A DNA stretch of 58,736 nucleotides from positions 1 to 58,736 of the IMG/VR virus record IMGVR_UViG_3300023243_000165. One strand, 5' to 3'. Under the pieces are notes generated by a model. The model worked only from the letters and a program-made list of their open reading frames with translations. It ran no database searches and had not been told where the DNA came from. A program made the translations under genes and the position numbers. Position 1 is the stretch's first letter. Each line of letters starts with the position of its first letter. Source of the stretch: a virus. This document shows positions 1 through 58,736 of this stretch, piece after piece.

Positions 1-135
1 CCACTACCACCGCCGCCAAATATAAAACTCATATTATTTTAACTCCTTTGTGTATAAATATCTTTTTACTTGCCATTGTTTACCTTTTAAAAACTGTTGC
101 CAACCCGGTCTTGCATGCACTGCTATCTTTTTGCA
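1..135. repeat. Direct terminal repeat, left copy
   Basis: Matches 58602-58736 base for base except at positions 5, 6 and 9, all inside the glycine-codon tract of the Q-rich virion gene. It shows the contig closes on itself; the repeat carries the end of the 153-residue gene and the first codons of the Q-rich gene. Whether it is real terminal redundancy or assembly overlap cannot be told from sequence alone. Confidence 0.95.
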
Positions 136-495
136 ACCTTCTGATATCGCTAAATCCTCTATAGTGTCTGCAGCTTCGTCTTGCCATAGTTCTCTTTTTT
201 CTCCTTTTAACAAAATAACTTCACACTGTTTATAGTTTGGAAGTATCATTATTCTTGTTACAAATACTCCAAACACTTTGTATCGTATTCCGTCATCAGA
301 ACCAAACATTGTAAACAATTGAAAGGCTCCTTCTTTAATTCCTTCTTTAAGATCTTCAATACTCATGGGTTCACCATCGTGTTTAAGACCCTCTCTTAAC
401 ATAAACTCCACAAGTGACCAATACTCGTCAAGTTTCGTAGCGTCGATGTGTAGTACACCGACTTGTTTTTTAATTTGTTTCTTTTCTAGACGCAT
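34..495 (-). CDS. GNAT-like conserved phage protein (153 aa)
   Basis: Small alpha/beta protein of a type common beside internal virion genes of marine podoviruses. The middle holds beta-strand-like text (YKVFGVFVTRIMIL) and a stretch EVILLKGEKRELW, followed by AISEGCKKIAVHARPGW, which resembles the acetyl-CoA-fold half of GNAT acetyltransferases (helix, then strand with RPGW). I see no clear Q/RxxGxG acetyl-CoA loop, so enzymatic activity is doubtful. It overlaps the upstream 323-residue gene by 26 bases and ends directly before the Q-rich virion gene across the contig junction, so it is probably co-expressed with virion proteins. A fragment of the same gene is repeated at the right end of the window. 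Confidence 0.6.
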   Translation of the reverse strand: MRLEKKQIKKQVGVLHIDATKLDEYWSLVEFMLREGLKHDGEPMSIEDLKEGIKEGAFQLFTMFGSDDGIRYKVFGVFVTRIMILPNYKQCEVILLKGEKRELWQDEAADTIEDLAISEGCKKIAVHARPGWQQFLKGKQWQVKRYLYTKELK

Positions 496-1441
496 CTAAT
501 AAATCAAAAATTCTTTTAAATTTAGCTTGTTGTCCATAAAAAAACGCAGCACCTTTTTTACGCATATCTTTATAGCTTTTTGGATCGCCGCCTTCCATAA
601 TACCTGCACCTAATATTGCATCTGCTCTTGATACAAATTCCCCATCTGCTAGCTGAGCTAACATAGTGTCTTCATCTTTATCACCATTACCTGAACCGTC
701 TTCTACATAACCCATTGCTCTAGTGTAGTTGTTTGTATCGTTCTTGTCATGATCTGTCATAGAAGGTAAGTAATTTATACCACCTTTATTAAATTTTTTT
801 ATTTCTGCAATTCCACCTTTATTAAAACTATACAAAGAATCAGAACCTCCACCATAATCATACGGAGATTGAGTTTGATTAACCCCTGCAGCATCTGCTT
901 CATAATCATAAGTGTTTAAAATATTTTCTAATTGTTTATCAGCTTTTACTTTAGCTTCAGCGTAATCTTCAGGTTTAGTACCTTCAGGCATTTCTGCCGG
1001 ATCATCTTCACCAGCTAATAATGTTGTTAGTCCCGCACCTATTCCTAATTGTGCTCCTGTACCTAGACTCATAAATCCAGAACCTTTTGCAGCATCTGTT
1101 GCTGCCTTGCCTGATAAGTTTGCAGCTTCAATTTGTTCTGCTGTTAAAGCTTTTTCTCCTAATAAATTTGAAATACCACTACCTGCAGTAGTTTGTCCAA
1201 ATTGTTGAGTTAACGGCATATTTATAAGTTGACCCGCAGGACCAGTGGTTTGTCCTATGAACTGACCTGTCATACCCGGCAATGATGTTTGGCCAAACGC
1301 CTGCATTCCAGGTACTCCCGCCATACCACCTAATTGACCTAAACCACCTGCTATTGCAGCGTCTCTTAATGATCTTTTTGTAGATTTGCCTCTAAGCTTT
1401 TGAACGCCGAAAGTTGCTAGTGCTATTGTAAATGGATCCAT
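470..1441 (-). CDS. Gly/Ala-rich virion-associated protein (323 aa)
   Basis: Low-complexity N-terminal half rich in Gly, Gln, Ala and Thr with repeated FGQT / GQTTG units (residues ~50-90), an acidic middle, two tandem FNKGGI motifs (~205-220), and a conserved-looking C-terminus with LADGEFVSRADAI and a KGAAFFYGQQ segment. These features are typical of phage internal or tail-associated structural proteins, not of enzymes. It stands after the glycosyltransferases and before the GNAT-like gene, which it overlaps by 26 bases, at the end of the tail module. Exact virion role unknown. Confidence 0.55.
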   Translation of the reverse strand: MDPFTIALATFGVQKLRGKSTKRSLRDAAIAGGLGQLGGMAGVPGMQAFGQTSLPGMTGQFIGQTTGPAGQLINMPLTQQFGQTTAGSGISNLLGEKALTAEQIEAANLSGKAATDAAKGSGFMSLGTGAQLGIGAGLTTLLAGEDDPAEMPEGTKPEDYAEAKVKADKQLENILNTYDYEADAAGVNQTQSPYDYGGGSDSLYSFNKGGIAEIKKFNKGGINYLPSMTDHDKNDTNNYTRAMGYVEDGSGNGDKDEDTMLAQLADGEFVSRADAILGAGIMEGGDPKSYKDMRKKGAAFFYGQQAKFKRIFDLLDASRKETN

Positions 1442-1484
1442 AATAATTTTTTACAGTTATTATGTTATTTTAACTTATATAAGA

Positions 1485-2225
1485 CTATTCTTCAATATCA
1501 CCCAACTTTTGCAAGTCATCCATAAACTTACCTGTATAATGGTATTCACCAACATGGCTTATTTCTTCGTTTATAAGAGCATGTATTTTACCACCCATTG
1601 AAGTCCATAATTTACAAAAATAGAAGTCTTCCCCAGTGTAGGTTTTATCTTTCGGGCTATAGTATGAATCAAAAAAATTATAATAATGAGGTCTCTCTAC
1701 TAGCTCTCCATTGACCATAGTCTTTTGAACAATGTTAAGGTTATCATATTCTTTTTCTAACTGTTCAAACACAGTTCTTTTAATCATCATCATACCTGTA
1801 GGTCCTCTTGTCACTTCTATATAACCATCTTTAGGTGAAAGGTTATTAGGATCTTTAACAGTTAGAGGATATACATGACCCATCGTATTAGGTAAATCAT
1901 CAGGTCTTGCAATTAAATCAGTTCTAAACTTTTCGTAATTAACTGTTTTCATAGGATAAGGTATTAAAGAAACATCATAAGGTGAGTTGAACAATCTTAA
2001 TACTGACCGAGTGCTAAAATCCATATCGCTGTCTATAAAAATCATTCTATCTGCATCTGAATTCATAAAACCAGAAGCACACAGGTTTCTGCCTTGAGTA
2101 ACTAAAGATGATTTCATCAATTGAAAAGTAATTTTTATTTTATTTAAAATACATTCTTTTTGTAAATTTAAACAAGCTTTAGCAAAATGTATTGAAACAT
2201 CAGAATGTACTGGTGTACATACCAT
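1485..2225 (-). CDS. GT-A type glycosyltransferase (246 aa)
   Basis: Glycosyltransferase-like protein of the Anp1/family-2 type. The nucleotide-sugar site is visible as IDSDMD near residue 72, an extended DxD motif preceded by the hydrophobic strand RMIFIDSD; a later GPTGMMMIKR and a GEDFYFC stretch match the acceptor and catalytic-base region (EDxxF) of these enzymes. Length is about right for a single GT-A domain with no membrane anchor. It follows a GT-B glycosyltransferase eight bases away, so the two probably act together, on virion glycans (for example tail fibres) or host surface sugars; the target is inference. Confidence 0.75.
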   Translation of the reverse strand: MVCTPVHSDVSIHFAKACLNLQKECILNKIKITFQLMKSSLVTQGRNLCASGFMNSDADRMIFIDSDMDFSTRSVLRLFNSPYDVSLIPYPMKTVNYEKFRTDLIARPDDLPNTMGHVYPLTVKDPNNLSPKDGYIEVTRGPTGMMMIKRTVFEQLEKEYDNLNIVQKTMVNGELVERPHYYNFFDSYYSPKDKTYTGEDFYFCKLWTSMGGKIHALINEEISHVGEYHYTGKFMDDLQKLGDIEE

Positions 2226-2232
2226 TAAATGG

Positions 2233-3174
2233 TTATTTTTGTTCTCGTTTGACAGTGAGTGCTCCTTTTAAAAAGTTAGTCCAAAATTTACCTATTATTT
2301 TCCAATCATAGAATCTTTGGAAGTATTCTTGTTGATATTTTAGTCCCCAGGATAAATCTGTTTTTAGCATTTCTTTACATTGTAAAACACATTCAGCTAA
2401 TTGAATTGCTAGTTTTGCTTTGTCGGGTGTATAAGGAATGTAAATTGGAAATTCAGCACAGGTTTCTGGTAGTGCGCCAAGGTCCGTGGTTATTAATAAC
2501 TGACCCGCTGCCAATGATTCCATTGCAGATATACAAAATGTTTCTTCCCAAATACTAGGAAAACAATTTATATCATAGTCTTTTAACTTACTTACTAATT
2601 CATCATGTGGACAATAACCCATGTAATTAACATTAGGTAATGCTTTAGCTTTTTCATAAAGCTTTTCATATCCTTTATCGTTTTGGTTATGAAAAGATGA
2701 ACCATATATAATAGTACTTGAATAAACATCTAAAGTAATATCGGGATCTTTTATCGCTTCCATTGTAGCTAAAGCAACTTCCAACCCTCTCCAAGGAGTT
2801 GAGATGTAACACATTTTAACTTTTTCCTTAGGGGTAAAATCTGTTTTTAATTGCAACTCATCATAATCAACTGCGTTTTTTATTACTGTACATTTATCTT
2901 CAGGTATTTTAAAAAAGTATCTATACTTCTCGTAACTCCAATGTGAGTTAAATACATACCAATCATATTTAGAATGGTTATTTTTATCTTGAAACCAGCT
3001 TTGTAAGTTAGGTTGATCGTATGAATTTTTTATCCAAAGTATATTTGACTTAACCGGATCTAAAGGTATTTTTTCTGGTATAGAAGTTGTAATTTGTACT
3101 GAATCAATTAAAGATATAGGTACGTGTTTTTTTAGATAATCGAATTGTATTTCAGTTCCACCATAGGGTTTCAT
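2233..3174 (-). CDS. GT-B type glycosyltransferase, group 1/GT4-like (313 aa)
   Basis: The C-terminal Rossmann half is recognisable: a VNYMGYCPHDELVSKL segment (donor subdomain), followed by PSIWEETFCISAMESLAAG around residues 213-230, the E-x7-E nucleotide-sugar motif of GT4 enzymes, and a TDLGALPE stretch. The N-terminal half is shorter than in cellular relatives but contains VFNSHWSYEKY and VIKNAVD, typical of the inter-domain region. The stop of this gene and start of the small gene after it overlap as ATGA, and the GT-A enzyme follows. Likely a virion or host-envelope glycosylation pair. Confidence 0.8.
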   Translation of the reverse strand: MKPYGGTEIQFDYLKKHVPISLIDSVQITTSIPEKIPLDPVKSNILWIKNSYDQPNLQSWFQDKNNHSKYDWYVFNSHWSYEKYRYFFKIPEDKCTVIKNAVDYDELQLKTDFTPKEKVKMCYISTPWRGLEVALATMEAIKDPDITLDVYSSTIIYGSSFHNQNDKGYEKLYEKAKALPNVNYMGYCPHDELVSKLKDYDINCFPSIWEETFCISAMESLAAGQLLITTDLGALPETCAEFPIYIPYTPDKAKLAIQLAECVLQCKEMLKTDLSWGLKYQQEYFQRFYDWKIIGKFWTNFLKGALTVKREQK

Positions 3175-3395
3175 AGTTTGGTTTTACCAAAAACCTGTAA
3201 AGATGCAACTGTTATTTTTTGATTAATTTGTAAATCTTCATTTGTAGTGTCTGTATCATTATTTGCTACATCAGCATCAAATTCTTCTTTTGATGCATAT
3301 TTCTTTTGAGTTCTTCTATTAATTACTTCTTCTTCAGCTTTAGCTGGAACAACTGGTACCTCTTCACCATTAATTATTACTGTTTTTTGTGTCAT
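3171..3395 (-). CDS. Small conserved phage protein (74 aa)
   Basis: Starts with a beta-hairpin-like MTQKTVIINGEEVPVVPA, then a charged region with RRTQKKYASKEEFDADV and an acidic Asn/Asp/Thr-rich tail. Function unknown. The start overlaps the stop of the 43-residue basic gene (TAATG) and the end overlaps the GT-B start, giving a translationally coupled chain from the beta-sandwich protein into the glycosyltransferases. Confidence 0.6.
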   Translation of the reverse strand: MTQKTVIINGEEVPVVPAKAEEEVINRRTQKKYASKEEFDADVANNDTDTTNEDLQINQKITVASLQVFGKTKL

Positions 3396-3526
3396 TATGC
3401 TCTTCCTTGTTTGTTATACTTTTTATAACACCTTTTTTCATTTTTGTTAAGAGTCTTCTTATGACGTCTTGGACGCTTACGGGGTTTTGCTCTAGGTACG
3501 AATGAAGAAAAATTTTGTTTAGCCAT
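3395..3526 (-). CDS. Small basic protein, KPRKRPRRHKK type (43 aa)
   Basis: ATG at 3526 and TAA at 3395. The product is strongly basic, with the run PRAKPRKRPRRHKKTLNK in its first 30 residues and a Lys/Tyr/Arg tail ending QGRA. It overlaps the preceding gene by eight bases and shares TAATG with the next one, an arrangement used by nearly all neighbours, which supports that it is translated. Its charge suggests nucleic-acid or ribosome binding, but no function can be assigned. Confidence 0.75.
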   Translation of the reverse strand: MAKQNFSSFVPRAKPRKRPRRHKKTLNKNEKRCYKKYNKQGRA

Positions 3527-3854
3527 TTTCCTGTGATCTATCTAATAAAGCATAACTTACAGCTCCTGTTATTTCATTTGCAGTATCTGCTTGCATTTTA
3601 AGAACATCGTCAGCTTCCATATTTAAAGTATTACTTATCATATTTGTATATTCTGCTGATAAAGTTTGGTGACTTATCTCAACGTCTGATCCACCAGATT
3701 TTTGCAAATAAGTATCTAAGACCACACTTCCTCCGGCCTTATGACTAGCCTGCACTGTTTTTACAAGAATAGTTGCATCTGCAGGACATGTTAAAATAGT
3801 AGTAAGATTAGTTGTAGTTAAATCGAATGTTTCGCTTTTGTATCTTATTGTCAT
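3519..3854 (-). CDS. Beta-sandwich virion protein (111 aa)
   Basis: Entirely beta-type sequence with alternating hydrophobic residues, beginning MTIRYKSETFDLTTTNLTTI and containing ILVKTVQASHKAGGSVVLD, a pattern seen in small head-decoration or tail-accessory proteins. The C-terminus EITGAVSYALLDRS fits a closing strand. Placed between the neck/propeller gene and the glycosyltransferases; ATG overlaps the TGA of the 54-residue gene before it. Structural role inferred, exact location in the particle unknown. Confidence 0.55.
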   Translation of the reverse strand: MTIRYKSETFDLTTTNLTTILTCPADATILVKTVQASHKAGGSVVLDTYLQKSGGSDVEISHQTLSAEYTNMISNTLNMEADDVLKMQADTANEITGAVSYALLDRSQENG

Positions 3855-4015
3855 GACATAAAGTAATTAAAGGAATCTTGTTCGTTTTTCAAGTCCTGTT
3901 GATAAGAAGTATTTAATTGATTTTCAACAGTGGCTAGTGCTTGGTTAATTTGTCTAAACCCTTCCGGAGAGTATTCGGGTTGTGGTTCTGGTATGTATAC
4001 GTTTATCTTAGCCAT
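3851..4015 (-). CDS. Small conserved phage protein MAKINVYIPEP type (54 aa)
   Basis: ATG 4015, TGA 3851. Reads MAKINVYIPEPQPEYSPEG followed by a helix-like stretch with RQINQALATVENQLNTSY and a terminal KNEQDSFNYFMS. The start overlaps the stop of the 711-residue gene as TAATG, and the stop overlaps the next ATG. The helical segment looks like a small coiled-coil accessory or chaperone to the neighbouring structural proteins; this is inference from position only. Confidence 0.75.
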   Translation of the reverse strand: MAKINVYIPEPQPEYSPEGFRQINQALATVENQLNTSYQQDLKNEQDSFNYFMS

Positions 4016-6150
4016 TATCTTTTTCCATCAGGGTTAACGTCTGCTCTAAAAGTTCCGAATCTCCAAGTCTCATTAACATTATTATTTTGTATTTTTAAAT
4101 TAGCTAGTCTACCTCTTGCTCTAGTATCTATTTTTTCTGTTGTAGAGTTTATAGTAAAAGGCCCTAATTGGGAAGAAGTCCCTGTATCAATTGGGAAGTC
4201 TTTTAAAAATATTGTAACTACTGCATTCCCTTGTAAATTTTTAAAATCTGGTATAAATCTACTAACTCTCATTAGATATTCACCATCACCTCCTGTGGGT
4301 AAATCAAAATCCCCCGATTGAATATAAGCTGCGATAGCTGTTTCTGTTCCATTTAAAGCTATTTCATTATTACCAATCTCATGGGCATAATATAAAGAAG
4401 AGCCAAAAGTATTAGTTGCACCACTTAAATTTGATATAGTAGGTATAGCAGTTGAATCATAATATGTTGCATAAGGTACATCATAAGTACTTGCGTCTGC
4501 ATAAGAACTTCTAGCTAAAGTCATTGTAGACCAGTTATTCTCTACATAATTATAAACAACCGATCTATCATTTTGAACTGCTGGACTACCTAAAGGAGTA
4601 CCTGCTGGATAAAACCAAACTATTTCATTGAATAAAGAGTTGTGTGAAGCATAAATAATCTCACTAGAGGAATAATTAATACCTTCATTAGATCCAGTGG
4701 TCGTGAATACAAAATCTTCCACAAGCGATGGAAGTAATTTAACTGTACCATCAAATACAAAAAAGCCTCCGCCGGCACCCATCCAGAAAACTTTACCATC
4801 TGCATAAACAGCAGCATGCTGTCCAATACATCCACAGTTAGAGCCCACTTGTCTTATTGAGAAAGTAAAAGGGGGTCCTACAAACTGCATTTGATAAGCA
4901 GCTTGATCTGTTAAAATTAAGTTGTAATCTTTACCTGAAATAGCAGCTACAATTTTATTTCCTGTATCTAATCTAAAAGTTCCTGCCGTATTAACTGAAG
5001 TAGGTTCATATATATTATAATTCTCTTGATCACTGAATCTAATAAACATAGGGTCTTGTGTTGATGTGTCACCAATAGTTGTTTCTGTCCCAAAGTGAAC
5101 TACGTGCCTATCCCTATCTGAAGTTATTGTTGATCTTGTGGCAGTTGGAGCACCTACCATAATAACTGCTCTCTGTTCTAAAGGATTTGAATCAGCTGGA
5201 TTCCAAGTAAATGTTTTACCATCTTTAATTGTTGCAATTAATTGTTCTCCGAAGTTATCTAAAGACCATGAACCTGGGTCTAGAATAATAGTTGAGCTAG
5301 TTGTACCTGACCCCCAAGAAAGCCTGCTCCAATTACCTGTACCCCAACCATAACCATAAGTTTGAATTGTTGGACCAATATCTTCGTAAGGATTTATTGT
5401 AGCTCCTCCACCTGCCGTCATTCCTGTTCCAGTTTCAGTTGTTGTCATTTGAATTGTAAAAGAATTTGTAGCTATTGTAAGAATTTCAAAAGTATTTGTT
5501 GTAAAATCTGTTGTATTGTATCTTGTAACTGTTGCTTCTCTTACTGCAGTTGTATCTACATGAGCTACGGCAGTGGTACTATTAGTACCTCTTGTGCAAC
5601 CTGTTAGGTCATTTGTAGATATACTCGCATAGGTTATTAGCTCATCCCCTATTCTTACCGTTCCGGCGGCAGAAAAACCTGATGCACTCGTTAAAGTTAT
5701 TGTAGTATCAGAATCTGTTATAGCACCATTTAAAGTTGTAGTTTGTCCAGGCACTGTTACAGAACTTAAAGTAATATATTCCCCGACATCCAATGGGTGT
5801 GATGTTTTATTTACAGTTACAATATTTGATCCGTTGGTGCTTGTAAAAGTTGCACCTGTGATTGCTGTTGCTAGTGGAGTAATATCGTAAAATTTATCTT
5901 CATAATAAATGTATAATGCTTTTGATGTACCTAGTGCTGCATATCTTCTACCTTCTAAATCATTCCAAGTATGTTGAGCACGCGTAGGCCCTGCAATAGT
6001 TTCTTGTCCAATAGCGGTATAGCCACCTATTTTTTCTGGTTGACCATATCTAAATCTAACAAAATCACCATCTATCCACTGTCCTTCAGCACCCGATGGG
6101 GTATCTGCTTTATTAATACCTGGTGCTATTTTTACATTTGTTAAAGGCAT
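4015..6150 (-). CDS. Beta-propeller-like virion/neck protein (711 aa)
   Basis: N-terminus MPLTNVKIAPGINKADTPSG, then GDFVRFRYGQPEKIGGY, the hallmark start of a widespread podoviral structural family resembling the P22 gp10-type packaged-DNA stabilising hub. The body is repetitive beta sequence with recurring W-containing blades (WNDLEGRRYAALGT, DRHVVHFGT, GKVFWMGAGGGFFVFDG). An insertion at about residues 100-230 is Thr-rich and immunoglobulin-like. Expected place: between adaptor ring and tail tip, sealing DNA and anchoring fibres. Family recognised with fair confidence; the P22 equivalence is inference. Confidence 0.7.
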   Translation of the reverse strand: MPLTNVKIAPGINKADTPSGAEGQWIDGDFVRFRYGQPEKIGGYTAIGQETIAGPTRAQHTWNDLEGRRYAALGTSKALYIYYEDKFYDITPLATAITGATFTSTNGSNIVTVNKTSHPLDVGEYITLSSVTVPGQTTTLNGAITDSDTTITLTSASGFSAAGTVRIGDELITYASISTNDLTGCTRGTNSTTAVAHVDTTAVREATVTRYNTTDFTTNTFEILTIATNSFTIQMTTTETGTGMTAGGGATINPYEDIGPTIQTYGYGWGTGNWSRLSWGSGTTSSTIILDPGSWSLDNFGEQLIATIKDGKTFTWNPADSNPLEQRAVIMVGAPTATRSTITSDRDRHVVHFGTETTIGDTSTQDPMFIRFSDQENYNIYEPTSVNTAGTFRLDTGNKIVAAISGKDYNLILTDQAAYQMQFVGPPFTFSIRQVGSNCGCIGQHAAVYADGKVFWMGAGGGFFVFDGTVKLLPSLVEDFVFTTTGSNEGINYSSSEIIYASHNSLFNEIVWFYPAGTPLGSPAVQNDRSVVYNYVENNWSTMTLARSSYADASTYDVPYATYYDSTAIPTISNLSGATNTFGSSLYYAHEIGNNEIALNGTETAIAAYIQSGDFDLPTGGDGEYLMRVSRFIPDFKNLQGNAVVTIFLKDFPIDTGTSSQLGPFTINSTTEKIDTRARGRLANLKIQNNNVNETWRFGTFRADVNPDGKR

Positions 6151-6169
6151 AAAGCCATTTTACATCATT

Positions 6170-6844
6170 TTAGAGCTTCATCCAAGTAGACGGAGAAGGT
6201 ATATTATGTTCAGATTTTACACCCTCTTTCATAGTTAACATGATATCCCCTGATATAGATAGTCTTGGAGTATCTTTATTATTCTTACCCGTCTCATGAA
6301 ACATCATTGAAGGGAATATAATTACATTGCCTGTCTCAGCTGGGTATTCAGCTTTACCGTAATTACTGTTATCCCACTCTGTAAAATAAGGATCTCTTTT
6401 TGGTATTGTTAAACCAACTTTATGTGCTTCATCATCTAGTAAAAACAAGTTACCTTGTTCATGAGCTTGTGGGTAGTAGACAAAACTAAAATGACTGCTC
6501 ATGTGTCTGTGGTAAGAAATGAACTGTTCTTTAGCGGATAGAGTTGCCCAAGACTTTGTAATATAAACTTCAAATAAATCTAAGTTATATTTTTGTGCAG
6601 ACAAACAACCTTGTATAACTTTAGTTAACTCAATATATAATTCTTTAAATCTTTTATCTTTGTGTAAGTTATCATCTATTGATTGTAATTCTTTTGGTTT
6701 TACATCCGTGGTCCGTGAGTACTGAGAATTGGTTGGAGTAATATCTTTAGTGATGATAGGTACAATTTTTTTATTAATCTCTTCGAAGTTTTCTAACTTA
6801 GTTATGTATACAGGATAACCAAACCATTTAGATATATTTGCCAT
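6170..6844 (-). CDS. 2-oxoglutarate/Fe(II) oxygenase (224 aa), paralogue A
   Basis: Double-stranded beta-helix dioxygenase of the small phage type. The first iron/substrate region is SYHRHMSSHFSFVYYP (~residues 112-127), and the distal half PSMMFHETGKNN with PRLSISGDIML (~178-205) supplies the second iron His and the 2-oxoglutarate-binding Arg. It differs from the canonical H-x-H/D spacing of paralogue B at 9438-10055, so iron ligation should be checked. It sits within the tail-fibre cluster; hydroxylation of fibre residues or of host surface material is plausible but unproven. Confidence 0.75.
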   Translation of the reverse strand: MANISKWFGYPVYITKLENFEEINKKIVPIITKDITPTNSQYSRTTDVKPKELQSIDDNLHKDKRFKELYIELTKVIQGCLSAQKYNLDLFEVYITKSWATLSAKEQFISYHRHMSSHFSFVYYPQAHEQGNLFLLDDEAHKVGLTIPKRDPYFTEWDNSNYGKAEYPAETGNVIIFPSMMFHETGKNNKDTPRLSISGDIMLTMKEGVKSEHNIPSPSTWMKL

Positions 6845-6855
6845 AAGGCACTATA

Positions 6856-7779
6856 CTAATTTACTCTTAAAAATCTATACTGAATTTCACCTGTTCCGCC
6901 TGAGCCCCCTTGAGTAGATCCAGGGCCATATTGAGCTCCACCACCTCCTCCCCCAGAACCTCTTGTTCCTGCTGATCCATTAGTTGATGAACCTACTGGA
7001 GAACCTGCTCCACCAGAAACATTTCCAGAATAAGAAGCAGCCCCTGTAGAACCACCAATTTGACAGTTATCTCCACCGCAGTTACCGTTGTTTCCCCCAA
7101 CAGCACCATTTCCATTACTATTAAAAGTACCTGTTGGACCTGAAGTTAATGTAGTAACTGATTTAGTGGCTCCGTCTGTATCTCTAAAATTTCCTGAAGT
7201 GATTACAGATCCTGAAATTGTATTTGAACCTGCGGTTCCTGCTGTGTTACTTCTTAAAGGGCCTTGTACACCACCTCCTGAAGCTGAAGCTCCGCCACCG
7301 CCAGTTAATGTAAATATACTTCCCGTTGTGGATCCAGATATAGTTGTGCTAGCACCTCCGCCTGCACTTCCACTATAAGTACCTGTGCCATTTGCACCAG
7401 ATGAACCGACACTATAAGAGATTGTTTCACCAGTAGTTACAGTAAATACTTTATCAGATACATAAGCTCCTGATCCACCACCTGCACCTGCTGATTCTCC
7501 GCCTGCTTTATCATAATCAATACCCCGCATTGCACCACCACCACCGCCAGCACTTGCTTGAATGTGAATTGCGTTAGCACCATCTGGTACTGTAAATGTT
7601 CCTGAACCTGAACTTAATGTTTGAACTGAACCTGCAGTGAAAGCTGCAAATACTAACTCCCAAGTACCAGAGTTTTTAGCATAAATTTCATCAGCTTCTT
7701 CCCATACTCCGGAAACTTTTCCATAAGCATTTTCTACTTCTTCAAATGTTCCTGAAACCTTTGCATAGGTATTAGCCAT
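6856..7779 (-). CDS. Glycine-rich tail tip / adhesin (307 aa)
   Basis: Begins with three degenerate ~14-residue repeats (YAKVSGTFEEVENA, YGKVSGVWEEADEI, YAKNSGTWELVFAA), then a GSGTFTVPDGANAIHIQ strand pattern and about 200 residues of Gly/Ser/Ala-rich sequence with GGGG loops, ending in a charged GGTGEIQYRFLRVN. The composition matches glycine-rich receptor-binding tips (polyglycine sandwich adhesins) of tailed phages. It is separated by 11 bases from oxygenase A. The repeated opening may be the fibre-docking part. Confidence 0.75.
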   Translation of the reverse strand: MANTYAKVSGTFEEVENAYGKVSGVWEEADEIYAKNSGTWELVFAAFTAGSVQTLSSGSGTFTVPDGANAIHIQASAGGGGGAMRGIDYDKAGGESAGAGGGSGAYVSDKVFTVTTGETISYSVGSSGANGTGTYSGSAGGGASTTISGSTTGSIFTLTGGGGASASGGGVQGPLRSNTAGTAGSNTISGSVITSGNFRDTDGATKSVTTLTSGPTGTFNSNGNGAVGGNNGNCGGDNCQIGGSTGAASYSGNVSGGAGSPVGSSTNGSAGTRGSGGGGGGAQYGPGSTQGGSGGTGEIQYRFLRVN

Positions 7780-7781
7780 TA

Positions 7782-7976
7782 TTAATTATACCCCAATGCT
7801 TCATCTGTGTTAATTTGATCAGGATCAGCTAAAATATCAATTCTTTTAATTTTAACAACATTACCCTTTTCATTTCTAAAAACTTGTTCAACATCTTTAA
7901 TGTTTGAGCTTGAGTTGTAGTTTTCTTCTAAACTACTAATCTCATTAGTTGAGTAATAAAATTTATAAGTAGCCAT
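7782..7976 (-). CDS. Small tail-cluster protein (64 aa)
   Basis: MATYKFYYSTNEISSLEENY start, then RNEKGNVVKIKRIDILADPDQ and a DEALGYN tail. Two bases separate it from the glycine-rich adhesin and eight from the fibre upstream, so it is part of the fibre operon. Possibly a fibre-assembly partner; no recognised family. Confidence 0.55.
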   Translation of the reverse strand: MATYKFYYSTNEISSLEENYNSSSNIKDVEQVFRNEKGNVVKIKRIDILADPDQINTDEALGYN

Positions 7977-7984
7977 TTAAAACC

Positions 7985-8650
7985 TTATGAATATTTAAAC
8001 CAAATATCCCCATCATTACCTCCCGAAGGGGCTGCTGTACTAATTGTAAATTTTCTTTCAAGTTTTGCAGCGGTTACTGCATCATTAACTAATTGAGTTG
8101 TGTCGACAGCATCAGCAGCTACTTTTGCGTTAGTTACCGCATCTGCTGCAATTTGATCTGAGTCCACTGCATTATCCGCTATTTTAGCATTTGTAACAGC
8201 GTCATCAGCTATTTGTGTAGTTCCAATAGTTCCACCTAAAGTGTTAAGGGCTACTTCATTTACATTTGTTCCGTCAGAATAAGCCGCATGAATTTTACCT
8301 TCGTCTAGTTCAAAACCCGTTCCAGATACCGTTTTAAAAGTTAAAGTGTTTCCGCTATGGGTAGTACCATCTTTTAAAATATAAAATTTTTCGATTGAAT
8401 CAGGAATGGTAACAGTTCTAGTTCCTGCTAGGGTTCCTGTAAAACTAAGAACCATATTTCTAGCATTAGAAATAGAAGCATTAGACATTACTAGAGCTAC
8501 ATCACTAGCTGCTACATCAATTGCTTGATAACCTGCAATTGCTTGTTGTACTAAATCTAGGTTTGTATTTGTTTTAGTTCCCCATGTACCGGCATTTTCG
8601 CCAGTTGCCATAAGTTCTAATTTAAGATCTGCAGAATATGTTGAAGCCAT
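7985..8650 (-). CDS. Tail fibre with DAVTNAKI repeats (221 aa)
   Basis: N-terminus MASTYSADLKLELMATGENA and WGTKTNTNLDLVQQAI is a standard marine-phage fibre head, followed by a beta domain (residues ~50-135). Residues ~142-200 hold five repeats of the type ADDAVTNAKI/ADNAVDSDQI, a short coiled or beta-helical stalk. The C-terminus FTISTAAPSGGNDGDIWFKYS is a small common terminal domain. Probably a short side fibre or connector; no enzymatic motif seen. Confidence 0.8.
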   Translation of the reverse strand: MASTYSADLKLELMATGENAGTWGTKTNTNLDLVQQAIAGYQAIDVAASDVALVMSNASISNARNMVLSFTGTLAGTRTVTIPDSIEKFYILKDGTTHSGNTLTFKTVSGTGFELDEGKIHAAYSDGTNVNEVALNTLGGTIGTTQIADDAVTNAKIADNAVDSDQIAADAVTNAKVAADAVDTTQLVNDAVTAAKLERKFTISTAAPSGGNDGDIWFKYS

Positions 8651-8667
8651 GCCTTATTATATCCTTA

Positions 8668-9351
8668 CTATGCTGCGATATCAACCTCAACCCAATTATT
8701 TGAAACCCCTTCATTTACTTCAGTCCATGTATTTGTTACATCAGGGTCTACATTTGACCATGCAGTAATTAGTGGTGAATTTAAAGAAGTATTTAATTGA
8801 GATCCGGTAACAGGTACTTCTGTAATTACCTCAACAGTTACTGAATTTATTGTAGTGGTTAATTGAGATCCTGTAGTATCAACAGGAGTGTTTATATCTA
8901 TGGTTTCTATACCAAGTGTTGTTGTTAACTGTTGTCCCGTAACACTAACATCAGCGTTAGCTGTTGTTGTAACTGATCCTGTATCTAATTCAAGTTCTTG
9001 TTCAGCACCTGATATAACACTAGTGTTACCTTCTGCTGAAACAGAGTAAGTTCCTATAGTCCAGTTTAATTGTTCTCCAGTAACAGAAACAATTACATCG
9101 ACAACTATGTTTTCATCCCCTAAAGATAAAGTTAAATCTTCTCCGGTTACATTTACAGGAGTGTTTAAATTAATAGTTACATCATCAACAGAAGATGTTA
9201 AAGGGATACCTGTCAGATTGACAATAGCACCTGCGATAACTGTTGTATTACCAATAGCTGTATTAAGTTCTATACCTACTACATCTACATTAACATTAGT
9301 TCCCCCTAATGAGGCTATCGGTGATTGGGATAAAGTTGTTATTCCTAACAA
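8668..9351 (-). CDS. Repetitive beta-structured tail protein (227 aa), TTG start
   Basis: Built of about seven imperfect ~24-residue repeats with the core VxVTGxQLTTTxG (for example VSVTGQQLTTTLG, VDTTGSQLTTTIN, VPVTGSQLNTSLN), suggesting a beta-solenoid or stacked-sandwich fibre. The last 30 residues are Trp/Val-rich (NTWTEVNEGVSNNWVEV). The start codon is TTG at 9351, chosen because a good GGAG ribosome site lies six bases upstream; no ATG fits. An RNA hairpin containing a 17-codon reading frame stands directly upstream. Confidence 0.65.
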   Translation of the reverse strand: MLGITTLSQSPIASLGGTNVNVDVVGIELNTAIGNTTVIAGAIVNLTGIPLTSSVDDVTINLNTPVNVTGEDLTLSLGDENIVVDVIVSVTGEQLNWTIGTYSVSAEGNTSVISGAEQELELDTGSVTTTANADVSVTGQQLTTTLGIETIDINTPVDTTGSQLTTTINSVTVEVITEVPVTGSQLNTSLNSPLITAWSNVDPDVTNTWTEVNEGVSNNWVEVDIAA

Positions 9352-9358
9352 TGTAAAC

Positions 9359-9426
9359 TCCTATAATTTTATGAAGGAAGCAGCAAGACATGTGGTGGAT
9401 GCCCCTGCCTCCATTATAAAATTATA
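9359..9426 (-). promoter_or_regulatory. Leader hairpin with 17-codon upstream reading frame
   Basis: An 11-bp perfect stem (9362-9372 with 9416-9426) encloses a second 8-bp stem (9376-9383 with 9405-9412). The second stem pairs through a G-U wobble only in minus-strand RNA, where the plus copy would have an A-C mismatch, so the functional transcript is minus. The stem region encodes MEAGASTTCLAASFIKL (ATG ending at 9414, TAG at 9364), whose stop overlaps the TAGGAG ribosome site of the repetitive tail gene. This resembles a leader peptide with translational coupling or attenuation. Confidence 0.5.
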
Positions 9427-9437
9427 TCACTATAAAC

Positions 9438-10055
9438 TTAAAGTATCAATTCTGTTAAATCTTTATTTGAACCTATTGTACCTTTATAAAAAGTATTAAA
9501 AGCTAAACTTATTCTAGTATTAGTGCCTTGTTTGGTTTCTACTTGATGAGTGGTTGATGATGGAAACATTACTAATTGACCAGTTTCTAAAGGAAACCAC
9601 CAAGTTTCAGAGTTCCATATATTAAAATCTTTTGTTTCAGGTTTTATTTGCTGGTAGCCTACTGGATTTGAAAATTTAATTTTATCATTTTCTTTGTCAC
9701 AATCAAAATATAATACACCAGATACAACTGAATTTGGGTGTGCATGAATATGATGATATTGATTTTCTTCTGTATAGTTTAACCAAGATTGAGTTATATA
9801 AAGTTCTATATTGTTTTTAGGGGAGATAATTTTTTCAAGATAATCTTTACAACATTGATCTAAAAATTTTTTAATATTTTTAAACTCTTTTCTATTTAAA
9901 ATGTAGTTATCTTTAGTGTTAATATTTCCTTCATTTTTACTACAATGTTTTTTTTGTTCATTTACAAATTGTAATTCTTGTTTTGTAAATTTTCTATCTA
10001 TATTTGACATATAAATAGGTATTGGAAATAAATTTTCAATAATAGGTTCTTTCAT
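9438..10055 (-). CDS. 2-oxoglutarate/Fe(II) oxygenase (205 aa), paralogue B
   Basis: Canonical small phage dioxygenase: QSWLNYTEENQYHHIHAHP (~88-106) carries the first iron His and acidic/His partner before SGVLYFDCD, and FPSSTTHQVETKQG (~164-177) the distal iron His, with NTRISLAFNTF giving the 2OG-binding Arg. Same domain layout as paralogue A but a closer match to the family. It lies between the fibre/partner pair B and the repetitive tail gene, again inside the tail-fibre operon. Target unknown; tail-fibre hydroxylation is a reasonable guess. Confidence 0.8.
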   Translation of the reverse strand: MKEPIIENLFPIPIYMSNIDRKFTKQELQFVNEQKKHCSKNEGNINTKDNYILNRKEFKNIKKFLDQCCKDYLEKIISPKNNIELYITQSWLNYTEENQYHHIHAHPNSVVSGVLYFDCDKENDKIKFSNPVGYQQIKPETKDFNIWNSETWWFPLETGQLVMFPSSTTHQVETKQGTNTRISLAFNTFYKGTIGSNKDLTELIL

Positions 10056-10067
10056 ATTATTAACAAA

Positions 10068-10508
10068 TTAATAAATATTTGTTAAATCCCAATTTTGATT
10101 TTCTTCATTCCAAACATAACGCCAACTATGAGTTTCAGCTGTATTTTGATCTTGTTGTTCAGAATTTAATGTTGGCATATTACCAATAGGTGATTCCCAA
10201 ATACAAGTAGTTTCATTTAATATCCATGATGCGTAAGGTTTAGGTGCTATAAAAGCATCTCTATCTTCATCATAAGTATAACCAATACTAGCATGATTTT
10301 TTCTAAAAGGTGTTCCACCATTATCATGTACTCCACTATGAGTATTATAAGAAGTCTGAACCCAAATAGACCAACCAGTTAATTTAGTTAGAAAATCTAT
10401 TCCATTAACTTCTTGTTCAACTCCATTACTATCATGTAGCACTTCATTAACTACTGATTGAACTTCTATTACTTTATTGTTTAAACCTATTTTTGCGAAT
10501 GATGCCAT
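10068..10508 (-). CDS. Fibre partner protein B (146 aa)
   Basis: Conserved tail-cluster family with the blocks FAKIGLNNKVIEV, GIDFLTKLTGWSIWVQTSY, YTYDEDRDAFIAPKP and SWILNETTCIWESP, and a C-terminal WNEENQNWDL. Partner protein A at 11883-12227 shares every block but is 32 residues shorter. It overlaps the stop of fibre B by one base. Paired occurrence beside a fibre suggests a fibre-assembly chaperone or distal-tip subunit; family function is not known to me. Confidence 0.7.
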   Translation of the reverse strand: MASFAKIGLNNKVIEVQSVVNEVLHDSNGVEQEVNGIDFLTKLTGWSIWVQTSYNTHSGVHDNGGTPFRKNHASIGYTYDEDRDAFIAPKPYASWILNETTCIWESPIGNMPTLNSEQQDQNTAETHSWRYVWNEENQNWDLTNIY

Positions 10509-11881
10509 TATGATGTGTAACTCCCTGAACCATTAAATGTTAAAACTGTTTTTCCACTAACTCCTGTAGCAACTGTTGGAGAACCTGATGTAGTTCCTGA
10601 ATAACTTGCGTCTGGCATACTTAAAATAACCACACCTTTACCACCAGCACCACTTTGACCAGAAGAAAAAGCTCCACCACCACCACCACCAGTATTAACT
10701 GTTGCATTACCACCTGCTGGAGAACCACTTCTAGCACCTGTTCCACCACCACCAGCACCACCAGAAGCAACTGGTAAAGTTGAACGACCTCCACCTCCTC
10801 CTCCTGCTCTTGTTACTGCTGAACCAGTTATTGAAGATGATGTTCCTGCACCACCAGTTGAAACATCAGAACCATTTACACCAACTGCACTTGCACCACC
10901 TCCACCACCTGCTCTATTAGGAGAAGTTTCTGAAGTTCCACCATTGTTGCCTTGACTTGGAGATGTACTTGGGGTGTTACCTGCTCCAAAAGAAGTATCA
11001 TAATAAGCACCACCACCAGAACCACCAGTTCTACCATTAGTCTCATAAAAACCACCACCACCTCCACCTGTACTTGTAATTGTAGATAAACCAGTTCCAG
11101 ATATTGATGAATTTGAACCATTATTAGACGCAATGGGACCACTTGAAATTGCTGCACCACCATCACCAACTGTAACTGTAATTGAATTTCCAGAAGATGC
11201 AGTTTGAGTTGATGTTCTATAACCACCTGCACCACCACCCCCTCCTTCAGAGAAACCACCAGAACCACCACCTGCAACAACTAAAAACTCTATACTATAA
11301 GGAGGAATAACAGGAGCATCTACTACAGCATCATCTTCAGTTGGAATCCAACCTTGTGTAGCACCTGAATAAACTATTCTTAATGATTGACCATTAGTAT
11401 TATATTCAACCGTTAAAGCATCTGTATCACCTTGATATTTTAAACCATTGCTATCTATTATAATTTTGTTTGAACCCCAAGTTCTAGCATAATCTACAAA
11501 AATTAATTCATCACCAACACTTGCTGATGCTGGAAGTGTAATAGTACAAGCATTAGAAGTCGTATCAATCCAATATCCATTTCCTGCAACTGCTGTTAAA
11601 GTTGCTGCTGTAACAATTGAAGATTGCCAAGCAATTCCCGCTCCTTCTAGAGTGGCCCCACCTGCAACAGAAACTGTATCTCCTGATGCTCCTAATGTTA
11701 CTGTAGTTCCTGCTTTAGAAATAACGACTGCACCTGCAGAATCTTTTAAAGTAGAAGATTTTAAATCACCTGTAACAGCTATCGCCGCACCACTAGGCAC
11801 ATTAAAATTATCGCCACTATCTCCTAGTGTAACGTCAGTACCGGACCGTGGACTAATTTTATTTACTTTTACTTCGCTCAT
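10508..11881 (-). CDS. Modular tail fibre B with glycine-rich tip (457 aa)
   Basis: Three parts. Residues ~1-75: an anchor with SPRSGTDVTLGDSGDNF and further SGDT/SGAT repeats. Residues ~78-190: a compact beta domain from GIAWQSSIVTAATLTAVAG to SGATQGWIPTEDD. Residues ~198-457: a glycine-rich tip beginning IEFLVVAGGGSGG with many GGGGG loops, ending in strands SYSGTTSGSPTVATG. Fibre A at 12229-13581 matches it closely in the first two parts and diverges in the tip, as expected for receptor-binding variation. Confidence 0.85.
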   Translation of the reverse strand: MSEVKVNKISPRSGTDVTLGDSGDNFNVPSGAAIAVTGDLKSSTLKDSAGAVVISKAGTTVTLGASGDTVSVAGGATLEGAGIAWQSSIVTAATLTAVAGNGYWIDTTSNACTITLPASASVGDELIFVDYARTWGSNKIIIDSNGLKYQGDTDALTVEYNTNGQSLRIVYSGATQGWIPTEDDAVVDAPVIPPYSIEFLVVAGGGSGGFSEGGGGGAGGYRTSTQTASSGNSITVTVGDGGAAISSGPIASNNGSNSSISGTGLSTITSTGGGGGGFYETNGRTGGSGGGAYYDTSFGAGNTPSTSPSQGNNGGTSETSPNRAGGGGGASAVGVNGSDVSTGGAGTSSSITGSAVTRAGGGGGGRSTLPVASGGAGGGGTGARSGSPAGGNATVNTGGGGGGAFSSGQSGAGGKGVVILSMPDASYSGTTSGSPTVATGVSGKTVLTFNGSGSYTS

Positions 11882-11882
11882 A

Positions 11883-12227
11883 TTATTCTATTATATCCCA
11901 ATTTTGATTAATTTCATTCCAATTATATCTGTTTTCTGTGTCAGGTAAAGCAACAGGTGCTTCCCATTGACAAGTAGTTTCGTTTAATATCCAACTATTA
12001 AAAGGTTTTTTAGGTATGAAAGCATCTCTATCTTCATCATAAGTATAATCTATTCCTGCAAAGTTTTTTCTTTGACTTCTGTCTTTAAAAGTTTGTACCC
12101 AAAACGGATAGTTAGTATGTTTCTGTAAATATTCTATTCCAGCTTTTTCAGTTGGTACATATTTATCACCAATATGTGTTGTTTCAACAACCTTACTATT
12201 TAAACCTAATTTTGCAAAATATATCAT
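11883..12227 (-). CDS. Fibre partner protein A (114 aa)
   Basis: Shares with partner B the blocks FAKLGLNSKVVE, NYPFWVQTF, YTYDEDRDAFIPKKP, SWILNETTCQWEAP and WNEINQNWDI, but lacks the ~30-residue insertion that partner B has before its C-terminus. One base separates it from fibre A upstream and one from fibre B downstream. The gene pair fibre plus partner is therefore duplicated in tandem. Confidence 0.7.
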   Translation of the reverse strand: MIYFAKLGLNSKVVETTHIGDKYVPTEKAGIEYLQKHTNYPFWVQTFKDRSQRKNFAGIDYTYDEDRDAFIPKKPFNSWILNETTCQWEAPVALPDTENRYNWNEINQNWDIIE

Positions 12228-12228
12228 A

Positions 12229-13581
12229 TTATGTTACCAATGTTGCTGGACTTGCTGTCCATGTTATAATTGTATCTGAACCACTTACAGCTGTTGTATG
12301 AGTGCCTGTTACAGTAATTATATTATAATCGGAAGTTGATAGTCTAACGATAACAACTCCATTTCCACCATCACCTCCAACAAAGTTTGTTCCATTATAA
12401 GTTGCTCCACCACCTCCACCACCTAAACCATCTGTACCATTTCCACCAACAGCACCAGGTGATGAAGCTGATCCAGCATTTCCCCCACCTCCAGTTCCAC
12501 CAGAACCTACTGTTCCACCATTATAAGTTGCACCGCCACCGCCTCCAGCATAAATAACTGCTGAACCTGTTATTGAATTTGAGTTTCCATCACCACCATC
12601 ACCACCAACGGTAGTTGTACCATTGTTTCCAACTTCGGAAGCTCCTCCACCTCCACCAGAACCATAATTGGGTCCACCTAATCCTGTTCCACCAGCAAAT
12701 CCTTGACTTGGGGTTGTACTAGGTGTGTTTCCAGAACCTGAAGTTTTAGTAATACAACCACCTCCACCAGAACCTCCATCTTGTCCATTAGCAGCAGTAG
12801 AAGAACCACCTCCACCACCACCTGTTGCAATAACATCTGTAATGTCTGCACCTGTAAATGAACTGTTATTACCACCTGTTCCAGTAGTTCCAGTAAGAGT
12901 AGCTCCAGCACCACCTGTGCCAACTGTAATAGTATAAGTATTTCCATTACTTAAAGTATAAGCTGAACCACCATAATTTGTTAGATAACCACCAGCACCT
13001 CCACCAGCACCAGCAATAGTATTTGGACTCCAAGTTGAACCACCTCCACCGCCTCCAGCGACAACTAAATAATAAGCTGTTCCTTCAATTTGCGGTGTTT
13101 TATTAGTTACATCATCATCAACTGTTGGAATCCAACCTTGAGTTGCTCCTGAATAAATAATGTTAACTGATTGACCATCTGTATTATAAATAGGATTAGG
13201 AGATGTGTATCCTTGAAAATTTAATGAATTTTGATTTATTGTAACTGCGTTGGTTCCCCATGTTCTTAAATAGTCTGTAAAAATAATTTGGTCTCCAACA
13301 CTTGCTGATGCTGGAAGTGTAATAGTACAAGCATTAGATGTTGTATTAATCCAATAACCATTACCAGCTACTGCTGTTAAAGTTGATGCTGTTACAATAC
13401 TTGATTGCCAAGCAATTCCTTCGAAGAACCCTGTAGCCGTTCCGTTATTAGCTAAAGTAGCACCACTAGGTATTGTAATAGTGTCCCCAGATGCTCCAAC
13501 TGTAATTACATTAGCATTTTCGTTGATAATGTTATTACCGTCTTGGTCCTGAACTGTGTCTACTTTTATTATGCTACTCAT
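12229..13581 (-). CDS. Modular tail fibre A with glycine-rich tip (450 aa)
   Basis: Anchor repeats (VITVGASGDTITIPSGAT, residues ~24-45), central beta domain (GIAWQSSIVTASTLTAVAG to SGATQGWIPTVDD), then a glycine-rich tip starting AYYLVVAGGGGGG with loops of four to six glycines and ending HTTAVSGSDTIITWTA. About 70% of the central domain is identical by eye to fibre B, whereas loop order in the tips differs. The start overlaps a 24-residue reading frame and has an AAGGAG site. Confidence 0.85.
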   Translation of the reverse strand: MSSIIKVDTVQDQDGNNIINENANVITVGASGDTITIPSGATLANNGTATGFFEGIAWQSSIVTASTLTAVAGNGYWINTTSNACTITLPASASVGDQIIFTDYLRTWGTNAVTINQNSLNFQGYTSPNPIYNTDGQSVNIIYSGATQGWIPTVDDDVTNKTPQIEGTAYYLVVAGGGGGGSTWSPNTIAGAGGGAGGYLTNYGGSAYTLSNGNTYTITVGTGGAGATLTGTTGTGGNNSSFTGADITDVIATGGGGGGSSTAANGQDGGSGGGGCITKTSGSGNTPSTTPSQGFAGGTGLGGPNYGSGGGGGASEVGNNGTTTVGGDGGDGNSNSITGSAVIYAGGGGGATYNGGTVGSGGTGGGGNAGSASSPGAVGGNGTDGLGGGGGGATYNGTNFVGGDGGNGVVIVRLSTSDYNIITVTGTHTTAVSGSDTIITWTASPATLVT

Positions 13582-13648
13582 TATTCTCCTTTGGATATTT
13601 AGCTTTAACTGCTAGGCAGTCGTCAATATATTTTTGTACTTGTGCCAT
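13574..13648 (-). CDS. Very small protein MAQVQKYIDD (24 aa)
   Basis: ATG 13648 overlaps the TAA of the preceding gene (TAATG) and its own TAG overlaps the ATG of fibre A, with the fibre ribosome site AAGGAG inside its coding sequence. The product reads MAQVQKYIDDCLAVKAKYP then KENNE. The exact double coupling argues for translation, perhaps only to deliver ribosomes to the fibre start; function unknown. Confidence 0.55.
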   Translation of the reverse strand: MAQVQKYIDDCLAVKAKYPKENNE

Positions 13649-13830
13649 TACTCTCCACCTCCATTATCTATTACTGTTCCACCATCTGCTATCCATTCTT
13701 GGATTGCTTGGTAATCTTTGTTTGCTTCATCTAGTGGTACTCCATATTCTTTACCATTATTTAAAACCATTTTGTAACCAACTATTTCATTAGTTACATT
13801 ATCTTTTATGTTATAAACATTTGTAATCAT
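13648..13830 (-). CDS. Small tail-cluster protein (60 aa)
   Basis: Two parts: MITNVYNIKDNVTNEIVGYKM and a conserved-looking GVPLDEANKDYQAIQEWI followed by DGGTVIDNGGGE. The DYQAIQEWIADGG segment recurs in small proteins next to fibres in many marine phages, which suggests a fibre-assembly role. It starts inside the last codons of the 425-residue fibre (overlap of four bases) and is coupled to the 24-residue frame. Confidence 0.65.
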   Translation of the reverse strand: MITNVYNIKDNVTNEIVGYKMVLNNGKEYGVPLDEANKDYQAIQEWIADGGTVIDNGGGE

Positions 13831-15104
13831 AATTCTGAATCATATCCTATTGTTGAATTTGCTGCTGGAATTACTGGTTCATTATCTTGTAAACCAGTAA
13901 AACCACTATTTGCTCTAGAAGTTACTCCTGTATCGTCTGTAACAACAGATGTTGCTGTTACTGAACTTGAAATTGCACCATTACCAGCATCACCATAATA
14001 ATATTGATAAGTTCCAGCATCAATAGTTGGTGCAGCTCTTAAAGGAGTTACAGTAAATAATTTAATACCCAGGATTGCAGATGTGCCATTAGCTCTAGCT
14101 CCAGCAAAATAACTGTTTTGAACTATTTGTTGATAATACCTCTGACATCTTCTTTTATTCACATCAACAGGCAAGAACTCAAAATCAGATGCTGATGTTC
14201 CAGCTTCTAATTGTACTCCTGTAATGTAAAATTCGTTTGATGTGCTGTCTGCTATGTTCACTTGACCTACTGCTCTATCAGTTGCTGTTAAAGTTCCCCA
14301 AGATGTTTGTAAAGTACCTGATGTATAATCAGTTCCAGCATATAACCAATTTGCTAATCTTAAACTTGTACTATTATCATTATCAAAAGCACCAGATGTA
14401 TCTCCAGCAAAAGTTAAAGTTTTCTTTTCCCAAGTATCAGCAACATCTATAGTGTAAGATTTACTTATTGCTCTTGCGTTATCCATATCTCTTAATTCAG
14501 AAATATAAGTTCCTGTTTTATTTGATTTTACCCAAAATGAAAGAGTTGTACTTTCAGCGTTTGCTGTTCCTTTTTTTAAATATTGTAAATTTTGACCTTC
14601 AATAAATTGACTTATTCTTAATGCATCTGAACTACCTAAACTTGCATCAGCAGTTGTACAATCCATTTTTAAAGAAGTTGCAAAACCTTGACCAGTTGGT
14701 ACATCAGTATCTTGTGACATTGTAAATGTACCACCAGATGAACCTGCACTACCTATTTGAAATCTATCAACTGTATAATAACCACTTCCAGTTATCCCAG
14801 TAACAGAAGTAGCTCTTTGAGCCTGTGAAAAATCTCCATTGATGATGATGTTTCTAAATGGATTTGGATTATATGCTAATTTAGCAGTGGTTACACTATC
14901 ATCAATTAATTGTGATGCGTTAATAGTTTTATTCGTTAAAGTTTGTGTGCCAGTTGTTGTAACAACTGTTGCAGGTAGAGTATTAGTTGCTGCACTTGAA
15001 TCAAATGTTGCACCTGCGGGTACAGTAATAGTATCTCCAGAAGCACCTATTGTTAGGTCTGTTCCTGATTGTGGTTCTACTGCATCTACTTCTATTTTGC
15101 TCAT
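13827..15104 (-). CDS. Modular tail fibre C with jelly-roll-like tip (425 aa)
   Basis: Opens with the anchor VEPQSGTDLTIGASGDTI and PAGATF shared with fibres A and B, followed by QTLTNKTINASQLIDDSV, a stalk motif. From NIIINGDFSQAQR (~residue 84) on it forms a carbohydrate-binding-like jelly roll (TTLSFWVKSNKTGTY, DTWEKKTLTFAGD, FYITGVQLEAG) and then RRCQRYYQQ, the junction to a small C-terminal beta domain. This architecture is common in host-recognition fibres. Unlike A and B it has no glycine-rich tip. Confidence 0.85.
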   Translation of the reverse strand: MSKIEVDAVEPQSGTDLTIGASGDTITVPAGATFDSSAATNTLPATVVTTTGTQTLTNKTINASQLIDDSVTTAKLAYNPNPFRNIIINGDFSQAQRATSVTGITGSGYYTVDRFQIGSAGSSGGTFTMSQDTDVPTGQGFATSLKMDCTTADASLGSSDALRISQFIEGQNLQYLKKGTANAESTTLSFWVKSNKTGTYISELRDMDNARAISKSYTIDVADTWEKKTLTFAGDTSGAFDNDNSTSLRLANWLYAGTDYTSGTLQTSWGTLTATDRAVGQVNIADSTSNEFYITGVQLEAGTSASDFEFLPVDVNKRRCQRYYQQIVQNSYFAGARANGTSAILGIKLFTVTPLRAAPTIDAGTYQYYYGDAGNGAISSSVTATSVVTDDTGVTSRANSGFTGLQDNEPVIPAANSTIGYDSEL

Positions 15105-15562
15105 TATACGATTACCAATGTTCCTGTTATAGTTTGTGCTCCAGTAATTGTTACGGGTCCTGCTAATACTCCTGAATCTAAAGTTTGATCTTCATCTAAA
15201 GTAGATGCATGAGTGACTACATATCCTGTGGCTTCCATTACTGGAGACATAGCTTTCTTTGCAGGGATTGTACAAAATACTTCTTTTGCACCCGCTGCAA
15301 AATCAATTTTAGCTGTGGTACCTAAGTTATTACTTATGACTGTGTCTCTTGATAAAGTGTCTGTTGCAGCATCGGTTACTGTACCAACACCAACTTCAAA
15401 TTCATCTGTTCCAGTGTTTGTAATACAATAATACGTAGTATTAGTATTACCTACACCCGATACGAATGAAATAAAATCATCAGAAGCACCTGCTAGGTCG
15501 AACGTTCCTGTTCCAGTAGTGGTACTTGTTTCTTTAACTCTATCGTTAATGACAAGGGCCAT
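15104..15562 (-). CDS. Virion structural protein, tail-proximal (152 aa)
   Basis: Opens MALVINDRVKETSTTTGTG, then FDLAGASDDFISFVSG and YYCITNTGTDEFEVGVG, a beta-barrel family widespread at the start of marine fibre operons. The C-terminus (DQTLDSGVLAGPVTITGAQT) contains the ITGAQTITG strand repeat used by trimeric fibre caps. One base overlaps fibre C. Probably part of the fibre attachment or baseplate; the exact place is unknown. Confidence 0.65.
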   Translation of the reverse strand: MALVINDRVKETSTTTGTGTFDLAGASDDFISFVSGVGNTNTTYYCITNTGTDEFEVGVGTVTDAATDTLSRDTVISNNLGTTAKIDFAAGAKEVFCTIPAKKAMSPVMEATGYVVTHASTLDEDQTLDSGVLAGPVTITGAQTITGTLVIV

Positions 15563-15570
15563 CTATACTC

Positions 15571-15999
15571 CTAAGCTATTCTTAATATTGCTGCTGTTGT
15601 CGTAAATGCTGGGAACTGAATAGTGAATGTTCCTGCAGTTGCAGTTTTAACTCCACCAAAATCTAAAACACAAACTGCTTTTTTACCGTCTGTACTATTA
15701 TAAATTAAAGCCCCTTCAGCTGATAAAGTTACTCCAGTAAATGATAAGTTTGCAAAATCAACAATTGCAACTCCTGATGCAACTGATGTTTCTTGTGATT
15801 GTAGCTGTGATCCTTTAGCTGTGTATTGCCCTGAATTAGCTACTTCACTACCTGTTGTGTAAGATGTTGTTGCTGCGTTAATTGTTGCTAATGATGTGTA
15901 TAACGCTAAATTAAATGCGTCGCCACCTGAAGCTAAATCGTGAACTCCGTCTAATAATTCTTTTTTAAATGAATTACATACTGCTTGTGTTATTGCCAT
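15571..15999 (-). CDS. Virion structural protein (142 aa)
   Basis: Starts MAITQAVCNSFKKELLDGVH and carries the block FNLALYTSLATINAATTSY, YTAKGSQLQSQ, then SAEGALIYNSTDGKKAV and a final strand pair. This is a recurrent small tail/fibre-base family in marine phages. Eight bases follow before the next gene; an AGGAG site precedes the start. Role inferred from family and position. Confidence 0.65.
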   Translation of the reverse strand: MAITQAVCNSFKKELLDGVHDLASGGDAFNLALYTSLATINAATTSYTTGSEVANSGQYTAKGSQLQSQETSVASGVAIVDFANLSFTGVTLSAEGALIYNSTDGKKAVCVLDFGGVKTATAGTFTIQFPAFTTTAAILRIA

Positions 16000-16022
16000 A
16001 ATATTTCTCCTTTAATAATTTA

Positions 16023-16691
16023 TCATGAATTAGGTGAAGGCGAAGGCACTTTTATACGTGGTACACCATCATCAAATTCAGCACGTCTTCTTCTTCCTAT
16101 TTGTTGAAGAGCAAACGCTTGTATTTCTTCATTATACTTCCCTTTATAGAGATTGTACATATCTAGGGGTCCTTTTAGATAAGAAAAAGCTTCAGTTAAA
16201 ACACCGTGAAGCAGTAAAGATTCTTGATACTGAGATAGATAATTTGTACTTGTTGAAGTAAATCCAAGAGGATCAATTATATAGTTTAATTGAACTGCAT
16301 AAGCTTGATCTGGAGTTGGAGCTACAACAACATTATCGTCATCCCAATTAGCATAATACTTAGGTTTACCTGTAGCACCAGAACTATTATATTCTGAGAT
16401 AAAACTAGTATCTCTTTTTTCCATAAAATCTCTAGTTCCTGTTTGATCAGTAGTAGAGAATATTTGTAATGATCTAATAATTAAAAAATCAGCAGGCATA
16501 ACAAGATACCTTTTATCAGCTGTAAATGAAGAAGTAGCGTACTTTCTAGTTTCATCATAATCTACCGCACCTGCAATCCCTAATTCTGTGTTTCTAATAA
16601 ACTGTTGGATTAGAGTGTCTGTTAATACATTAGCATCAACCTCTGTATAGCTTCTTACTTGTGTTAAAAAATTTGAATAAGTTATTGCCAT
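16023..16691 (-). CDS. Head-tail adaptor/neck protein (222 aa)
   Basis: Mixed helical protein with TYSNFLTQVRSYTEVD at the start, DTLIQQFIRNTELGIAG, a central YLVMPADFLIIRSLQI and NYIIDPLGF, and a helical C-terminal half (YLSQYQESLLLHGVLTEAF). The first 60 residues look like the helical core of podoviral adaptor proteins that ring the portal. It is the second such protein here, next to the similar-sized 17035-17709 gene. The basic RRRRAEF tail may contact DNA. Confidence 0.65.
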   Translation of the reverse strand: MAITYSNFLTQVRSYTEVDANVLTDTLIQQFIRNTELGIAGAVDYDETRKYATSSFTADKRYLVMPADFLIIRSLQIFSTTDQTGTRDFMEKRDTSFISEYNSSGATGKPKYYANWDDDNVVVAPTPDQAYAVQLNYIIDPLGFTSTSTNYLSQYQESLLLHGVLTEAFSYLKGPLDMYNLYKGKYNEEIQAFALQQIGRRRRAEFDDGVPRIKVPSPSPNS

Positions 16692-17035
16692 TATGTAATA
16701 CTAATTACTACCTTTCCTACTCTAGTTCCTATTTGTCTTTTATTGTTTTCTTCTAATGGGTCCGTAGAAGGCTGCATACCATTTGAAGTAAATTGTCCAG
16801 GCCAATATTGTGGGTCTAAATAAACTGTAACCGGAGCTGCTCTTTGAGGTCTAGCATTCCATAACGCTTGAGGATCCGCCATATGTGGTTTTGGATCTAG
16901 TTGTGGATGCTTAGCTTCAAATTCAGATGTATGTACCCATGAACCATTCCATTCTTTTACCATTTCTAAATACGGAAAAGCTTGTCCTGATCTATCTGAT
17001 ATTGATTGAGAGCGTTTTCCTTTTGCGTAAGCCAT
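16691..17035 (-). CDS. Conserved virion protein between adaptors (114 aa)
   Basis: Begins MAYAKGKRSQSISDRSGQAF and contains EWNGSWVHTSEFEAKHPQL, WNARPQRAAPVTVYLDPQY and a final GTRVGKVVIS. It is almost always located between two neck genes in related phages, here sharing one-base overlaps with both. No enzymatic motif; likely a small connector or decoration subunit. Confidence 0.6.
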   Translation of the reverse strand: MAYAKGKRSQSISDRSGQAFPYLEMVKEWNGSWVHTSEFEAKHPQLDPKPHMADPQALWNARPQRAAPVTVYLDPQYWPGQFTSNGMQPSTDPLEENNKRQIGTRVGKVVISIT

Positions 17036-17709
17036 TATGATCCTTGTGGGTAATAGACATTAGGTGTGATATAAACAGAAGTTCTCTGTCCATCTTCTTC
17101 TAATGCTCTTTTTAATTCATCTTCATATAATAATTTTAATGCTTGAATTCTATCAGGTGCAATTTTTTGTGATAAGTAGAAAGCTAATCCAGATACCATA
17201 CAAGGAAAAAATCTAAAAGGCATATCTGAAGTATTAGTGTAAGCCCCTACATCTTCAATTCTTGCAAGATAGTAATAGAATATATTACTCACGGCGCTCG
17301 TAGCAGGCGCCAGATATAAACTTATAGTTGGATTAATTTGTCTATTAACATAATACTGCGAAGGTGTTCCTGCTATAGTCTTATCAGGTATCGCAATATA
17401 CTCAGATCTAGATACTTTTGTTAATGTTTGTTGATTACCGCCTGTTGTAGTTACAACAGCTTCAAGTACATCATTACAATCACTAGGTGTGTTATAAGTT
17501 ACTTGTCCATTAATAAGTGTTGTAGTTTCAGATTTAACTTTCCAAAGGTTAATACCTCTGTTACCCCATTCAGAAAATAGTAAGTTTAAACTTCTTCTAG
17601 CAGAACGAATATCGTTACCTGAATTAGTTCTTACGCCACATCTTTCGTAAGCTTCTTCAATAACTTCATCGATTGTAATATTAAAACTTGTAGTTCCTGA
17701 TGTAGCCAT
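17035..17709 (-). CDS. Head-tail adaptor protein, gp4/tubular-A-like (224 aa)
   Basis: Helical opening ITIDEVIEEAYERCGVR, then SARRSLNLLFSEWGNRGINLWK, a signature of podoviral adaptor rings (packaged-DNA stabilising gp4 / tail tubular protein A group). The middle is beta (LINGQVTYNTPSDC, ISLYLAPA) and a second helical segment FPCMVSGLAFYLSQK ends with KRALEEDGQR. It is the first neck gene after the lysis cassette and starts a run of one-base overlaps through the tail module. Confidence 0.75.
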   Translation of the reverse strand: MATSGTTSFNITIDEVIEEAYERCGVRTNSGNDIRSARRSLNLLFSEWGNRGINLWKVKSETTTLINGQVTYNTPSDCNDVLEAVVTTTGGNQQTLTKVSRSEYIAIPDKTIAGTPSQYYVNRQINPTISLYLAPATSAVSNIFYYYLARIEDVGAYTNTSDMPFRFFPCMVSGLAFYLSQKIAPDRIQALKLLYEDELKRALEEDGQRTSVYITPNVYYPQGS

Positions 17710-17716
17710 TGCATCC

Positions 17717-17896
17717 TTATACTAAGATTGCTTTTTTCAAACCGTTTGGTAAGTTTTTTTGTCCGCCAACAAGTTTACCTGTTTTAGCATTCATCATTTT
17801 ACCATATTTAGCTTGACCAATTTGTCCAGTCATTTTATAGTTTTTGTGTCCACCACCAGCAGACATACCGCCTGACATTTTCTTTTGCATCTTCAT
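17717..17896 (-). CDS. Small glycine/lysine-rich protein (59 aa)
   Basis: ATG 17896, TAA 17717. Product is basic, opening MKMQKKMSGGMSAGGGHKNY and including GQAKYGKMMNAKTGKL. The AKYGKM segment recurs in the 129-residue protein at 29217-29606, so the two small proteins share a module. It lies two bases from the next upstream coding end and its frame fits the surrounding packed genes. Function unknown. Confidence 0.7.
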   Translation of the reverse strand: MKMQKKMSGGMSAGGGHKNYKMTGQIGQAKYGKMMNAKTGKLVGGQKNLPNGLKKAILV

Positions 17897-17898
17897 AA

Positions 17899-18078
17899 TT
17901 ATTTTACTCCCTCAAATTTACCACCTTTAACAGCGATACCCATACCACCGCAAGATAGATTGATTATTTTATTTTTAGCTGCAGCTTTTGCAGCACTATC
18001 CTGTTTGTCACCTTTGACAGAATCCGTTGCTTCTTTTAATGCTTTTAAGTAAGCTTTATATTCAGTTGCTTCATCCAT
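17899..18078 (-). CDS. Small protein with GKFEGVK C-terminus (59 aa)
   Basis: ATG 18078 (TAATG overlap with the gene before) and TAA 17899. Helical acidic N-terminal part MDEATEYKAYLKALKEATD, Ala/Lys-rich middle, and the C-terminus CGGMGIAVKGGKFEGVK. That ending matches the last residues of the 116-residue protein at 31899-32249 (GGGVAIQGTKFSGVK), although the rest of the two proteins is unrelated. Function unknown. Confidence 0.75.
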   Translation of the reverse strand: MDEATEYKAYLKALKEATDSVKGDKQDSAAKAAAKNKIINLSCGGMGIAVKGGKFEGVK

Positions 18079-18287
18079 TACTTTAATAAATCTCCATAAT
18101 AGTTTGTTAAATTTTTATTTGATAAATCTATTCCACCTGAATCATGCTTAATAAATTTACCTTGATAAGCTTCAGTTACATGTGATCCCTTACTAGCTTT
18201 CTTAACACAGTTAGGAACTTTTCTTCCACCCTTGGATTTCATTCCAATCATTTCATACCCTTCCCAACAAGGTCCTTTTTTAGCCAT
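18078..18287 (-). CDS. Small conserved phage protein, CWEGYE type (69 aa)
   Basis: Starts MAKKGPCWEGYEMIGMKSKG with a CVKK later (two Cys), then HVTEAYQGKFIKHDSGGIDL and ends NYYGDLLK. The CWxGYE-MxGxKxKxGRxVPNCVK pattern is common in ocean phages. Ribosome site AGGAG precedes it. The SGGI and terminal DLLK resemble the Gly-Gly tail motifs of other small proteins in this genome. Confidence 0.7.
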   Translation of the reverse strand: MAKKGPCWEGYEMIGMKSKGGRKVPNCVKKASKGSHVTEAYQGKFIKHDSGGIDLSNKNLTNYYGDLLK

Positions 18288-18375
18288 TTAAATCTCCTTT
18301 TGTGCCGCGGCATTCAGAGTGTATAACTTCTGCTGTTTGCGGTTATATAACTTCTTTGATTGTATCACCTTAGGG

Positions 18376-18537
18376 CTAAACAGTAAACGTCTTTGCAAGA
18401 GGGTTCTTGCGACCGGGTTTCTTTTCTTTATAGACTTTTCCATGTGTTTTTGCGATTACTTTATCAAATTTTCTTTTATCTGATGACCCTAGACCAGGTT
18501 CTAATTGTCTAGCCATCTGTGCTCTTGTTATTGCCAT
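18376..18537 (-). CDS. Small basic protein MAITRAQMARQ (53 aa)
   Basis: ATG 18537 coupled by TAATG to the endolysin stop; TAG at 18376. Sequence runs MAITRAQMARQLEPGLG, then a Lys-rich segment KVYKEKKPGRKNPLAKTFTV. Its first ten residues resemble the start of the capsid protein (MAISRSQLVKELEPGL), which is curious. Function unknown; 88 bases of untranslated sequence with two GAAGTTATA copies follow. Confidence 0.65.
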   Translation of the reverse strand: MAITRAQMARQLEPGLGSSDKRKFDKVIAKTHGKVYKEKKPGRKNPLAKTFTV

Positions 18538-19010
18538 TATAAATCTACTGCCTTTCCTATTATTGGTTTATATTTAGTTTTACCCTCTTCTCTAAATGCA
18601 TGCAAGAACTGCTTCCTAGGTTTATCTTCAACATAACTACAATGACACCACCCGCTGTTAGGTTCTCCTTTTTTGTAGAACTCGAGAATCATTTGATCAA
18701 AATCAAGATTACTATATATCCAATCGCAGAGCTCTGCATTATCAACTCCTGGACATTCGAAATCAACGGCTTCCGCATCACAGTGCTGACTATTAACTGA
18801 ACTACCGATTGCAACTGATAACTCTGGAGATCTATAACATGATGTCACAACTACAGGACCAAAATGATCTCTGACGGGTTGTAAAATATTATCACACAGT
18901 AATTTTAGTTTTGCTATCTGATCTGAGTTGGGGTTGTTATCTATGCCCTTACGGACAGCAGTGTCGGATTTAATTAATTCTTGAAGAGTGAAATTTCGGG
19001 AAAGATTCAT
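18537..19010 (-). CDS. Endolysin: M15-type D-Ala-D-Ala peptidase (157 aa)
   Basis: Peptidoglycan hydrolase of the small M15A/M15_3 type. The zinc site is visible as SVNSQHCDAEAVDFE (~residues 72-86: SxH and xxxD) and WCHCSYV (~121-127, WxH). The N-terminal NFTLQELIKSDTA and VVVTSCYRSPELSVAI are standard for the family. No signal peptide or cell-wall-binding domain, so release needs the membrane proteins encoded just upstream. It differs from the usual SQHxxGxAxD in having Glu in place of the loop Gly. Confidence 0.85.
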   Translation of the reverse strand: MNLSRNFTLQELIKSDTAVRKGIDNNPNSDQIAKLKLLCDNILQPVRDHFGPVVVTSCYRSPELSVAIGSSVNSQHCDAEAVDFECPGVDNAELCDWIYSNLDFDQMILEFYKKGEPNSGWCHCSYVEDKPRKQFLHAFREEGKTKYKPIIGKAVDL

Positions 19011-19145
19011 TTATTGACAAGATAAACACTCATCGCTGTCACTGTCAAGATCAGCTAGTGCTTCTTGTTTACATTCATCGCTACAGAACATATCAAATTC
19101 TTCTTTAGCTTCGAATTCTTTTGTACATTTTTTACAATTTTTCAT
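19011..19145 (-). CDS. Small Cys-rich zinc-finger-like protein (44 aa)
   Basis: ATG 19145 (TAATG overlap with the gene before), TAA 19011 directly abutting the endolysin ATG. Cysteines are arranged CKKC near the start, CSDEC in the middle and CLSC at the end, a likely zinc-binding knuckle, with an acidic DLDSDSDE stretch. Position inside the lysis cassette may be incidental. Function unknown. Confidence 0.75.
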   Translation of the reverse strand: MKNCKKCTKEFEAKEEFDMFCSDECKQEALADLDSDSDECLSCQ

Positions 19146-19333
19146 TATTTACCTCTAACGGAATCGATGAAATTATATACTCTCCCGAATTGCTTATCAA
19201 TAGACATCAAATCAGTTTGAATCATGGTTACTGTTAATTGAAGTTCTATGAGTGTGACAAGTGTCCAGGTAGCGAGTCCCATAAGAATCATACCTAATAA
19301 ACTTATTAACATAGTGTTAGTTTTTCTAGTCAT
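19145..19333 (-). CDS. Holin-like single-TM protein (62 aa)
   Basis: MTRKTNTMLISLLGMILMG opens a transmembrane span of about 22 residues (residues 8-32), followed by a polar amphipathic tail with SIDKQFGRVYNFIDSVRGK. N-terminal positive charge and short length fit a pinholin or spanin-like subunit. It is coupled by ATGA to the 28-residue membrane peptide upstream and by TAATG to the zinc-finger gene downstream, all before the endolysin. Confidence 0.6.
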   Translation of the reverse strand: MTRKTNTMLISLLGMILMGLATWTLVTLIELQLTVTMIQTDLMSIDKQFGRVYNFIDSVRGK

Positions 19334-19416
19334 AAGGGTGCCACTAATATTGTTAGTATAATAAATCCAATAATTAAAGCTCCTGTAAAATAATAGTTCA
19401 CACTAGCACACTCCAT
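19330..19416 (-). CDS. Membrane micro-protein (28 aa)
   Basis: ATG 19416, TGA 19330, overlapping the next start as ATGA. Sequence MECASVNYYFTGALIIGFII then LTILVAPL is one hydrophobic helix. Too small for the usual gene finders. Placement among three other membrane proteins suggests a lysis or antiholin role, by context only. Confidence 0.6.
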   Translation of the reverse strand: MECASVNYYFTGALIIGFIILTILVAPL

Positions 19417-19428
19417 ATTAATTAGAAT

Positions 19429-19542
19429 CTACTTTATAATTGCAATAATTAACACAACTGCAACAATAATTACTGCTGCTTTGTGATCTGTCCAATAATG
19501 CATCGCTGCATCTTTAATTTGTTCTTTAATTTGATCAATCAT
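19429..19542 (-). CDS. Membrane micro-protein (37 aa)
   Basis: ATG 19542 lies eight bases inside the end of the gene before; TAG 19429. Amphipathic N-terminus MIDQIKEQIKDAAMHYWTD is followed by a hydrophobic helix AAVIIVAVVLIIAIIK. Lysis-cassette context; possibly antiholin or pinholin. Confidence 0.6.
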   Translation of the reverse strand: MIDQIKEQIKDAAMHYWTDHKAAVIIVAVVLIIAIIK

Positions 19543-19747
19543 TCTTTACTCCTTTTTTACACTTACATCTTTTACCAGCTAACTTTTCAGCTATCCATTC
19601 ACAGATATCATCCATTGCTCCAAAGAATTTATAACAAAATTTATCTATCATGGTTCTAAAAAATATTCCTAATAAAGTTATTAAAAAAACTAATGATAGC
19701 ATAAGATAAATAAATATATCTACAACACACCAATATATTTTAGACAT
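19535..19747 (-). CDS. Membrane protein with Cys/Lys tail (70 aa)
   Basis: One long hydrophobic span (residues ~7-32, IFIYLMLSLVFLITLLGIFF) and a cytoplasmic-type tail with DDICEWIAEKLAGKRCKCKKG. Starts by TAATG overlap with the 55-residue gene before. Part of the lysis cassette by position; the CKCKK end is unusual for a holin. Confidence 0.55.
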   Translation of the reverse strand: MSKIYWCVVDIFIYLMLSLVFLITLLGIFFRTMIDKFCYKFFGAMDDICEWIAEKLAGKRCKCKKGVKND

Positions 19748-19914
19748 TACTTCTTAGCTATTGTGTCTTTATTTACGCCCTTTTTAATAATATAATCTTG
19801 AGTTCCGTTGGCACCTGTTTCTACTTCTTTTTTAAGGCTTCTAAATAAAATCATTTCTTTTACTTTTTTATATTTTGTTTTTAGGAACTGTTCTATTAAT
19901 TTTGAATCTCTCAT
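19747..19914 (-). CDS. Small helical basic protein (55 aa)
   Basis: ATG 19914 (ATGA overlap with the holin-like gene stop) and TAA 19747. Reads MRDSKLIEQFLKTKYKKVKE, then RSLKKEVETGANGTQDYI and a lysine-rich end. Coupled at both ends. Function unknown. Confidence 0.65.
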   Translation of the reverse strand: MRDSKLIEQFLKTKYKKVKEMILFRSLKKEVETGANGTQDYIIKKGVNKDTIAKK

Positions 19915-20111
19915 TTACTACCACCAATGTAACCACCAATAACTCCAATTAATCCTGTAACCGACATCTTCATTAAGGTTATTACACTATCATCTACTGG
20001 TCTATTTTCTTCTAATGCTACAATATAATCTCCAACAATAATAGTACCTAATAAAATTAGAACACCACTTGTAATTAATAGTATTACTATGTCTTTAAAA
20101 TTCTTAATCAT
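19911..20111 (-). CDS. Two-helix holin-like membrane protein (66 aa)
   Basis: Start taken at ATG 20111 because it makes the TAATG overlap seen throughout this operon; an in-frame ATG at 20123 would add four residues. Two hydrophobic segments: DIVILLITSGVLILLGTIIV and VTGLIGVIGGYIGG, separated by an acidic linker EENRPVDDS. The topology with a short basic end SK fits a class II holin upstream of an endolysin. Confidence 0.6.
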   Translation of the reverse strand: MIKNFKDIVILLITSGVLILLGTIIVGDYIVALEENRPVDDSVITLMKMSVTGLIGVIGGYIGGSK

Positions 20112-20431
20112 TAGCACTTCCATCTTCTTCTAGCCTGTCTTATTCTAGAATTAGGATCATTTCTTGTTTTAGCTGATGCATTTTTTAGTTGACCAAGAGA
20201 TCTTGCACAATAGGACTTTCGTCTTTTTGAAGCTTTACTACCTTTTTTAACCTTACCTGTAACGGCTGTTTTTAATTTTGATCCTGGATTTAATTTTCGG
20301 TAAGCTTTAACACCCTTACGTGTCATTCCTGCACCTGATTTAGTAGAACGGTAATTCTTTTTGTTACGCGCAGGCATACCACCTTTAGCGAAACCGTCGA
20401 TCTCTATACCTAAGTCAGCATAGTAATCCAT
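20111..20431 (-). CDS. DUF6321-like basic protein (106 aa)
   Basis: Highly basic protein with ordered conserved blocks: AKGGMPARNKKNYRSTKSGA, GMTRKGVKAYRKLNPGSKL, TAVTGKVKKGSKASKRRKSY and a C-terminal DPNSRIRQARRRWKC. The family is widespread in marine phages and some bacteria; no activity is established to my knowledge. The Cys pairs (YCAR, RWKC) and charge suggest nucleic-acid binding. Located between the head genes and lysis cassette. Confidence 0.75.
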   Translation of the reverse strand: MDYYADLGIEIDGFAKGGMPARNKKNYRSTKSGAGMTRKGVKAYRKLNPGSKLKTAVTGKVKKGSKASKRRKSYCARSLGQLKNASAKTRNDPNSRIRQARRRWKC

Positions 20432-20438
20432 GTTCTAC

Positions 20439-20759
20439 CTAATATGTTAATCCTGGCGCTGAATATTTATCAGTTAATAATGTGTAAGCAGCAACATTTG
20501 TTTTTGTTTTACAAAAAATACCTTTTGGGAAAGGTATACCGTCTTCTGGAAAAGAAAAGTTAATCACATCACCTGAAGGTACATCTCCAACAAACAAAGT
20601 TACGCCCGAATTTGAAGTGGTTGTTAATTCTAAAACCCCTGCTCCAACAGCATCGGATGCAATAATAATTCCTCTTAATCTAATTGGCCCTGCAATAATA
20701 GCAGTAGCTCCTGCCGCGGCAGTTGATCTTGTTGCTTGTACGTCGCTTTTATATCCCAT
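20439..20759 (-). CDS. Small beta-barrel virion protein (106 aa)
   Basis: Starts MGYKSDVQATRSTAAAGAT and follows with RLRGIIIASDAVGAGVLELT, VTLFVGDVPSGDVINFSF, and a closing GIPFPKGIFCKTKTN. All-beta pattern in keeping with a head-decoration or connector protein that packs on the capsid. It sits behind the terminator-like hairpin that follows the capsid gene. Confidence 0.55.
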   Translation of the reverse strand: MGYKSDVQATRSTAAAGATAIIAGPIRLRGIIIASDAVGAGVLELTTTSNSGVTLFVGDVPSGDVINFSFPEDGIPFPKGIFCKTKTNVAAYTLLTDKYSAPGLTY

Positions 20760-20784
20760 AATAAATCCTATTATAAACTTTAAA

Positions 20785-20811
20785 TATAGGGGCGTAAAGT
20801 ACGCCCCTATA
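20785..20811 (-). terminator. Strong hairpin after the major capsid gene
   Basis: A 12-bp perfect stem with a 3-base loop (20785-20796 pairs with 20800-20811; core ATAGGGGCGTA). The minus-strand RNA continues into AT-rich sequence with no clear U-run, so it may act as a partial terminator or as a 3'-end stabiliser that sets high capsid mRNA level. Position, ten bases after the capsid stop, is typical. Confidence 0.65.
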
Positions 20812-20821
20812 AAGTATCTTA

Positions 20822-21754
20822 TTACGCTCCCGGAGAACCGAAGATTCCTCTAGGATCAGACCAACCGAAGCTGTATCTTTCTCTAGCTTTGAATCTAACG
20901 TTACCCGTGTCGAAATCACCTTCAATAGCTGTTTTGATAGGACTTCTAATGAAGTTCTTCAAGCCATTTGGTGCATCAGTCATAATGAAGAATGCATCAG
21001 TATCAGTCAAGAAGTGGTTAACTCTGTAACCTTCTGGAATCATACCCATGTTCATCATTGCGTTGATGTCGTTTTTCGCAAACGCAGATGATCCACCTGG
21101 AGTTGTAGATAAAGGTGAGTTCATAATTCTCTCAGCAGTAAATTGTAATTCTTTTGGAATTATCATTTTTCTACCTTGAAGAGCTATTTTTAACCCTCTT
21201 TCGTCTACGAACGCCGCGATGTCAATCAACGATTGTTCTAACGATGTTTCAGACAAGTCAGAAGCAGTAGAAAGTTCATTTCTGAACGTTCCACCTGTAG
21301 CTAACGGGTGATCAGTAGTAATAAGTGCTTTACCGTCACCACCATTGTATGAACCACCAGTGTCGAAACCGTTGTTCAAAATGTTAGCTGCTGTGATTTG
21401 TTTTGATTGCGCCATTGATCTAGCAAGAGCTCTTGTATATCTGCCCGCTAATCTGTCGTATAAGTTATCTTCAATCGCCTCTTCTGTGATAGCAAATGCT
21501 AACGCAGTAGTATTGTGCGTGTATCTTGAAGTATATACTTCAGAAGCTTGGTCAAACGTGACCATAGCACCCTCAGCTTTAGTAGCTGCTGTGCCAAACC
21601 CAGATAACATAACTTCTTCTTCAAACGCTCTGTCTGAAGACTCAGTCATGAAGATCTCTGCATGCTCATTGTCGTATCTATTGTATTCCAGGCCGAATAG
21701 TGCATTCAATCCTGGCTCTAGTTCTTTAACTAGTTGTGATCGTGATATAGCCAT
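20822..21754 (-). CDS. Major capsid protein, HK97-fold type (310 aa)
   Basis: Recognisable capsid of the marine-phage group with MAISRSQLVKELEPGLNALF, then EEEVMLSGFGTAATKAEG, YTHNTTALAFAITEEAIEDN (long-helix/P-domain region ~85-105) and a C-terminal GFDTGNVRFKARERYSFGWS. Length is typical for a capsid without a cleaved delta domain; I see no prohead protease gene and an independent scaffold gene lies upstream. Preceded by AGGAG. Codons are the least AT-rich in the head module, consistent with high expression. Confidence 0.85.
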   Translation of the reverse strand: MAISRSQLVKELEPGLNALFGLEYNRYDNEHAEIFMTESSDRAFEEEVMLSGFGTAATKAEGAMVTFDQASEVYTSRYTHNTTALAFAITEEAIEDNLYDRLAGRYTRALARSMAQSKQITAANILNNGFDTGGSYNGGDGKALITTDHPLATGGTFRNELSTASDLSETSLEQSLIDIAAFVDERGLKIALQGRKMIIPKELQFTAERIMNSPLSTTPGGSSAFAKNDINAMMNMGMIPEGYRVNHFLTDTDAFFIMTDAPNGLKNFIRSPIKTAIEGDFDTGNVRFKARERYSFGWSDPRGIFGSPGA

Positions 21755-21770
21755 AATTTATATTCTCCTA

Positions 21771-22349
21771 TTATATGCCTGTGCCTTGAGCATAGAAATG
21801 GTTATTAATTCTAACCAATACATCTACGTTCACGCTTCCAGCAGTTGAACTATTAGTATCTTGCGATATGTCAATTGCTTGAAGAACAGTTCCACTTACA
21901 GTTAAGCCAGAAACACTGTAGTCCATTTGAACTTCAGATATTCCAGATAAAGTGTTACCTGTTGCTGTTGTTATTGCAAAGTTTTTGAAGATGTCCGCAA
22001 CTGCGAACGCTCCATCAGAGTCAACTGAGTAGACTACATCTGGATCATCAACGACAGTAGCGACAATGTCACTAGCGTTAACTGTTCCTGGATAATAGTT
22101 TTTCCAAGTTGGTTTCTGAGTAGTAGGGTCAGTGTAAAACACTCCGTTAAAAACGCCCACAACAAGATCAGAAGTATTAGCAACCGCTCTTTCGATTCCA
22201 CCACCTGTAACAGGTTTTACCAAGTCACCTTGATAAATTGGCGTACCGTAGTTCGCTGCTATTCTATATCTGTTTTGCGCATTAATAAAAGGAGAGCCAT
22301 CTAACTTTCTTACAGGTCTTAGACCATATTTTTCAGCTGTGTTAGCCAT
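21771..22349 (-). CDS. Capsid-associated/decoration protein (192 aa)
   Basis: Opens MANTAEKYGLRPVRKLDGSP with FINAQNRYRIAANYGTPIYQ, then GDLVKPVTGGGIERAVA and a beta-rich C-terminal half ending VDVLVRINNHFYAQG. This family accompanies the capsid gene in many marine phages and is most like a head-stabilising or decoration protein. 16 bases separate it from the capsid start. Confidence 0.7.
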   Translation of the reverse strand: MANTAEKYGLRPVRKLDGSPFINAQNRYRIAANYGTPIYQGDLVKPVTGGGIERAVANTSDLVVGVFNGVFYTDPTTQKPTWKNYYPGTVNASDIVATVVDDPDVVYSVDSDGAFAVADIFKNFAITTATGNTLSGISEVQMDYSVSGLTVSGTVLQAIDISQDTNSSTAGSVNVDVLVRINNHFYAQGTGI

Positions 22350-22405
22350 AGTTATTTTCTCCGTTTAGTTGTTTACTTTTTTTTGGAGTGAACATTACCA
22401 AATCA

Positions 22406-22876
22406 TTAGGATTTGTTTCCACCACCAAAAGTTACGCGAGATTGTCTATCAATATTGATAGGCATCTCAGGTCGTTGTTCCTTCATGACATCGTTGTCCA
22501 CCGCGTCGATTCTTTCTTGAGTAATTCTTTTGAAATACTCAGCACGGCTTTTAACAATTTCTTCCGGTATCCTTCCCAACACAAGGCCAGCAACCCCGAT
22601 CAAACCTGCGTAAGTTCCCTGAGCTATGACTGGATAATTATGATCACCTGTAGAATTTTTCAATTCTTCTGCTCTCACAAATTCCCAACCTTCCCTCATT
22701 TTTTTAGATACGTTAGCCGTATCTTGAAAACCCATACTCTCGGTTCTTATCCATCTATGACAATAACCGTCTGGCGCAGGTGGTGCATCCAGAGATGATG
22801 GTGGCGTCCATGGTTGTAGTCTCTTTTTTTCGACTTCAACAGACGCGCGCGAAGTTCTATTTATTTTATCACTCAT
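22406..22876 (-). CDS. Conserved head-module protein (156 aa)
   Basis: Contains PWTPPSSLDAPPAPDGYCHR, WIRTESMGFQDTANVSKKM, EGWEFVRAEE and a hydrophobic GTYAGLIGVAGLVLGRIPEE. The family is fixed between scaffold and decoration genes in related phages, so a role in capsid assembly is likely. No known catalytic motif. Four bases lie between it and the scaffold stop. Confidence 0.65.
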   Translation of the reverse strand: MSDKINRTSRASVEVEKKRLQPWTPPSSLDAPPAPDGYCHRWIRTESMGFQDTANVSKKMREGWEFVRAEELKNSTGDHNYPVIAQGTYAGLIGVAGLVLGRIPEEIVKSRAEYFKRITQERIDAVDNDVMKEQRPEMPINIDRQSRVTFGGGNKS

Positions 22877-22879
22877 TTG

Positions 22880-23875
22880 CTATTCCTCCTTCACGAATTT
22901 AGCGTATTCTTCTAGTGGCACCCCTAATTTTTTGGCAATAGCCACCTGTGACTTGGTGAGTCTCACAGATCTACGTCCCTGCTGGGTTCTACCGGCAGAA
23001 GCAACTTTTTGGACGGGTCTTCGTTGCTCTTGAGTAACGAAACGGTGAGGGAAATTTTCCTTCATTCGTTTGTTTATCTCATTATAATACTCATCGCTCT
23101 CTACATCAACACCTATGCCCACTAGATCTTCGTGCACCGTCATTGCTGCATTGGTCATGATTTTATCATTACCAAACCACGTATTATCACCTGCCCAATC
23201 CCTAGCTCGTGTACTAGGTTGTGCGGGGACTACGTCCTGTTCTGAGTATTTTGGCTCTTCTTTAACGCTATTCTTTTGTTCCTCAAGCTGTTTTAATCTT
23301 GACTCTCTATCGGCAAGTTTAATTCTAGCTTTTTCTTTTTCAATAGATAACCGAACAAGTTCGTCGTTTGATTCCATGATTTTATCTGGATCATTAGTTT
23401 CAATCGCTTCTTTCAGTTTTCTTTTGACTTCTTCTCTTTGAGAATCAACTCTAGCGTCAAATTCAGTTAAGTATTTTTCATCTGCAGAATCATATTTAGA
23501 TTCAGAATCCTCATACTTTTTTTGTAAACCTTTAGCAAAATCTAAAGCTGCCTGTTCTCTTCTTTCAGACTCTCTAAATTTTCTTGTAAGTTTATCAATT
23601 CTCTTTTTGACTTGATCTGAAACTTGAGTAAGGTCTTCTACCTCGCTTTTTGTTTCTTCTTGTGGTTCTTCCTGAACTTCTTCATATGCAACTTTTTCTT
23701 TTGGTTGCTCTTTATCGTGATCAGTATAACCTAAATCAACTTCACCAGAATTTAAATTTGGTTCTTTTGATTCTTCCTGTATAGTTTCTTCAACCTGGAC
23801 GTTTGTTTCCTTTACGTCATCAAGATCAATTTCAACCTCAGGTTGTATGTTAGCTCGCTCCTGTGCATCAGCCAT
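22880..23875 (-). CDS. Scaffolding protein (331 aa)
   Basis: Acidic, nearly all-helical protein: residues ~1-90 are Glu/Gln-rich, ~90-215 a long coiled coil with KRIDKLTRKFRESERREQAA and ESNDELVRLSIEKEKARIKL, then a Pro linker and a globular end with MTVHEDLVGIGVDVESDEYY and SVRLTKSQVAIAKKLGVPLEEY, the type of C-terminal helix-turn that docks on capsid shells. Position just upstream of the capsid block fits a scaffold. No protease domain seen. Confidence 0.75.
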   Translation of the reverse strand: MADAQERANIQPEVEIDLDDVKETNVQVEETIQEESKEPNLNSGEVDLGYTDHDKEQPKEKVAYEEVQEEPQEETKSEVEDLTQVSDQVKKRIDKLTRKFRESERREQAALDFAKGLQKKYEDSESKYDSADEKYLTEFDARVDSQREEVKRKLKEAIETNDPDKIMESNDELVRLSIEKEKARIKLADRESRLKQLEEQKNSVKEEPKYSEQDVVPAQPSTRARDWAGDNTWFGNDKIMTNAAMTVHEDLVGIGVDVESDEYYNEINKRMKENFPHRFVTQEQRRPVQKVASAGRTQQGRRSVRLTKSQVAIAKKLGVPLEEYAKFVKEE

Positions 23876-23894
23876 GATGTTTTCTCCTTAACGT

Positions 23895-24341
23895 TTAATA
23901 TAAATGCAGAATATCTTCTGGTTTACTTATGGTTGCGATGATTTCATCATCGTTTAAAATACGGTGCTCACCATATTTTGTTTTAAATCTTGAACCGGCA
24001 TATCTACCGTAGATTACAAATTGTCCTGTTTCACACCAAGGCCCTTTAGGAAATTTATCATTGTCTTGATAACAAAGATCCCCCATCGCAACGACTAAAC
24101 CAACAACGGTTGTCATTTGAATTGTTTCGCTTGCTGTGTCAGTAAAGATAATTCCACCTTTAGTTTTTTTAGGACCTGAATAAGGTCTAACTAAAAGTCT
24201 GTAACCAACTGGTTTCGGTATTAGTTCAAGGTATTTATCAATACCTGCTTTATCAGTAGGTATAGCTGTTTCATTTGAATCAGGTGCAGCCTCACCCTTT
24301 TTTTTAATCCCTATTAAAGGATCCGTTTGTATTATCGTCAT
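23895..24341 (-). CDS. GroES-like co-chaperonin (148 aa)
   Basis: HSP10 family: GYRLLVRPYSGPKKTKGGII (~45-64) is the canonical first strand and mobile-loop entry, then TTVVGLVVAMGD, GQFVIYGRYAGSRFK and EHRILNDDEIIATISKPEDI. An N-terminal extension of ~40 residues is longer than in bacterial GroES. Start at 24341 rather than 24356 because AGGAG lies seven bases upstream. It should replace host GroES on GroEL to fold the capsid, like T4 gp31; it lies next to the scaffold, supporting this. Confidence 0.85.
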   Translation of the reverse strand: MTIIQTDPLIGIKKKGEAAPDSNETAIPTDKAGIDKYLELIPKPVGYRLLVRPYSGPKKTKGGIIFTDTASETIQMTTVVGLVVAMGDLCYQDNDKFPKGPWCETGQFVIYGRYAGSRFKTKYGEHRILNDDEIIATISKPEDILHLY

Positions 24342-24531
24342 CGACATTCTCCTCATTTCTCTGCAGGTCTTTAAGATCCTGAAGCAGCGTTTCTAATCCG
24401 CTGAGTTTCCCTTTAGCATACTTGAGGTTGTCGATTGTGTCTATACCGTACACTATATCTTCTTTAACTTGTTTAATTTGTTTATTAATATAGTGCTTTA
24501 TAGCGTCTAGTGTATTTAGATCAAGATTCAT
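24304..24531 (-). CDS. Small coiled-coil protein (75 aa)
   Basis: Two helices, LDAIKHYINKQIKQVKEDIV and KGKLSGLETLLQDLKDLQR, with an acidic Asn/Asp tail NVDDDNTNGS. Overlaps the methyltransferase end by eleven bases and the co-chaperonin start by 38. Unknown function; reminiscent of small virion-assembly helpers in head modules. Confidence 0.55.
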   Translation of the reverse strand: MNLDLNTLDAIKHYINKQIKQVKEDIVYGIDTIDNLKYAKGKLSGLETLLQDLKDLQRNEENVDDDNTNGSFNRD

Positions 24532-25081
24532 TTTTTTCTAAACAGATTTTGTTTTCACCCTCTTCTATAACTAAGAAACCAAAATGTGTAAGAGTTTCGT
24601 TTATTAAACTTTGGTTATACTTAGTAAAATCATCAAAAATAAATCTAGTTTTTGGGGCTGCTCTGTTCGCAAACCAAACAGCTTCAGTGATAACATCTTT
24701 AGTCATGTGGGGACCATCAAAATGCACAAATGCAAACTTAGAATCCTTATGTTCTGTATGGTTCATAAATTTTGTATCGGTCATGTTACATAAAGTAAAC
24801 TTACCTTCATTCCTGTAAGAATAAAAATCATTTAGCATTGTATCTCTCATCTGATCCGTGTAATCACAAGTGTAAGAACCTGTGCTATCGTAATGTTGAT
24901 AATTTAAATTACCGTAAGGATCCACACCAACATGAATATAATTATTAATGATATTATCCATAATAATTTTAGAACCAAGCCCTTCACGAACTCCGATTTC
25001 ACATGATTTAAAACCTTGGCAATCGAATCCCTTACTCCATTTAATAAGTAATTCATAATCTGTGCTATCACCTCTAATCAT
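24521..25081 (-). CDS. Class I SAM-dependent methyltransferase-like protein (186 aa)
   Basis: Rossmann-type methyltransferase related to the Methyltransf_24/CmcI group: motif I is CEIGVREGLGSKII (~27-40), the acidic residue after strand 2 lies in YIHVGVDPYGN, and motif IV is FVHFDGPHMTKDV (~118-130), followed by RFIFDDFTKY. A small-molecule or sugar O-methylation role is typical for the group. Located between holin-like and co-chaperonin genes, so its substrate cannot be inferred. Confidence 0.75.
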   Translation of the reverse strand: MIRGDSTDYELLIKWSKGFDCQGFKSCEIGVREGLGSKIIMDNIINNYIHVGVDPYGNLNYQHYDSTGSYTCDYTDQMRDTMLNDFYSYRNEGKFTLCNMTDTKFMNHTEHKDSKFAFVHFDGPHMTKDVITEAVWFANRAAPKTRFIFDDFTKYNQSLINETLTHFGFLVIEEGENKICLEKNES

Positions 25082-25123
25082 ATAGTAGTTATAGCAACTA
25101 TTTACGTTTTGTAAAGATCTGAA

Positions 25124-25504
25124 CTATTTTCGCTTAATTAGATCTGTTGCTTTAAGTCCATAGACACTCGCAATGACTCCTACGAAAATTGTTTGATACC
25201 AAAAAGGTAGATTTCCAAAATGCAAAAAGAATAATTCCATTTTTTCCATATGTTCGGGATTATCTGACCAGACTGACCATCCCAGCATTACGATTGGAAT
25301 TGACAGCAAAAGCAAAATAAATTCGTCCTTCCAATCAGATTGTCTAGCTTCTAGTAATTTTCCAGAATACTCTAATTGCCCACTACTCATTTTTTGTGCA
25401 TGCATTAACTGTGCATCAGACATTGCTTGTTTAGTCTTCTGACGGTTTGAATATAGGTGAGCTCCAGTTTTTAGGCCCATTCCCAATAGATTTAACCACA
25501 TCAT
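25124..25504 (-). CDS. 3TM holin-like membrane protein (126 aa)
   Basis: Start taken at ATG 25504 (an AAGGAG lies 14 bases upstream; an in-frame start at 25567 would add 21 residues inside the neighbouring endonuclease). Soluble helical N-terminal half (NRQKTKQAMSDAQLMHAQKM), then two hydrophobic spans FILLLLSIPIVMLGWSVW and WYQTIFVGVIASVYGL, ending KATDLIKRK. Resembles the gene-transfer-agent 3TM holin type. Second lysis locus, 5 kb from the endolysin cassette. Confidence 0.65.
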   Translation of the reverse strand: MMWLNLLGMGLKTGAHLYSNRQKTKQAMSDAQLMHAQKMSSGQLEYSGKLLEARQSDWKDEFILLLLSIPIVMLGWSVWSDNPEHMEKMELFFLHFGNLPFWYQTIFVGVIASVYGLKATDLIKRK

Positions 25505-25820
25505 AATATTGTTCTTTTCTCCTTTTGCATAAATATGGTAGCATCTCCTCCATAAGGTGTAAAGCACGGTAACCTTTTATAGAAAACCTGTAAATATCTT
25601 TGTAGTGTGCTTTTTCTTTTTTGCTTTTCTTACGAATGTTTCTATTTGTTTTTAAATATCGTTGAAATAGTATAACAACTTCTTCATCGGACATCTGCAC
25701 TTCCAAAACTGCTGCAGGAGTGTGTCCTTCTTTCTTTTTTTGAATTCCGAACCAGCCTTCACCTTCGAATAGCCCTGCTAAGAATATTAATTGTTCTTTT
25801 TTTGTGAGTTCGTCAAACAC
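25431..25820 (-). CDS. LAGLIDADG homing endonuclease (129 aa)
   Basis: One LAGLIDADG motif, IFLAGLFEGEGWFGI (~residues 12-26), in a protein half the length of two-motif enzymes, so it should act as a homodimer. Basic C-terminal half (NRNIRKKSKKEKAHYKDIY, RRKEQYYDV) contacts DNA. It is free-standing between two structural genes and its 3' end overlaps the holin-like gene by 74 bases, typical of an intruding mobile gene. LAGLIDADG types are uncommon in phages compared with HNH and GIY-YIG. Confidence 0.8.
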   Translation of the reverse strand: MFDELTKKEQLIFLAGLFEGEGWFGIQKKKEGHTPAAVLEVQMSDEEVVILFQRYLKTNRNIRKKSKKEKAHYKDIYRFSIKGYRALHLMEEMLPYLCKRRKEQYYDVVKSIGNGPKNWSSPIFKPSED

Positions 25821-25826
25821 TCGATC

Positions 25827-26060
25827 TTATAACAGATCTTTTATGTATTCGCTACCTTTTTTTAACTCTATTTCTCCACCTGAGGATTTACCAGGTATAG
25901 ATTTAGGCCCCATATCTTTTAATCTAATTAAACCAAGAACATTACTAGTATTTGCTTCATGTGACATACTAGGATCATATTCTGTTTTCATTAAATTATC
26001 AAAAAGTATTTGCTTCTCTGGATTATTTGCTAAAACTTTTTTTGCTGTACTACTTGGCAT
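25827..26060 (-). CDS. Small protein with YIKDLL C-terminus (77 aa)
   Basis: Short helical protein (MPSSTAKKVLANNPEKQILF) ending SSGGEIELKKGSEYIKDLL. The ending is shared with the 136-residue protein at 32252-32662 (GKGGDYIKDLID), which is otherwise different in sequence. Function unknown; the shared end may be a docking tag. Start overlaps the stop of the preceding 46-residue gene. Confidence 0.65.
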   Translation of the reverse strand: MPSSTAKKVLANNPEKQILFDNLMKTEYDPSMSHEANTSNVLGLIRLKDMGPKSIPGKSSGGEIELKKGSEYIKDLL

Positions 26061-26190
26061 TTAATAACCTACAAGTTGGACAACCTTTTTTATATTTATC
26101 ATGTTTATTACAATGTGATTTAACAACAAACGGTTCTTGTCTGCTAGGGGTTACTGAATCAACTATAAACTTCCATATTTTTCTTAACAT
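26050..26190 (-). CDS. Small zinc-ribbon-like protein (46 aa)
   Basis: ATG 26190, TAG 26050. Sequence MLRKIWKFIVDSVTPSRQEP, then HCNKHDKYKKGCPTC, giving CxxH and CxxC pairs eight residues apart, a likely single zinc site. Its start overlaps the previous stop by one base. Unknown function. Confidence 0.7.
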   Translation of the reverse strand: MLRKIWKFIVDSVTPSRQEPFVVKSHCNKHDKYKKGCPTCRLLNAK

Positions 26191-26360
26191 TATTTTTTAC
26201 CTTTATGATCACTGTCTTTCATAATTTTACCATTAGGCATTTTGTGATAACCTACTTTTATTTCTTTTTTACTTCCTACTTTTAATTTAATAGGTGGTAC
26301 TTGTGAATTAGGTCCTTTTTTAGGAGCAACAGTTGTTGTAAGTCTTTTATTTTTTATCAT
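26190..26360 (-). CDS. Small basic protein with MKDSDHKG end (56 aa)
   Basis: ATG 26360, TAA 26190. MIKNKRLTTTVAPKKGPNSQ opens, then VGYHKMPNGKIMKDSDHKG and KK at the end. The MPNGKIMKDSDHKG block is a recurrent ending in small marine-phage proteins. Coupled to both neighbours. Function unknown. Confidence 0.7.
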   Translation of the reverse strand: MIKNKRLTTTVAPKKGPNSQVPPIKLKVGSKKEIKVGYHKMPNGKIMKDSDHKGKK

Positions 26361-26899
26361 AATAAACTTTTATCTACGTTAGATGATATCACAACTTCAC
26401 CACCGTCGTCATAAGATTGAAAGTTACTCAAGAATGGGCTTTTTGCTGGTGCTTTAATTTGTGTTGTTGGTGTTTTGCACGGAGGGTTAGTTCCATCAGG
26501 ACAAGTGTTATTTATACTATTTGAATTATCTCCACCAATTGTTGCAGGACCTGTAGTTTTTTTACCTGTGGTTAACATTTCACCACCAAGGATGTCATCC
26601 TTACGAGCTTCTTTTAAATTTTTATTATTGTAAATACCTTTTGAGATTGCATTAAAACCTGCAGTCAAAGGTCCAATTGTTGGTAGTTGAAAAGCACCAC
26701 TTCTTGCAGTTACTTGATTTGTTTGGTTATTTAGAACATTTCCAGATCCACTCATCGTAGATGTTTTGCCACCTAGGTTTGAATCTCTTCTTCCTACAGA
26801 AGTGTTACCCATAGAAGCACTTTTTGCTTGGTTAGACTCATTACCTGCATCCATACCTCCACCCTTAAATTTTCTAATTTTTCTGTTGTTTGCTTTCAT
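26357..26899 (-). CDS. Disordered Gly/Asn/Ser-rich protein (180 aa)
   Basis: Basic N-terminus MKANNRKIRKFKGGGMDAGN with the KGGGMD motif also seen at 32252-32662; a long Ser/Asn/Thr-rich middle; C-terminus SYDDGGEVVISSNVDKSLL that resembles the Gly-Gly endings of the neighbours. Overlaps the portal end by 26 bases. Probably a small virion or assembly protein; not recognised. Confidence 0.55.
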   Translation of the reverse strand: MKANNRKIRKFKGGGMDAGNESNQAKSASMGNTSVGRRDSNLGGKTSTMSGSGNVLNNQTNQVTARSGAFQLPTIGPLTAGFNAISKGIYNNKNLKEARKDDILGGEMLTTGKKTTGPATIGGDNSNSINNTCPDGTNPPCKTPTTQIKAPAKSPFLSNFQSYDDGGEVVISSNVDKSLL

Positions 26900-29216
26900 T
26901 CTGTTTCTCCCTGTTCAGGTCAATTTTTTCTTCTGCAATTCTAATTCTTTCTCCAGCTTGATCTTCTGAAGATTCTAATTTCATTTTATCAAGGTCTATT
27001 CTTTCTTCAAACTCTCCGGATTTTCTTTCTTCGGATTCTACATTTTCTTGTGCTTTTCTTTGCATGTCCATAGCTCTTAAATCTAATTCTCTTTGTTTCA
27101 AAGCAACTAATGGGTCTTCTTTTTGTCCACCCGCTTCTTCTTGAGCTAAAGCTGTAGTTATCTCAGCAATTCTTTTTGCAACCATAGAATCAAACATAAT
27201 TTTAAATCCTTTTGGATCCATTTGTGCTTGTTGTTGCATCTCTGGAGATTCTTGTACTAAGTTACCTACTTCTCCATGAGCTTGTAACGCAATATGATCT
27301 GAAATATGTCCTTGAAGCAATGCGTACACCATTGGATTTATTTGAACCATTCTCGTAGCCATAAATGCTCTGTGTGCCGCCATATGTGACTCATGATCTT
27401 GTTCAGGAAACGCTTTTAACATTTGTGTTTGTAATGCTTTAGCATTTTCAGTCGCAGGATCCTCGGGTTGAGGTTGAACTTCTGGTTTTAGTAATGCATC
27501 AATATGTTTTGTACCTAAAGCTTCATAAACTCTTCTGTAAGCCTCTCTTAAATTATGCATTTGTGGATTTGATACTGCAATTTTTAAATTCTCATTCGCT
27601 AAAGTTACTCTTTGTGACATAGAAAAGATATTTGGGTCTGCAACAGGAATTACATCTACTCTGTCGTCAAAATCTTTTAATTTTACGAACCTGTCTGCGT
27701 TTGTAACTGCGTATGGATACACCGGAGGTAAGTAATCAGCAAAAACTTTTGCTAAAAGTCTAAATTCTTGTCTCATTCCGTAGTAGCAACGTTTGTGGAT
27801 AGCACTCATGACACGAGAACCACGCTCCAAGAGAGCAATTGTAGTCCCAACAGCTGCTTGTTGGTTTCCATCACCAACTTGCATGTCTGCAATCGATGCA
27901 AATCTTTGTCCTGCTTGTACTACAAAGCCTAAAAGTTGAAATAAAGTTCCACTTGGCTCTTTAAAAGGTAAAATTTGAAACTGATCTTTAATATTTCCGC
28001 CTGGCGCATCAACATCTCTGAATTCTCCGGGTTGAAAAGGTTGGTCATCATCTCTAATTCTTATTCCTCTAGATTTAAATCCAGCAGGTAAGTTCGCTAA
28101 AGTACCCGCATCTAGTAATTGTCTTAATGCTTGAGTAGCAGATCTAGATAAGCCACCAATCATGTGAATTAAACCAAAACCATAGAAACCTAGACCCGGT
28201 AAAAACTTATAGTGAACAAAATATTCTCTTCTTGATGCTAAGTCATCATCTTGGTTATAGTTTCTATAAATAGATAATACTTCCCCTGAACCTTCATCAA
28301 TTGAAACAATGTATGGAAGCTTAACTTCTTTTTCTGCATCTTCTTTTTCAAACTGATTTATGTTTAAATCAATATGCATTTCTAAAATATTGTATTGGTA
28401 TTCTTTTTCTCCTGCAGGCTTAACACCTTCAAGTTCATTTAGTTTATCTTGTACAGGGTTTTGTTCAGCTTGTTTTGCTATTAATTCTACATCTCTATAG
28501 AAACCCGCTTTTTGTTGTTTAAGAATAGTGTTCTCTGACATCTTAACAACGTGTGTAATTCTTTCACAATCTTTTAAATCAGTTGCGTAGTAAGGAACAA
28601 TTAAATCCTCTGCAGGTACAAATTTTGATACTGCTCTTTGTTTAATCTCGTCGTAGTAAATCTTTTTAAATGCAGACCCTGCTAATGGTAAATAGAATAA
28701 CATCTGATCCGTGTCTGGAGTGTACTCTTCCATCTCCTCCATTAACATATAGTTCATGAAATCTTTTACACGTTCTGCTTGTTGTTGTGTTTCTGGTGTG
28801 TCTGCTCCAATGACAGCTGTTCTTACAGGGCCATCACTTGGTAATAATTCTTTATAAGCTTGTGCTTGAAATTGTGTAACAGCTTCTGATAAGAGCGGAT
28901 GGGTAACACCACTTGCACCTTGAAATGGTCTAGTATTATTTACATACTTAAACCCAAGTAAATCTAAACCACTAGTGTAAGCCTGTTCCCAATCCGATCT
29001 TGAAACTTTGTCTCTTTTATAATCCTGAATAAGTTCAGCAGAGATTCGACCTAATGTTCGGTCATCCATCTCTTCAGCTAAGTTTCTATAAAAGTCTTCT
29101 TCGGTTTCTTCTTCTTCTTGAGGAATTTCTTCCTCTCCACCTTCGACTTCTACGTCAACTTCTTCTGTTACTTCTTCTTCTTCAGGAAGTTCATTTTGTT
29201 TCTCTACTTCAGCCAT
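26874..29216 (-). CDS. Portal protein, P22-like large type (780 aa)
   Basis: Long portal with an acidic N-terminal extension (residues ~5-45, Glu-rich), then DRTLGRISAELIQDYKRDKV, QAYTSGLDLLGFKY, FQGASGVTHPLLSEAVTQFQ (clip/wing), FVHYKFLPGLGFYGFGLIHM, a stem region SATQALRQLLDAGTLANLPA and a C-terminal helical barrel with repeated Gln/Ala (~600-780). These blocks match the ~700-residue portals of P22-type podoviruses. It is the dodecameric DNA channel and connects to the terminase and adaptor proteins encoded on either side. Confidence 0.85.
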   Translation of the reverse strand: MAEVEKQNELPEEEEVTEEVDVEVEGGEEEIPQEEEETEEDFYRNLAEEMDDRTLGRISAELIQDYKRDKVSRSDWEQAYTSGLDLLGFKYVNNTRPFQGASGVTHPLLSEAVTQFQAQAYKELLPSDGPVRTAVIGADTPETQQQAERVKDFMNYMLMEEMEEYTPDTDQMLFYLPLAGSAFKKIYYDEIKQRAVSKFVPAEDLIVPYYATDLKDCERITHVVKMSENTILKQQKAGFYRDVELIAKQAEQNPVQDKLNELEGVKPAGEKEYQYNILEMHIDLNINQFEKEDAEKEVKLPYIVSIDEGSGEVLSIYRNYNQDDDLASRREYFVHYKFLPGLGFYGFGLIHMIGGLSRSATQALRQLLDAGTLANLPAGFKSRGIRIRDDDQPFQPGEFRDVDAPGGNIKDQFQILPFKEPSGTLFQLLGFVVQAGQRFASIADMQVGDGNQQAAVGTTIALLERGSRVMSAIHKRCYYGMRQEFRLLAKVFADYLPPVYPYAVTNADRFVKLKDFDDRVDVIPVADPNIFSMSQRVTLANENLKIAVSNPQMHNLREAYRRVYEALGTKHIDALLKPEVQPQPEDPATENAKALQTQMLKAFPEQDHESHMAAHRAFMATRMVQINPMVYALLQGHISDHIALQAHGEVGNLVQESPEMQQQAQMDPKGFKIMFDSMVAKRIAEITTALAQEEAGGQKEDPLVALKQRELDLRAMDMQRKAQENVESEERKSGEFEERIDLDKMKLESSEDQAGERIRIAEEKIDLNREKQNESKQQKN

Positions 29217-29606
29217 TTAACAAATCTTAGTTGGTTTACTTCTTGCTAGTTTGTTTCCTCTTGATTCAACCATAACACCATTACTAGCTTTAATCATTTT
29301 ACCGTATTTAGCTCCGTCCATTGAACCTAAACCAATACCTGAGTAATCTCCAGCTAATGTTCCGCCTTTTTTAGATGTAGCATTTGGTCCTGGACCTGTG
29401 TTAAGTCCTTTTTTTCTATAAACGTTAACTGCATCCATTACTTTTTCTTTAAAGCCTTTTTTCTTTGCAATTTTGCTTATCATTGATTTGTCGCCACCTT
29501 CAGTTTTAAGGTAGGCATCCATTTCTTTTTTCTGCCCTAGCATTTTAGATCCCGCATAAGCTGCGACACCTGCTGCTAGAAATTTTTTAAGTTTTTTGCT
29601 TGCCAT
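29217..29606 (-). CDS. Small basic virion-assembly protein (129 aa)
   Basis: MASKKLKKFLAAGVAAYAGS gives a basic start and one hydrophobic helix, then lysine-rich MISKIAKKKGFKEKVMDAV and a C-terminal region with GSMDGAKYGKMIKASNGVMV and LARSKPTKIC. The AKYGKM segment is shared with the 59-residue protein at 17717-17896, and the KPTKIC end is common in marine phages. Function unknown. Confidence 0.6.
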   Translation of the reverse strand: MASKKLKKFLAAGVAAYAGSKMLGQKKEMDAYLKTEGGDKSMISKIAKKKGFKEKVMDAVNVYRKKGLNTGPGPNATSKKGGTLAGDYSGIGLGSMDGAKYGKMIKASNGVMVESRGNKLARSKPTKIC

Positions 29607-29643
29607 GATAATTATCTCCTATTGTTATAACAGGTTTATAATA

Positions 29644-31899
29644 TCATGCAAATATATTTACGACTAGTCCACCCGTGTTATAGGCTTTAAAAGGCTTATC
29701 CACCATTTCTTTATTAACTCTAATAGCGTAAGCATCAAAATATAACCTAGGATCACCTTCCATTATCTTCTCAACCTCTCCGTTATAACGTCCTGCATAA
29801 TACTGAGCTTCTTGTTCAGTTTTAAAAGCAGCTTTATGTTGAGTTCTTGATTTGTCTGGGTTAAGACCAAATTCTTTTTTAGTATCTACTTGTTGCACAA
29901 CTTTAAAAGGTTTATTAGGATCTGACTTTGCAACCGGTATTGTTTTAACTTCTGAACCATATTCTCTAGCTATTTTATCCATTGCTGCAGGTAGAGTTGC
30001 TTTCTTTTTAGGATCTGTAAAACCTTGTATTGGAACTTCATTATCGTTAGCATCTTTTCTAACCACCCCTTGTCTACCGCCATATCCTTTAAAACCTGCT
30101 TTACCTGTTCTTGTTCCGTAAAATTCTATGTCCCCTAAATACTTAGTTCTTTTTGCATGGTGTAAGTATTCAACAGGTGAGATGGCTACCCAATCCACAC
30201 CCCTGTCTGCTGCATCCTTAATTTGATTTTTAAGAGCATGTGCACCCCAGTTCTCTTTTCCGTAAAGAGGTAAAAAAGGAATCCCGTCTTGAGCTTCTCT
30301 GTTTGTTATATTAGATAAGTTAAGTGAGTTAGATCTCATTTCTCTAAATTCACTATTTAATGTATTAAATCTCGCTTGGTCTTCTCTAGTCGCTTTAATC
30401 CCTTTAGCTGAAATTGTTTTCATTTCATCAACCATTTTTTCAAGCTTTCTATTTGCAGAAAAGAATTCTATCTCTGAACCAAAAGCATTTTGTACTTTAT
30501 CCCTTGTTGGATTAATCTTTCTTAGTTTTTGGTGGTAGTCAGATTGTATCTCATCAAGCATCATAACTTTTTGATTCTCATTACCCCCACTTCTAATACT
30601 ACCTCTTACATGATAAATCTGATTAGGTATTTTTTTCTCACCACTGTTATAGTGTCTATTAAAACCACTACTTAGTTTCTGACCCATAGGTAATTCTTTA
30701 GGATAATACACTACATTTTCAAAATACTCATCACCACCCTTAATTCTATACTCACCGTAATTTCCATACTTAGTTTCGAAGCCTTGTGATTTTTGTAATT
30801 GTAGTCTTCTAAAAATATCTATGTCTTTTGCTTTACCTGCTTCAGTAATTCTACTTATCTCTAATGGGTCTACCTCAACCCCAAGCCGTCTAACTTTTGG
30901 TATTAAAGCTTCGTAGCTGCCTATAAGATCACCAAAAGGAGACTTATCAAAATCAGAGTATTGATCCTCTACTTCTTTAAATTTATTGTACATTAAAGAA
31001 TTTTGTTTTCTGATATTTTTTTGAAGTGAGTCTACAATCTCTACAATATCTTCTGTTTCTTGACTGTCCCCTGCTTTAGCAATAACTTTATTTTTTATAC
31101 CATCTAAACTATTATTAATGTCACGTCCTAAATCCTCAGCTTCATCTACTATTTTAACATCGGTTCCAAGCTTTCTCATTTTTAAATTATTAACAGGTGC
31201 TTTTTCTACAATGTATAATAAATCCATTTTAGTTAATGGAATCTTTTTTTCTTGAGCTACCTTTAGAAACCCACCTACAAGATTTCCAGCTTTATCAAAC
31301 TGTGCAATATTTGCGTCCCACATCTCTTCTCTTTTGACTGCTTGTGATATATTTTTGAATTCAGGATTGCCGGTCTTAAAAGATCCTGGACCTCCTGATT
31401 TAAAATCTTTAATCCACTCTTCTGGTTTTCTAGCTCCAGCAATAGGGTGTCTTGCAATGTAATCGTAAAGAGAGGAACCAATTCTTTTTGTTTTACCCCC
31501 ACGAGAAAGTGGAGCGTTGTAAGACATCTTTTTAAGTTCGTTTGATCTTGCGATTGCAACTTGTCTAATTTGTTCTTGTTGTGATATCTGAGGTGCTGTC
31601 ATTGCTCGACCTCTATCCATCTTAGTTGGAACTATAGATAATATTTCATCTACCTCATCAACTGGTCCCGTGGTTCGTGAAACGGGAGCCTTGGGTAATT
31701 TGATTCCTGCGATTTTTTTTATAACTCTACCGATAGGGTTCCTAAGGGCCACGGCTCCTGCACCAGCTAATGCTAATCCTGCAACGCCTCTAGCTGCTGA
31801 TGGTTCGTATGGTTCTAGATCAGATTTATTAACAGGTACTGAGGATGTTTTATCATTCTCAATAATTTCTTGCCTATTTAAATCTGCAAGTCCAGCCAT
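29644..31899 (-). CDS. Large virion-associated protein with DEIQSD polyvalent-like domain (751 aa)
   Basis: Architecture: N-terminal hydrophobic GVAGLALAGAGAVALRNPI, charged and helical middle (~residues 130-330), then YHVRGSIRSGG and MMLDEIQSDYHQKLRK (~430-465), a motif resembling the EIQSD segment of phage large polyvalent proteins, and GVDWVAISPVEYLHHA (~575). The C-terminus ends NTGGLVVNIFA. Placed between the terL block and portal. Polyvalent proteins are typically injected to protect or prime the genome, so injection with DNA is a reasonable inference. Confidence 0.55.
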   Translation of the reverse strand: MAGLADLNRQEIIENDKTSSVPVNKSDLEPYEPSAARGVAGLALAGAGAVALRNPIGRVIKKIAGIKLPKAPVSRTTGPVDEVDEILSIVPTKMDRGRAMTAPQISQQEQIRQVAIARSNELKKMSYNAPLSRGGKTKRIGSSLYDYIARHPIAGARKPEEWIKDFKSGGPGSFKTGNPEFKNISQAVKREEMWDANIAQFDKAGNLVGGFLKVAQEKKIPLTKMDLLYIVEKAPVNNLKMRKLGTDVKIVDEAEDLGRDINNSLDGIKNKVIAKAGDSQETEDIVEIVDSLQKNIRKQNSLMYNKFKEVEDQYSDFDKSPFGDLIGSYEALIPKVRRLGVEVDPLEISRITEAGKAKDIDIFRRLQLQKSQGFETKYGNYGEYRIKGGDEYFENVVYYPKELPMGQKLSSGFNRHYNSGEKKIPNQIYHVRGSIRSGGNENQKVMMLDEIQSDYHQKLRKINPTRDKVQNAFGSEIEFFSANRKLEKMVDEMKTISAKGIKATREDQARFNTLNSEFREMRSNSLNLSNITNREAQDGIPFLPLYGKENWGAHALKNQIKDAADRGVDWVAISPVEYLHHAKRTKYLGDIEFYGTRTGKAGFKGYGGRQGVVRKDANDNEVPIQGFTDPKKKATLPAAMDKIAREYGSEVKTIPVAKSDPNKPFKVVQQVDTKKEFGLNPDKSRTQHKAAFKTEQEAQYYAGRYNGEVEKIMEGDPRLYFDAYAIRVNKEMVDKPFKAYNTGGLVVNIFA

Positions 31900-32249
31900 T
31901 ACTTAACTCCTGAAAATTTAGTACCTTGAATTGCAACTCCACCACCAGATGAGAATTTTTTCTTTATTTGAAACCCAACATAATCTTTACCTATTGAAGC
32001 AGAAGTTTGTGCTTTTGTTTCATCAGGAACATACCCAGGGTTTTCCCCTCCTTGAAATTTACTTTTTTGTTTTGTAAGGTTAATACGAATTTTACCTTTT
32101 CCATCTTCTTTAAATAAACTTTTAAGGTCAGAGCCTCCTAAAGTAGTATGATACATACCTTCTTTATTTCTATCGTAAGTTTTTTCAGGGTCATTTACTG
32201 ATAAACCAAAACTATAAAGATTTTTATTATTAGTTTTTTTCTTTCCCAT
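31899..32249 (-). CDS. Small protein with TKFSGVK C-terminus (116 aa)
   Basis: Lys/Asn-rich N-terminus (MGKKKTNNKNLYSFGLSVND), a central KGKIRINLTKQKSKFQGGEN, and the conserved end FSSGGGVAIQGTKFSGVK. That ending is nearly the same as the C-terminus of the 59-residue protein at 17899-18078, 14 kb away. Function unknown. One base overlaps the 751-residue gene. Confidence 0.6.
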   Translation of the reverse strand: MGKKKTNNKNLYSFGLSVNDPEKTYDRNKEGMYHTTLGGSDLKSLFKEDGKGKIRINLTKQKSKFQGGENPGYVPDETKAQTSASIGKDYVGFQIKKKFSSGGGVAIQGTKFSGVK

Positions 32250-32251
32250 GA

Positions 32252-32662
32252 TTAGTCTATAAGATCTTTAATGTAATCTCCACCTTTACCAACTACATTC
32301 TCTACGATTCCAGGGTTGCCTCTTGGTCTTGGTTTATGTCCCATATCCATTCCACCACCTTTGTTCATAGTTCTAGGTACTGCTGCCATACCAGGCGCTG
32401 AAGAAAGCACTTCTTTTTTTCCTTTAAAAAATTTCTTTAAAGTATCTCTACCTTTTTTAGTTCCTAATACTGCAACTCCAAGTACTGCTTTAATTGGCTC
32501 ACCACCTTTGCTTCTCTTTTTTGGTTTTAACTCAAAAGGGTTAGGGTCTTTTACTACTGACGCTAAGTCTCTGTCAATTTCATTTTCTAAGAATGCTGCT
32601 TCGTTGGAAGCTTTTAAAGCTGCTTTTTCTGCAGCTATTTCTGCTTTAGTTTTTTGTGGCAT
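32252..32662 (-). CDS. Small helical protein with YIKDLID C-terminus (136 aa)
   Basis: Helical Ala/Lys N-terminus (KTKAEIAAEKAALKASNEAA), a hydrophobic AVLGVAVLGTKK, then NKGGGMDMGHKPRPRGNPG and GKGGDYIKDLID at the end. Two shared motifs link it to the 180-residue (KGGGMD) and 77-residue (YIKDLL) proteins. It immediately follows terL; perhaps a packaging or portal-associated factor, but unrecognised. Confidence 0.6.
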   Translation of the reverse strand: MPQKTKAEIAAEKAALKASNEAAFLENEIDRDLASVVKDPNPFELKPKKRSKGGEPIKAVLGVAVLGTKKGRDTLKKFFKGKKEVLSSAPGMAAVPRTMNKGGGMDMGHKPRPRGNPGIVENVVGKGGDYIKDLID

Positions 32663-32670
32663 AATATCTC

Positions 32671-34146
32671 CTAATAATATTTATATTCCTTTGGAACATT
32701 GTAAAACTCATCCTCATAGTCGTTCATCATTTCTATGAAGTTTCCTTGACGGTATCTTAACACAGCCTGAGTGGTGCTGTCGACATAGTCATCATAGGCT
32801 CCATGAGGAAAAGCAGCACATTCCTCAATTACTTCCTCTGCATATTTCTCGTCTTCTGGATAGTAAATACCACCAGATTCGAATACTGGTGCGCAGGCGT
32901 TGACCCGTGAGTGTTTGTCCTTGCCCCTAGATGGAACGAATGGAATGACAGGAATCCCCATACGTCGGAACTCTTGCATAAGGGGTTCTCCTGTAGCCTT
33001 AGCTTCAATGATCACGGACTCCGGCTCCCAATATTTATACTGATCCATTGCAACTACTTTAAGTTCTGGAAAATCAAATTTACCTTTAAGGGCATCTAAT
33101 AATATTAATGCAGGTTTACCATCTTCATTTGGAAAAAATACACCCCATGTTGTTATAGCAGAATAATCGGCAGTTTCTTTTGCACTAAACGCAGTATCAT
33201 AAGATTGTATTATATGATGTAGTTTTGGAATTTTTTCTTTCTTCCAAGGGACCCACCATTCTCTTTTAAGAATTGCACCTTCCTCTGATGTAGGGTTCTG
33301 CATATATTGTGCAGACCAATTTCGAATAGGAACTGAAGCTTTAACTTTTTCTAATTCCTCTAGTTCCCAATACTCAGGCCAAACAGGTTTCCCTGAATCT
33401 AATATTGCAGGAAAAGAAATTACTTCCCAATTGTCAGCCTTAGGTTCTTTTTGAGCCTTAATTAAACGACCTGTCAAATCATCTTCTGCCCATCTAGTCA
33501 TTACAACTACAATTGAGCCTCCAGGTTGTAAACGTTGTCTAGGTCCTGACACATACCAATCATACGCTCTTTCCATAGCAGACTCTGACATAGAATCTTG
33601 CTCCGTATGTGGATCGTCAATAATAAGCAAATCAGCCCCTCGACCTGTGATAGATCCGCCAACACCCGCTGCAAAGTACTCACCGCCATGGTTAGTCTCC
33701 CACCTGCCTTTTGCTTTTGAGTCTTCCCTTAGTTTAACATCCCCAAAGATCTGTTTATACTCCCTTTGTTCCATAAGGTTCCTTACTTTAGAACCAAACC
33801 TTGATGATAATTCTGCATTGTGAGAAACTTGCATAATTTTTAAATTTGGATACTTCCCTATCATCCAAGCAGGAAACAAATAGGATGCAAATTCAGATTT
33901 AGTATGTCTAGGTGGCATATTGATTATGAGCCTCCCTTTTTTCTTATTAGAAATTCTTGTAAACTCAGCTGCTATATGTTGGTGGTGGCCCCACTTTTTA
34001 GGATCCGCATCTAGCCTACAAATAAAGTCAGGCCAAACTTCCTTCACAAAATATATAAAATTATCTTGACACAATTTAATGTGTTCAATCCATTTTTTTT
34101 CTACAGTTATTCTTAACTGGTCATTAGTTAGTAATTCTTTATTCAT
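32671..34146 (-). CDS. terL: Terminase large subunit (491 aa)
   Basis: DNA-packaging motor ATPase and nuclease. Walker A-like MPPRHTKSE (~77-85), adenine and arginine elements in KIMQVSHNAELSSRFG, Walker B LLIIDDPH (~173-180), coupling VVVMTRWAEDD (~213-223), then a RNase-H-fold nuclease starting SYDTAFSAKETADYSA (~315-330, catalytic Asp) with a later Asp pair. Belongs to the terminase group typified by psiM2 ORF9-like C-terminal domains. terS lies 4.5 kb upstream, separated by accessory genes, an unusual split. Confidence 0.9.
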   Translation of the reverse strand: MNKELLTNDQLRITVEKKWIEHIKLCQDNFIYFVKEVWPDFICRLDADPKKWGHHQHIAAEFTRISNKKKGRLIINMPPRHTKSEFASYLFPAWMIGKYPNLKIMQVSHNAELSSRFGSKVRNLMEQREYKQIFGDVKLREDSKAKGRWETNHGGEYFAAGVGGSITGRGADLLIIDDPHTEQDSMSESAMERAYDWYVSGPRQRLQPGGSIVVVMTRWAEDDLTGRLIKAQKEPKADNWEVISFPAILDSGKPVWPEYWELEELEKVKASVPIRNWSAQYMQNPTSEEGAILKREWWVPWKKEKIPKLHHIIQSYDTAFSAKETADYSAITTWGVFFPNEDGKPALILLDALKGKFDFPELKVVAMDQYKYWEPESVIIEAKATGEPLMQEFRRMGIPVIPFVPSRGKDKHSRVNACAPVFESGGIYYPEDEKYAEEVIEECAAFPHGAYDDYVDSTTQAVLRYRQGNFIEMMNDYEDEFYNVPKEYKYY

Positions 34147-34344
34147 TTGGGTCCCTTTTTAATATATACCCATAATATAAATAACGCCAGTGTTTCTATT
34201 TGAGTGAGTTTAAAGCACGAATCTCGGTATAATCACGACAAGCTAACGTGGGAACAACATCTTGTGGTTAAGTTTGAGTTTCGTACTAGGTTTGGTACCT
34301 CTATCAAGGCTAGGTGTCAGGGTATTGATGCGAAGGTAGGGTGT

Positions 34345-34370
34345 ACCTGTAAGCCCGAAGGCTTACAGGT
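34345..34370 (-). other. Stable UUCG-capped RNA hairpin
   Basis: An 11-bp perfect stem (34345-34355 with 34360-34370; ACCTGTAAGCC core) whose minus-strand loop is TTCG closed by C-G, the extra-stable tetraloop. It starts nine bases after the stop of the 85-residue gene. No U-tract follows, so it is either an mRNA-stabilising 3' end or part of a structured RNA in the 230 untranslated bases before terL. Confidence 0.7.
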
Positions 34371-34378
34371 GAGAGCGA

Positions 34379-34636
34379 CTACTGATTGAAGTCGTTATTG
34401 TTTTGTAGTAATTCAAGGATAGGCTTTAGATTATTAACAAGCTTAGCCTTTAACTCATTGATAATAGGGTCGTTAGGGTACTGTATGATTATCTCCTCAA
34501 CAGCGCTCTCTAATTGCTTATACATGAATTGATAGTTAAGCCCACTATCAAGCGAATTTGTACTCGCTTGTTCAACCTCGCTCGTGTTCTTTTTACTTTC
34601 AATGATGTTATTAACCATTTTTACTAGATTAGACAT
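34379..34636 (-). CDS. Small helical acidic protein (85 aa)
   Basis: Helical protein: MSNLVKMVNNIIESKKNTSE, a Ser/Thr linker, FMYKQLESAVEEIIIQYPND and ELKAKLVNNLKPILELLQN. Two bases follow the preceding gene. Possibly a dimeric regulator by size and helices; no family recognised. Confidence 0.55.
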   Translation of the reverse strand: MSNLVKMVNNIIESKKNTSEVEQASTNSLDSGLNYQFMYKQLESAVEEIIIQYPNDPIINELKAKLVNNLKPILELLQNNNDFNQ

Positions 34637-34637
34637 A

Positions 34638-34982
34638 TTAGTTTAACTCCTTTGATTGAACTTTGATTTTGATTTCTTTAGTATCCATCTCAACTAAAAA
34701 CTCCTCATATACCTTTGGATATTTCTCCTTGAACTTTGATACATCAAATCGTTTCATTGTTCGTTTAATCAACTGAGCAAAACCCTCAACACCCTCAACC
34801 TTATCCAAAATAATAAGATTAGTTTTAATGGTTTCAAATAACTCAACATGAGTTGGTTTGATTAAGTCGTTAGCTTTTTTTTGTGCCTTAACTTGCTCAA
34901 CTGAATAATGATAATTAACAATATCATTTTGTTGAACTTTCGTTGCTTTCACTTGACGTTTAATTGTCTTTAGTGTTTTCAT
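34638..34982 (-). CDS. Small basic protein (114 aa)
   Basis: Lysine-rich start MKTLKTIKRQVKATKVQQND, central VEGVEGFAQLIKRTMKRFDV and a final KEKYPKVYEEFLVEMDTKEI. Preceded by AGGAGAAATGTT and a promoter at 35020-35047, so it heads a short transcription unit with the 85-residue gene. Function unknown. Confidence 0.55.
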   Translation of the reverse strand: MKTLKTIKRQVKATKVQQNDIVNYHYSVEQVKAQKKANDLIKPTHVELFETIKTNLIILDKVEGVEGFAQLIKRTMKRFDVSKFKEKYPKVYEEFLVEMDTKEIKIKVQSKELN

Positions 34983-35019
34983 AACATTTCTCCTTTATAA
35001 GTTTAATTGTTATCCCATC

Positions 35020-35047
35020 TTTATAAGATATTAAAAAGTTTAATCAA
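35020..35047 (-). promoter_or_regulatory. Sigma70-like promoter with TTATCCCAT element
   Basis: Minus strand: -35 TTGATT (35042-35047), 16-base spacer, -10 TATAAA (35020-35025), directly followed by GATGGGATAA. The sequence from -10 to GGGATAA is nearly identical to that at 41875-41890. It lies 38 bases upstream of the 114-residue gene start. Confidence 0.6.
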
Positions 35048-35170
35048 GCGATTATTTACTTTTATTTAAAAAAAGATTTAAGCTTATTTGAGTTGATATA
35101 GAGAAAGGTTAATCACTCATTACTAACACACATATAAAAAGATTAAGTTGTCCAAATTCCAACCGAGTTT

Positions 35171-35245
35171 TGTACTGGCGACTGGCACTGGTGCCGTAGG
35201 TTTAGTTTAAGTTAAGCACACGACGGTGTGGGCGTGGGCGTGGGG
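35171..35245. repeat. GC-rich degenerate repeat, copy 1
   Basis: Unit with CTGGTGCC (35188-35195), TTTAGTTTAA (35201-35210) and GTGGGCGTGGGCGTGGGG (35228-35245), in this order and spacing also found near 36064-36123 and 37418-37481. Far richer in GC than the surrounding genes. Confidence 0.65.
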
Positions 35246-35265
35246 CGAGGGTGTACACCCTCGCC
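35244..35265. other. 22-bp perfect palindrome
   Basis: GGCGAGGGTGT followed by its exact reverse complement, centre at 35254/35255, followed by TTTAAA on the plus side. As RNA it folds into a short-loop GC-rich hairpin on either strand. It could be a terminator, a DNA cruciform or a protein site; it abuts the structured element at 35266. Confidence 0.75.
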
Positions 35266-35337
35266 TTTAAACAGTCGTTATCTAGTGTTTAAACTCACTA
35301 GCCCCAACGGGTACGGAATCCGATTGAACTGTTTAAA
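35266..35337. ncRNA. Candidate 72-nt closed multi-stem RNA
   Basis: A 10-bp perfect outer stem (35266-35275 TTTAAACAGT with 35328-35337) closes a loop holding a 6-bp stem CTAGTG/CACTAG (35282-35287 with 35296-35301) and short stems CCC/GGG and CGG/CCG after it. The overall shape is a small multi-branch junction. It lacks the T-loop and anticodon pattern of tRNA. Immediately downstream of the 167-residue gene. Confidence 0.45.
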
Positions 35338-35347
35338 CCGTACTAAC

Positions 35348-35851
35348 TTAACAGATACGGAAACCGTTTGATTCTTCACAGAATCTTATAAACTCCTCAA
35401 CATTACCCATTGTAAATGGATAGCTTGAGCCATAAGAATATTTAGATTGTATCCAATCCCAAGTATCGTGGTCATCTTTAGGATAATCACATGGTGCTAT
35501 GTTGGTCTTGCCTACCTCTTGCTCAACTTTCTTACGCAACATCTCGTGACACAACTCAACGTGCTTGTTGTTTGCCTCGCTGACTTTCATCTCTCCCTCA
35601 ACCTCATGTATTACTTTTGATACCGTGCCGTCTTTGATAAGTGCCTTTAATTGCTTTGCGACTTGCATAGCTTTTTCTTCACTAACCTCATGCCCACTAT
35701 TAGTCTGCCAATGCTCTCTATCTTGTTCATCAATGACACCCGTTTTTTCTACAACGAAGTCTGCCAATCTTCTCCACCACCAAACATTGTTTCTAAAGTA
35801 TTCGCCCTTGTCTGTTTTGTGATTACCTAATGAGTATAAATCAAATCCCAT
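35348..35851 (-). CDS. Conserved phage protein, YFRNNVWWWR family (167 aa)
   Basis: Begins MGFDLYSLGNHKTDKGEYFR then NNVWWWRRLADFVVEK, a striking aromatic block shared by a family scattered in phages and bacteria; helical acidic middle (HEVSEEKAMQVAKQLKALI) and a C-terminal WDWIQSKYSYGSSYPF with EEFIRFCEES. Function not established. A ribosome site AAGGAG and an AT-rich TATGAT element lie upstream. Confidence 0.7.
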   Translation of the reverse strand: MGFDLYSLGNHKTDKGEYFRNNVWWWRRLADFVVEKTGVIDEQDREHWQTNSGHEVSEEKAMQVAKQLKALIKDGTVSKVIHEVEGEMKVSEANNKHVELCHEMLRKKVEQEVGKTNIAPCDYPKDDHDTWDWIQSKYSYGSSYPFTMGNVEEFIRFCEESNGFRIC

Positions 35852-36233
35852 TTTGTTTTCTCCTTTGTTAAGTTAATTTCTTCTTTCTTATCATATCCCA
35901 CCAACAATGCAAATGTTTTTTTTTCTGACCTTTTCCAGCTCGTCCTGAAGCACTGGTGCCTGGTGCCCAGCTCCTTATGTTCATGTGTACCATTAGCAAC
36001 GTCGACGGTAGTGGGCGTGGGGGTAGAGCTTCCCGATCCAGCAACCATTTCCCAGCTGGCCAGCTGGTGCCGTTTACTAGTTTAAGGACCTCTTCCAGCA
36101 ACGTCGACTGCGTGGGCGTGGGCTCAGGTAATCCCTGTGCATCCGCGGACCACGGCCGTCAGTAAAAGGATGTAGATCCATCCAGCCGCTCTAGGATAGA
36201 AGACTAGTGGTACAACAAGAACAAGCAACCATG
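35852..36233. repeat. GC-rich repeat region, copies 2 and 3, no gene seen
   Basis: 382 bases that do not look like this phage's coding DNA. Repeated elements are CTGGTGCC at 35953-35967 and 36064-36071, AACGTCGAC at two places (35999 and 36101 vicinity), GTGGGCGTGG cores at 36011-36023 and 36111-36123, and a 16-bp palindrome CCAGCTGGCCAGCTGG at 36052-36067. Reading frames crossing it are low-complexity and unsupported. Confidence 0.65.
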
Positions 36234-36554
36234 TCAGGCTGCCTCCAGCTCAGCCAGTAACTGCTGGGCGCAAACCTCTACAGCGAACCAAACCAAGTCG
36301 TTCTTCAGTGTGGTAAGGGAGTGTGGGTCTTTGCAAATGTTATACAACATCAACCCATTCAGGATCCCAGCAGCGTCAGCTGCATCACTGAGCTCCTGCC
36401 ATACCTCCTGTTCATGAGCATCGTAGAAGGCGGCGGTCTCGTTGTAGTATGTGAGACCTGGCACTCCGCCACTACAGCCGTGCTTCGCGATGTCAGAGAT
36501 CAAGAAGGATTCGTCCTTCTCTCCTTGTGCCAACCAATCTTTTATACTACTCAT
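36234..36554 (-). CDS. Conserved phage protein, KHGCSGGV type (106 aa)
   Basis: Alpha-helical protein with SSIKDWLAQGEKDESFLISD, AKHGCSGGVPGLTYYNETAA and a final VWFAVEVCAQQLLAELE. The DIAKHGCSGGVxGLxYYxET block belongs to a family (DUF7222-like) in many phages and plasmids; no known activity. Starts within the preceding gene (overlap eight bases). Confidence 0.7.
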   Translation of the reverse strand: MSSIKDWLAQGEKDESFLISDIAKHGCSGGVPGLTYYNETAAFYDAHEQEVWQELSDAADAAGILNGLMLYNICKDPHSLTTLKNDLVWFAVEVCAQQLLAELEAA

Positions 36555-36741
36555 CTACCACCTCCGACTCTTTCCATGTGTTACCACTAGCAATGCATGC
36601 GGTGCCTTTAGCCCCTGTTAGGGCGTAGACTTTGCCTGTCTCAGGTTTGTCTGCGTCTGTAGGCTTTGAGTCATCTTTGATATACTCAGTCCCATAGTAA
36701 TCATTCATTTGCTGTATTATATTTTTTTTTATTTTCCCCAT
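36547..36741 (-). CDS. Small protein (64 aa)
   Basis: MGKIKKNIIQQMNDYYGTEY start, acidic KDDSKPTDADKPETGK and a Cys-containing ALTGAKGTACIASGNTW. Overlaps both neighbours by 8-13 bases. Unrecognised; accessory gene of the GC-repeat island. Confidence 0.5.
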   Translation of the reverse strand: MGKIKKNIIQQMNDYYGTEYIKDDSKPTDADKPETGKVYALTGAKGTACIASGNTWKESEVVDE

Positions 36742-37070
36742 GTGATGCCCTCCTCGTCGGTCTTGAATTTAACTTTGTCTCTTAGCTTTAACTGCGAAAG
36801 TATCTTAGGTACGTTATCCAAGGTGCCAACACCCTTGAGTCTAGATCCTTTGGTAATCCTTACCCACATCTTTTCCGATTGACCACGCTTCTTAAACCAC
36901 ACGTAGACGTAGTCTTGCATGTTCCTCTGCCCCTCAAGAGCTTTGATTCGAAAGTATGTTTCCTTGCCATGCTCTGCACATGTGTAGACTACATTACCTT
37001 TGGCTTCTTCAGAGTCCAATGGATTTTTCCAAATAAAGTTATCTGTTATATTTTTTTTGATATTTACCAT
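36729..37070 (-). CDS. Hypothetical beta/alpha protein (113 aa)
   Basis: Start at ATG 37070, preceded by GGGGGTGATC and coupled to the stop of a 27-residue membrane peptide; a TTG start at 37106 is less likely. Contains NVVYTCAEHGKETYFRIKAL, DYVYVWFKKRGQSEKMWVRI and a terminal KVKFKTDEEGITWGK. Beta-rich, perhaps nucleic-acid binding (YFRIKALEG, KKRGQ). Unrecognised. Confidence 0.6.
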   Translation of the reverse strand: MVNIKKNITDNFIWKNPLDSEEAKGNVVYTCAEHGKETYFRIKALEGQRNMQDYVYVWFKKRGQSEKMWVRITKGSRLKGVGTLDNVPKILSQLKLRDKVKFKTDEEGITWGK

Positions 37071-37147
37071 ATGATCACCCCCATGTAGGTAAGCAATCCT
37101 AGCCAAGCAATTGCAAAAAGCAATTCTGGAAGTATTGTGTTTGTCAT
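37064..37147 (-). CDS. Membrane micro-protein (27 aa)
   Basis: ATG 37147 with AAGGAG seven bases upstream, TAA 37064 overlapping the next ATG. MTNTILPELLFAIAWLGLLT then YMGVIIW is a single membrane helix. It is the first gene after the promoter at 37175-37202. Perhaps a membrane-active early peptide; inference from sequence only. Confidence 0.65.
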   Translation of the reverse strand: MTNTILPELLFAIAWLGLLTYMGVIIW

Positions 37148-37589
37148 TTTCATTCTCCTTTGGTTATACATTATAGATAAGACATGATGGGATAAATGTC
37201 AAGAGAACTTTTCATCTTTTTTTACAGCAGGAAAGCAAAAGCATCAGGTTCCGAGCTGGCACGCCAGTCCCCTTCAGTTCTATGGAATCCCGACCAAATT
37301 AGTCAGGTATTGGTAGTGGGGGTGTGGGTCGAGAAAGGAAAATGAATTAACCAATGCCCACACCTTGAAGAAATCATACCACATTTCCAGCATCTCAGCA
37401 CGCCAGTCTGCCTGGCCAGCACCAGTGTCTTTTAGTTTAAAGGATAGTTGCAGATGTGGGAGTAGGCGTGGGCGTGGGATCAGGGATTTTCTCTTCCCAG
37501 CTGGTGCCGTCAGAGCTCTGGCGCCAGGGACGTTGGAGCTTAGGTCTATTCGTAGCGTGGGGGTGGGATCTCGGTGCGTGGGCGTGGGA
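37148..37589. repeat. GC-rich repeat region, copies 4 to 6, with promoter
   Basis: 442 bases without a gene. After the promoter (37175-37202) come GC-rich units: GTAGTGGGGGTGTGGGTC (37313-37330), CACGCCAGTC twice (near 37260 and 37399), TTTAGTTTAA (37431-37440), GTAGGCGTGGGCGTGGGATC (37462-37481), CTGGTGCC (37501-37508), GCGTGGGGGTGGGATC (37555-37570) and GCGTGGGCGTGGGATC (37576-37591). The last unit runs into the 3' end of the nuclease gene. Confidence 0.65.
37175..37202 (-). promoter_or_regulatory. Sigma70-like promoter with internal GGGATAA element
   Basis: Minus strand: consensus -35 TTGACA (37197-37202), 16-base spacer, -10 TTATCT (37175-37180) overlapping a perfect TATAAT (37170-37175). 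The spacer carries ATCCCATC, the inverse of the GATGGGATAA after two other promoters. It drives the 27-residue peptide and the three genes after it. Confidence 0.65.
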
Positions 37590-37979
37590 TCACGCTTCAG
37601 GATGGCCAGCTCCCAGCACCAGGGACGCTGCGATGGTGATCAAAGTTTTAAGATCCGTGTGGCGGGCGAGTGGGACGGCGGTGCGGGACTCACGATCCAC
37701 GGCCAGAAGTACATAGGGCGCCTTCACGAGGGGTCTATTCAAGATAAATACTTTACCACCTGCTTTCTGATACTTAATATGCCAATTGATTTGGTACTTT
37801 GATAAGCCTTCGTTCTTGCTGGTGTTGGCTTTGAGTTCAATCCAAAAAACTTGACTGTTTACGACACAGTGGACATCGGGAATACCATTAATTGTATTAG
37901 ATTCTATGCGAGTAAAATGCCAAGTGCTGTCTAAATTTTTAAGCTGTTGCCAAATTCTAGATTCTTTATTTTGTGCCAT
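37590..37979 (-). CDS. VRR-NUC nuclease (129 aa)
   Basis: PD-(D/E)xK nuclease of the VRR-NUC type. Active-site layout: RIESNTINGIPDVHCV (~22-38, catalytic E and D), QVFWIELKANTS (~43-54, ExK), then LSKYQINWHIKYQKAGG (~59-75). Such proteins cut branched DNA (Holliday-like) or nick during replication and packaging. The last ~30 residues (after AVDRESR) are encoded by the GC-rich repeat region and differ from the family in length, so the natural C-terminus may have been replaced. Confidence 0.85.
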   Translation of the reverse strand: MAQNKESRIWQQLKNLDSTWHFTRIESNTINGIPDVHCVVNSQVFWIELKANTSKNEGLSKYQINWHIKYQKAGGKVFILNRPLVKAPYVLLAVDRESRTAVPLARHTDLKTLITIAASLVLGAGHPEA

Positions 37980-37990
37980 AATTTAATCGG

Positions 37991-38263
37991 TCAAGAATTG
38001 CAGATATGACCTATAACAGGGTTACCATTTATAGTATGTATGTAAATATTTTCACCTTGTTTTGGGTCCAATCTTTCATTAATTTTTAGATGGTTTTGCC
38101 ACCAAATTTCACATGGAACATCTATTTCGTAAGATACCAGGCTATAGCCATCAGTTCCACTAATATAAATAATTCCAATCCGCTCACTTAATTCTGATAA
38201 GCTTAGTGATGACGGAGTTAGGAATAATAGTACTACCACCAATAGTTTCAATATAACCTTCAT
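37991..38263 (-). CDS. Exported small protein (90 aa)
   Basis: Typical signal peptide: MKVILKLLVVVLLFLTPSSL with a likely cleavage site after SLS (~residue 22). The mature part is beta-type (RIGIIYISGTDGYSLVSYEI) with two Cys (VPCEIWW and HICNS), maybe a disulfide. It starts 80 bases inside the gene before. A periplasmic phage protein, perhaps superinfection or envelope related; inference. Confidence 0.6.
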   Translation of the reverse strand: MKVILKLLVVVLLFLTPSSLSLSELSERIGIIYISGTDGYSLVSYEIDVPCEIWWQNHLKINERLDPKQGENIYIHTINGNPVIGHICNS

Positions 38264-38522
38264 CGCCTTCCTTTTTATCTTTTAAACCGTAGTCAGAGAA
38301 TATTCTTGTGACACCTTTGTCTGTTGAATATAACCAACCCCTAGATATCATTCTACCAAGTTGAGATGTATGTAATTGATCAAAAGTTTGCCAGCCCGCT
38401 TCACCAACAATATCAAGCCAATGCACTTCTACAAAAGGGTACTTACTTATTTTTTCTTTATGGATTTTTTTATCAGGTTGTATGGTTTCAGCTTTCTTTC
38501 TAAATAGTCTTTTACTTCTCAT
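38184..38522 (-). CDS. Conserved hypothetical protein (112 aa)
   Basis: Basic start MRSKRLFRKKAETIQPDKKI, then VEVHWLDIVGEAGWQTFDQL, MISRGWLYSTDKGVTRIFSD and GGSTIIPNSVITKLIRIK, a compact SH3-like beta protein. The WLDI...GW...RGWL pattern occurs in small proteins of many phages; function unknown. GGGAG precedes the start; a TTGACA promoter may lie at 38573-38601. Confidence 0.6.
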   Translation of the reverse strand: MRSKRLFRKKAETIQPDKKIHKEKISKYPFVEVHWLDIVGEAGWQTFDQLHTSQLGRMISRGWLYSTDKGVTRIFSDYGLKDKKEGDEGYIETIGGSTIIPNSVITKLIRIK

Positions 38523-38572
38523 TTTTTCTCCCCGTTAATACACTTACGATTCCAACAGAAGTTGTTAAAGTA

Positions 38573-38601
38573 CTATTATGCACTTCATTAAAAACTGTCA
38601 A
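38573..38601 (-). promoter_or_regulatory. Possible promoter after terS
   Basis: Minus strand: -35 TTGACA (38596-38601), 17-base spacer, weak -10 TAATAG (38573-38578), in the 95 untranslated bases between terS and the 112-residue gene. The good -35 and spacing support it; the -10 is poor. Confidence 0.4.
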
Positions 38602-38617
38602 GAAATTATTCCAATCT

Positions 38618-39250
38618 TTACTCTTTACTAATTTCAATTGGCGTAACGTCAATGATATTTTTAGCTTCTCCGATTTTTGATTCAAGCTCCTCAAGTCTTT
38701 TCTCCAGTTGTTCTCTGTTCATGCTCTCTAAACCAATATGGCTTATTTCCTTTCTATCAACAAAATGCCCTGCCATTTGATCTCTACGATACTGAGCAGT
38801 TATCGCTGCTGTCATCTGGCCTTTTTTCTCTGAGGTTTCCCTCATTCTAGCATAATGTTTATATGATAAAAGTTTGTCCTTTTCTTCTTTTTCTAGCTCT
38901 TGAGACATTCTTTTTTCAAAATATCTAACAACATGAGGATTCTTGTCTGGATTTAATAATCTACTTGCTTGATCAGTAGGGCCATATTTGTTAGTTGAGG
39001 TAAAACCAGCTTGTTTGGCAGCTTCAACTTTGCTAATCTCACCATAGTTAGAAACATACACATCAACAAATTTACGTTGTTTAGGTGTTAATTCAGATAT
39101 AGTCTTTAATTGATTAGCTTTTTTTGGCACTCGTTTACTATATACCCCTTCCTTAGAAAAATAAACTACTAGTAAAAAAAATGCACCCCCCTGCCTCAAG
39201 GAGTAATTTACTCCTAGCTTTTCTAGGAGTACTCCTAGCTTTTTTTTCAT
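38618..39250 (-). CDS. terS: Terminase small subunit (210 aa from ATG 39250)
   Basis: Terminase_2-type DNA-recognition subunit. SELTPKQRKFVDVYVSNYGE and KVEAAKQAGFTSTNKYG (~52-90) form the N-terminal helix-turn-helix; a helical oligomerisation region follows (RMSQELEKEEKDKLLS), and a C-terminal coil ends NREQLEKRLEELESKI. The first ~40 residues from ATG 39250 lie in the TCTAGGAGT repeat field and are unlike the family, so the true start may be a GTG at 39130; both are stated because no ribosome site decides. Confidence 0.75.
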   Translation of the reverse strand: MKKKLGVLLEKLGVNYSLRQGGAFFLLVVYFSKEGVYSKRVPKKANQLKTISELTPKQRKFVDVYVSNYGEISKVEAAKQAGFTSTNKYGPTDQASRLLNPDKNPHVVRYFEKRMSQELEKEEKDKLLSYKHYARMRETSEKKGQMTAAITAQYRRDQMAGHFVDRKEISHIGLESMNREQLEKRLEELESKIGEAKNIIDVTPIEISKE

Positions 39251-39431
39251 TTCTAGGAGTGAATTTATGCTTATATTTCAATAAGATAAGGTGTTTACTC
39301 CTAGATTCCTAGCTTTTTTCCTAAGTCCTAGAGAGTTTTTTATTTTTTTTTTTTCTAAGGAGAGGGTATACAGGGTAAATTTCTAGGAATCCACGTAATA
39401 CCTAGTGTTTTTTACTCCATTTCTAGGAGTA
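39199..39431. repeat. Iteron-like field of TCTAGGAGT repeats and palindromes
   Basis: About ten copies of (T)CTAGGAGT or its complement in 230 bases: palindromes GGAGTAATTTACTCC (39200-39214) and CTAGGAGTACTCCTAG (39223-39238, perfect 16 bp), TTTCTAGGAGT (39250-39260 and 39420-39430), ACTCCTAGA (39297-39305), TCCTAGA (39326-39332), TCTAAGGAG (39354-39362), TTTCTAGGAAT (39380-39390). A T-rich tract (39335-39354) lies inside. Reads as a replication origin or as a packaging (pac) site beside terS. Confidence 0.7.
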
Positions 39432-39435
39432 ACCC

Positions 39436-39535
39436 TGGCCCGTGAACCGTGAACCGTGGCTCTTGTCTCTTGTCTCTTTTATCTCGGCTCTCGTACCCTT
39501 ATCAATGACGAGGGTATATTTACTTTAGAACCATT
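39436..39535. repeat. Short tandem repeats CCGTGAA and TTGTCTC
   Basis: Three CCGTG units separated by AA (39440-39459) and two TTGTCTC units followed by TTTTATCTC (39463-39484), then a stem TACCCT/AGGGTA near 39497-39519. The CCGTGAACCGTG element is related to the CGTGGTTCGTG motif found at several other sites in this genome. No coding potential seen. Confidence 0.5.
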
Positions 39536-39553
39536 ATAAACTAAACTTTATCC

Positions 39554-39583
39554 TTGACTTATTAACCACGATCCATGTATGAT
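39554..39583 (+). promoter_or_regulatory. Plus-strand sigma70-like promoter for a small RNA
   Basis: -35 TTGACT (39554-39559), 18-base spacer, -10 TATGAT (39578-39583); a start near 39590 is expected. It is one of very few plus-strand promoters here and is followed within 75 bases by a rho-independent terminator. Confidence 0.65.
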
Positions 39584-39589
39584 GAATTG

Positions 39590-39659
39590 TTTTCATAACA
39601 ACTTAGTTCTTTGGTTAAGTTAGATAGGGGCACTTCGGGAGACTGAGCTGCCCCTTTTT
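39590..39659 (+). ncRNA. Candidate phage small RNA (~70 nt)
   Basis: Between the promoter above and a classic terminator: hairpin AACTTA/TAAGTT (39600-39605 with 39616-39621), then GGGGCA (39627-39632) pairing with TGCCCC (39649-39654) followed by TTTTT. No open frame of useful length. The 3' end stops right at the stop codon of the convergent minus-strand gene. Antisense to nothing recognisable, so a trans-acting or structural RNA is likely. Confidence 0.6.
39627..39659 (+). terminator. Rho-independent terminator
   Basis: Stem GGGGCA/TGCCCC with a 16-base loop containing CTTCGGG, directly followed by five T. The T-run exists only on the plus strand, giving the orientation. Confidence 0.75.
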
Positions 39660-40119
39660 ATATGCTGGTAACTAAATTCGATATAAACACAGTCGTACAA
39701 AGATCCACTGCATGTCTTAAATGAGTCAAATGCTTTCTATGATATTTTTTAGATTCTACTTCCTTACAATTACGATACTTAGTAAATTGTGTTGAATATT
39801 TTTTCCAAGCAAAATTTCGAGGAGAGAACTGAATATCCCCTTTCATAATAGCCATTTTATATCTTTCTTTTACATGGTCAGGTTCAAACCCTGAGTAATA
39901 GCATACCGTATAAAAATCAGTGACATTGGACATAAGCCACTCATGAGCATCACATTTATATATTGAAGGCTTTCGGTCCTGGGACTTTGATCCAGCGTCC
40001 TCTATGGCGTTAACAAGCACACCACGCCACATCTTTTCTTCGGGCTCAACATCAGTACTTAATAATTGAGTTGCGAAGCTAGTGCCCATAAGTTTTAATA
40101 AGGAAAGAGAGTAAGTCAC
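39658..40119 (-). CDS. Conserved phage protein, WRGVLVNAIED type (153 aa)
   Basis: Contains EEKMWRGVLVNAIEDAGSKS, AHEWLMSNVTDFYTVCYYSG and DHVKERYKMAIMKGDIQF in the first two thirds, a helical pattern repeated in phage early regions (WxxVLxxAIxDA...AxxWLxS...DFxxVCxxAG) that may be a DNA-binding helical domain. The basic end (NCKEVESKKYHRKHLTHLRH) supports nucleic-acid contact. Function not known. Confidence 0.65.
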   Translation of the reverse strand: MTYSLSLLKLMGTSFATQLLSTDVEPEEKMWRGVLVNAIEDAGSKSQDRKPSIYKCDAHEWLMSNVTDFYTVCYYSGFEPDHVKERYKMAIMKGDIQFSPRNFAWKKYSTQFTKYRNCKEVESKKYHRKHLTHLRHAVDLCTTVFISNLVTSI

Positions 40120-40261
40120 GGTAATAAATAGTTTGATCTATATTATCTCTACTTTTTTTGTGCATTTCATAATCAATATGTACACCATCAATTACTTCGT
40201 GTATATCCTGCCCGTTGTGTTTTGGTTGATCAGGTTCTTTTAAAAAAATGTCTCTTGCCAT
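40079..40261 (-). CDS. Small protein MARDIFLKEPDQ (60 aa)
   Basis: Start placed at ATG 40261 since upstream options (ATG 40288, GTG 40297) lie inside the previous gene; 40288 has a better ribosome site and would add nine residues. Sequence MARDIFLKEPDQPKHNGQDI continues with HIDYEMHKKSRDNIDQTIYY and RDLLSFLIKTYGH. Unrecognised helical protein, overlapping the next gene by 41 bases. Confidence 0.5.
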   Translation of the reverse strand: MARDIFLKEPDQPKHNGQDIHEVIDGVHIDYEMHKKSRDNIDQTIYYRDLLSFLIKTYGH

Positions 40262-40268
40262 AAGGTTA

Positions 40269-40544
40269 TTATATTGGTTTAACACCATCTTTTCCACCTT
40301 TGATGACCTTTAATTTGTAAAGCTTAGCCTGTGTTTTAAATTTTTTTTCTTTTCTGAATTGCCAGACAGCATTAATATCAGCCATAAACTGTGGATCAAA
40401 GCTTTCTCTGTATCCTAATTTATCCCCCATATACAAACGAAACATACTCGTTGTAACGGTTTTATATTCTTTATCGGTTAGTTTCCCTGCTAAAATTTGC
40501 AGGGATCCCATTAATGGGTTAATGGATGGTGTTTTTTTTGCCAC
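40269..40544 (-). CDS. Small protein (91 aa)
   Basis: MAKKTPSINPLMGSLQILAG, then TDKEYKTVTTSMFRLYMGDK and a basic end FKTQAKLYKLKVIKGGK. It overlaps the zinc-finger gene by 26 bases. Family not recognised. Confidence 0.5.
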   Translation of the reverse strand: MAKKTPSINPLMGSLQILAGKLTDKEYKTVTTSMFRLYMGDKLGYRESFDPQFMADINAVWQFRKEKKFKTQAKLYKLKVIKGGKDGVKPI

Positions 40545-40779
40545 TTATGAACTCCTTCAACAAATCAATTAATTTAAGCACATAGGCCGTTGAGACTGTT
40601 GCGGGTTCGTGGTTCGTGTTTATTTTATCTGTTTCAAAGTGACCTGCTCCTTTACACTCTTTGCATGTCTGCGTTTCTGAGTATGGAATTATTCTAACAA
40701 ATCCATTCCCTTTGCAGTTAGCACATATTTTGTAAGGATCACCGTATTTCATCTTCTTTTTATATCTTTTTTTAGCCAT
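40519..40779 (-). CDS. DnaJ-type zinc-finger protein (86 aa)
   Basis: Two CxxCxGxG-type repeats, ICANCKGNGFVRI (~18-30) and TCKECKGAGHFE (~38-49), the Cys-rich pattern of DnaJ, in a protein without a J-domain. Basic N-terminus MAKKRYKKKMKYGD. In phages such stand-alone fingers are found in replication regions and may help polymerase or RNA binding; here the polymerase gene follows 3 kb away. Confidence 0.7.
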   Translation of the reverse strand: MAKKRYKKKMKYGDPYKICANCKGNGFVRIIPYSETQTCKECKGAGHFETDKINTNHEPATVSTAYVLKLIDLLKEFISGKKNTIH

Positions 40780-41011
40780 GAGTAAAGTCTTTTTTTCTAG
40801 GGTTTCTGTTCTTAGGCCACCTACATTTAAACTTCTGTACTACGACATTGTCTAAATTTTTCTCATCGCCAGTTACAATGAGAATATTATGACCATTTTT
40901 GTGTGAGTGCACATGATGAGTAATGAAGTTATTAACCTCAATCTCTCTTGTATTAGTTTTTAAATCATCAATGTATTTATTAAGATCAATACAATCTTTG
41001 TCAGTCATCAT
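40772..41011 (-). CDS. Small early protein (79 aa)
   Basis: Acidic helical start DKDCIDLNKYIDDLKTNTRE, then FITHHVHSHKNGHNILIVTG, with a histidine cluster, and a basic tail WPKNRNPRKKDF. The HHVHSHKNGH cluster could bind metal. Unrecognised. Overlaps the zinc-finger gene by eight bases and is coupled to the 50-residue gene. Confidence 0.5.
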   Translation of the reverse strand: MMTDKDCIDLNKYIDDLKTNTREIEVNNFITHHVHSHKNGHNILIVTGDEKNLDNVVVQKFKCRWPKNRNPRKKDFTHG

Positions 41012-41163
41012 TACTTACGCTCCACACCCCTTAAAATATTCAAGGCTGCATCACAACTTTTTGATACACTTACCCTTAAATTATCTAAGCTATCTTGTGT
41101 TTCTTTTAAAGTTTTCTCAAGCTTTAAAATAGTTTCTTTAGCTTTTTTTATTTCTTCTTCCAT
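41011..41163 (-). CDS. Small coiled-coil protein (50 aa)
   Basis: ATG 41163, TAA 41011 (one base overlap with the next start). MEEEIKKAKETILKLEKTLK and ETQDSLDNLRVSVSKSCDAA form a heptad-type helix. Located after the RHH-type gene, which it overlaps by 26 bases; possibly an accessory to it. Confidence 0.6.
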   Translation of the reverse strand: MEEEIKKAKETILKLEKTLKETQDSLDNLRVSVSKSCDAALNILRGVERK

Positions 41164-41401
41164 TTGTACCTCTTGTTAGTTTCTTTTTTTTAGTTGTAAT
41201 TGGTGCTGCATCTACTTTTAAAATATGCTCTTTGTATGCAGGAATAGTCATTTTATTTTTTATAGCTTGAAATTGAACATACTCGTTCACAAGCTTTGAG
41301 ATCATTGATGCAGGTGACCTAAACTTTTGATTACAAAGTCCTTGTAAGACATCATAGTCAGGTTTTCTTACGGCCACACTCTTAAATTTATTTGTATCCA
41401 T
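41138..41401 (-). CDS. Ribbon-helix-helix-like DNA-binding protein (87 aa)
   Basis: FKSVAVRKPDYDVLQGLCNQ then KFRSPASMISKLVNEYVQFQ gives the strand (FKSVAVRK) and two helices of an RHH fold, followed by a basic tail ITTKKKKLTRGTNGRRNKK. The likeliest transcription regulator in this genome, and candidate binder of the GGGATAA promoter elements (inference). Confidence 0.65.
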   Translation of the reverse strand: MDTNKFKSVAVRKPDYDVLQGLCNQKFRSPASMISKLVNEYVQFQAIKNKMTIPAYKEHILKVDAAPITTKKKKLTRGTNGRRNKKS

Positions 41402-41585
41402 GTTTTTTTAACTCCTCTTTCATTTGTTGTTTAGTTTTTATTTTTGGATCTGGTAATACAATCATCATTCTTTCAAAGTATGGATTGTTGTCGCTGAAGT
41501 TCCAACCTCTTTTTCTAGTTAATCTAGCATGAGCTTGGTACTGTCTATTTTTCCAATCTATCTCGCTAAATTTTAAAGTAGCCAT
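41388..41585 (-). CDS. Small early protein MATLKFSE (65 aa)
   Basis: Start at ATG 41585 chosen over 41684, since the upstream part overlaps an independently supported membrane micro-protein. Sequence MATLKFSEIDWKNRQYQAHA, then RKRGWNFSDNNPYFERMMIV and KTKQQMKEELKKHGYK. A basic small protein; unrecognised. Confidence 0.55.
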   Translation of the reverse strand: MATLKFSEIDWKNRQYQAHARLTRKRGWNFSDNNPYFERMMIVLPDPKIKTKQQMKEELKKHGYK

Positions 41586-41668
41586 ATTGATGCCCCTAAC
41601 ACTAATGCAAGTTTTGGAAATAATAATGTAAGTATTACTATTCCAATTATTAAATGAATCCAACTCAT
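41573..41668 (-). CDS. Membrane micro-protein (31 aa)
   Basis: ATG 41668 overlaps the TGA of the preceding gene as ATGA; TAA 41573. MSWIHLIIGIVILTLLFPKL then ALVLGASIWLL is a single long membrane helix. Coupling argues that it is translated. Early position suggests host membrane modification, without direct evidence. Confidence 0.6.
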   Translation of the reverse strand: MSWIHLIIGIVILTLLFPKLALVLGASIWLL

Positions 41669-41862
41669 CTGCTCTCCAATTCATTCATTGCTAATATAGT
41701 ACACAAATCTGTGTGTAATGGTTTTTCATACATATCTTTATTTTTAATATGCACATTCTTTAACTTACCAGCTATCTCATCAAAATTAGTTCCTTCTGAT
41801 AGAGCAATATCTATCTTCTCAACTAATGATTTAAATAACTTTGATTTACTTTTTAGGTTCAT
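41665..41862 (-). CDS. Small early protein (65 aa)
   Basis: Helical: MNLKSKSKLFKSLVEKIDIA, NFDEIAGKLKNVHIKNKDMY, then TDLCTILAMNELESR. First gene after the promoter at 41885-41913, with ribosome site AAGGAG. Function unknown. Confidence 0.6.
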   Translation of the reverse strand: MNLKSKSKLFKSLVEKIDIALSEGTNFDEIAGKLKNVHIKNKDMYEKPLHTDLCTILAMNELESR

Positions 41863-41884
41863 TTTGTTTTCTCCTTATCCCATT

Positions 41885-41913
41885 AATATAAGAAATCCCA
41901 TGTCATATGTCAA
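41885..41913 (-). promoter_or_regulatory. Strong early promoter with GGGATAA element
   Basis: Minus strand: -35 TTGACA (41908-41913), 17-base spacer, -10 TATATT (41885-41890), then AATGGGATAAGGAG, which combines the shared GGGATAA element and the ribosome site. Near-consensus and the best promoter in the window. Confidence 0.75.
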
Positions 41914-41939
41914 GCTGTATTTTTGTGCTAATATAATTT

Positions 41940-42170
41940 ATGAAAGAATTTTTTCTATTTGGTATTTTATGCACAATTAACCCAATGACTGGTGTAGAAC
42001 AGTGCGCCTATATCAATGAGGCTCCAATAGTATATTACTATGAAAAAACCTGTAAAGACGTAGCAGTTAAAAAAGTCAATGAAATAGGGACTAATTTAAC
42101 TAAAGTAGGGGTCAAAATAACTCAATTAAAGATAGCCTGCATTGTTGACAAGTCTAAAGTAAACACTTGA
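41940..42170 (+). CDS. Small exported-type protein (76 aa), plus strand
   Basis: MKEFFLFGILCTINPMTGVE resembles a short signal or lipobox-less leader, then CAYINEAPIVYYYEKTCKDV and VGVKITQLKIACIVDKSKV; three Cys after the first. A TATAAT sits at 41932-41937, only two bases before the ATG, so the transcript start and the true start codon are uncertain. Divergent from the early operon. Confidence 0.5.
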   Translation: MKEFFLFGILCTINPMTGVEQCAYINEAPIVYYYEKTCKDVAVKKVNEIGTNLTKVGVKITQLKIACIVDKSKVNT

Positions 42171-42195
42171 TTTTACACCAAATAGTTGATAAGAT
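42167..42195 (+). promoter_or_regulatory. Promoter for a probable leaderless transcript
   Basis: -35 TTGATT (42167-42172), 17-base spacer, -10 TAAGAT (42190-42195). The ATG of the next gene is at 42202, where transcription would be expected to begin, and there is no ribosome site, which suggests a leaderless mRNA. Confidence 0.6.
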
Positions 42196-42201
42196 AATCA
42201 C

Positions 42202-42465
42202 ATGAAGCAATATCGTTTTCAATGTTACGCAGCTGGGCTATATTTCACTAGTGTCGTAAACGCTGCTAATGATGAGGATGCGATAGAAGGCTTCGCACAG
42301 AATATAATTGATAAAAAGTATTCTGTAGAAACCGATGGTTTCGGTCGTGGTAAACGTCGAATCCATCTTACTTATGAGGAGCTAGATAATGGCACTACAA
42401 AAGTTGATATCGGAGAAGCTACAGCTGGAATCCAAATGGGCCAGCCAAGCATTGTCGCAGGGTAG
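42202..42465 (+). CDS. Small beta-type protein (87 aa), plus strand
   Basis: MKQYRFQCYAAGLYFTSVVN and EDAIEGFAQNIIDKKYSVET lead into RGKRRIHLTYEELDNGT; a compact alpha/beta protein, with the AANDEDAIEGFA segment typical of the helix after an N-terminal strand in small phage-encoded modulators. No ribosome site; see promoter. Overlaps the next gene by 77 bases. Confidence 0.55.
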   Translation: MKQYRFQCYAAGLYFTSVVNAANDEDAIEGFAQNIIDKKYSVETDGFGRGKRRIHLTYEELDNGTTKVDIGEATAGIQMGQPSIVAG

Positions 42466-42574
42466 AGTTACTACCGACATGAAGTGGATCGATATTAAAA
42501 TTAAAGAATTAAGAGTTGCAATTAACAACCAAAGTGTAGTTGATGCAAATACTCTTTATAAAAAAACTGCTTAA
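42389..42574 (+). CDS. Small helical protein (61 aa), plus strand
   Basis: ATG 42389 with GAGGAG eight bases upstream, in another frame than the gene it overlaps. MALQKLISEKLQLESKWASQ, then TDMKWIDIKIKELRVAINNQ, two amphipathic helices. The clear ribosome site supports it. Converges on the zinc-ribbon gene. Unrecognised. Confidence 0.6.
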   Translation: MALQKLISEKLQLESKWASQALSQGRVTTDMKWIDIKIKELRVAINNQSVVDANTLYKKTA

Positions 42575-42605
42575 TTAGTAGTTTTATATTAATTTTCTAA
42601 AATCA

Positions 42606-42764
42606 TTAATTTGGTAAAGGACCTTGCACCGCTTTTTTTAAGGCACACTCTGCACAGAAATATTCTTTATTCTCTATAACTACTGCTTTAGATTTACAGA
42701 TCTTACATTCTCTGTAAATAGATGAGGAACTTTCTCTGTGTATTTTTTCATTTTTCCCTGCCAT
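42606..42764 (-). CDS. Small zinc-ribbon protein (52 aa)
   Basis: ATG 42764, TAA 42606, overlapping the end of the ParB-like gene by 85 bases in another frame. MAGKNEKIHRESSSSIYREC, then ICKSKAVVIENKEYFCAECA; the cysteines form ECKIC and FCAEC, a four-Cys ribbon 14 residues apart. A small nucleic-acid or protein-binding ribbon beside the polymerase. Confidence 0.7.
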   Translation of the reverse strand: MAGKNEKIHRESSSSIYRECKICKSKAVVIENKEYFCAECALKKAVQGPLPN

Positions 42765-43135
42765 AATTTATCCATTAGTTGTTTCATGTCCGGGTGAAGC
42801 TCCCAGGTCAGAACATTTAGTCTTGAAAAGAAATTTACTTCTTCTCTTGTTTTAGCAACATAGAAAAAACTAGCATCACCATGTTTTTTAATAGCTCTAA
42901 ATCTATGATTACCATTTCTAATTTCATTTTTAAGGTCTATAACTATTGGACATAGTAAACCATTTTGTTCGATATCATTTCTAACTACAGCTTTAAAATC
43001 TGCATGGGTTCCGTGAATCATTTTAAGATCTTCAAACTTTCTAAGTTCTAGTCTATGTTTAAATATTGTATATTGGGGCCAAATAGTTTCACCAAAGCCT
43101 GCAATTATATTTTTATGAAGCTTGTCCAAAATCAT
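42680..43135 (-). CDS. ParB/Srx-fold protein (151 aa)
   Basis: N-terminal nuclease-like ParB domain: TIWPQYTIFKHRLELRKFED, VVRNDIEQNGLLCPIVIDLK and RNGNHRFRAIKKHGDASFFY (~72-92), the last matching the GxHRxxA box with Asn for Gly/Glu. Such free ParB-fold proteins in phages can be ATP- or CTP-dependent switches or nucleases. Starts 23 bases before the end of the polymerase gene, so it is expressed with it. Confidence 0.7.
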   Translation of the reverse strand: MILDKLHKNIIAGFGETIWPQYTIFKHRLELRKFEDLKMIHGTHADFKAVVRNDIEQNGLLCPIVIDLKNEIRNGNHRFRAIKKHGDASFFYVAKTREEVNFFSRLNVLTWELHPDMKQLMDKLWQGKMKKYTEKVPHLFTENVRSVNLKQ

Positions 43136-44984
43136 CTCCTAAGGCAACGTCAACTTTACTTGGAACTTTGAACTCCATACAGTTTTCCATTGCTTCTTTA
43201 ATTATTTTAACATCTTTTTCATTTTCTATATCAAAACAAAGTTCATCATGTATCTGTACTTTCGGTAGATACCCTGCATCATAACAAGCAATAATAGCTT
43301 GTTTAGTTTGATCCGCAGCAGAACCTTGTATTAATCTGTTTAATGCTTTGTAAGTAAAAGCTCTTTTGATATTACTTCTACCATATTTCGATGAAGCATT
43401 TTCAAAAGTTTCAGCTGTATGAATACCAAAGTCTCTTGGCTCCCACATCTCAAATCTACACTTTCTACCCTTTTTAGTTCTGATAACACCTTCGTCACTT
43501 GCTTTCTTCATACATCTATCAGATAATAGCTTCACAAATGGAACCTTTCTATTATATTTTGCTATTAGGGCTGATGCTTCTTCAGTTGATAATCCTAGAG
43601 AATTGGCCAGCTTATTTTTCCCCATACCATACATTAATCCTAGCCCTATTGTCTTTGCTTGCTTTCGTTCTATGCCTGCTAAATCGGCTACAGTCTGGTG
43701 AAAGTCAGTTTCTGAGTTTGTATACGCCTCTACTAGTTCATTAGAGCCTTCATAGCCCTCACCAATAGAGGCTGCATAGTGTACTACCATTCTTGGTTCT
43801 TGCTGTGAGTAATCAAAACTTCCCCATTTACAACCTGTTTCGGGTAAGAAGAGACCTCTGATTTTTGGTCCAAAGTCCTTATTACGAGCGGGTAACTGTT
43901 GAAGATTAGGATTAGCCATAGACAGACGGCCAGAGACAGTGCCCCCACTGTCAGAACGTAACTGATTAATTTCCCCATGTATCCTTCCCTTGTGTTCGTA
44001 TTTTAATATTGAGTCTAAGAATGTACCATGAAACTTGTTGATCTCCCTGGCTTGTGCTATATATTTACTAATTTCGTGTTTCGAATTAGATAACCAATTT
44101 TGTGTAAAAGATGGCTCATGAGTTTTGTCAGTACGTGGATAATCTATCCCTAATTTGTCGTAGGCTTCGGCTATTTGTCTTGCTGCCCATATGTCTACTT
44201 CTTTTCCACATAACTGTTTTATTTTTATTAAAAATTCTTTTTCCTGAGCTTGAAATTCTTTCTTTAATCTATGAGCTTTTTCAACGTCTACTTTTATACC
44301 TTTCTGTCTCATTTTAATTAAGATAGGTAATAATTTAGTTTCAAGTTCCCATACCGTTTGTAAATTTTGATTGTTAATTTCTGGTTTAAATCTTTGCCAT
44401 AAAAGATAAGTTAAACGTGCATCCTGCTCTGCATAAAAACCAACATGCTCTGCAGGTAACATCCACATCTCCCCTTTAGGATCTATACCGTGATCCTTTG
44501 CAGCTTCTTTTAGATCTTGTTCGGACTTTAGCTCACCAAGATAATCTTTAGATAATGCGTTTAAGCTATAAGACCATCTGTTCTCATCAATTACAGCAGC
44601 TGTAATCATTGTATCCACTATTTCACCTTCTACTTTTATACCCATTTGTGCTAACCAACCTACGTCGTACTGTCCATTATGGAATATTTTTCTTGAAGGT
44701 AACTTACACACATCTTTCATGTATTGAATTACTTGTGGCTCAATCATATTACCACCACCAAAATGTTTAAAAGGATAATAACCCTGCCATCCCTCTACTG
44801 CTACAGCAAAACCAATAACATAACCATTACCAGTTGCCCAACCTGCACCTAATTTATTATTAATTCCATCATCTCTTGTTTCTAAATCAATTGCTATCTC
44901 GTCATATTGAGATAGATCTTTGTATTCCGATGGACAAGACCAAATATGTTTTTTTAAATTAAATGTTAATTGTAAACCTGTCAT
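43113..44984 (-). CDS. Family A DNA polymerase, Leu762 type (623 aa)
   Basis: Replicative polymerase with 3'-5' exonuclease: Exo I DEIAIDLET (~28-36), Exo II HNGQYDVGWL (~101), Exo III GFYAEQDARLTY. Palm/fingers: GTVSGRLSMANPNLQQLPAR, motif A GSFDYSQQEPRM, O-helix RKQAKTIGLGLMYGMG and motif C VQIHDELCF (~575-584). No 5'-3' exonuclease domain. The residue at the E. coli Phe762 position is Leu (about residue 448, codon CTA at 43641-43643). Coupled to the small gene before by ATGA. Confidence 0.95.
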   Translation of the reverse strand: MTGLQLTFNLKKHIWSCPSEYKDLSQYDEIAIDLETRDDGINNKLGAGWATGNGYVIGFAVAVEGWQGYYPFKHFGGGNMIEPQVIQYMKDVCKLPSRKIFHNGQYDVGWLAQMGIKVEGEIVDTMITAAVIDENRWSYSLNALSKDYLGELKSEQDLKEAAKDHGIDPKGEMWMLPAEHVGFYAEQDARLTYLLWQRFKPEINNQNLQTVWELETKLLPILIKMRQKGIKVDVEKAHRLKKEFQAQEKEFLIKIKQLCGKEVDIWAARQIAEAYDKLGIDYPRTDKTHEPSFTQNWLSNSKHEISKYIAQAREINKFHGTFLDSILKYEHKGRIHGEINQLRSDSGGTVSGRLSMANPNLQQLPARNKDFGPKIRGLFLPETGCKWGSFDYSQQEPRMVVHYAASIGEGYEGSNELVEAYTNSETDFHQTVADLAGIERKQAKTIGLGLMYGMGKNKLANSLGLSTEEASALIAKYNRKVPFVKLLSDRCMKKASDEGVIRTKKGRKCRFEMWEPRDFGIHTAETFENASSKYGRSNIKRAFTYKALNRLIQGSAADQTKQAIIACYDAGYLPKVQIHDELCFDIENEKDVKIIKEAMENCMEFKVPSKVDVALGDDFGQAS

Positions 44985-45172
44985 GCTGATGCCTTTTGAT
45001 TAAGATAATAAACTCTTCTTTGAGAGCCATCATATTTTGCTAACCTTCGTTTCATTTTTTGATTCTCCTCGTATAGTTCTTCATTACGCTCAGTAAGCTT
45101 TTTAATTTTCGCTCCATATATTTTTCTATAGAGTAAGCTCCAATTTCTACCTACGCTTTTTTGCTTTATCAT
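44981..45172 (-). CDS. Small coiled-coil protein (63 aa)
   Basis: Basic start MIKQKSVGRNWSLLYRKIYG and helix KLTERNEELYEENQKMKRRL. Lies between the DUF3310-like gene (26-base overlap) and the polymerase (ATGA). Possibly a polymerase or replisome accessory; unrecognised. Confidence 0.55.
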   Translation of the reverse strand: MIKQKSVGRNWSLLYRKIYGAKIKKLTERNEELYEENQKMKRRLAKYDGSQRRVYYLNQKASA

Positions 45173-45401
45173 CTGTCAGTTTTTTTATTTCTAAATCACA
45201 ATAATGTTTTATTTTTTCTAGATCCTGTATACCTGCCTTGTTTTTGTAACGACAAACATATTTAATTACATTGCCTTGAAAAAAAGATAAGTCGTTCTTT
45301 GAAATAAACTCATAAGGTTGTATATGAAACTCCTTGTAATGATTTCCCCCAACTTGTTTATCTTGTGGAAATGAATCTTCAAACATATCTTTATGTGTCA
45401 T
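45147..45401 (-). CDS. DUF3310 protein, nucleotide-kinase-like (84 aa)
   Basis: Hallmark QVGGNHYKEFHIQPYEFISK then NDLSFFQGNVIKYVCRYKNK and a final DLEKIKHYCDLEI: the GxHYxxxxIQPxEFI/GNVIKYVxRY family related to T7 gp1.7. It likely acts on nucleotide pools during replication. Start set at ATG 45401 because of the ATGA overlap; a GTG at 45410 would add three residues. Confidence 0.85.
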   Translation of the reverse strand: MTHKDMFEDSFPQDKQVGGNHYKEFHIQPYEFISKNDLSFFQGNVIKYVCRYKNKAGIQDLEKIKHYCDLEIKKLTDDKAKKRR

Positions 45402-45679
45402 ACTCCACACATCCCTTCACATTCATTATTAAATAAATCAGGACCATCATCGTTTTTAAACTTTACTTCATCTAAAGGTACACATTTTCTATGTACAAAG
45501 TTTTTTACTTTTGGATTATGCATACGCATCTTTTTATCAAATTCTACAGCAGATGCAAATTCTTTTGGTCTATTATTCTTCATATCTATCCAAAAATTAT
45601 CATCATGAAAAGGACATCCAATACATGCTGATTTAACTGGTATTTTTAATTGTTTCCTTGTAAATATACAAGATAATCT
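45398..45679 (-). pseudogene. Truncated PAPS-reductase-like C-terminal module (CIGCPFH ... CEGMCGV)
   Basis: From ATG 45583 a 61-residue protein ends FNNECEGMCGV. The same frame is open upstream to 45679 and reads RKQLKIPVKSACIGCPFHDD then NFWID, which matches the conserved part just before it in longer phage PAPS-reductase-like proteins, yet has no ATG, GTG or TTG start. So either an ATA start near the end of the helicase gene is used, or it is a 5'-truncated remnant. The four cysteines (CIGC, CEGMC) probably bind a metal. Confidence 0.55.
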
Positions 45680-47289
45680 TCACCAATAGGGTAATGATAT
45701 TTATAATCAGTACTTAATAAATGTAAACTATCCCTCGCTCTTGTAACCCCTGTATACCAAACTTTCTTTTCATTTGATTTTTCATCATTGTTTTTATGTC
45801 TATAACTTGCAGGCCAATTAGCTTTTGAATAAAGTAATACATGATTAGCCTCATCTCCTTTAACAGAATGTATTGTATCTATTATAACATTAGGGTTACC
45901 ATCCAGCTTATCTTGTTTATATCTTCTCAATAACCTTAAAAAGTAAATAACTTGTCTTGGTTTAAAGTTACGTCTAAGGATCCACCACCATTGTTTACTT
46001 TGATCTTCATCAGGTAGATCTAAGCCACACCATTCTTTTAAACCTTTAAAGTTATATCTCGTATAATCTGGTTGCTGCGACCAAAACTTATTGGTTCTAT
46101 AATCAGAGCTAGTTACTTGTCTAATATATTTATACATAGCTTCAGCTTCTTTTTTCATAATCTCTTTACCATTAGAAATAGCTGTCCAGGCTTTAATAGC
46201 TACCCATTGATTCTGATCAAATGACTTACGGCCTTTGTTATCCGCAAAATATATTCCTGCATCTTTGGCTAATGCTTTTAGTTCATTAACTGTTGTGTGT
46301 ATTCTTCCAAGTAAAAACCATTTACCATCATCTTTCTCAAAAGGTATTTCTTTAAAACTTAAATATCTTTTAACTGTTCCGTCTTTAACCAAAGGTTCAA
46401 ATTCTTTATCTACACTATCAATTATTCCTTTTCTAACTATCTGTGAGAACTGGTGTATTGCAGTGCCAAATCTTCTAGTCTTACGTAATACTACTTTTCT
46501 TCCTGGAAAATACTTAGTAAAGTAATTTGTATCCGCACCATTCCATTGGTAAATAGCTTGGTCATCATCTCCAGCTAAATAAATTCTTTTTACATTCTCA
46601 GACATCTTATAAATCAAAGACCATTGTAATGGAGTAAAGTCCTGAGCTTCATCTAATATTAATACATCTAATGCTGGAAAATCTACTTCATGTAGAGCTC
46701 GTTCAATCATATCTGTAAAATCTAAAAAAGATTTATCACTTCCATTTTTCTTATAGTGTTTGTACGTGTCTATCTTTCTAGTAAACACATCAAGTGATTC
46801 TTTCTTCTGTGATTCTCTTTTGTAAATTAATATTGGATCCTCTAATAAGTTTCTTGATTTGTCATAAACACCTAAGGACCAATCAACATAAGTAAAATTA
46901 TCTTGAGATAATCTATTATCAGATCTCTTAACAAAATTATTAGTTAATGCGTAATCAATCATGCAGTCTTTAGTATCAAATATCTCTTCCTCAAAATATC
47001 TTCTACAGTATGAGTGTAGTGTTCTAAATCTTGAGAATGATTGTGAATTTAAATTAGGGAAAGCCTCTAAAGCTCTTATCTTAGCCGTGTCCACTGCTTT
47101 ATTAGTAAAAGATATAAAAGCAATCTTATCTGGATCAATACCTTGTTTAAGATATTTTTTAACAACTCTCTCAATTAAAGTCCAAGTCTTACCTGTTCCC
47201 GGAGGACCAAAGATTTTAATTGTTTTGTTGTGTATCTTTTTTTGTTTCTGGAGTCCTAAATTTTGCGTGGTATCCATCATCCATCTCAC
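45646..47289 (-). CDS. UvrD/Rep-type superfamily 1 helicase (547 aa)
   Basis: Walker A FGPPGTGKTWTLIERV (~27-42), motif Ia AFISFTNKAVDTAKIR, motif II LILDEAQDFTP (~205-215), motif III LAGDDDQAIYQWNGAD (~235-250), motif V VIIDTIHSVKGDEANHVLL and motif VI YTGVTRARDSLHLLS near the C-terminus. All ATPase and translocation motifs are intact. It overlaps the primase end by 74 bases and ends in front of the truncated PAPS-like module. The main replicative or recombination helicase candidate, together with the SNF2 protein. Confidence 0.9.
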   Translation of the reverse strand: MRWMMDTTQNLGLQKQKKIHNKTIKIFGPPGTGKTWTLIERVVKKYLKQGIDPDKIAFISFTNKAVDTAKIRALEAFPNLNSQSFSRFRTLHSYCRRYFEEEIFDTKDCMIDYALTNNFVKRSDNRLSQDNFTYVDWSLGVYDKSRNLLEDPILIYKRESQKKESLDVFTRKIDTYKHYKKNGSDKSFLDFTDMIERALHEVDFPALDVLILDEAQDFTPLQWSLIYKMSENVKRIYLAGDDDQAIYQWNGADTNYFTKYFPGRKVVLRKTRRFGTAIHQFSQIVRKGIIDSVDKEFEPLVKDGTVKRYLSFKEIPFEKDDGKWFLLGRIHTTVNELKALAKDAGIYFADNKGRKSFDQNQWVAIKAWTAISNGKEIMKKEAEAMYKYIRQVTSSDYRTNKFWSQQPDYTRYNFKGLKEWCGLDLPDEDQSKQWWWILRRNFKPRQVIYFLRLLRRYKQDKLDGNPNVIIDTIHSVKGDEANHVLLYSKANWPASYRHKNNDEKSNEKKVWYTGVTRARDSLHLLSTDYKYHYPIGEDYLVYLQGNN

Positions 47290-48811
47290 TAAGTTCTTCT
47301 TGGTTATTATTTTTTGGTTTTATTTTTTGGTGGTTAACAAAGTCAGGCATAGTTACATACCAGACGTTACGCTCGCCTTCAAAGAAATCATGCTTCTCAC
47401 ATTTAAGTAATCTAACTGCTTGGTTAACAGTGTTAAATGGAGTTTTACGTCTACCTAAAAAGTCTGCAAGTGTATTACGTTTGAAGTAACAAATGTTTAC
47501 CTTACTATCTAATACTGTGTAGCCATCTTTAAGTTTAGTAAAATCATCTTGTTCAATCGTACTTTCAAAAAATATTTTAAGTGTATTATACTTCTCTTCC
47601 TCTACTGTATCTTCATATTTAAATGAAGTATTCTCTACAGCACTTTCTAATAAATGTTTCATTAATAACTCAAATGGACTAGGCCCCTTTTTAGGTCTAG
47701 GTAAAGTAAGCCAAAAGATTCTGTACTTAGCTAAACATACACGCCATGATTTCTCATCTTTAGTGTCTTCCGGTTTAAATGTAATATGTCTATCTCTAAA
47801 ATCACACTCATATAAAATACCTTTTGAATCTTCTGTGTAAGTTAAATCTGTAAATTCATTTTTAATATCTGGCGCCTGAGCACCAATTCCAAGTTTTCTA
47901 AGCTTACAAGTTTCTTTATCACATATAGAGGATACAAACATATGTTTAGGTGGACAAAAGTATTCATAACCTTTTGTATGTACTGACTGCGCAGTTCCAT
48001 CACTTTCAGTTCTTTTTAAAGCACCTTTAGGGTGGGTGGCAAATATTGTTTTTTGTCTTTCCCAAGCAATGTCTTTTAATTGTTTTACAGTAAGATTACC
48101 TTCTGCTTTTTTCATTTCAGTAACACAAACATTAAACAACATACTGTTTCTTTCTCCAGACCAGCCTTCTTGAATTACTTTTTGCACACAAGGTGGGTAG
48201 TCTCTCCAATCTGTTTCAGCATTGTACTCAGTTACTTTATAATTATAAAAATCTTTAGGGGTAATAGTTTTCTTTTTTGCTAATTCTAAAAAGCCACCTA
48301 ACATTAGAGGTGTATTGCTATCATCAAACGCATACTCAACTGCAGCATTTGCATTAAAGTAAGGCATCCCTACTGCTTTATTAAGTGGAAATACTTCTTT
48401 AGATAAAAAGTATTCTTTGTTAATCTCTTCTAGTTTTTCTTTTACTTTTTGTTTGTCTGCCCAATCTGAAAAAAATATAAATAAATGTAATCCACCTGAC
48501 TTAGATTTAACAGGCAGTAAGGGTAATTCAAAATCTTTAATAATGTCTACGTATTTTTTAGATGTGTATTCTTTGTAGTTAGCTGGATCAATATCTATGC
48601 AAGACCATTTAAGCTTGTCACCATCTTCCGGTCTTACCCCTATTTGTTTTTTACCATCCACATGACCCTTCCACAATTCTTCTGTGACTGGTTCGTGGAT
48701 CGTGAGGTAATCAGCTTTTCTCTTACCCCGTTCATCCATCTCCCCCGTCAGAGAGATGGTGATGAACTGGGAAGAGTCACCTTCAAATAAATGAAGTAAC
48801 TCTTTTTGCAT
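47216..48811 (-). CDS. Archaeo-eukaryotic-type primase, TOTE-like (531 aa)
   Basis: AEP catalytic core: IGVRPEDGDKLKWSCIDIDP (~75-95, DxD), LPVKSKSGGLHLFIFFSDW (~117-135, SxGxH) and AVGMPYFNANAAVEYAFDD. A second part (~190-260) looks like a PriCT-type helical domain, and a CDKETCKLRKLGIG segment a Cys pair. The C-terminal 250 residues have no helicase motifs. It likely primes DNA synthesis for the family A polymerase. One base overlaps the ssDNA-binding-like gene before. Confidence 0.75.
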   Translation of the reverse strand: MQKELLHLFEGDSSQFITISLTGEMDERGKRKADYLTIHEPVTEELWKGHVDGKKQIGVRPEDGDKLKWSCIDIDPANYKEYTSKKYVDIIKDFELPLLPVKSKSGGLHLFIFFSDWADKQKVKEKLEEINKEYFLSKEVFPLNKAVGMPYFNANAAVEYAFDDSNTPLMLGGFLELAKKKTITPKDFYNYKVTEYNAETDWRDYPPCVQKVIQEGWSGERNSMLFNVCVTEMKKAEGNLTVKQLKDIAWERQKTIFATHPKGALKRTESDGTAQSVHTKGYEYFCPPKHMFVSSICDKETCKLRKLGIGAQAPDIKNEFTDLTYTEDSKGILYECDFRDRHITFKPEDTKDEKSWRVCLAKYRIFWLTLPRPKKGPSPFELLMKHLLESAVENTSFKYEDTVEEEKYNTLKIFFESTIEQDDFTKLKDGYTVLDSKVNICYFKRNTLADFLGRRKTPFNTVNQAVRLLKCEKHDFFEGERNVWYVTMPDFVNHQKIKPKNNNQEELSEMDDGYHAKFRTPETKKDTQQNN

Positions 48812-49635
48812 TAGAACGGTGTACTTTGACTTTCAACCTGCTTAGTCTCAGCAGATCCATCTTTACCGAAGTCTACCTTACCAAAGATATCGCTTTTCTT
48901 AGCGGTCTCATAAAACGCTCTTGTCGACTCTAATGTGCCCGACAATTTTGGATCATCTAGATAGCTATCAAATTCGACAACCCAACCGTACCAAGAGTTT
49001 TGTGAGTTACTTTCTTTAGTGGTCTTTAGTCTATAGGCCGTTGCCCAAGACGGTGGAGTAAAGAAACCATTTTTACCTTTTAATCTACGACTCTGCATCA
49101 TAGAGTTCCAGGTTTTACTCTTTTTCTTTTGAGTAGATTTCATAGAGATTAGTGCGGTCTCAACCGGTAAATAATCTTTATCCAAGATATATACAAAATG
49201 GTTCCCTGTATCTTCGATATAGTTTCCATTTTCTAATCTATCTTTACCATCATCGCCTCTACTTGTTTGAGACATGATTGCAAGATCATTGTGAATACCC
49301 ACAGGTCTCCCCGGACTATCACCTCTATCTTTCCACTCATTGAAAGTGTTTATATATAAACACGGTACAACAATTAATCCGTCTTTTCCTTTGAAAAGAT
49401 TTCCAGACGTCTCATTGTAGATGTCACCTTGTTTAGCAGATTCAATATACTTGCCATCTGAATCGTCAAGTACTGGTGAATTGCTATAAAGGATTTTTAA
49501 GATAGGGAGTTTAGTATCCCTTGCAGTCACGAACTCTTGTCCTTGTCCTGCTAACTCTTCCAAATTAAATTGCGTTGGAACACCCGCTTCTTTTTTCACA
49601 GCTACATTGTTAGCTGCATCGTTTGCTTTTTGCAT
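48811..49635 (-). CDS. Putative ssDNA-binding protein (274 aa)
   Basis: Marine-phage replication-region family: FNLEELAGQGQEFVTARDTK, PILKILYSNSPVLDDSDGKY, QGDIYNETSGNLFKGKDGLI and ALISMKSTQKKKSKTWNSMM. The middle reads as an OB-type beta core and the end KQVESQSTPF finishes with Phe, as in several phage SSBs, but is not acidic. Assignment rests mainly on position between a coiled-coil gene and the primase. Confidence 0.5.
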   Translation of the reverse strand: MQKANDAANNVAVKKEAGVPTQFNLEELAGQGQEFVTARDTKLPILKILYSNSPVLDDSDGKYIESAKQGDIYNETSGNLFKGKDGLIVVPCLYINTFNEWKDRGDSPGRPVGIHNDLAIMSQTSRGDDGKDRLENGNYIEDTGNHFVYILDKDYLPVETALISMKSTQKKKSKTWNSMMQSRRLKGKNGFFTPPSWATAYRLKTTKESNSQNSWYGWVVEFDSYLDDPKLSGTLESTRAFYETAKKSDIFGKVDFGKDGSAETKQVESQSTPF

Positions 49636-49636
49636 G

Positions 49637-50182
49637 TTACTCCTTCATTGTTAGTTTGGTTCTTGTTGCTACATAAACACCGAATAAATCGGCAGGAACG
49701 TCTTTCCCTTTTTCAATTTGTTCTCTTACGAACGCCTTGAGAGTCATCGGTTCTACCTTTTCGGCTTGTTTAACATTATGCCCTTTATTTCGTAATTCGT
49801 CAACCAAAGATTTTGCTGAATTGTCCTCGTTACGACCAAAAGTTAATGTTACGTTGTTTTTGATTAGATCTCCAAATTGATTTTCTCGGAGCCAATCAAA
49901 AGCTTCCTCTGTTCTGGATGCAGGTATTCTCGCACCATAGTATGGTTTAATCTCTACTGAGGAACCATCCGTAAGTTTGATTTGTGCTACACCAGCTTTT
50001 TGCATTAAGTTAGGGATATCCGATTCGGAAAGCTTCAACTCTTCTTCTTTTTTCTTTTTTAGTTTATCTTCTAGCGTTGATACTTCCTTCTGAATGTCCA
50101 ATAGCTTATTACATAGTTCAGCAATGTCTGACGACATGCTTGTATCGATAGTTATGTTTTTCGATAGTTGTTCTAAGTCCAT
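49637..50182 (-). CDS. Early coiled-coil protein (181 aa)
   Basis: Start at ATG 50182: AAGGAGG lies five bases upstream, whereas the in-frame ATG at 50203 includes this ribosome site. Residues ~20-60 form a coiled coil (LLDIQKEVSTLEDKLKKKKE), then QKAGVAQIKLTDGSSVEIKP, RTEEAFDWLRENQFGDLIKN and PMTLKAFVREQIEKGKDV with GVYVATRTKL at the end. The family precedes SSB/primase genes in marine phages, maybe as an annealing or Gam-like protein. First gene of the leftward early operon. Confidence 0.6.
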   Translation of the reverse strand: MDLEQLSKNITIDTSMSSDIAELCNKLLDIQKEVSTLEDKLKKKKEEELKLSESDIPNLMQKAGVAQIKLTDGSSVEIKPYYGARIPASRTEEAFDWLRENQFGDLIKNNVTLTFGRNEDNSAKSLVDELRNKGHNVKQAEKVEPMTLKAFVREQIEKGKDVPADLFGVYVATRTKLTMKE

Positions 50183-50216
50183 AATGACCTCCTTGAGTAC
50201 CATGTAAATTAATGAT

Positions 50217-50229
50217 TTGACACTGTCAA
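50217..50229. promoter_or_regulatory. Shared divergent promoter palindrome TTGACACTGTCAA
   Basis: A 13-bp palindrome whose two halves are each a consensus -35 (TTGACA), one per strand. On the plus side an AT-rich run with TATATT follows at about 15 bases; on the minus side a weak TACATG lies after 17. Leftward it faces the replication operon, rightward the SNF2 gene (ATG 50283). Either a bidirectional promoter or an operator overlapping both -35 boxes. Confidence 0.6.
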
Positions 50230-50282
50230 TAAAAAAATATATTTATTTTTAAAAATACATTAAATTGTATTAAAAAAGAAAC

Positions 50283-51686
50283 ATGAAAAAATTTGAATAT
50301 AAAACTGAACCTTTTGATCATCAACGTACAGCATTGAAACAAGGTGCCAAGTGGGGAGCTTATGCTTACTTCATGGAGATGGGTACAGGCAAAACTAAAG
50401 TTGCCATAGACAATGCAAATTATTTATTTTCTACAGATTCTATTACACACGTCATGGTTGTTGCACCTAATTCAGTTTATAGAAATTGGATTAAAGAAAT
50501 AGATATTCATTCACATACTGATTACACAATAAGTGTACACAAAGATAAAAAAACTTATGGTAAAGGTAAAATACAATGGTTCTTAATTAATGTTGAAGCA
50601 TTGAGTCACAAAAGTGGAGTAGACGTAATATCAAAATTAATTAACCGTCATGGTCAGAAGATGATGTGGATTCTAGATGAATCCACGACAATAAAAAACA
50701 AAACAGCAAAAAGAACAAGAAACATTTGTAAACTAGGGAAACAAGTAGCATACAAACGTATCCTAACAGGCTCACCAATAACAAAATCTCCATTAGATTT
50801 ATATACACAATGCGAGTTCCTAAGTCCAGATCTTTTAGGTTTTACTTCTTATTTTACATTTAGAGCTAGATATGCAGTGATGCAACAGATTGAAATGGGT
50901 GGTAAACAAATGCTCTTCCCTAAATATTATACTAATCTTGAGGAGCTTGGTGAAAAATTAAAACTATTTTCATACAGGGTACAGAAAAAAGATTGTTTAG
51001 ATTTACCTGATAAATTATATCAAACTAGAAAAATACAACTAACTGTTAAACAAACAGAAATTTATAATAGATTAAAAAAGTTTGCTTATGCAATAATTAA
51101 TAAAGATGAAGTTAGTTTTGCAAATAAACTTACGGAGATATTAAGACTGCACCAGGTCACAAACGGTTTTGTTAACGCAGATGATGGTACTGTAAACGTG
51201 TTTGAAGATTGTCCTAAAATTAAAGAGTTATTAAATATTGCAGAAGAATCAGAAGGTAAGTTTATAATCTGGGCTAACTATGTACAGAATATTAAAACTA
51301 TTATTAAAAAATTAAAAGATAAGTATGGTCCTAGATCAGTTGTTGAGATCTTCGGTGAAGTATCGACAGAAGATAGACAAGAAGCCGTTAGAAGATTTCA
51401 GGAAGATCCAGAATGTCGTTTCTTTGTAGGTAACCCATCGACAGGGGGTTACGGTCTTACTCTTACGGCAGCTTCTTATGTAGTTTATTTTAGTAACTCA
51501 TATAATCTTGAGGTTCGTGAACAATCGGAAGATAGAGCTCATCGAATTGGACAAGATAAAAACGTAACTTATATAGATTTAATTGCAGAGAACACTATTG
51601 ATGAATTTATTGTAGGTGCCTTAGATAAGAAAATGAAACTTTCCGCACAAACTTTAGGTGAAGAAGTTAAGAAGTGGATAAAGTAG
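50283..51686 (+). CDS. SNF2-type superfamily 2 helicase/translocase (467 aa), plus strand
   Basis: Motif Q/I KTEPFDHQRTALKQGAKWGA and MEMGTGKTKVAIDNA (~30-44), motif Ia VMVVAPNSVYRNWIKEI, motif II WILDESTTIKNKTAKR, motif III LTGSPITKSPLDLY, motif V NPSTGGYGLTLTAASYVVYF and motif VI EQSEDRAHRIGQDK. A complete SNF2 ATPase. It is the only large plus-strand gene; its end converges on and overlaps the nuclease gene by 20 bases. Likely a fork-remodelling or DNA-translocation enzyme in replication. Confidence 0.9.
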   Translation: MKKFEYKTEPFDHQRTALKQGAKWGAYAYFMEMGTGKTKVAIDNANYLFSTDSITHVMVVAPNSVYRNWIKEIDIHSHTDYTISVHKDKKTYGKGKIQWFLINVEALSHKSGVDVISKLINRHGQKMMWILDESTTIKNKTAKRTRNICKLGKQVAYKRILTGSPITKSPLDLYTQCEFLSPDLLGFTSYFTFRARYAVMQQIEMGGKQMLFPKYYTNLEELGEKLKLFSYRVQKKDCLDLPDKLYQTRKIQLTVKQTEIYNRLKKFAYAIINKDEVSFANKLTEILRLHQVTNGFVNADDGTVNVFEDCPKIKELLNIAEESEGKFIIWANYVQNIKTIIKKLKDKYGPRSVVEIFGEVSTEDRQEAVRRFQEDPECRFFVGNPSTGGYGLTLTAASYVVYFSNSYNLEVREQSEDRAHRIGQDKNVTYIDLIAENTIDEFIVGALDKKMKLSAQTLGEEVKKWIK

Positions 51687-52389
51687 AGTAATACTGTTCA
51701 ACCCTTTTAAACCATTTATCTTCATACTCAGATAATTTAGATTGATCCATTTTAAAACCTTGGAATAACAAATCTTTAGTACAGATAGCTATAAAACCTT
51801 GTAAGATCTCGCCATGTTGTTTCTTGTGGGCTAAGCTGTAGGCTGCAATTTGATAATAATAATCAATTATATACTCTTCTCTTTTAGGTTTATTTGATTG
51901 TTTGAAATCTATTATTGATGGTTTTCCATCATATATAGCTACTAAATCTGTAGATCCAGCCCACTGATCTTCATAGGCTAAGTTAACCTCACTGCCAAAC
52001 ACCTTCGTTAAGGGCCCTAAGCCGTCTTCTATTAAGCGATGAGCCATTAATCGGGCCTGGGCACCCTTTTTTGATAGATTAAAATACCCTTTACCGTTTA
52101 TATATTGTTCTAGCACATAGTGCATTTCTGTACCCCTAGTAGAGGCGTCAATCATGACCCGTTGAGCTTCTTGGTGTCCTACTCTTTCTCTCCAGGCGTC
52201 TAAAGATGCTTTCTTTTCTGGGCTTTGAGTAGCGTTTAATATGGTTGTAACTGAAGGGACTTTCTTTTCGCCTACTTTGTAGGTCCGTGGTCCGTTGTCA
52301 TCGTCTCTAAAATAATTGCCGTAAGAATATTTATTCTCCCAAACAAAGTCTGTAATAGTAAATTTTTGTTCGTCTCTGATTATTTTCAT
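51667..52389 (-). CDS. RecB/Cas4-like PD-(D/E)xK nuclease (240 aa)
   Basis: Active-site line: RGTEMHYVLEQYINGKGYFN (His in helix 1), GSTDLVAIYDGKPSIIDFKQ (~157-176, the D and DxK of the core), then YYYQIAAYSLAHKK (Q/Y motif). N-terminal TYKVGEKKVPSVTTIL is common in phage exonucleases. It should resect ends during recombination-dependent replication. The start codon lies inside a 10-bp hairpin with no ribosome site, and its 3' end overlaps the convergent SNF2 gene. Confidence 0.85.
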   Translation of the reverse strand: MKIIRDEQKFTITDFVWENKYSYGNYFRDDDNGPRTYKVGEKKVPSVTTILNATQSPEKKASLDAWRERVGHQEAQRVMIDASTRGTEMHYVLEQYINGKGYFNLSKKGAQARLMAHRLIEDGLGPLTKVFGSEVNLAYEDQWAGSTDLVAIYDGKPSIIDFKQSNKPKREEYIIDYYYQIAAYSLAHKKQHGEILQGFIAICTKDLLFQGFKMDQSKLSEYEDKWFKRVEQYYSTLSTS

Positions 52390-52410
52390 ATGTAGTTAAT
52401 ACTACATATG
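52387..52410 (-). promoter_or_regulatory. Hairpin covering the nuclease start codon
   Basis: Perfect 10-bp stem CATATGTAGT (52387-52396) with 52401-52410, loop TAAT. In minus-strand RNA it contains the stop of the XhlA-like gene and the ATG of the nuclease, and no ribosome site is present. It marks the boundary between late and early modules and could block read-through translation of the nuclease or act as a processing site. Confidence 0.6.
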
Positions 52411-52578
52411 GTTAGAAAGTACAGCTAAAAGTATAGCTCCTAAACCCCCTATAATAAACTTCTCTAGTCTATTAATACGAGTTTCTATCTTTTCAATTTT
52501 TTCGAATGTTTGTTTTTGCATTAATCTGCAGATCTTTTCATGGTATTCAATTTTATCTAATGCAGACTTCTTAGTCAT
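52402..52578 (-). CDS. XhlA-like coiled-coil membrane protein (58 aa)
   Basis: ATG 52578 (TAATG overlap with the giant virion gene) and TAG 52402. Coiled coil KQTFEKIEKIETRINRLEKF, then a membrane helix IIGGLGAILLAVLS near the C-terminus: the layout of XhlA/hemolysin-type accessory lysis proteins. Last gene of the late transcript. A third, separate lysis-related locus in this genome. Confidence 0.65.
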   Translation of the reverse strand: MTKKSALDKIEYHEKICRLMQKQTFEKIEKIETRINRLEKFIIGGLGAILLAVLSNHM

Positions 52579-55500
52579 TATTGTTGTCCTCTGTTTGCTA
52601 TAGCTTGTCCTAATGGATCGTTTGGAAATAGACTTTGAAATTGCTGTGTATTAACTGGTTGTGTATTTTGAACAGGTTGAACCGGTTGTACAGGTTGTTG
52701 TGATAGATATTTTGGATCAACTAAACCTTGGTACGAAGGTGCTTGTCCTGAATTTTGTGGCATATAATTAGCTATTGCAGTTGCTGTTTGGCCACCCTTA
52801 TCAGAGCCTTCTAAGAAATTTACTCCTCCAATATCTTCTGCTTGTGAACTTTTGTTTACAACATTTATCTCTGGAAATAAATCATTTCTTAATTTAGGGT
52901 TAAAGGCACTAGTACTAAAACCAAATGCAGGTACTTTAATGTTTTTATTAATTAAATAGTCTGTAACTTCTTCAAAGTTAATCTTCTTAGGGTCTATATC
53001 AGGAAAATCTTTATCTTCATCTGCGGCCCAATTAAGTAATTTAAACATAGACTTAGGCATATTAGTCGGGCTTATTGTTTTACCTAACTTATCAAATCTC
53101 TCCATGTCTGTATAAACATCTAATAATAATTTTACCGATTTAGGATTAGATAATAAATAACCACCACCCCCTAAAAGTAATGCAAAAGGTATCGCTGCAG
53201 CAATAGTACCACCACCTGCAATAAATGCCCCAGCTGCTCCAGCCGCTCCACCAGAAAGAATAATTCTTCTCATAATAAATTGTTGTGAGTCTGAAATTAA
53301 TTTACCGTACTCTTTATCTAGAATATCAATCATTTGTCTTAAATCATTTGCTGCGGCCTTTCCTGAAGCTCCTCCGCCATACATTTCAGTCCATTTAGCC
53401 ATTGAAGCTTCTTTACTAGCTTCATCTGTATAACCCATAGCTTCTCTAAATTTTTTAATATTAAAGTTCCCAGCTTCCCCGGCTTTAATTCTTAAATCAG
53501 TTACATCCACTTCACCAATTTTATATTTTTGTGCAATCACAGGATCTATTCTTGTAACTTGTTCTAATTCTTTTGTTCCCGCTGTATCAAATATCTCATC
53601 GTAATTTTTATAGTTTACAGCACCTACTCTTTCTGCATCCGCTAATCTGTCGGCTATAGTTTTTCCAGCAAGATTAGGTTGTTTTTCAAATGATTTCATA
53701 AATGAATCCCAAATGTATCTTGATCTTGCTCTATTAAATAACTCATTACCTTCTTTAAAGTTAGGGTTGTTTGCACCAAATAAAAATCTTAATTCTTTAA
53801 TACCATCAGCTGAACCTTTAGAAAATTCTTGACTCAAAACTTTATTCCACATTTGGTCACCAGATACTTTAACCGGTAAATTATTTAACATTCCTTTTAC
53901 AGAAAAAATATTAGCTGAGCTATTTACAATTTTTCTTGCAGTAGGTTTATTAAAAGCCCCTACAATTGTACTAAAATATCTATTAGCAGATTCTAGTTGT
54001 ACACCAAAATCACCCATACCTTTTTGTATTTTCATAGCAAATTCATCAGCAGCTTCTTTTCCTGTTGAGTTTAAAAGGTCATCATATTGTTGTTTGAAAT
54101 TTGCACTTGCTAAATAACCTTGAATATTATTTGGATCAGCTACTTTGTTAAAGTCTTCCTTAAAACCAGTTCTTAAAGAATATGCTATTTGAGAGGGGTC
54201 TCTCATTCTAGTTATAGCTAAATTACCTGTTAATACTTTCATTAACCCTTGATATTCTCTTGGTGTTATTTGATCATCAATAGATCTAATTTTACTTATA
54301 ACTTCTATAAGAGAATCATCGAAACCAGATTCTTTCATTTTTGTAGCTGTGTACTCTGTAATACCTCTATCATCAGTTGATTTACCTAAAAAAGAGTCAG
54401 GCAAAGTTTCTTCAAACCTTTTCATAAAGTCAGAAGCTACTTGTTTAACTTTAGTAGTAGGTATAAATTTAGGATTGTTCATACCATCCGCTATTGTATC
54501 CACCATTTTAAACTGTGTTTGAATAGTTTTATTATAATCTAAAAAGTTTTTTTGCATTGCTGGTAAGAATTGATACTGCAACATACCTACTTGTTCTAAG
54601 GGTGCTTTAGCTATCACTTCATCTAAAAATCTTGTAAATAATTGTTTTTCAACTGCTGCTCTTTGTTTTTTTGCAAAGATATTAGCAAATGGAAATACAC
54701 CAAACACTTTTTCAAAGCCTTGTACAATTTTACCACCAAACTTTTCTGTTTGTGCTACAGTTGATGCACTCAATTTTATTCCTCTTGTTTGAGCTGCTTC
54801 CGTTAGCGCTTTAGATTCTTTACCTAAACCTAAAATACCTTTAGTTCCTTTTAATGTTGCACCTAATATAGGAGCTAAAGAAGATCCTGCTAAATTAAAA
54901 AAAGCTGCATTACGCATTGCTTCTACAGAATGAAGTAACACTTGTTGAGCATAAGGTAATTTTTTAACATCATTATCTGAAATCTCACCTAAATCATTAT
55001 TAGCTGCTACATTAAAATCAGTTGCAACATTAGCCATGTCATATAAAACTGAACCTGCTCCTGCGCCCCCTGCACCTGCTAATTGAGATTTTGCTTCCGT
55101 AATTAATAATTGTGAAGGTGCTTTTGATACTGTTCTAAAACCATCAGCAACTCTTCCAAATGCTCTTGCAACACTACCTAACATTTTAAAGTTTTTTACA
55201 ACTGGTAATTTGCCTAAAGCTTTTTCGTATTTGTCAAAATTTATAGACGCTGCTCTTAGTTTGTCTGCTGCATAAGTAGCACTTGGGTCTTTAGTAAATG
55301 CACTAACTATTTTAGGCATGTCGTTAAGGTAAACAGCTCCACTACCTGCTACGTCTCCTATTAATTCTAAATCAGATCTTTCAACACCTTCACCTGTAAA
55401 CGGAAAGATACCTTCTGTTGCTGTTTTAAAGGGATCTGCTTTTTTAGTTTTTTCTCTTGCTATTAATTTTGCACCAAGATTTCTTTCTTTTTCTACTTCA

Positions 55501-55634
55501 GCTACATTTGTGTAACCTTTAAGTTGGCCAGATTCTAAAGCTAAATCAACTGCTGCTCTTTGATCGTTGTTTAACGCTGAAGGATCAAATGTTTTTTCAT
55601 CTAATCTTTGTTGTAATTCTTGTAGTGTAGCCAT
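52578..55634 (-). CDS. Giant internal virion / DNA ejection protein (1018 aa)
   Basis: Very long, helical and Ala-rich protein downstream of the tail genes, the usual place for podoviral ejection proteins. N-terminal LQELQQRLDEKTFDPSALNN (small helical region), a Gly/Ala membrane-like segment (LAGAGGAGAGSVLYDMANV), helical middle, and a hydrophobic hairpin near residues ~790-835 (GGAAGAAGAFIAGGGTIAAA and IPFALLLGGGGYLL) that could insert in the host membrane. The C-terminus has VQPVQPVQN repeats and LFPNDPLGQAIANR. One base overlaps the gene before. Confidence 0.7.
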   Translation of the reverse strand: MATLQELQQRLDEKTFDPSALNNDQRAAVDLALESGQLKGYTNVAEVEKERNLGAKLIAREKTKKADPFKTATEGIFPFTGEGVERSDLELIGDVAGSGAVYLNDMPKIVSAFTKDPSATYAADKLRAASINFDKYEKALGKLPVVKNFKMLGSVARAFGRVADGFRTVSKAPSQLLITEAKSQLAGAGGAGAGSVLYDMANVATDFNVAANNDLGEISDNDVKKLPYAQQVLLHSVEAMRNAAFFNLAGSSLAPILGATLKGTKGILGLGKESKALTEAAQTRGIKLSASTVAQTEKFGGKIVQGFEKVFGVFPFANIFAKKQRAAVEKQLFTRFLDEVIAKAPLEQVGMLQYQFLPAMQKNFLDYNKTIQTQFKMVDTIADGMNNPKFIPTTKVKQVASDFMKRFEETLPDSFLGKSTDDRGITEYTATKMKESGFDDSLIEVISKIRSIDDQITPREYQGLMKVLTGNLAITRMRDPSQIAYSLRTGFKEDFNKVADPNNIQGYLASANFKQQYDDLLNSTGKEAADEFAMKIQKGMGDFGVQLESANRYFSTIVGAFNKPTARKIVNSSANIFSVKGMLNNLPVKVSGDQMWNKVLSQEFSKGSADGIKELRFLFGANNPNFKEGNELFNRARSRYIWDSFMKSFEKQPNLAGKTIADRLADAERVGAVNYKNYDEIFDTAGTKELEQVTRIDPVIAQKYKIGEVDVTDLRIKAGEAGNFNIKKFREAMGYTDEASKEASMAKWTEMYGGGASGKAAANDLRQMIDILDKEYGKLISDSQQFIMRRIILSGGAAGAAGAFIAGGGTIAAAIPFALLLGGGGYLLSNPKSVKLLLDVYTDMERFDKLGKTISPTNMPKSMFKLLNWAADEDKDFPDIDPKKINFEEVTDYLINKNIKVPAFGFSTSAFNPKLRNDLFPEINVVNKSSQAEDIGGVNFLEGSDKGGQTATAIANYMPQNSGQAPSYQGLVDPKYLSQQPVQPVQPVQNTQPVNTQQFQSLFPNDPLGQAIANRGQQ

Positions 55635-57790
55635 TACTGAATACTCCCAAGTACGTCCTCTTGGTTTGCTTGTACGTTTGCAGTAGCTTGCGCACTATTT
55701 CTATCTGCATAAATTTTTCTAATATAAGGCATTTGTGTGAAACTTAATAAGAAATCTTCATTACCACCGGCTTCCATGTAGTTTTTAGATAGTCTTAAAA
55801 ACTGTGCTTCTAAGTCTTTAGATAAATTTCTGTAAGATGATCTAACTTCTTTTTCACCTGTAAATACACCCATAATTCTTGTAGCTTGTTCCGCATCTTG
55901 TACGTCAGCTCTCGTTAATCTATCTTCAGTTTTGTTAGCGTTTGCAAGAATATATTTCATTCTAACTTCAATTAGTCTTGCTCTTGTAATATTATCTAAT
56001 TCACCGTCAGTTGTTTTAGCTCCATCAGTAACTGATCTTATTTCTTTTTTATAGTCATCTACAACTTTCTGTGTATCTTTTCTTTCTTTTTCAGTACTTG
56101 CTACAACATTTCCAGCGTCATCTAATTTATCTGCTGTAATTAAATCAACTATTTCAGCATCAGCGTTTGTACTTGCAGTTCCAATGTCCCCAATACCTGC
56201 TAATTCAAATACATCTCCTATAGCTCCTGTAACTTTTTCAAAACCTAATTTACCTTTAGCAGTTAAACCAAATGCTTCTTTAGGTAACGAGTCTACTATT
56301 TGAGTAAATTTAAAACCTTGTTCAATACTAGATAATTGTTTTCTCATTTTATCTAATCTTGCAGGTGATTTTTTAACTGTTGTATATTCTGTATACTTCA
56401 TTGGAACAGCTTGTGTTCCCGTCCCATCTGCAGTTGGTACAAACATAATATCTAAACCTGTTTCTTTATCTATTCCTTTTTCTACTGTTCTTGCACCAAA
56501 AGGTAAACTTGGATCTCTGATAACAACTGTTTGTCTTGTTTTATCTGCTTTGATTACTCCAGCTGTCTTTTGTTTTTCTTTTGCTTTTAAAAACGATACT
56601 GCTAAATCTTTTCTTCTATCTTGTTCTTTACTAAATAAAGCTAAGGCTGTATCAGCAACCCCTCCACCTGATTGTCCTGCAACATCTAAAAACCCTCTAA
56701 CACCATCTCTAGAAGTTTTACCTGACATTAAACCTGTAGCAAACTTCATAAGTAAAAGATTACTTGTTTGATCATTACCACCAGTTAAGTTTGTAATTCT
56801 ATCGTAGAATGCATTAAATTCATCAGCATCTTTACTAGCTGCCATTTTCTTTTTAATAAGGGCACCTTTCTTAGCGTTATCCTCTTGTTGCTTAGCCATA
56901 AACTGTATCTCATCTTCATCTAAATCTGTTACTCTTGAAACTTTTGGTAACTCTGCTTCATTAGTTATATTAGCCCCGCCTGTTACATTTTTATCAAATG
57001 TAAACACATCCGCTATTTGATCTGCTGTAGCTGTAGGTGTTGTTTCCCCTGTTTGCTCATTTTTATAAGCTTCATCTAATTTCATTTGTGCAATTTTTTT
57101 GTAACTTGGTGATCCAATAATTACTTCTTGTCCATCAATAACCGTAGGTTTACCAAGATTGTTTTTATCTTGCTCTACACTTCTTAATACATCTTTTACT
57201 GTAAATGGAACTGGTTCACCTAAAACTTTTTCTTCTGCTGGTGCTTCATCCCCTAAAACTAAACCTGTCCCAATACCTCCTAGACCTACTGCTGTAGTTC
57301 CTTTTGGTATTCTTTTTGTAAATTCTTTTCCTGTTGATTGCATTGCTGCTGATGTTTGTGGAAACTTACTTTTTAATGTTCTTTGTGCACCTGTAAGTCT
57401 TAAACCTCTTGCTGCTAATGGTGTACCTAAAGCTAACTGACCTATACCTGAAGCAATTTGACCAAAGTCTCCCTCTCTACTACCTGTTACGATATCTCCA
57501 ACACCTTCTCCACCAAGTAAAACACCTGTACCAAGTTCCGTAGATCCTGTAGCTCCTGGAAACTTTTTAGCTCCTCTAGCCATTAAACCTTGTAACCCTG
57601 TACCTGATGTTCCTGTTCCTAAACCTGCACCTGAAGAACCTAAAGCTTTTTGATAACCCATTTTAGCACCTGATGCTGCACGAGCTGCTCTAATACCTTT
57701 AAGAGTTCTGTAACCTTTAGCCGCTGCGGGACCTACTCTTGCAAGAGTAGCGCCTATTCCCATCAATGCTGGTGGAATAAATAAAGGCAT
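55634..57790 (-). CDS. Internal virion protein (718 aa)
   Basis: N-terminal Ala/Gly-rich half with possible membrane segments (PALMGIGATLARVGPAAAKG, TGTSGTGLQGLMARGAKKFP, TAVGLGGIGTGLVLGDEAPA), a central helical charged zone, then a conserved-like C-terminal half with SSIEQGFKFTQIVDSLPKEA and GELDNITRARLIEVRMKYIL. The ending LSKNYMEAGGNEDFLLSFTQ resembles that of phage core proteins. Between the Q-rich and giant virion genes, it is likely part of the ejectosome. Confidence 0.65.
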   Translation of the reverse strand: MPLFIPPALMGIGATLARVGPAAAKGYRTLKGIRAARAASGAKMGYQKALGSSGAGLGTGTSGTGLQGLMARGAKKFPGATGSTELGTGVLLGGEGVGDIVTGSREGDFGQIASGIGQLALGTPLAARGLRLTGAQRTLKSKFPQTSAAMQSTGKEFTKRIPKGTTAVGLGGIGTGLVLGDEAPAEEKVLGEPVPFTVKDVLRSVEQDKNNLGKPTVIDGQEVIIGSPSYKKIAQMKLDEAYKNEQTGETTPTATADQIADVFTFDKNVTGGANITNEAELPKVSRVTDLDEDEIQFMAKQQEDNAKKGALIKKKMAASKDADEFNAFYDRITNLTGGNDQTSNLLLMKFATGLMSGKTSRDGVRGFLDVAGQSGGGVADTALALFSKEQDRRKDLAVSFLKAKEKQKTAGVIKADKTRQTVVIRDPSLPFGARTVEKGIDKETGLDIMFVPTADGTGTQAVPMKYTEYTTVKKSPARLDKMRKQLSSIEQGFKFTQIVDSLPKEAFGLTAKGKLGFEKVTGAIGDVFELAGIGDIGTASTNADAEIVDLITADKLDDAGNVVASTEKERKDTQKVVDDYKKEIRSVTDGAKTTDGELDNITRARLIEVRMKYILANANKTEDRLTRADVQDAEQATRIMGVFTGEKEVRSSYRNLSKDLEAQFLRLSKNYMEAGGNEDFLLSFTQMPYIRKIYADRNSAQATANVQANQEDVLGSIQ

Positions 57791-57793
57791 GTG

Positions 57794-58633
57794 TTATCTC
57801 CTATTTGCCATGTTATAGGCAGCATATGCACCTATTCCTGTACCTGCTGCTTGCGCTAATGGATTAGTTCCTGGTGCCGTGGTCGCTGTAACGGCAGACT
57901 GCGATGTTGGCATATTAGTCATGATTCCTTTTAAGAACTCTAGTCTTTGGTAAGGCTCATAAGATTGTGCCATTGTACTTGCTCTTGATGCATCTAATGC
58001 TTGCTGTCCTAACTGTTGTTGTACTCCACCGGCTTGTAATAGACTAGCAATATCTGCTTGTTGCATTGCTTGTTGTTGACCACCTAAAGCTCCTAATAAT
58101 TGACCTGCTTGTTGTTGTAAACCTTGTTGTTGCATCCCTGCACCTAGCGCAGTGTTAAATCCTCCAGCCATTGATTGACCAATGTTTGCTTGAGTTGCTC
58201 TTTGTAATTCTGCTTGTTGCACACCTTCACGGCCTCCACCAAACGCTCCTGCATTAACTGCATTAGCTGATAGTTGATTTTGTGCCATTTGACCTTGTCT
58301 ACCAATTTCATCTGTCACGTATGATTGATAAGGATTTAAAAATTGATTAATGTTAGGTCCTGCTGTTGATTGTAGTACTGAACCTATTCCTGCAGCTGTA
58401 GTAGGTGCTCCAACACCTGTTGTACCTGCTTGTTGAAAACCTGTTTGTTGTAAACCACTAGGTCCTGCAACTTGAAAACCTGGAATACCTACCGGAGTAG
58501 ATGCAAGTTTTGCTGCCTGATCATAAAGAGCAAGCTTTCTGCTTTCTACTTCTGGTGCTTCTCTAGCTATTGATACTTGTGTCCCTGAAGAGGATCCACC
58601 GCCACCGCCGCCGCCGCCAAATATAAAACTCAT
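57794..58633 (-). CDS. Gln-rich virion protein with poly-Gly start (279 aa)
   Basis: Begins MSFIFGGGGGGGGSSSGTQV, then helical EAPEVESRKLALYDQAAKLA, and a Gln/Gly/Ala-rich body with repeats GLQQTGFQQAG and QQAGQLLGALGGQQQAM. A typical internal core subunit. The glycine tract lies in the duplicated contig ends and differs between the two copies: GGC x5 here versus GGC x2 GGT GGT AGT in the left copy, so its length varies in the population. Confidence 0.65.
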   Translation of the reverse strand: MSFIFGGGGGGGGSSSGTQVSIAREAPEVESRKLALYDQAAKLASTPVGIPGFQVAGPSGLQQTGFQQAGTTGVGAPTTAAGIGSVLQSTAGPNINQFLNPYQSYVTDEIGRQGQMAQNQLSANAVNAGAFGGGREGVQQAELQRATQANIGQSMAGGFNTALGAGMQQQGLQQQAGQLLGALGGQQQAMQQADIASLLQAGGVQQQLGQQALDASRASTMAQSYEPYQRLEFLKGIMTNMPTSQSAVTATTAPGTNPLAQAAGTGIGAYAAYNMANRR

Positions 58634-58736
58634 ATTATTTTAACTCCTTTGTGTATAAATATCTTTTTACTTGCCATTGTTTACCTTTTAAAAACTGTTG
58701 CCAACCCGGTCTTGCATGCACTGCTATCTTTTTGCA
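58602..58736. repeat. Direct terminal repeat, right copy
   Basis: Right copy of 1-135 (three differences). It includes the start of the Q-rich virion gene and the last 102 bases of the GNAT-like gene. Confidence 0.95.
58635..58736 (-). CDS. GNAT-like protein, 3' fragment (duplicated end)
   Basis: Carboxy-terminal 33 codons plus stop, identical to the end of the 153-residue gene at 34-495 because of the terminal repeat. Not a separate gene: it is cut off by the contig end. Confidence 0.85.
   Translation of the reverse strand, partial: CKKIAVHARPGWQQFLKGKQWQVKRYLYTKELK

Follow-up and report, generated by a model that had tools for sequence, protein, structure and literature searches.

A conserved repeat array beside the small terminase gene of HTVC023P-type pelagiphages is a candidate packaging recognition site

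In this study we demonstrated that the repeat field beside terS in a pelagiphage genome is real, non-random and conserved. We suggest that it is probably a pac-like packaging recognition site of an HTVC023P-type pelagiphage, with presumed TerS binding, DNA bending, cutting and a headful mode of packaging. The sequence-only reading had named an origin or a pac site without choosing between them; the packaging half of that proposal is now favoured and the origin half has lost ground, because TerS and the array were kept together in a recombinant whose replication genes had been replaced, because the element and the TerS recognition region tend to change together, because contig ends cluster at the array, and because GC skew does not turn there.

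The array and its genomic setting

The window, that is, the whole 58.7-kb stretch of DNA analysed, is a phage contig whose ends overlap by 126 bp, from base 10, and owing to this overlap the genome is probably complete and circularly assembled. By sequence its source is an HTVC023P-type pelagiphage (a phage of SAR11); the closest annotated relative was Pelagibacter phage HTVC023P, with HTVC027P and 023Pt_psg01 further off. A Pelagibacteraceae assembly (isolate AG-919-D18), which perhaps derives from an infected cell, encodes on contig CACMNP010000007.1 (L254) a relative, 88% identical, of the protein annotated as PurM in HTVC023P. Nearly all longer genes of the window are carried by the minus strand, with TerL at 32.7-34.1 kb and the replication genes (PolA, UvrD-like helicase, AEP primase, gp34- and gp33-like) at 43-50 kb. 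Between terL and terS, GC-rich stretches at 35150-37700 (GC 0.45-0.49 vs about 0.35) are crowded with recurring words (e.g., GTGGGCGTGGG and CAGCTGGTGCC), and different repeated words (CAAGCCACAAGC, GAGCGAGC) were seen at a similar place in HTVC027P and 023Pt_psg01.

The TerS protein matched Pfam Terminase_2 (E 1e-6, above the family cut-off) and a PHROG of terminase small subunits. Its AlphaFold model was of moderate quality (pLDDT 70), with three N-terminal helices at residues 17-28, 35-41 and 51-59. The PDB fold search with this model gave nothing significant (the NV1 small terminase ranked third, E 3.1), and there was no terminase among the matches of the PDB sequence search.

The array extends over 39198-39430, upstream of terS (Table 1). 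Exact copies of CTAGGAGT occurred six times in the whole genome, all of them at 39210-39430 (221 bp), compared with 1.3 expected genome-wide, and in 60 Markov-shuffled genomes no 8-mer exceeded four copies per 230 bp. The CTAGGA core was present in nine exact copies in both orientations at 39212-39428, in addition to a degenerate AAGGAGTAA at 39198, which agrees with the roughly ten direct and inverted copies in about 230 bases described from the sequence alone. The 16-bp palindrome reported at 39223-39238 (CTAGGAGTACTCCTAG) proved to be exact and unique in the window, and the repeat at 39200-39214 (GGAGTAATTTACTCC) is a 7+1+7 inverted repeat. The claim that the array runs into the first codons of terS did not hold: the terS starts of the relatives, several of them ATG, align with the GTG at 39133, so the array is intergenic and the ATG at 39250 represents a chance extension. 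A 28-nt inverted repeat, absent from the sequence-only reading, brackets the array, and similar arms are present in many relatives.

Table 1. Features of terS and the adjacent repeat array in the window.
Feature	Position	Strand	Basis
terS, small terminase subunit (171 aa) with N-terminal HTH, predicted to read the array	38618..39133	-	Pfam Terminase_2, PHROG, start alignment
Flanking inverted repeat, left arm, 28 nt, 86% complementary	39138..39165	.	Repeat search; arms in many relatives
Degenerate element AAGGAGTA, left half of GGAGTAATTTACTCC	39198..39205	+	Sequence, repeat search
Element CTAGGAGT, four-element side	39210..39217	-	Exact-word search
Element CTAGGAGT, four-element side, forms 16-bp palindrome with 39231..39238	39223..39230	+	Exact-word search
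Element CTAGGAGT, four-element side	39231..39238	-	Exact-word search
Element CTAGGAGT, four-element side	39253..39260	+	Exact-word search
Weak IHF-like site TTTCAATAAGATA, two mismatches, within AT-rich spacer	39276..39288	+	Consensus search
Element CTAGGAGT, first of the pair	39297..39304	-	Exact-word search
Element CTAGGAAT, second of the pair, 8 bp off	39305..39312	-	Core search
Additional CTAGGA core	39326..39331	-	Core search
Flanking inverted repeat, right arm	39346..39373	.	Repeat search; arms in many relatives
Distal inverted element CTAGGAAT	39383..39390	+	Repeat and core search
Distal inverted element CTAGGAGT	39423..39430	+	Exact-word search

Two further observations concern the vicinity of the array. 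Words like CGTGGTTCACGG and CCGTGAACCGTGG recur near it in many of these phages (window 39436-39465, L085 6000-6050, L222 15630-15680) and also in a noncoding gap near terS of the lake phage DSL-LC04. On the plus strand of the window at 39629-39660, where the surrounding genes lie on the opposite strand, a hairpin GGGGCA...TGCCCC is followed by TTTTT; it is possibly a terminator or a small RNA, and some relatives have other hairpins near the matching place.

Geometry and element words among relatives

The search with terS yielded 80 related contigs. At least two exact CTAGGA cores were found in all 67 distinct window/HTVC023P-type regions having at least 300 bp upstream of terS, the element word being TCTAGGAGTA in the window clade and ACTAGGAAA in the HTVC023P clade. 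In HTVC027P-type and psg01-type phages an array is situated at the corresponding place in most loci, with terS inverted, the automatic array calls having failed or been unreliable for some HTVC027P-type loci (e.g., L110, L120, L161, L168 and L171). The words there (TGTAACA, TGTAGCA, TGAGACA, TGAAGCA, AGTCACA, TGTCTCAC and TGTGCCA) are unrelated to that of the window. Since most copies within one array share the same word, the changes of the element appear to be concerted. No comparable array was detected in DSL-LC04 by eye or by k-mer scan.

The usual steps between elements in the HTVC027P-type array are 10, 10-11, 11, 43 and 8 bp, and those of the HTVC023P clade (e.g., L048) form their mirror image (8, 43, 11, 10 and 11 bp). 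The steps of the window itself are 8, 46, 20, 10 and 11 bp, and among the variants are an inverted fourth element and a spacer step of 39 or 53 bp. As judged by these steps, what is conserved is the geometry, namely a pair 8 bp apart, a step of about 43 bp and four elements at 10-11 bp, and not the sequence. The conservation of motif spacing, which the sequence-only reading had proposed as a check, was thereby borne out, array and spacing being kept in the window/HTVC023P-type relatives examined.

A spacer core similar to AATAYCAACACTTTA equals the exact IHF consensus in 26 of 46 HTVC027P-type and 1 of 41 window-type spacers, compared with 8 of 1740 shuffles, these counts coming from related sequences and thus not from independent events. 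The site of the window itself is weak, with two mismatches, and this speaks against the packaging reading. In two SAR11-family genomes that were scanned, three proteins of the HU/IHF family were present, with best matches to HU, IHF-alpha and IHF-beta that lay below the curated cut-offs.

Proteins associated with the array and alternative functions

The recombinant L073, a single metagenome contig, was informative when compared with L078. The TerS proteins of the two are 100% identical and their arrays nearly so, while identity amounts to only 27% for the primase, 40% for the helicase, 39% for the gp34-like protein and 60% for PolA. Identities of 86-96% in several intermediate genes make a simple assembly chimera less likely, though still conceivable. 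Compared as L222 (L073) and L223 (L078), the two otherwise close phages appear to have swapped a whole replication module. Among the window proteins tried, TerS was found in 7 of 7 comparison genomes and was retained in L073. The gp28 protein was also retained in L073, but was rejected as the array binder, being 95% identical across different elements.

In addition, the element type may be related to TerS itself. Among 42 distinct HTVC027P-type TerS proteins, residues 40-53 showed an excess of differences between loci with different elements (label-permutation p=0.017, a value that ignores phylogeny, with the TGAGACA genomes resembling one clade). When TerS was scanned in 14-residue windows, the signal peaked in those starting at 46-58 (residues 46-72). 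Consistent changes were K52T/S with TGAGACA, K47Q with TGTCTCA and Q43S with AGTCACA. At the same time, L167 has recognition-helix changes with its element unchanged, the TGAAGCA and TGTARCA types have the same TerS recognition helix, and the array geometry of L143 and L147 is unlike that of L117, although the first 62 TerS residues are common to all three.

The main rival explanation, which we regard as unlikely, is an iteron-type replication origin, at which a phage initiator would bind the elements, IHF would bend the AT-rich spacer and the DNA would open. Iteron origins such as lambda ori combine direct repeats with an AT-rich stretch, and so do oriL and oriR of SPP1 (PMC6316719). The array shares these features, has an IHF-like site that would likewise fit known origins, and borders the replication side of the genome. 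Moreover, in 17 long genomes the partial rank correlation with array-type distance was 0.48 for the helicase, 0.46 for the exonuclease and 0.40 for the primase, compared with 0.11 for TerS, which speaks for the replication module and against TerS as the array binder. TerS is the most conserved gene in this comparison, which depresses its signal, although this is not claimed to explain the gap to the other three proteins. Against the origin, and against the replication module as the array binder, stands L073, where the array is unlinked to the replication proteins: it remained unchanged after the replacement of PolA, helicase, primase and the gp34-like protein, and a search for a second array found none. 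Identical element classes also occur despite primases only 49% alike, and no initiator family was recognised among the 10 window proteins scanned. The shift of cumulative GC skew for which the sequence-only reading had proposed to look was not seen, the skew falling steadily through 39 kb; with almost every gene on the same strand, this test is weak.

An operator or promoter complex, e.g., for TerS autorepression or for a phage regulator, seems improbable to us. The array of the window does occupy the 5' gap of terS, and SPP1 offers a precedent, with a terminase that represses its own production and a pac site that overlaps the promoters of gene 1 (PMC6316719). However, the HTVC027P-type array mostly lies 350-500 bp 3' of terS, no sigma-70-like match was found inside the array, with matches nearby no more frequent than in shuffles, and six phased elements with a bend site would be elaborate for such a role.

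A centromere-like or nucleoid site bound by an RHH-like or ParB-like protein is highly improbable, even though a small RHH-like protein (tentative, no Pfam match) at 41138 and a ParB-like protein at 42680 are encoded nearby and parS of P1 consists of short boxes around an IHF site. The putative RHH contact strand KYKSLAVD, nearly invariant across element types, does not differ between TGAGACA genomes and most TGTARCA genomes, and the protein shows 92% identity across types; none of the other array-bearing genomes yielded the ParB-like protein. Just as little probability attaches to conserved repeats lacking one cognate protein (e.g., maintained by recombination) or to an RNA element: several of these phages do have many repeated words in the surrounding region, but fixed spacing, changing sequence and mixed orientation point to a DNA-bound protein assembly, and Rfam gave no match.

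Contig ends, the proposed packaging model and known systems

The ends of the assembled contigs were not evenly distributed. In the HTVC027P-type, 15 ends fell 250-750 bp 3' of terS, the position of the array, compared with roughly one end in each 250 bp farther than 1 kb away, and seven psg01-type ends fell within the same distance. Seven of the 27 upstream ends of window-type contigs lay at most 400 bp from terS, one of these contigs starting inside terS. Four psg01-type contigs (L190, L174, L184 and L197) end at nearly the same spot, within or just past the first array elements. The ends near the array were scattered, with no single fixed nucleotide, and their clustering could possibly reflect assembly breaks in a variable region. 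The window, L019, L042 and L053 have end overlaps of 77-126 bp and were opened at differing distances from terS. A lambda-type cos with fixed cohesive ends was rejected, as the opening point varies among contigs with overlapping termini; together with the pattern of contig ends, these variable opening points are more in keeping with headful packaging from a pac site than with cos.

According to the favoured packaging reading, several HTH domains of a TerS ring would bind the repeated 7-8-bp elements, and the 10-11-bp spacing would place four of them roughly on one face of the DNA helix. The AT-rich spacer of about 43 bp would bend, either via host IHF or HU or by its own sequence, and bring the element pair round to the same TerS assembly. 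This assembly would then position TerL for the first cut, with headful packaging to follow.

The proposed TerS-bound packaging-initiation site, which we consider the most likely function, resembles lambda cosB and SPP1 pac in logic and differs from both in layout (PMC4856287, PMC4669245, PMC4737164, PMC6316719). In lambda cosB (R3-I1-R2-R1) repeated sites for gpNu1, the TerS protein, adjoin the TerS gene with an IHF site between them, and lambda and phage 21 differ in their R sites and TerS recognition helix while keeping the basic cos structure (PMC4856287, PMC4669245). Similarly, the candidate TerS sites of the array lie beside terS and may be split by an IHF site. Unlike in lambda, with its three R sites, six elements of 7-8 bp are present, spaced 8 and 10-11 bp apart, and their word switches widely; no cosN or cosQ was identified, and the assemblies circularise at different points.

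In SPP1/SF6 pac (pacL-pacC-pacR), with gp1 as the small terminase, direct-repeat boxes near terS surround a central region, packaging is headful and a nucleosome-like wrapping has been proposed for TerS; the boxes are only moderately conserved (PMC4737164, PMC6316719, PMC4856287). The HTH domain of SF6 TerS, which has been studied closely, shows little sequence specificity on pac DNA (PMC4737164), and this was counted against the packaging reading of the array. The array likewise has repeats near terS on both sides of a central region; in contrast to SPP1/SF6, its elements and spacing are conserved and appear to be sequence-specific. The pac site of P1 contains repeated hexamers on either side of the cut and is Dam-sensitive. 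The array is similar to it in that copies of a short word cluster on both flanks of a central stretch, but word, spacing and genes differ.

Going further, we tentatively propose that the array might embody a packaging-specificity code, a reading that we hold to be possible though less than probable. A fixed scaffold of six elements (four at 10-11 bp, a bent spacer of about 43 bp and two at 8 bp) would be read by a TerS ring via several HTH domains at once. All copies of the word would change in concert, accompanied by substitutions close to the TerS recognition helix, and related phages would as a result be unable to package one another's DNA. The searched passages of the literature on HTVC023P-type phages contain no mention of a site of this sort. 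The pelagiphage group to which the window belongs has been reported as the most abundant known (PMC12753301), and DNA recognition by TerS has been described as an open question, wrapping and threading models being disputed (PMC9611059). If our reading is true, a conserved, helically phased array whose word switches in step with substitutions close to the recognition helix of TerS would allow the wrapping model to be tested directly, with short DNA and one protein.
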